From NCBI GenBank assembly GCA_946480695.1, contig CAMLKG010000054.1, forward strand, positions 1-14,592: a stretch of DNA of 14,592 nt, written 5' to 3'. Origin of the DNA: an uncultured Cellvibrio sp. GTDB taxonomy: Bacteria > Pseudomonadota > Gammaproteobacteria > Pseudomonadales > Cellvibrionaceae. The notes under the pieces were generated by a model. It did not search any database. It had not been told where the DNA came from and saw only the letters and a list, made by a program, of their open reading frames with translations. Below are positions 1 to 14,592 of this stretch, one piece after another. The number at the start of each line of letters is the position of its first letter. The stretch's first letter is position 1. Made by a program: the position numbers and the translations under genes.

Positions 1-3000
1 CAGGTTTGGTGGATGCCCTGCTGCATCATTCGAAACAGCCGGTGAGCAATTTGAGCATACTTCCAGCGGCGGAGCGCCGGCAATTGCTGGTGGACTGGAA
101 TGCGACAGCGGTGGCTTACCCGCAGGATAAATGTGTCCATGAATTGTTTGAGGCGCAGGTGCAGGCATACCCAGAACGCGCTGCATTGGTATTTGAAAAT
201 CAGACGCTGAGTTATGGCCAGTTGAATAGCAAGGCAAATCAACTGGCGCACTACCTGATGAATGAGCGCAAGCTGCAACCGGATACCTTGGTGGGTATCT
301 GTTTTGAGCGTTCATTGGATATGGTGATCGGGATATTGGCGGTATTGAAAGCGGGCTGTGCCTACGTCCCTCTGGATCCTGAATACCCCTCTGCGCGCTT
401 GGAATACATGTTGACAGATGCCCAGTTAGATACGGTGTTGACTGGCATGGCAACTCGTGTTCGTGTTCCTGTGGGAGAGAAGCAGGCGGTGTGCGTGGAT
501 GACATTTCGGTGTTCGCACAATTATCCCTTCAATCGGTGGACAATCCCGTACTTGGTAATCGGGATTCCAATCATCTGGCTTACGTGATTTACACCTCGG
601 GTTCAACTGGTAATCCGAAAGGTGTCATGGTTGAACATCGCAACCTTGTTAATTTCCTTGTCGGCATGACCGATCAACCAGGTATTGAAAGTACAGATTG
701 TTTATTGGCAGTTACCTCCACCTCTTTTGATATCCATGGCCTGGAATTGTTTTTACCCTTGGTTGTGGGAGCGAAGGTTGTTATTGCCTCGCGGATTGCT
801 ACTGCAGATCCAGATCAGCTTATTGATTTAATCAAGTCGCAATCTGTATCTATGATGCAAGCCACACCTGCTACGTGGAAAATGTTGTTGGAGGCGAATT
901 GGAAACCCGAGTCCGCGATTAAAATCCTGTGCGGTGGAGAGGCGTTAAGTCACTCACTTGCCGCTGCATTGCTCGACAGGCCAGCGGTTGATTTATGGAA
1001 TATGTACGGACCGACAGAAACTACCATTTGGTCTTGCGTGAAACATATTCGACGCGGTGAAAAACGGATTTTGACTGGAAAGCCAATCGCAAATACAACT
1101 GTATATTTGATGAACCGCGATTTGAATCCGGTCCCCATTGGCGTCGCCGGTGAGCTATTGATTGGTGGGGCGGGAGTGACTCGCGGCTATCTCAATCGAG
1201 CGGAGTTAACAGCAGAAAAATTTATTACTGATCCCTATCAAGGAAGCAGTGACGATAATAGTAGTGCTCGTTTATACCGGACTGGGGATTTGGCTCGCTG
1301 GACTGCTGAAGGCGAATTAGAATTCCTGGGCCGGATTGATCATCAAGAAAAAATCCGGGGTTTTCGTGTAGAGCTGGGTGAAATAGAAAATACACTGCTT
1401 ACTTATAACGGTGTTAAAGATGTAGTAGTAGTAGCAAAAGAGTTTGCGGCAGATGACAAGCGGTTAATTGCTTATATTGTTATTAATGAATCAGCCCAGG
1501 ATATTGCAGCAATTGATAAAAAGGAAGATGAGGAATTATTTATCGAACGTCTGCGTGAGCATTTGAACCAAACGCTGCCATACTACATGGTTCCCTCCAT
1601 ATTTGTCTCCTTGCAGTCCTTGCCTTTAACTCCCAATGGAAAAATTGATCGTAAGGCATTACCCCAACATAATCTATCCGGTATAAATGTAACCAATAAT
1701 TATCTGGAGCCAAGCGGTGATGTTGAAAAAATCATGTGTGGTATTTGGCAGGATATTTTGGGTGTCGAACAAATTGGAGTTAACCAAAGCTTTTTTGATT
1801 TAGGTGGGCATTCTCTATTATTAGTCAAAGTACAAAATCGCATAAAAGAGCAATTGGATCGCAAGATATCAATAATAGATATCTTCACTTATCCTACTGT
1901 CAGGCTTCTGGTTAATTATTTGTTAGGCCGCGAAGAGCAGGAAACACATCAATTTAAATTGCCATCACCATCAGAATACTCCACTGATTTTGCCATCATA
2001 GGTATGGCTGGTAGGTTTCCTGGCGCAAAAAATATAGATGATTTCTGGAAAAACATTTGCGATAGCGTTGAATCGCTACGCCAGTTTAGTGACGAAGAAT
2101 TAAAATCGGCTGGAATAGATGAGTCCACTTTATCAAGACCTGATTATGTTAAGTCAGGGGTACTGCTGGATGATCTGGATCTTTTTGATGCTGATTATTT
2201 TGAAATGACTCCCACAGAGGCTGACATTACCTGTCCACAACAAAGATTGTTGTTGGAATGTTCTGTAGAAGCACTTGAGAATGCAGGATATGGGGCTCTA
2301 AAAAACGAACAGAAAATAGGTGTGTTTGTTGGTGCAGGTAACAGTGCTTATTTATTAAATAATATATTGCCCAATGAAAGACTAAACAAATCCATGGGGC
2401 AAACTGCATTAATGATTGCTCTGGATAAGGATTACATTGCATCACGTATTTCTTATAAATTAAATCTAACCGGCCCAAGCATCAGTATTAATACTGCATG
2501 CTCAACATCACTAACAGCTATAGCGCAAGCATGCCTTAACTTATCTGCGGGCAATTGCAATATGGCACTGGTTGGTGCTTCAGCCATTCCTCGCCTCACT
2601 CCATATGGCTATTTTTATCAGGAAGGTAATATTCTTTCTCCTGATGGTCGTTGCTACCCGTTTGATGAAAGCGCAAATGGAACGAGATTTAGTGGTGGAG
2701 CCAGTGTCGTTTTGGTGAAAAGGCTTGAACGGGCGTTGGCTGACAAAGATACGGTGCATGCCATCATTAAAGGGATAGGAGTAAATAACGACGGTAATTT
2801 AAAGGTTGGCTACACGGCTCCAAGTGTTCAGGGGCAAGCAATGGCCATAAAAGAAGCTTTGGCTGCTTCTGCAATTGATCCTGAAAGTATCCAGTATATT
2901 GAGACTCATGGTACAGGGACCTCGTTGGGTGATCCAATAGAGATCACTGCCCTGAATAGAGCATTTGGAAAGTCCGCCAGTAAAAATACCTGTGCGCTAG

Positions 3001-6000
3001 GTGCTGTAAAAGCAAATATTGGACATCTTGATACGGCAGCCGGTATGGCAGGATTGATTAAAACGGTAATGGCTATCAAGCACAAAAAAATACCTCCCAC
3101 CATTAATTATCAACATGCGAATTCACGAATAGATTTTGAAAATAGTCGCTTCTATGTCAATACTGAAATTAAGGATTGGGTTTCAAATGGGGCTCCGCGC
3201 CGAGCAGGAGTGAGTTCTTTTGGTATTGGTGGAACAAATGCTCATATTGTTTTGGAAGAGGCTCCTTTGGCAGAAGCTGGTTTTTCGCATCGTCAATGGC
3301 GACTCCTTCTCTTATCAGCCAAAACAAGTGAAAGTTTGCAACAGGCAGGAAAAAACATAAAAACCTATCTGCACAGCACGCCCGATATTAATTTGGTCGA
3401 TGTTGAATACACACTGCAAGTGGGCCGTGAAGCTTACAATCACCGTCGCTTTATAGTGTGCGATACAACTGACAGAGCAGTTATTAAGCTGGATTCGGAT
3501 GGAGTAGCAGTTGAGAGCAAGGTAGTTGATAGCAATCAAACGTTGCCAATTGTTTTCATGTTTCCTGGGCAGGGGTCTCAATATGTAAATATGGCAAGAA
3601 GTTTATATGAGCAAGAGCCCACGTATCGTGAATGTGTGGATCATTGTGCTGATATATTGTTGTCTCATATAAATACTGATATCCGCACCATTATTTATCC
3701 AGATCATGATGATGTGGAAAATGCAAAGCAACGATTAAATCACACTGAAATATCTCAACCAGCACTCTTTGTTATTGAATACGCATTGGCAAAATTGTGG
3801 ATGTCGTGGGGCGTTATTCCCTCATCTATGATTGGCCATAGTGTTGGTGAATATGTTGCAGCATGCTTATCAGGTGTGTTCAGCCTTGAGGATGGCTTAA
3901 AGCTGATTAGCGCCAGAGGGCGTGTAATGCAAACAGTAAGCGCCGGAAAAATGTTATCTGTCCTTTTGGGAAAAGAAAATCTTGTTCCACTACTAATCGA
4001 ACATAAATGTGATTTGGCAGCAGTAAACGGTACAGGTAACTGTGTTGCTTCAGGGACAATATCCGCTATCGAGGCATTAAAATTGACGCTGGATGGCATG
4101 GATATATCCAATACCGAACTGAATACGTCACACGCATTCCACTCATCTATGATGGATGGGATTTTAGGTGAGTATAGAAATATATTGGAAACAGTAACGT
4201 TTAATAAATTGTCGATACCAATTATTTCAAATCTGAACGGTGAGGTCGCAACTGATGGTTTGCTGCAAACGGTAGATTATTGGTTAAAGCATCTGCGCAA
4301 TACAGTAGAGTTTTCACAAGGTATTGCAACTTTGTTACGGGATACACCTAAACTGTTTTTAGAAGTTGGTCCAGGCCTGACATTAAGTTCACTTGCTAAA
4401 AGGCATCCTCAATTTGGAGTTAGCGTTGCCATTGCGAGCACGCCGCATCAATACGATGACACTGATGATGAGTATTTCCTTCTGCGATCACTGGGCCAAT
4501 TGTGGCAGCAAGGGCTTGCTATTGATTGGTCTGAATTTAACAAATCATGTATGACTCATCGCATTTCTTTGCCAACCTATGCCTTTGACCGCAAGCGCTA
4601 TTGGGTTGATTCGGGTGAATTCAGTTCCGTTTTTGCCAAGAATAATTTCAAAGAAATGAATCAACAAAGTACTTGGGTGTACTTGCCCAAGTGGAAAAGA
4701 GTTTCCGTTGGGGCTGATCAGGCAGTAGTGGAAAAAAGCAATAAATGGTTAGTCTTTGTCAGTGATCTTGAGATTGGTAATCAATTGATTCGTTATCTGA
4801 CTGAGCGCGGCCAATCAGTTGTATGCGTGAAAATGGGGAGTGAGTTTATTCGTCAGGATAGTGGAAATTATTCTATAACACCTGATCAATTGCAGGACTA
4901 CGAGCAGCTTTTCCACTCATTAAAGCAAGACAATATGCTTCCGGAAAAAGTGTTGCATCTCTGGAGTGTACGTACGTTATGCAATGAGGATAGTTTGTCT
5001 TATGAAACCTTTTTACACGCACAAAAGGTTGGGGCTGATAGTGCTATCTTATTAGCAAAAGCATTGGTAAGCAGTGGATTGTCGATGATTGATGTCAATT
5101 TTGTTGCTAATAATGTGTATAGCGTTACAGGTTTCGAAAATGTTTTCTCTGAAAATTCTTCTCTCGCGGTAATTGGTAAAGTTATTACGCAAGAAACACC
5201 AAAGATAGAGTGTTATTACATCGATATTGATATAGAGGAAGCAACAAGCTCGAAGCAATCTGACAAATTAGTTAATTTGATTTGGTCTGAAACCACTTCT
5301 GAAAATCGGCAGGCGCAAGTTGCTATACGAGGGCTGCATCGGTTGGTGTTGGAGTTTGAGCACACTTACGATAATAAAGAAAAGTTGAATTCACCGCGTA
5401 TCATTCATGGTGGTGTGTATATCATCACTGGTGGGGTTGGCCAAATCGGTTTGAATTTGGCAGATCATTTAGCCAGGCAAGCACAAGCTAAAATAGTCCT
5501 CATTGGTCGCTCTGGATTCCCTAATAAATCTGAGTGGGATAGCTGGCTAACCGAAAAGGGTGAGCATAATCCGATTAGTGTAAAAATATCCAGAATACAA
5601 AGAATGGAAGAAGGTGGTGCAGAAGTATTTGTGTATTGCGCAGATGTTAGTAACTATCACTTAATGAATGAAATTTTTGAGTCTGTTGAAAATAATATTG
5701 GCAAAATTAATGGTGTTATTCATGCGGCGGGAGAGGTTAACAATGTTGTAAAACCTTTCCAGGAGGTTACTAAAGAGGATTTTAGCGAGCAGCATAAATC
5801 CAAAGTTGCTGGTGTGTTAGTTATAGATAGGATTTTAAGAAATAGGAAGATAGATTTTTGTTTGTTAATGTCCTCTATAAATGCGTTTATCGGTGGTGTC
5901 GGTTTTTCAACTTACGCATCTGCAAATATATTTATGGATTCGTTTGCGCAAAATAAATACGCACATGGAAATGAAACCTGGTTTTCAGTTAATTGGGATC

Positions 6001-7850
6001 GATGGAATTTTGATGACTCGGTAGAACGCAAAAAGGAGTTGTCAAATCTTGATGGTGTTAAAGTATTTGATTATTTAATGTCAATACCCTATGCCCCTCA
6101 GGTTCTTATTTCAAAAGTTAATCCCATGGATGAAGTAGGGGAGTCGATTGAAGAGGTAGTGACCGAGCTGAATCCAACGGAAACGTCACGAAAATTGCGC
6201 ACTGTAGAAAATGAATACGTCGCTCCCAGAAACAAAATGGAGCGTGAGTTGGTCGAGGTTTGGGAGCAGGTCTTGGGGGTAGGGAATATTGGCATCACGG
6301 ATAATTTCTTCCTGCTTGGAGGGCATTCGTTATTTGCTATCCACGCTGTGTCGAGGATGAAGGAGCTTGGAGTTAAAGTATTGTTTAAGGAATTGGTTGC
6401 ATCACCAACCATTGAAGGAATTTCTCTACTGCTAGAAAGTCGTGTATCAGAAAGCATCGACAGCTATCAATATCAATATAAGAGTGGCGATCCGATTTAC
6501 AGCATTCCAAACAGGCAATTATTATTCAAAGCGGTGTTTAGGGATCACTGGAATCAGTCTGGAATGTTAAATATATCTCATGTTAACTGCGATGCTGTAC
6601 GTGAGGCGCTGAAACTAGTTTTAAAAGAAAACCAGGGGTTGCAACATGTTTTCCATTTGGATAATGGAATGGTGCGCGAAAAAATTATTGATCCGGGTTC
6701 AGATATTCTTGAGGTCGTTGATTTTTCTCACATCACTGATGAACATGAGCTAAAAAAATCTATTGAACATCAGGCTAATGATTTGCAGGCAACATTAGAT
6801 CTGACAAGTAAATTGTGCAAATTTGTCATTTTTTATTGTGGTGAAAACGAACCCGCAAGATTCTTTTGGATCGTTCATCACTCCTTAATGGACGGTTATA
6901 GCATAAAACTTTTTGTGCAAGAATTTTTTATGCGTTACCTGCACTTGGTTGCAGGGAAGGAGTTTAACGGGCCCGCCAAAACAACATCAGTTTCAGAATG
7001 GGGAAATTATTTGCATTATTATGTGAATTCAAAGGAGATTCAAAGTGATGTGAATTATTGGGTTTCACTGCCATGGAATAAAATAGGAACTTTAATGGAT
7101 TATCCAGATGGTCTTATCAAAAACCAATCGCATGATCCCAAAAACTATGGCAATGACATTGTAATTACCAAAACCCTTGCCGAAAACTATAGTTCTTTGC
7201 TGTTAAATAACTCTCCCAGCGCTGAAAACTTTACTAGCACTAATATTATTATGACGGCGTTTACTAATGTCATCTCGATGCTGACAGAAAGTTCATGTGT
7301 TCGTTTTGATCTGGTAGTAAATGGCAGGGATAAAATAATTCGCAATGTAGATTTGGATAAAACAATAGGCTGGTTAATTGATAATATTCCTGTCGTTATT
7401 GAAGTGGATGAAAAATTAAGCCCAGCTGAAAAAGTGAATAGCTATCAACGGCAGTTAAGTGCAATTCCTGGTTCCGGGCTTACTTATAATGGACTGAAAT
7501 ATTTAAGTGAGAATGACCAGATTCGTACACAAATAGAGGCTACAGGAGATGCTGAGTTCAATATCAATATTGTTCCTCCTGCACTGCTTGAAATGGACCA
7601 GATAGATTTAACTGGTTTGCCGGCGCATCTAATCTCTCTTTCCCGTGAATCGGTTGGCCGTTGTAGTAGTTCTGAATTGACGGATATTAAATGGCCATCC
7701 TATATTCTCGTGAGCTTTAGGAATGACAAGTATGAGTTTACATGGATGTGTCGTGACAATATTTATAAAGAGACAACTATTGAGAATGCGCTCAATTTGT
7801 GGATTCAAGAGATTGTGAAACTTATTGAATTGAAAAATCTCAACTCGTAA
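1..7850 (+). CDS. Hybrid NRPS-PKS megasynthase, 5'-partial: (C)-A(Gly)-PCP-KS-AT-KR-carrier-E-like
   Basis: Reads open from the left edge (first whole codon at 3) to TAA at 7848-7850, at least 2615 codons. Residue numbers in this and the domain entries count the TTG at 6 as residue 1. That TTG is not a credible start: the first ~40 residues are the tail of a C domain, ending in the usual C-A linker (WNATAVAYP). Domains: A ~45-555, PCP ~566-642 (DLGGHSL, Ser603), KS ~660-1087, AT ~1181-1490, KR ~1556-2035, carrier ~2070-2146 (LLGGHSL, Ser2108), E-type C-superfamily domain ~2158-2610. There is no DH, ER, methyltransferase or thioesterase. Predicted action in the cytoplasm: join glycine to an upstream acyl chain, extend with malonyl-CoA, and reduce the ketone to a hydroxyl. 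The same strand, modest gap and module logic place it in one operon with the next two genes. Its GC falls from about 52% at the left edge to about 33-35% in the KR and E-like parts. Family and domain order are secure; the final product is inferred. Confidence 0.96.
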   Translation, partial: GLVDALLHHSKQPVSNLSILPAAERRQLLVDWNATAVAYPQDKCVHELFEAQVQAYPERAALVFENQTLSYGQLNSKANQLAHYLMNERKLQPDTLVGICFERSLDMVIGILAVLKAGCAYVPLDPEYPSARLEYMLTDAQLDTVLTGMATRVRVPVGEKQAVCVDDISVFAQLSLQSVDNPVLGNRDSNHLAYVIYTSGSTGNPKGVMVEHRNLVNFLVGMTDQPGIESTDCLLAVTSTSFDIHGLELFLPLVVGAKVVIASRIATADPDQLIDLIKSQSVSMMQATPATWKMLLEANWKPESAIKILCGGEALSHSLAAALLDRPAVDLWNMYGPTETTIWSCVKHIRRGEKRILTGKPIANTTVYLMNRDLNPVPIGVAGELLIGGAGVTRGYLNRAELTAEKFITDPYQGSSDDNSSARLYRTGDLARWTAEGELEFLGRIDHQEKIRGFRVELGEIENTLLTYNGVKDVVVVAKEFAADDKRLIAYIVINESAQDIAAIDKKEDEELFIERLREHLNQTLPYYMVPSIFVSLQSLPLTPNGKIDRKALPQHNLSGINVTNNYLEPSGDVEKIMCGIWQDILGVEQIGVNQSFFDLGGHSLLLVKVQNRIKEQLDRKISIIDIFTYPTVRLLVNYLLGREEQETHQFKLPSPSEYSTDFAIIGMAGRFPGAKNIDDFWKNICDSVESLRQFSDEELKSAGIDESTLSRPDYVKSGVLLDDLDLFDADYFEMTPTEADITCPQQRLLLECSVEALENAGYGALKNEQKIGVFVGAGNSAYLLNNILPNERLNKSMGQTALMIALDKDYIASRISYKLNLTGPSISINTACSTSLTAIAQACLNLSAGNCNMALVGASAIPRLTPYGYFYQEGNILSPDGRCYPFDESANGTRFSGGASVVLVKRLERALADKDTVHAIIKGIGVNNDGNLKVGYTAPSVQGQAMAIKEALAASAIDPESIQYIETHGTGTSLGDPIEITALNRAFGKSASKNTCALGAVKANIGHLDTAAGMAGLIKTVMAIKHKKIPPTINYQHANSRIDFENSRFYVNTEIKDWVSNGAPRRAGVSSFGIGGTNAHIVLEEAPLAEAGFSHRQWRLLLLSAKTSESLQQAGKNIKTYLHSTPDINLVDVEYTLQVGREAYNHRRFIVCDTTDRAVIKLDSDGVAVESKVVDSNQTLPIVFMFPGQGSQYVNMARSLYEQEPTYRECVDHCADILLSHINTDIRTIIYPDHDDVENAKQRLNHTEISQPALFVIEYALAKLWMSWGVIPSSMIGHSVGEYVAACLSGVFSLEDGLKLISARGRVMQTVSAGKMLSVLLGKENLVPLLIEHKCDLAAVNGTGNCVASGTISAIEALKLTLDGMDISNTELNTSHAFHSSMMDGILGEYRNILETVTFNKLSIPIISNLNGEVATDGLLQTVDYWLKHLRNTVEFSQGIATLLRDTPKLFLEVGPGLTLSSLAKRHPQFGVSVAIASTPHQYDDTDDEYFLLRSLGQLWQQGLAIDWSEFNKSCMTHRISLPTYAFDRKRYWVDSGEFSSVFAKNNFKEMNQQSTWVYLPKWKRVSVGADQAVVEKSNKWLVFVSDLEIGNQLIRYLTERGQSVVCVKMGSEFIRQDSGNYSITPDQLQDYEQLFHSLKQDNMLPEKVLHLWSVRTLCNEDSLSYETFLHAQKVGADSAILLAKALVSSGLSMIDVNFVANNVYSVTGFENVFSENSSLAVIGKVITQETPKIECYYIDIDIEEATSSKQSDKLVNLIWSETTSENRQAQVAIRGLHRLVLEFEHTYDNKEKLNSPRIIHGGVYIITGGVGQIGLNLADHLARQAQAKIVLIGRSGFPNKSEWDSWLTEKGEHNPISVKISRIQRMEEGGAEVFVYCADVSNYHLMNEIFESVENNIGKINGVIHAAGEVNNVVKPFQEVTKEDFSEQHKSKVAGVLVIDRILRNRKIDFCLLMSSINAFIGGVGFSTYASANIFMDSFAQNKYAHGNETWFSVNWDRWNFDDSVERKKELSNLDGVKVFDYLMSIPYAPQVLISKVNPMDEVGESIEEVVTELNPTETSRKLRTVENEYVAPRNKMERELVEVWEQVLGVGNIGITDNFFLLGGHSLFAIHAVSRMKELGVKVLFKELVASPTIEGISLLLESRVSESIDSYQYQYKSGDPIYSIPNRQLLFKAVFRDHWNQSGMLNISHVNCDAVREALKLVLKENQGLQHVFHLDNGMVREKIIDPGSDILEVVDFSHITDEHELKKSIEHQANDLQATLDLTSKLCKFVIFYCGENEPARFFWIVHHSLMDGYSIKLFVQEFFMRYLHLVAGKEFNGPAKTTSVSEWGNYLHYYVNSKEIQSDVNYWVSLPWNKIGTLMDYPDGLIKNQSHDPKNYGNDIVITKTLAENYSSLLLNNSPSAENFTSTNIIMTAFTNVISMLTESSCVRFDLVVNGRDKIIRNVDLDKTIGWLIDNIPVVIEVDEKLSPAEKVNSYQRQLSAIPGSGLTYNGLKYLSENDQIRTQIEATGDAEFNINIVPPALLEMDQIDLTGLPAHLISLSRESVGRCSSSELTDIKWPSYILVSFRNDKYEFTWMCRDNIYKETTIENALNLWIQEIVKLIELKNLNS
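138..1670 (+). other. Adenylation domain, predicted glycine-activating
   Basis: Activates an amino acid as its adenylate and loads it on the following PCP. All core motifs are present: A2 LKAGCAYVPLDP (114), A3 YTSGSTGNPKG (196), A4 FDIHGLELF (241), A5 NMYGPTE (332), A7 YRTGDLARW (424), A8 GRIDHQEKIRGFRVELGEIE (442), A10 NGKIDRKALP with Lys546. Aligning by eye to GrsA PheA, the ten pocket residues are D242, I243, L246, Q285, L308, G310, M333, I341, W342 and K546: DILQLGMIWK. This is one change from the published glycine code DILQLGLIWK as I remember it, so glycine is the prediction. The alignment is manual, so the pocket call is less certain than the domain call. Confidence 0.85.
1983..4475 (+). 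other. KS-AT didomain, malonyl-CoA-type (gene 1)
   Basis: The KS begins at FAIIGMAGRFPGA (662) and ends at SSFGIGGTNAHIVLEE (1070). The catalytic triad is intact: Cys832 (INTACSTSL), His968 (IETHGTGT), His1007 (VKANIGHL). Asn-Thr before the Ala-Cys, instead of the usual Asp-Thr, resembles KSs that receive a chain from an NRPS carrier, which fits the PCP directly upstream. The AT begins at FMFPGQGSQ (1184), with nucleophile Ser1279 in GHSVGEY and the selectivity motif HAFH (1376-1379). HAFH, together with Val after the active-site Ser, indicates malonyl-CoA rather than methylmalonyl-CoA. The post-AT linker (LPTYAFDRKRYW, 1522) closes the unit. Confidence 0.9.
4671..6110 (+). other. Ketoreductase domain
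   Basis: NADPH-dependent reduction of the beta-ketone formed by the preceding KS-AT. A degenerate structural subdomain (~1556-1790) precedes the catalytic Rossmann subdomain with TGGVGQIG (1808-1815, TGGxGxxG). Catalytic residues appear complete: Lys1933 (SKVAG), Ser1957 (MSSINAF), Tyr1970 and Asn1974 (STYASAN). The stereochemical fingerprints are not decisive. HAAG is followed by E-V-N-N where B-type KRs carry LDD, and the A-type Trp position holds Ile1963. It is probably active, but the hydroxyl configuration cannot be read from the sequence. Confidence 0.87.
6213..6443 (+). other. Carrier domain of the gene 1 PKS module
   Basis: Phosphopantetheine site Ser2108 in LLGGHSLFAIHAVSRM. It is of the PCP-like GGHS type although it serves a PKS module. 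The usual Asp of DxGGHS is Leu2103. Carriers in front of true epimerase domains typically read GGDSI; this one does not. Confidence 0.88.
6477..7835 (+). other. Terminal C-superfamily domain, epimerase (E)-like, catalytic Glu replaced
   Basis: A domain of about 450 residues closing the protein. It belongs to the condensation superfamily by HHSLMDG (His2291-Gly2297). Several features match the E subgroup rather than LCL or DCL condensation domains: IPNRQLLF followed by HWNQS (2181-2185), like the E-domain PIQxWF...HHWNQS; VDLDKTIGWLIDNIPV (2448-2463), like the E5 RTVGWFTxxYPV; AIPGSGLTYNGLKYL (2486-2500), like E6; and FNINI (2518), where E7 reads FNYLG. The E4 block EGHGRE reads V-V-N-G-R-D, so the catalytic Glu is Val2437 (codon 7314-7316). 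It acts after a KR-containing PKS module, not after an amino-acid-loaded PCP. Its role is unknown: inactive scaffold, docking element, or altered alpha-proton chemistry. Confidence 0.78.
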
Positions 7851-7986
7851 CAAAGAATTTTTACGCTGAAGAGTATGATATTTTCAGTGTTGGTAAAGCT
7901 CTCAGTTATTTGAGATATGGGTCTTAATACCAGCTCACTATTCTCCTCATGAGAAAAGTATAAGATATTTAAAGGAATGGATTTAA
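7851..7986 (+). other. Intergenic spacer between genes 1 and 2, no clear promoter or terminator
   Basis: 136 nt of AT-rich DNA. Only weak inverted repeats are visible: TCTCA/TGAGA around a 6-nt loop (7900-7915) and TTCTC/GAGAA around a 5-nt loop (7941-7955). Neither is followed by a T-run, so I do not call a terminator. No -35/-10 pair with good spacing is visible. Read-through from gene 1 is the simplest reading. Confidence 0.5.
7972..7976 (+). promoter_or_regulatory. Ribosome binding site of gene 2
   Basis: AAGGA, 10 nt before the ATG at 7987. It supports that start. The nearby ATG at 7977 is out of frame and stops within a few codons. Confidence 0.65.
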
Positions 7987-10900
7987 ATGAACACTAATGA
8001 AAACATGATAGAACAGTATCAAGATGATATTGCCGTTATTGCAATGGCGGGTCGATTTCCCGGTGCCAATAGCGTTGAAAAATTTTGGTCTAATCTTGAA
8101 CAGGAGGTAGAGTCCGTCACCTTCTTTAACCAGCAGCAGTTGCTTCAGTCTGGTGTTGACCCAGTATTGCTCGATAACCCAAATTTTGTGGGTGCAGAAG
8201 GCGTGTTGCAGGACGTTGAAAAATTCGACGCAAACTTTTTTGGGTTTTCACCAAGAGAGGCAGAATTATTAGATCCCCAACATCGCATTTTTCTTGAGGT
8301 AACCTGGGAACTTTTGGAACGTGCAGGATATAGCTCTGAAACGATAAAGGAAGTCATTGGCGTCTATAGCGGTGCTGGCGCGAGTTCGTATTTATCACGT
8401 AATTTATTAACACATCCGGAATTCGTCCGCGATGTCGGAACGTTTAAAGTCTCCCTGTCCACCGGCCAGGATTTTGTATCCACACGTGCAAGTTATAAAT
8501 TGGGTTTGACCGGTCCGAGTATTAATATTAATACGTTATGTTCATCATCAGCAGTGGCCGTCCACTATGCTCGCGAGGCACTACTGGCATATCAATGTGA
8601 TATTGCTATTGCGGGTGGTGTAACTATTTCAAACTCTCGTGAAGACGCTTTGTTTTATCAAGAGGGAGGAATAGGTTCATTTGATGGTCATTGTCGTACC
8701 TTCGATGCGAGAGCTGCAGGCACTGTAGCGGGTAATGGTATTGCACTTGTGGCATTGAAGCGCATGGAAGACGCATTGCTAAGTGGGGATCAAATACTGG
8801 GTGTAATCCGGGCTTCGGCAATTAACAATGATGGTGGCGATAAGGCCAGTTATACCGCCCCCAGCCCTGAAGGACAGGCGCGTGTAATTACCGAGACTTT
8901 AGAGATTGCCGATATTAATCCAGAGACTATCAGTTATGTGGAGGCCCATGGTACAGGCACTAATTTGGGGGATCCGATTGAAGTCGCCGGCTTGACACGT
9001 GCTTACCGTCGTTATACAGACAAAAAAAATTATTGTGGTATTGGTTCTGTGAAGACCAATATTGGCCATTTGGTTGCCGCCGGTGGTGTGGCTAGCATGA
9101 TCAAGACAATTATGGGTATGCAACATCGCCAAATTCCAGCCAGTCTTAATTTTGAGGAACCGAATCCGAAAATTGATTTTGCAAATAGTCCTTTCTATGT
9201 TGTTAATAAAACCCGGGAATGGCTTCCAACTGGTGGGGATGTCCTGCGTGCAGGTGTGAGTTCATTTGGCATTGGAGGTACCAATGCGCACATTATTCTT
9301 GAAGAGGCTCCGCAGCTTCAACCATCAACAGCAGGTCGTGCTGTGCATACTGTTATTTTATCTGCAAAAACAGCAACTGCGCTGCAGGTAATGAAGCAAA
9401 ACTTATTCGAGCATATCCGCAACAATCCGCAGTTAAATCTTGCAGATTTGGCATTTACACTACAAGTTGGTCGACATAATTTTGAGCATCGGTTTGCAGC
9501 TAACGTCGCAAGTCTTGAAGAGCTTGCATATAAATTGGATGGTGTTGACAATAAGTATTGTAGTGCTTCGGTGCAAAAAAATACCTCGCGCGAGTTATGT
9601 TTTATGTTTCCGGGGCAGGGTAGCCAACATTATGATATGGCTCGGTTTATTTATGAAACCGAGCCAACTTTCAAAAATCACATTGATAACTGTTGCAGCA
9701 TTCTAAAGCCACTTCTTAATCTGGATCTACGGGAATTACTCTATCCGGCAACAGGCTTGGAGGCAGACGCGCAAGAACAATTAAAACAAACCTTGTTTTC
9801 TCAATTGAGTTTGTTTGTAACGGAATATTCTCTGGCACAACTTTGGATGAGTTGGGGATTTAAGCCGGATCAAATGATTGGGCATAGTATTGGTGAATAT
9901 GTTGCTGCATGTTTAGCTGGTGTGTTTAGCCTTGAAGATGCACTCGGCATTGTTGTGTGCCGTGCAAAGCTAATGGCACAAATGCCAACCGGTACAATGA
10001 TCTCTGTTCCTTTGAGTGAGCAGGAGATAAAACCATACTTGCACGATAGTATTTGGCATTCCGTTCAGAATGCACCGGCGATACAGGTTTTATCAGGAAC
10101 GGAAACTTCTATAGCAGAATTGATTCAACGATTGGAAAATGATGGTATTACCGTAACACGGTTGCATACATCTCATGCATTCCATTCCGGGATGATGGAT
10201 CAAGCGCTGGCTCCATTCATGGATTTTCTGAGTCAGGTCAAGCTGCATCCACCCATACTAAAATTTATATCCAACCTTAGTGGTACCTGGGCGGGTAATG
10301 AAGTTTGTGAACCATCTTATTGGGTTGATCATCTGCGTTTTACGGTTCGTTTTAGCGACGGTGTAGCGACCCTGTTGGCAGCTGACCCACAACAATTTTT
10401 CCTTGAGGTAGGGCCGGGCCACACCTTGACATCATTGGTTCGTGCTCAGTTATCGGCAACCTCATTGGTAGCAAACTCTTTACCGCATCCAGCTAATAAT
10501 ACGCAAACATTGTGGACATTGGGCTCCGCTTGGGCAGCTATGTGGTTATCGGGTAATCGCTTGAATTGGTCGGCCTTATACAGTGGCCAACAACGCAGTC
10601 GTTTGTGTCTACCGACTTATCCGTTTGAGCGGAAGCGTTATTGGATTGATGCTGCTCCACATGGTGCCCGCCAATTTAAACCGGATATTATTGTATCGGC
10701 TGGTCAAGCTGTCGATGTTCCCACCACCGCTATTCTCGAGGGCGTACTGCGTGTGGAGCTGGCACCTAACGCCATGGTTGATGCTGAATTATCCGGAACT
10801 CAATGGCAGCAAGTTGTCTCGTTGCAAACTGAATTTGCGGAAAAAATAAAATCCGTTCTGGGAAGCTCTTTTTCCATTCATGCATCAGGTTTGGAGTTGC

Positions 10901-11280
10901 GTTTGGATTCAAGCGGTGAGATTGGGGCCGAAGGTTCCGTTCCGTCATTAGGGCTATCTGCTGAGCACTCTCGGCCACAAGGTTTGGTTCCTTATACTGA
11001 ACCCCAAACACATATTCAAAAAATACTTGCGGCTCATTGGCAGGAAGTATTGGGATATGCTCCAGTCGGGATACACGACAATTTTTTTGAAGTGGGTGGG
11101 CATTCACTCATGGCCGCTGCACTTGTGACACGTACTCGAAAAGATTTTGATACTGAAGTGTCGCTCCGTGAATTATTGGAAACCCCTACGATTGCTGAAA
11201 TTTCTGATTTATTGGAAAACCGCATCTGGCTGCAGGAAAACCAACAACAGGAAGAAGGTGTTGAGGTACTGGAGCTATGA
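7987..11280 (+). CDS. Monomodular type I polyketide synthase: KS-AT-carrier, no reductive domains
   Basis: 1097 residues from an ATG with a good ribosome binding site to TGA at 11278-11280. The KS (~14-441) starts at IAVIAMAGRFPGA and has Cys185 (INTLCSSS), His321 (VEAHGTGT) and His361 (VKTNIGHL). The AT (~537-850) has FMFPGQGSQ (539), nucleophile Ser634 in GHSIGEY and HAFH (730-733), so malonyl-CoA is predicted. A region of about 110 residues (~890-1000) with one predicted helix and no recognised enzyme leads to a PCP-like carrier (EVGGHSL, Ser1040). With no KR, DH or ER, the expected output is a beta-ketoacyl thioester. Only about 13 residues precede the KS, so there is no coiled-coil docking helix. 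The C-terminus is acidic and hydrophobic (EEGVEVLEL), as expected of a docking peptide for the next protein. The stop overlaps the next start (ATGA), indicating translational coupling. Family and domain calls are secure. Confidence 0.97.
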   Translation: MNTNENMIEQYQDDIAVIAMAGRFPGANSVEKFWSNLEQEVESVTFFNQQQLLQSGVDPVLLDNPNFVGAEGVLQDVEKFDANFFGFSPREAELLDPQHRIFLEVTWELLERAGYSSETIKEVIGVYSGAGASSYLSRNLLTHPEFVRDVGTFKVSLSTGQDFVSTRASYKLGLTGPSININTLCSSSAVAVHYAREALLAYQCDIAIAGGVTISNSREDALFYQEGGIGSFDGHCRTFDARAAGTVAGNGIALVALKRMEDALLSGDQILGVIRASAINNDGGDKASYTAPSPEGQARVITETLEIADINPETISYVEAHGTGTNLGDPIEVAGLTRAYRRYTDKKNYCGIGSVKTNIGHLVAAGGVASMIKTIMGMQHRQIPASLNFEEPNPKIDFANSPFYVVNKTREWLPTGGDVLRAGVSSFGIGGTNAHIILEEAPQLQPSTAGRAVHTVILSAKTATALQVMKQNLFEHIRNNPQLNLADLAFTLQVGRHNFEHRFAANVASLEELAYKLDGVDNKYCSASVQKNTSRELCFMFPGQGSQHYDMARFIYETEPTFKNHIDNCCSILKPLLNLDLRELLYPATGLEADAQEQLKQTLFSQLSLFVTEYSLAQLWMSWGFKPDQMIGHSIGEYVAACLAGVFSLEDALGIVVCRAKLMAQMPTGTMISVPLSEQEIKPYLHDSIWHSVQNAPAIQVLSGTETSIAELIQRLENDGITVTRLHTSHAFHSGMMDQALAPFMDFLSQVKLHPPILKFISNLSGTWAGNEVCEPSYWVDHLRFTVRFSDGVATLLAADPQQFFLEVGPGHTLTSLVRAQLSATSLVANSLPHPANNTQTLWTLGSAWAAMWLSGNRLNWSALYSGQQRSRLCLPTYPFERKRYWIDAAPHGARQFKPDIIVSAGQAVDVPTTAILEGVLRVELAPNAMVDAELSGTQWQQVVSLQTEFAEKIKSVLGSSFSIHASGLELRLDSSGEIGAEGSVPSLGLSAEHSRPQGLVPYTEPQTHIQKILAAHWQEVLGYAPVGIHDNFFEVGGHSLMAAALVTRTRKDFDTEVSLRELLETPTIAEISDLLENRIWLQENQQQEEGVEVLEL
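8026..10536 (+). other. KS-AT didomain, malonyl-CoA-type (gene 2)
   Basis: Homologous along its length to the KS-AT of gene 1, but not a recent copy. Even the strongly conserved AT active-site block shares only short exact DNA runs (for example 16 nt at 3844-3859 and 9890-9905). The residue before the active-site Cys is Leu (NTLCSSS) where almost all KSs, including that of gene 1, have Ala. All catalytic residues are otherwise present, and the AT carries HAFH. Confidence 0.88.
11008..11226 (+). other. Carrier domain of gene 2
   Basis: Ser1040 in FFEVGGHSLMAAAL is the phosphopantetheine attachment site. It is PCP-like, like every other carrier in the window. It is followed by an ~17-residue tail ending in VEVLEL that likely docks to the gene 3 product. 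Confidence 0.88.
11263..11267 (+). promoter_or_regulatory. Ribosome binding site of gene 3
   Basis: GAGGT inside the end of gene 2, ending 9 nt before the ATG at 11277. A second purine run, GGAG (11271-11274), is too close to the start. Together with the ATGA overlap this fits coupled translation. Confidence 0.5.
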
Positions 11281-11441
11281 ACATAACTCAATTGTTTAAA
11301 AATCTTCGTATGCACAATGTTGTATTGCGGCTCAAGGACGAAAAATTATTATGTGAGCTGCCTAAACAGGGTATTCCTCCTGAATTAAAAGAAGCAATGC
11401 TTGCTAATCGCCATGAGCTGAAGGCTTACGTCGCGCGTTTG
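11277..11441 (+). other. N-terminal TubC-type beta-hairpin docking domain
   Basis: The first ~55 residues show the pattern of TubC_N domains: a helix (ITQLFKNLRMHNV), a beta-hairpin (VVLRLKDEKLLCEL), then IPPELKEAMLANRHELKAYV, matching the family's typical LTPEL...R..I...L ending. In tubulysin-type synthetases this fold binds a short C-terminal peptide of the upstream protein. The gene 2 C-terminus (GVEVLEL) looks like such a peptide. Pairing is inferred. Confidence 0.75.
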
Positions 11442-14400
11442 ACCAGCGGTGAAAATTCAAAGGCCGATATTCCTTCTCGCGCCCCCGGTTTGACCAAATT
11501 GCCATTGTCATCAGCCCAGCAACGTCTTTGGCTGATTGATCAGGTTGAAGAAGGCGAGAGTCATTACAACACCTATTTTGTTTTTCGTGTTAAGGGTGGT
11601 TTAAATCTGGATGCATTAAGACGTGCATTTGCTGATATCGTATGTCGTCATGAGGCGTTGCGCACTTGCTTCGTCCAAATAGATGGCGAGCCTGTTCAAT
11701 CTATTATGGATATAAATGCGGTACGGGCAGAAACTATCGTTCATGAATGCTTTCTACCTGAATCTATTCAACAAGACAAAGTGCAACTACAGAAATTTAT
11801 TCTACAAAAAATTCATCATAAGTTTGATTTAAGTAGAGATTTATTAATTCGTATTACAGTTATATCACCTGCTGAAAATGAATATCTGGTGATCTTTGTT
11901 ATACATCATATAGCATCTGACGGTTGGTCCGGCGCAGTGCTTGCCAACGAGCTGAATCATTGTTATCAATCCCAATTGGATGGCCTGCCTGCTCCCTTGC
12001 CTCCCATTTCCTTACAGTATGCTGATTTTGCATTATGGCAGCAGGCGCAGGCTGCTAACGGCTTCCTTGATCGTTCAATTTCATATTGGTGTGACAAGCT
12101 TGCTCATTTACCCCTTATGCATAATTTACCATTGGACAAGCCTCGGCCGCAGGAGCAATCCTTTCATGGCGGCCGGGTGCAACAGCTATTGCCTGTAGCT
12201 TTGCATCGCAACTTACAAGAACTTGCGGCGAAATATAATGTAACTATGTTCATGCTGCTGGAAACTGCCCTTGCTGTGCTGGTCAGTTATTGGAGTCGTG
12301 AGCGTGATATTGCATTGGGAACACCTATAACTGGTCGTATTCATCCGCAGCTTGAGCCCCTAATTGGTTTTTTTGTTAATACTTTGGTGATACGTACAAA
12401 AATAGAACCTGAACAGGCTTTCAGTGTTTTATTGCGTGAAAATAAAGAAACTATTTATGAAGCATTCAATCATCAAGAGTTACCATTTGATAAGCTCGTT
12501 GAAATTATGCAACCGCCGCGAATCGCCGGGGTAAGTCCATTATTTCAAATTTTATTTGTTATGCAAAATAATAAAAAAGCCAATCTTAAATTGGCGGAAT
12601 TACAGGTTGAGGATATAGAGTTTGATGGGCAGATCGTAAAGTTTGATATTGAGCTTCATGCGACGGAAAAAGAAACTGGTCTTGAATTGTCATGGCTTTA
12701 CGCCACCAGTTTATTTGAGCAGCGCAGCATTGAACATTTGAGTGAAGCTTTTTTCTGTTTACTCGAAAGCATTATCGCTAATCCTGAATCTGAAATTCGT
12801 TCTCTGCCATTATTACCGGATGCGGATAAACAGCAATTAAAGATATGGGGACATGGCCCGTCAAGTCCCGCTTTTGTGGATACCGTACATCAATTGTTTG
12901 AGCGTCAAGCGTCTCTTAATCCACAGCAGATAGCGTTAAAATTCGACGGTCAACAACTGAATTACAAGGATGTAAATCGTGAGGCTAATCAGTTGGCTCA
13001 TGAATTGTTGAAGCGTGGCATCATGCCGGACGATAAGGTCGTTTTATTGACTGATCGCTCTTTTACAATGGTTATCTCCATCCTGGCAATCCTTAAGGCA
13101 GGCGGATGCTACGTTCCACTCGATCCGGCTTTGCCAGAAGGAAGATTGAACACTATTTTGAGTGATTTGGGCGAAGTTACAGTTTTAACAAATTTTGCAC
13201 TACAACATATTCCAAGGGGATTGGGATGTAACGTACTTATACTGGATGACGTGGCATTTCAGCAGGCACTGCAACAGAATTCTGACCTAAATCCCGATGT
13301 GAAAGGGCTTGCCAGTAGTCATTTGGCATATGTACTTTATACCTCTGGTTCGACGGGAAAACCCAAAGCAATAGAAATGCCCCACGGTCCGCTAATCAAT
13401 TTGATTCAGGGGGTGGTTCAGGCCGAGCCGGAATTACAAGGACCTCATACCTCTATCCAATTTGCGTCAATTGGATTTGATATGAGTTTTACCGATATAT
13501 TCCTGACTTTTTCTGGCGGCGGTTGCCTGTTATTGATTGATGCAGAAAGCCAGTATGATACAGCCTTTTTGGCCAAACTTATTCAGGCGCAAAATGTGTC
13601 CGCATTGAACTTGCCTTACGCCATGCTGCAAAGTTTGTCGGACTATTGTTTACAGCATCAGCTTTTTTTAAAGTCTTTGCAGTGTATTATTTCTACTGCA
13701 GAACAACTTAAAATCACTAAAGCTATTCGCACGTTTTTCGAAAATCACCCAATGTGTCGCTTGATAAACCATTACGGCCCATCGGAAACTCACGTGATTA
13801 CTGCGCTGTCCCTGGAAAGGAACCCATCACTATGGCCTGAATTTCCTTCGATTGGAAAACCTATAGCAAATACGAGTTTTTACTTGTTGGATGACAGCAT
13901 GAAACCAGTACCTATTGGTGTTGTTGGTCAACTATATTTCGGTGGTAATTGTCTTGCCCGTGGATATATGAATCAACCAGAGTTGACTGCAGAGCGGTTT
14001 GTTTATAACTCATTGGATAAAAACTCATCATCTCGATTGTATAATACCGGTGATTTAGCTCGATTTCTTCCCGATGGAAGCCTTGAATTTTTTGGTCGTA
14101 TTGATAACCAGATTAAAATTCGTGGGTTTCGGGTTGAATTGATTGAGATTGAAAACCTGTTACTTTTACATGAAAAAATAAAAGATGCAGTTGTGCTAGT
14201 AAAAACTGCTAACGATGACGAAAAATATTTGGTTGCATATTTAACGATTAATCCGGTTAGTGATTTTTGTACTGATGATATGCAGTCCGAAAAAAATATT
14301 AATAGCATAGATACGGATGAGTTGCGGTTTTATCTCGGAAAATCACTGCCGAACTACATGATTCCTTCTGCTTTTGTTTTTATCGATCAATTTCCATTGA

Positions 14401-14592
14401 ATATAAATGGCAAAGTTAATCGTAATGCTTTGCCGGATCCCGATTTTTCAAATCAACAAAAAGTGTATGTCGAGCCGAAGACTGATGTTGAAAAAAAGTT
14501 GTGCGAAATATGGCAGGAAATCCTGCGAATCGACCGAGTATCAACAGCGGATAACTTTTTTCAAATCGGCGGACATTCATTATCTGCAGTAA
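11277..14592 (+). CDS. NRPS, 3'-partial: TubC-type docking domain-C-A-PCP
   Basis: I translated this frame by hand from the ATG at 11277 to the right edge. It is open throughout, 1105 codons and continuing. The start is chosen because the ATG overlaps the gene 2 stop and because the docking domain begins at once. Domains: N-terminal docking ~1-55; C ~75-505; A ~534-1053; PCP from ~1065, with Ser1101 in FFQIGGHSL, cut four residues later by the window edge. It should accept the beta-ketoacyl chain from gene 2 and join it to an amino acid, giving a beta-keto amide. Downstream modules or a release domain lie outside the window. The A domain has a non-standard pocket and some off-consensus motif residues (YNTGDLARF, NGKVNRNALP), but its catalytic Lys1046 is present. 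Gene identity is secure; substrate is not. Confidence 0.96.
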   Translation, partial: MNITQLFKNLRMHNVVLRLKDEKLLCELPKQGIPPELKEAMLANRHELKAYVARLTSGENSKADIPSRAPGLTKLPLSSAQQRLWLIDQVEEGESHYNTYFVFRVKGGLNLDALRRAFADIVCRHEALRTCFVQIDGEPVQSIMDINAVRAETIVHECFLPESIQQDKVQLQKFILQKIHHKFDLSRDLLIRITVISPAENEYLVIFVIHHIASDGWSGAVLANELNHCYQSQLDGLPAPLPPISLQYADFALWQQAQAANGFLDRSISYWCDKLAHLPLMHNLPLDKPRPQEQSFHGGRVQQLLPVALHRNLQELAAKYNVTMFMLLETALAVLVSYWSRERDIALGTPITGRIHPQLEPLIGFFVNTLVIRTKIEPEQAFSVLLRENKETIYEAFNHQELPFDKLVEIMQPPRIAGVSPLFQILFVMQNNKKANLKLAELQVEDIEFDGQIVKFDIELHATEKETGLELSWLYATSLFEQRSIEHLSEAFFCLLESIIANPESEIRSLPLLPDADKQQLKIWGHGPSSPAFVDTVHQLFERQASLNPQQIALKFDGQQLNYKDVNREANQLAHELLKRGIMPDDKVVLLTDRSFTMVISILAILKAGGCYVPLDPALPEGRLNTILSDLGEVTVLTNFALQHIPRGLGCNVLILDDVAFQQALQQNSDLNPDVKGLASSHLAYVLYTSGSTGKPKAIEMPHGPLINLIQGVVQAEPELQGPHTSIQFASIGFDMSFTDIFLTFSGGGCLLLIDAESQYDTAFLAKLIQAQNVSALNLPYAMLQSLSDYCLQHQLFLKSLQCIISTAEQLKITKAIRTFFENHPMCRLINHYGPSETHVITALSLERNPSLWPEFPSIGKPIANTSFYLLDDSMKPVPIGVVGQLYFGGNCLARGYMNQPELTAERFVYNSLDKNSSSRLYNTGDLARFLPDGSLEFFGRIDNQIKIRGFRVELIEIENLLLLHEKIKDAVVLVKTANDDEKYLVAYLTINPVSDFCTDDMQSEKNINSIDTDELRFYLGKSLPNYMIPSAFVFIDQFPLNINGKVNRNALPDPDFSNQQKVYVEPKTDVEKKLCEIWQEILRIDRVSTADNFFQIGGHSLSAV
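11499..12791 (+). other. Condensation domain, probably LCL-like
   Basis: Motifs in order: C1 LPLSSAQQRLWLIDQ (75), C2 RHEALRT (124), C3 HHIASDGWS with His211 and Asp215, C4 YADFALWQ (248), C5 IGFFVNTLVIR (363), C6 HQELPFDKLVE (399), then SPLFQILFVMQN (420). The set looks complete and active. The donor should be the beta-ketoacyl chain of gene 2, so L/D subtyping has limited meaning here. Confidence 0.9.
12876..14435 (+). other. Adenylation domain, substrate unassigned, proline-lineage look
   Basis: Core motifs: A2 LKAGGCYVPLDP (606), A3 YTSGSTGKPKA (688), A4 FDMSFTDIF (734), A5 NHYGPSETHV (831), A7 YNTGDLARF (922), A8 GRIDNQIKIRGFRVEL (940), A10 NGKVNRNALP with Lys1046. Pocket residues aligned by eye to GrsA: D735, M736, T739, N778, I805, T807, H832, V840, I841, K1046, giving DMTNITHVIK. 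The framework (FDxSFxDIF, AEQLxIT, HYGPSETHV) resembles proline-activating domains (codes like DVQFIAHVVK), but five of the ten positions differ from that code. I do not assign a substrate. Confidence 0.88.

Follow-up and report, generated by a model that had tools for sequence, protein, structure and literature searches.

The locus and its terminal domain

The window analysed here, a 14,592-nucleotide stretch from an uncultured Cellvibrio sp., contains three genes on the forward strand, of which the first ends in a domain, here termed E*, that lacks the catalytic glutamate of epimerization (E) domains. Its main features are as follows.

3..7850, + strand: gene 1, A-carrier-KS-AT-KR-carrier-E* (Pfam), with its 5' end beyond the window
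5412..6005, + strand: KR of gene 1, residues 1804-2001 (Pfam PF08659, E 6.7e-39)
6204..6425 (approximate limits), + strand: carrier preceding E*, with the motif GGHSL
6474..7847, + strand: E* domain, residues ~2158-2615, last in gene 1, without a COM tail
6876..6896, + strand: intact HHSLMDG, residues 2292-2298, the second His being 2293 (bases 6879-6881)
7311..7331, + strand: LVVNGRD where LEGHGRE is expected, with Val2438 (codon GTA, 7314-7316) at the Glu position
7987..11280, + strand: gene 2, KS-AT-carrier, with the KS match starting at residue 13
11277..14591, + strand: gene 3, TubC_N docking domain-C-A-carrier, with its 3' end beyond the window

Val2438 is numbered from base 3 and corresponds to Val2437 when counted from the TTG at base 6. 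The final Condensation-family match of Pfam in gene 1 covers residues 2180-2506.

Judged by its sequence and predicted structure, the terminal domain of gene 1 is E-derived. The motif-4 indel is like that of E domains and unlike that of C domains. In a quick tree of 74 rows, computed without bootstrap and carrying a long-branch warning, E* falls inside a 44-row E group with an SH-aLRT of 100, and all 30 C and DCL rows fall outside this group; a mistaken LCL or DCL domain is ruled out by this placement. The predicted model (pLDDT 83.3, pTM 0.78) adopts the E fold, and the first 11 rows of its comparison with the PDB are all E-containing structures, rows 10 and 11 tying with the first C row. The earlier note's assignment to the E type is upheld by indel, tree, and fold alike, and its readings of the intact HHSLMDG, the VVNGRD block with Val at the Glu position, and the GGHSL carrier were all confirmed. 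The profile TIGR01720, in contrast, scores only 26.7, 18.9, and 26.3 bits in three E* domains as compared with 138.3, 144.7, and 158.9 bits in three ordinary E domains, so that all three E* lie below, and all three E domains above, the NCBIfam cut-off of 74.2 bits.

The E* family and its surroundings

The searches yielded at least seven full-length E* copies and a single decayed one, with at most 11 candidates per genome scored in one search and at most four in the others. None of the seven full-length copies has either the Glu or the His of EGHGRE, which argues that the Glu loss is not due to chance and rules out a one-off mutation or sequencing error; all seven retain the second His of HHxxxDG together with its Asp. 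In the comparison class of 89 E domains, the presence of Glu in 89/89 holds by definition, whereas that of His in 89/89 does not. In the six non-redundant E* copies, the Glu position is occupied by V/I/I/L/T/A, the Gly position by V/V/S/V/T/V, and the His position by N/N/L/N/T/S, while the GR of the motif is retained; since the residues differ from copy to copy, the Glu side of the active site looks as if it were free to vary. Many active-site neighbours drift as well. The first His of HHxxxDG is Asn in P0005, and the motif E7 Tyr varies (I, F, Y). The missing Glu is not supplied from a neighbouring position: the residue two positions upstream is acidic in five of the six non-redundant copies (Thr in L002), but 57 of the 89 Glu-bearing E domains likewise have Asp or Glu there. 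On these sequence features, the assignment of E* as a non-epimerase is well supported.

Simple decay of E* is unlikely because the family has invariants of its own, namely 31 positions, among them Lys2444, Arg2447, and Arg2584, whose residues are fixed in all six non-redundant copies and are found in fewer than 10% of the 89 E domains. The repurposing proposed in the earlier note accordingly remains the best reading. The reading frames of all seven full-length copies are open, and the E* copies of L002 and P0007 are 90% identical, with the rest of these proteins ranging from 87 to 99% per 100 residues. The decayed copy, in G030, is frameshifted and adjoins transposases. No E* match was found in phages; when short proteins were compared with alignment A2, none of 6603 candidates gave a score, a null result of little weight because ordinary E fragments also went unscored.

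E* is the last domain of its protein in 7/7 cases, a count that applies to E* alone because many ordinary E loci were taken with short flanks. In comparisons that ignore kinship (near copies being L002/P0007, L019/L024, and P0058/P0059/P0062), all seven E* terminate 26-32 residues past the C-terminal landmark without a COM tail, whereas among 31 Glu-bearing E domains in C-terminal position, 28 extend 45-67 residues past it and the other three are also tail-less; likewise, the carrier before E* reads GGHSL or GGQSL in all seven, as compared with GGDS before ordinary E domains in 87/87 readable cases (two of the 89 were not read). COM docking through the tail is therefore ruled out for E*, as the tail is absent. 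The units before E* have no chemistry in common. According to specificity codes read by eye, two of the NRPS modules before E* are Thr-like, one is Gly-like, and one aromatic-like, and the remaining units are three KR-carriers with a HAFH-type AT, which we take to be malonyl-specific. As NRPS carriers precede four of the seven E*, the domain is not tied to a KR-carrier, contrary to the earlier note, and a PKS-specific adaptation is ruled out. A common beta-hydroxyl substrate would suit the KR-carriers and the Thr-like modules, but not the Gly-like or aromatic-like ones. The unit on the carrier is predicted to have no alpha stereocentre in four of the seven cases.

Related domains and known systems

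The earlier note knew of no established precedent for an E-type domain after a PKS KR-carrier, but KS-AT-KR-carrier-E proteins (P0074 and relatives), which share this C-terminal placement with the window, are widespread in cyanobacteria and, where the organisms are named, mostly cyanobacterial. Among the best 120 matches listed for a Nostoc protein of this type, 91 lack an adenylation motif, including two with a C domain as the last match (P0126 and P0153) and seven in which the KS pattern was unmatched; Glu occupies the site in 82 of these 91, and the carrier is GGDS in 87/87 readable cases. A COM-type tail is present in 54 of the 61 KS-AT-KR-carrier-E proteins checked. These proteins differ from E* in their GGDS carriers and, for the most part, in having the Glu and a COM-type tail.

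Other C-terminal E-like domains (L018, L019/L024, L034, P0058/P0059/P0062, P0117, and P0149), like E*, have no Glu, are the last domain, and have no COM tail. They lie outside the E* clade, with a GGDS carrier in five of the seven compared, and a sister relationship to E* is possible for L018, L019/L024, and L034. Nine other Glu-less E-like domains (7/7 of the same set and two further ones) also retain the second His and the Asp of HHxxxDG.

The NRPS E domains of TycA, TycB3, GrsA, BacC, and PvdL share the E fold and HHxxxDG with E*, but E* differs from them in lacking the EGHGRE Glu and His, the COM tail, and the GGDS carrier, in its TIGR01720 scores below the cut-off, and in its 31 invariants. 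Module 2 of LgrA (linear gramicidin) uses glycine, which resembles the Gly-like module before the E* of P0006, and LgrA is a single protein. The LgrA E domain is termed inactive in PMC8150014. The X domain of glycopeptide NRPSs and the Ct domain of CaeA2 are members of the C superfamily that perform no normal chemistry and recruit partner enzymes in trans, as described in PMC8949500 and PMC8149447. In these two domains HHxxxDG or its His is lost, whereas E* keeps the second His and the Asp in all seven copies. Searches of the open-licence literature listed no paper whose title concerns an E family lacking both Glu and COM.

Possible functions of E*

The best explanation, to which we give about an even chance, is that E* serves as an interaction platform for subunit hand-off or recruitment. 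E* forms a clade derived from the E lineage of the condensation superfamily and has most probably ceased to epimerize; the folded domain would have been retained as a C-terminal platform through which a megasynthase subunit interacts with other proteins, leaving the carrier-bound substrate itself unchanged. In favour of this reading are the contrast between the variable Glu side of the active site and the 31 fixed positions, the missing COM tail, the GGHSL or GGQSL carriers, the dissimilar preceding units, and the invariably terminal position. The Glu loss shared by E* and the few close relatives found points to a changed job, perhaps that of linking proteins. E* may aid the passage of the chain to the next protein, which in the window is the KS of gene 2; as the KS match begins at residue 13, gene 2 has no space for an N-terminal docking domain. 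Other junctions in E* operons have a TubC_N domain (Pfam) facing an acidic C-terminal tail (by eye), and the junction between E* and gene 2 has neither. Alternatively, like the X and Ct domains, E* may bring in a partner in trans. In one ortholog pair, E* alone diverges sharply, as if it had been exchanged as a unit, although plain sisterhood of the two E* domains is not rejected by an AU test (p 0.33). A bare scaffold is less readily reconciled with the conserved second His and Asp, which exceed scaffold needs. The broader proposal is that E* is a new functional class within the condensation superfamily: an E-derived and COM-independent C-terminal domain that is itself the docking module between megasynthase subunits (carrier-to-KS hand-off included), moves as a cassette among orthologous synthases, and forms part of a larger sister group of E domains lacking Glu and tail. 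This is tentative and, taken whole, rather unlikely.

In Cellvibrio mixtus J3-8, where E* occurs in a 3110-aa and a 1941-aa gene, an exporter-like gene (by eye) follows one E* protein, so this E* may have no docking target. No KS-AT-carrier protein resembling gene 2 was seen after E* in C. mixtus, as the contig stops 116 bases past the gene.

The main rival, suggested by a second His that no copy has lost, is that E* is a His-dependent C-type acyl transferase or hydrolase, in which this His moves the chain to a nucleophile and Glu is unneeded; we consider it possible, if on the whole unlikely. The invariance of the second His and Asp in E* and in the nine other Glu-less domains would fit such a role, as would the invariably terminal position of E*, the lack of a thioesterase in the stretch read after the 1941-aa E* protein of C. 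mixtus, and the occurrence of the Glu-less relatives L051 and L054 as the last synthase genes of the stretches covered. However, the first His is replaced in P0005 and the E7 Tyr varies, the substrates preceding E* have no obvious common feature, the KS of the next gene in the window could accept the chain without an intermediary, and P0008 (formyltransferase-A-T-E*) resembles a starter module, for which release would be of little use.

E* could also be a vestige whose function was lost when the module changed and whose fold was kept as a protein stabiliser. This is improbable: there is nothing to invert after the Gly-like module of P0006 or the KR-carriers, the inactive LgrA domain would offer a parallel, and the drifting active-site neighbours and the frameshifted G030 copy are consistent with decay, but the 31 E*-specific invariants, the seven open frames, and an identity between the L002 and P0007 copies near that of the rest of their proteins all argue against it. 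Continued epimerization with another residue replacing Glu, for which the E fold, the kept HHxxxDG, and the upstream acidic residue might speak, is very improbable given that this acid is ordinary in E domains and missing in L002, that four of seven preceding units are predicted to have no alpha stereocentre, that the carriers are not GGDS, and that the TIGR01720 scores are so low.

With neither the catalytic Glu nor the COM tail, E* offers a natural test of what the E fold is used for once its chemistry is gone. Product prediction from domain order, in which an E domain denotes a D-residue, would mislead for E* clusters. Should the terminal domain prove exchangeable, it might be of use in megasynthase engineering.

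Glu-less E-type domains and their distribution

The window carries three forward-strand genes, the first of which ends in a member of E*, a Glu-less family derived from epimerization (E) domains:

3-7850 (+), gene 1, open at its 5' end; A-carrier-KS-AT-KR-carrier-E*
7987-11280 (+), gene 2; KS-AT-carrier
11277 onward (+), gene 3; TubC_N-C-A-carrier

The loss of Glu reported in the earlier note is borne out, as the last domain of gene 1 retains HHSLMDG and has VVNGRD in place of the EGHGRE of E domains, with Val2438 (in this count) at the Glu position. The adenylation domain of gene 3 (11277-14591) has unusual core motifs (STAEQL and NHYGPSETHV), and its code therefore escaped a simple pattern.

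A search of 5.8 billion proteins listed 69 matches, four of them close (43-47% identity) and the rest at 29% or less. The close matches are P0005 (C-A-T-KS-AT-KR-carrier-E*, with the domain order of gene 1), P0006 (a three-module NRPS ending in E*), P0007 (C-A-T-E* with a luciferase-like insert in A, named Cellvibrio sp.), and P0008 (formyltransferase-A-T-E*). Scanning the genome collection brought in two more, L001 (3110 aa) and L002 (1941 aa), both from a single contig of Cellvibrio mixtus J3-8, for a total of seven full-length E* domains; an eighth, frameshifted copy lies beside transposase-like genes in G030, a genome of the same family. No further E* was found in samples of 144, 390, 369, and 398 genomes from the family, order, class, and phylum, where the best match after C. 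mixtus was the G030 fragment (5.8e-93), followed by matches at 2.9e-51 (family) and 1.8e-55 (order); the weaker matches inspected either had EGHGRE or belonged to the other Glu-less group. E* is a new variant within the E branch and, as far as seen, a rare one.

In both L002 (3518-9343, +) and P0007, the E*-bearing NRPS has a luciferase-like monooxygenase domain set into its adenylation region (from a Pfam match in P0007). At the decayed G030 locus, L025 2-1597 (+) encodes a carrier with another divergent E-like domain behind it (VHHLVSD, and PDEQRAF for EGHGRE).

Domain order, motifs, and tails

The plasmid match H7 pointed to a KS-AT-KR-carrier-E protein of Nostoc that has Glu, a GGDS carrier, and a COM-type tail. 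When its KR-to-E part was used as a query, 91 of the best 120 of 4090 matches were without an adenylation motif, and these, where named, were mostly cyanobacterial; they had Glu (82), Asp (5), or another residue (4) at the Glu site, and GGDS in 87 of 87 readable carriers. Judged from these proteins, the KR-carrier-E order is widespread and Glu is usually kept, so the view that this placement had no established precedent fails. In five KS-AT-KR-carrier-E proteins (P0143, P0148, P0151, P0157, and P0171), the block reads LDENGRE, which puts Asp at the Glu position, and the carriers are GGDS. Outside the E* search, two KR-containing proteins, P0117 (QGHGRQ) and P0149 (VDSGRG), also have a C-terminal E-like domain that is Glu-less and apparently tail-less.

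Within the EGHGRE block of E*, the Glu, Gly, and His are replaced by residues that vary from copy to copy, while GR is kept. Every one of the set's 14 Glu-less E-like domains, the seven E* among them, is the last domain, and the protein ends 26-43 residues past a C-terminal landmark (26-32 in E*); C-terminal Glu-bearing E domains end 45-67 residues past it in 28 of 31 cases, mostly with a TPSDF-type tail, and the other three do not (Mann-Whitney p 8e-7, uncorrected for kinship). The preceding carrier reads GGHSL in six E* and GGQSL in one, GGDS in 87 of 87 readable cases before Glu-bearing E domains (two of 89 unread), and GGDSL (five) or GGNSI (two) before the seven other Glu-less domains. 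Thirty-one residues are invariant in six non-redundant E*, each occurring in fewer than 10% of 89 E domains, and the TIGR01720 model (cut-off 74.2 bits) gives 19-27 bits for three E* and 138-159 bits for three E domains.

Possible exchange and genomic neighbors

Measured in segments of 100 residues, L001 and P0005 are 72-94% identical as far as residue 2700 and 44-45% identical beyond, the break falling in the carrier-E* linker. L002 and P0007 keep 90% identity across E*. Whole-domain exchange is the simplest explanation of the L001/P0005 break; since a plain sister relationship of the two E* survives an AU test (p 0.33), fast divergence of E* without exchange is a possible alternative.

In the window, 136 bases separate the E* gene from that of the KS protein, whose KS match begins at residue 13. 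On the C. mixtus contig, which ends shortly after the 3110-aa gene, an exporter-like gene (judged by eye) comes after the gene of the 1941-aa protein. At other junctions in these operons, TubC_N faces an acidic upstream tail (tails by eye). In L051 and L054, the gene of a Glu-less relative is the last synthase gene within the stretch fetched, and in L052/L053 a P0008-like order lies near a carbamoyltransferase.

The L052/L053 cluster, shared by two genomes, includes a formyltransferase-A-T-Glu-less E-like protein (1642 aa), along with carbamoyltransferase, methyltransferase-like, A-C, and Antibiotic_NAT family genes. In the C. mixtus cluster, a chitin-synthase-like glycosyltransferase gene (L027 13856-15823, -) is flanked by a FAAL gene and an NRPS gene. 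Its N-terminal part looks similar, by eye, to a short ORF at the decayed E* locus of G030 (L025 1598-1909, +), which adjoins a GH116-type glucosidase gene (L025 3133-6453, +).

Possible roles of E*

Epimerization by E* is unlikely, because Glu is absent and four of the seven preceding carriers presumably hold units without an alpha stereocenter (predicted as three malonyl-type and one Gly-like, from motifs and codes read by eye). PMC7551626 describes the His/Glu pair as the active site for epimerization, and in PMC12402864 the changes H4755A and E4893A serve to inactivate the E domain of BacC. The residues on the Glu side have drifted, which speaks against a catalyst newly fixed at that place. 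Three tested features exclude a functional E domain, the tree separates E* from condensation domains, and the HHxxxDG motif distinguishes it from X and Ct domains.

The favored proposal, held at about even odds, is that E* would serve as an interaction platform. The strongest argument against a pure platform is the retention of HHxxxDG: its second His and Asp are kept in all seven E*, in the seven other Glu-less domains, and in P0117 and P0149, so His-based chemistry stays possible. A His-dependent transferase is the second, less likely choice. A vestige, the third choice, is improbable; the sequence changes look like altered function, not decay. Within the C superfamily, inactive platforms have precedents in the Ct domain of CaeA2 (PMC8149447) and the X domain (PMC8949500).
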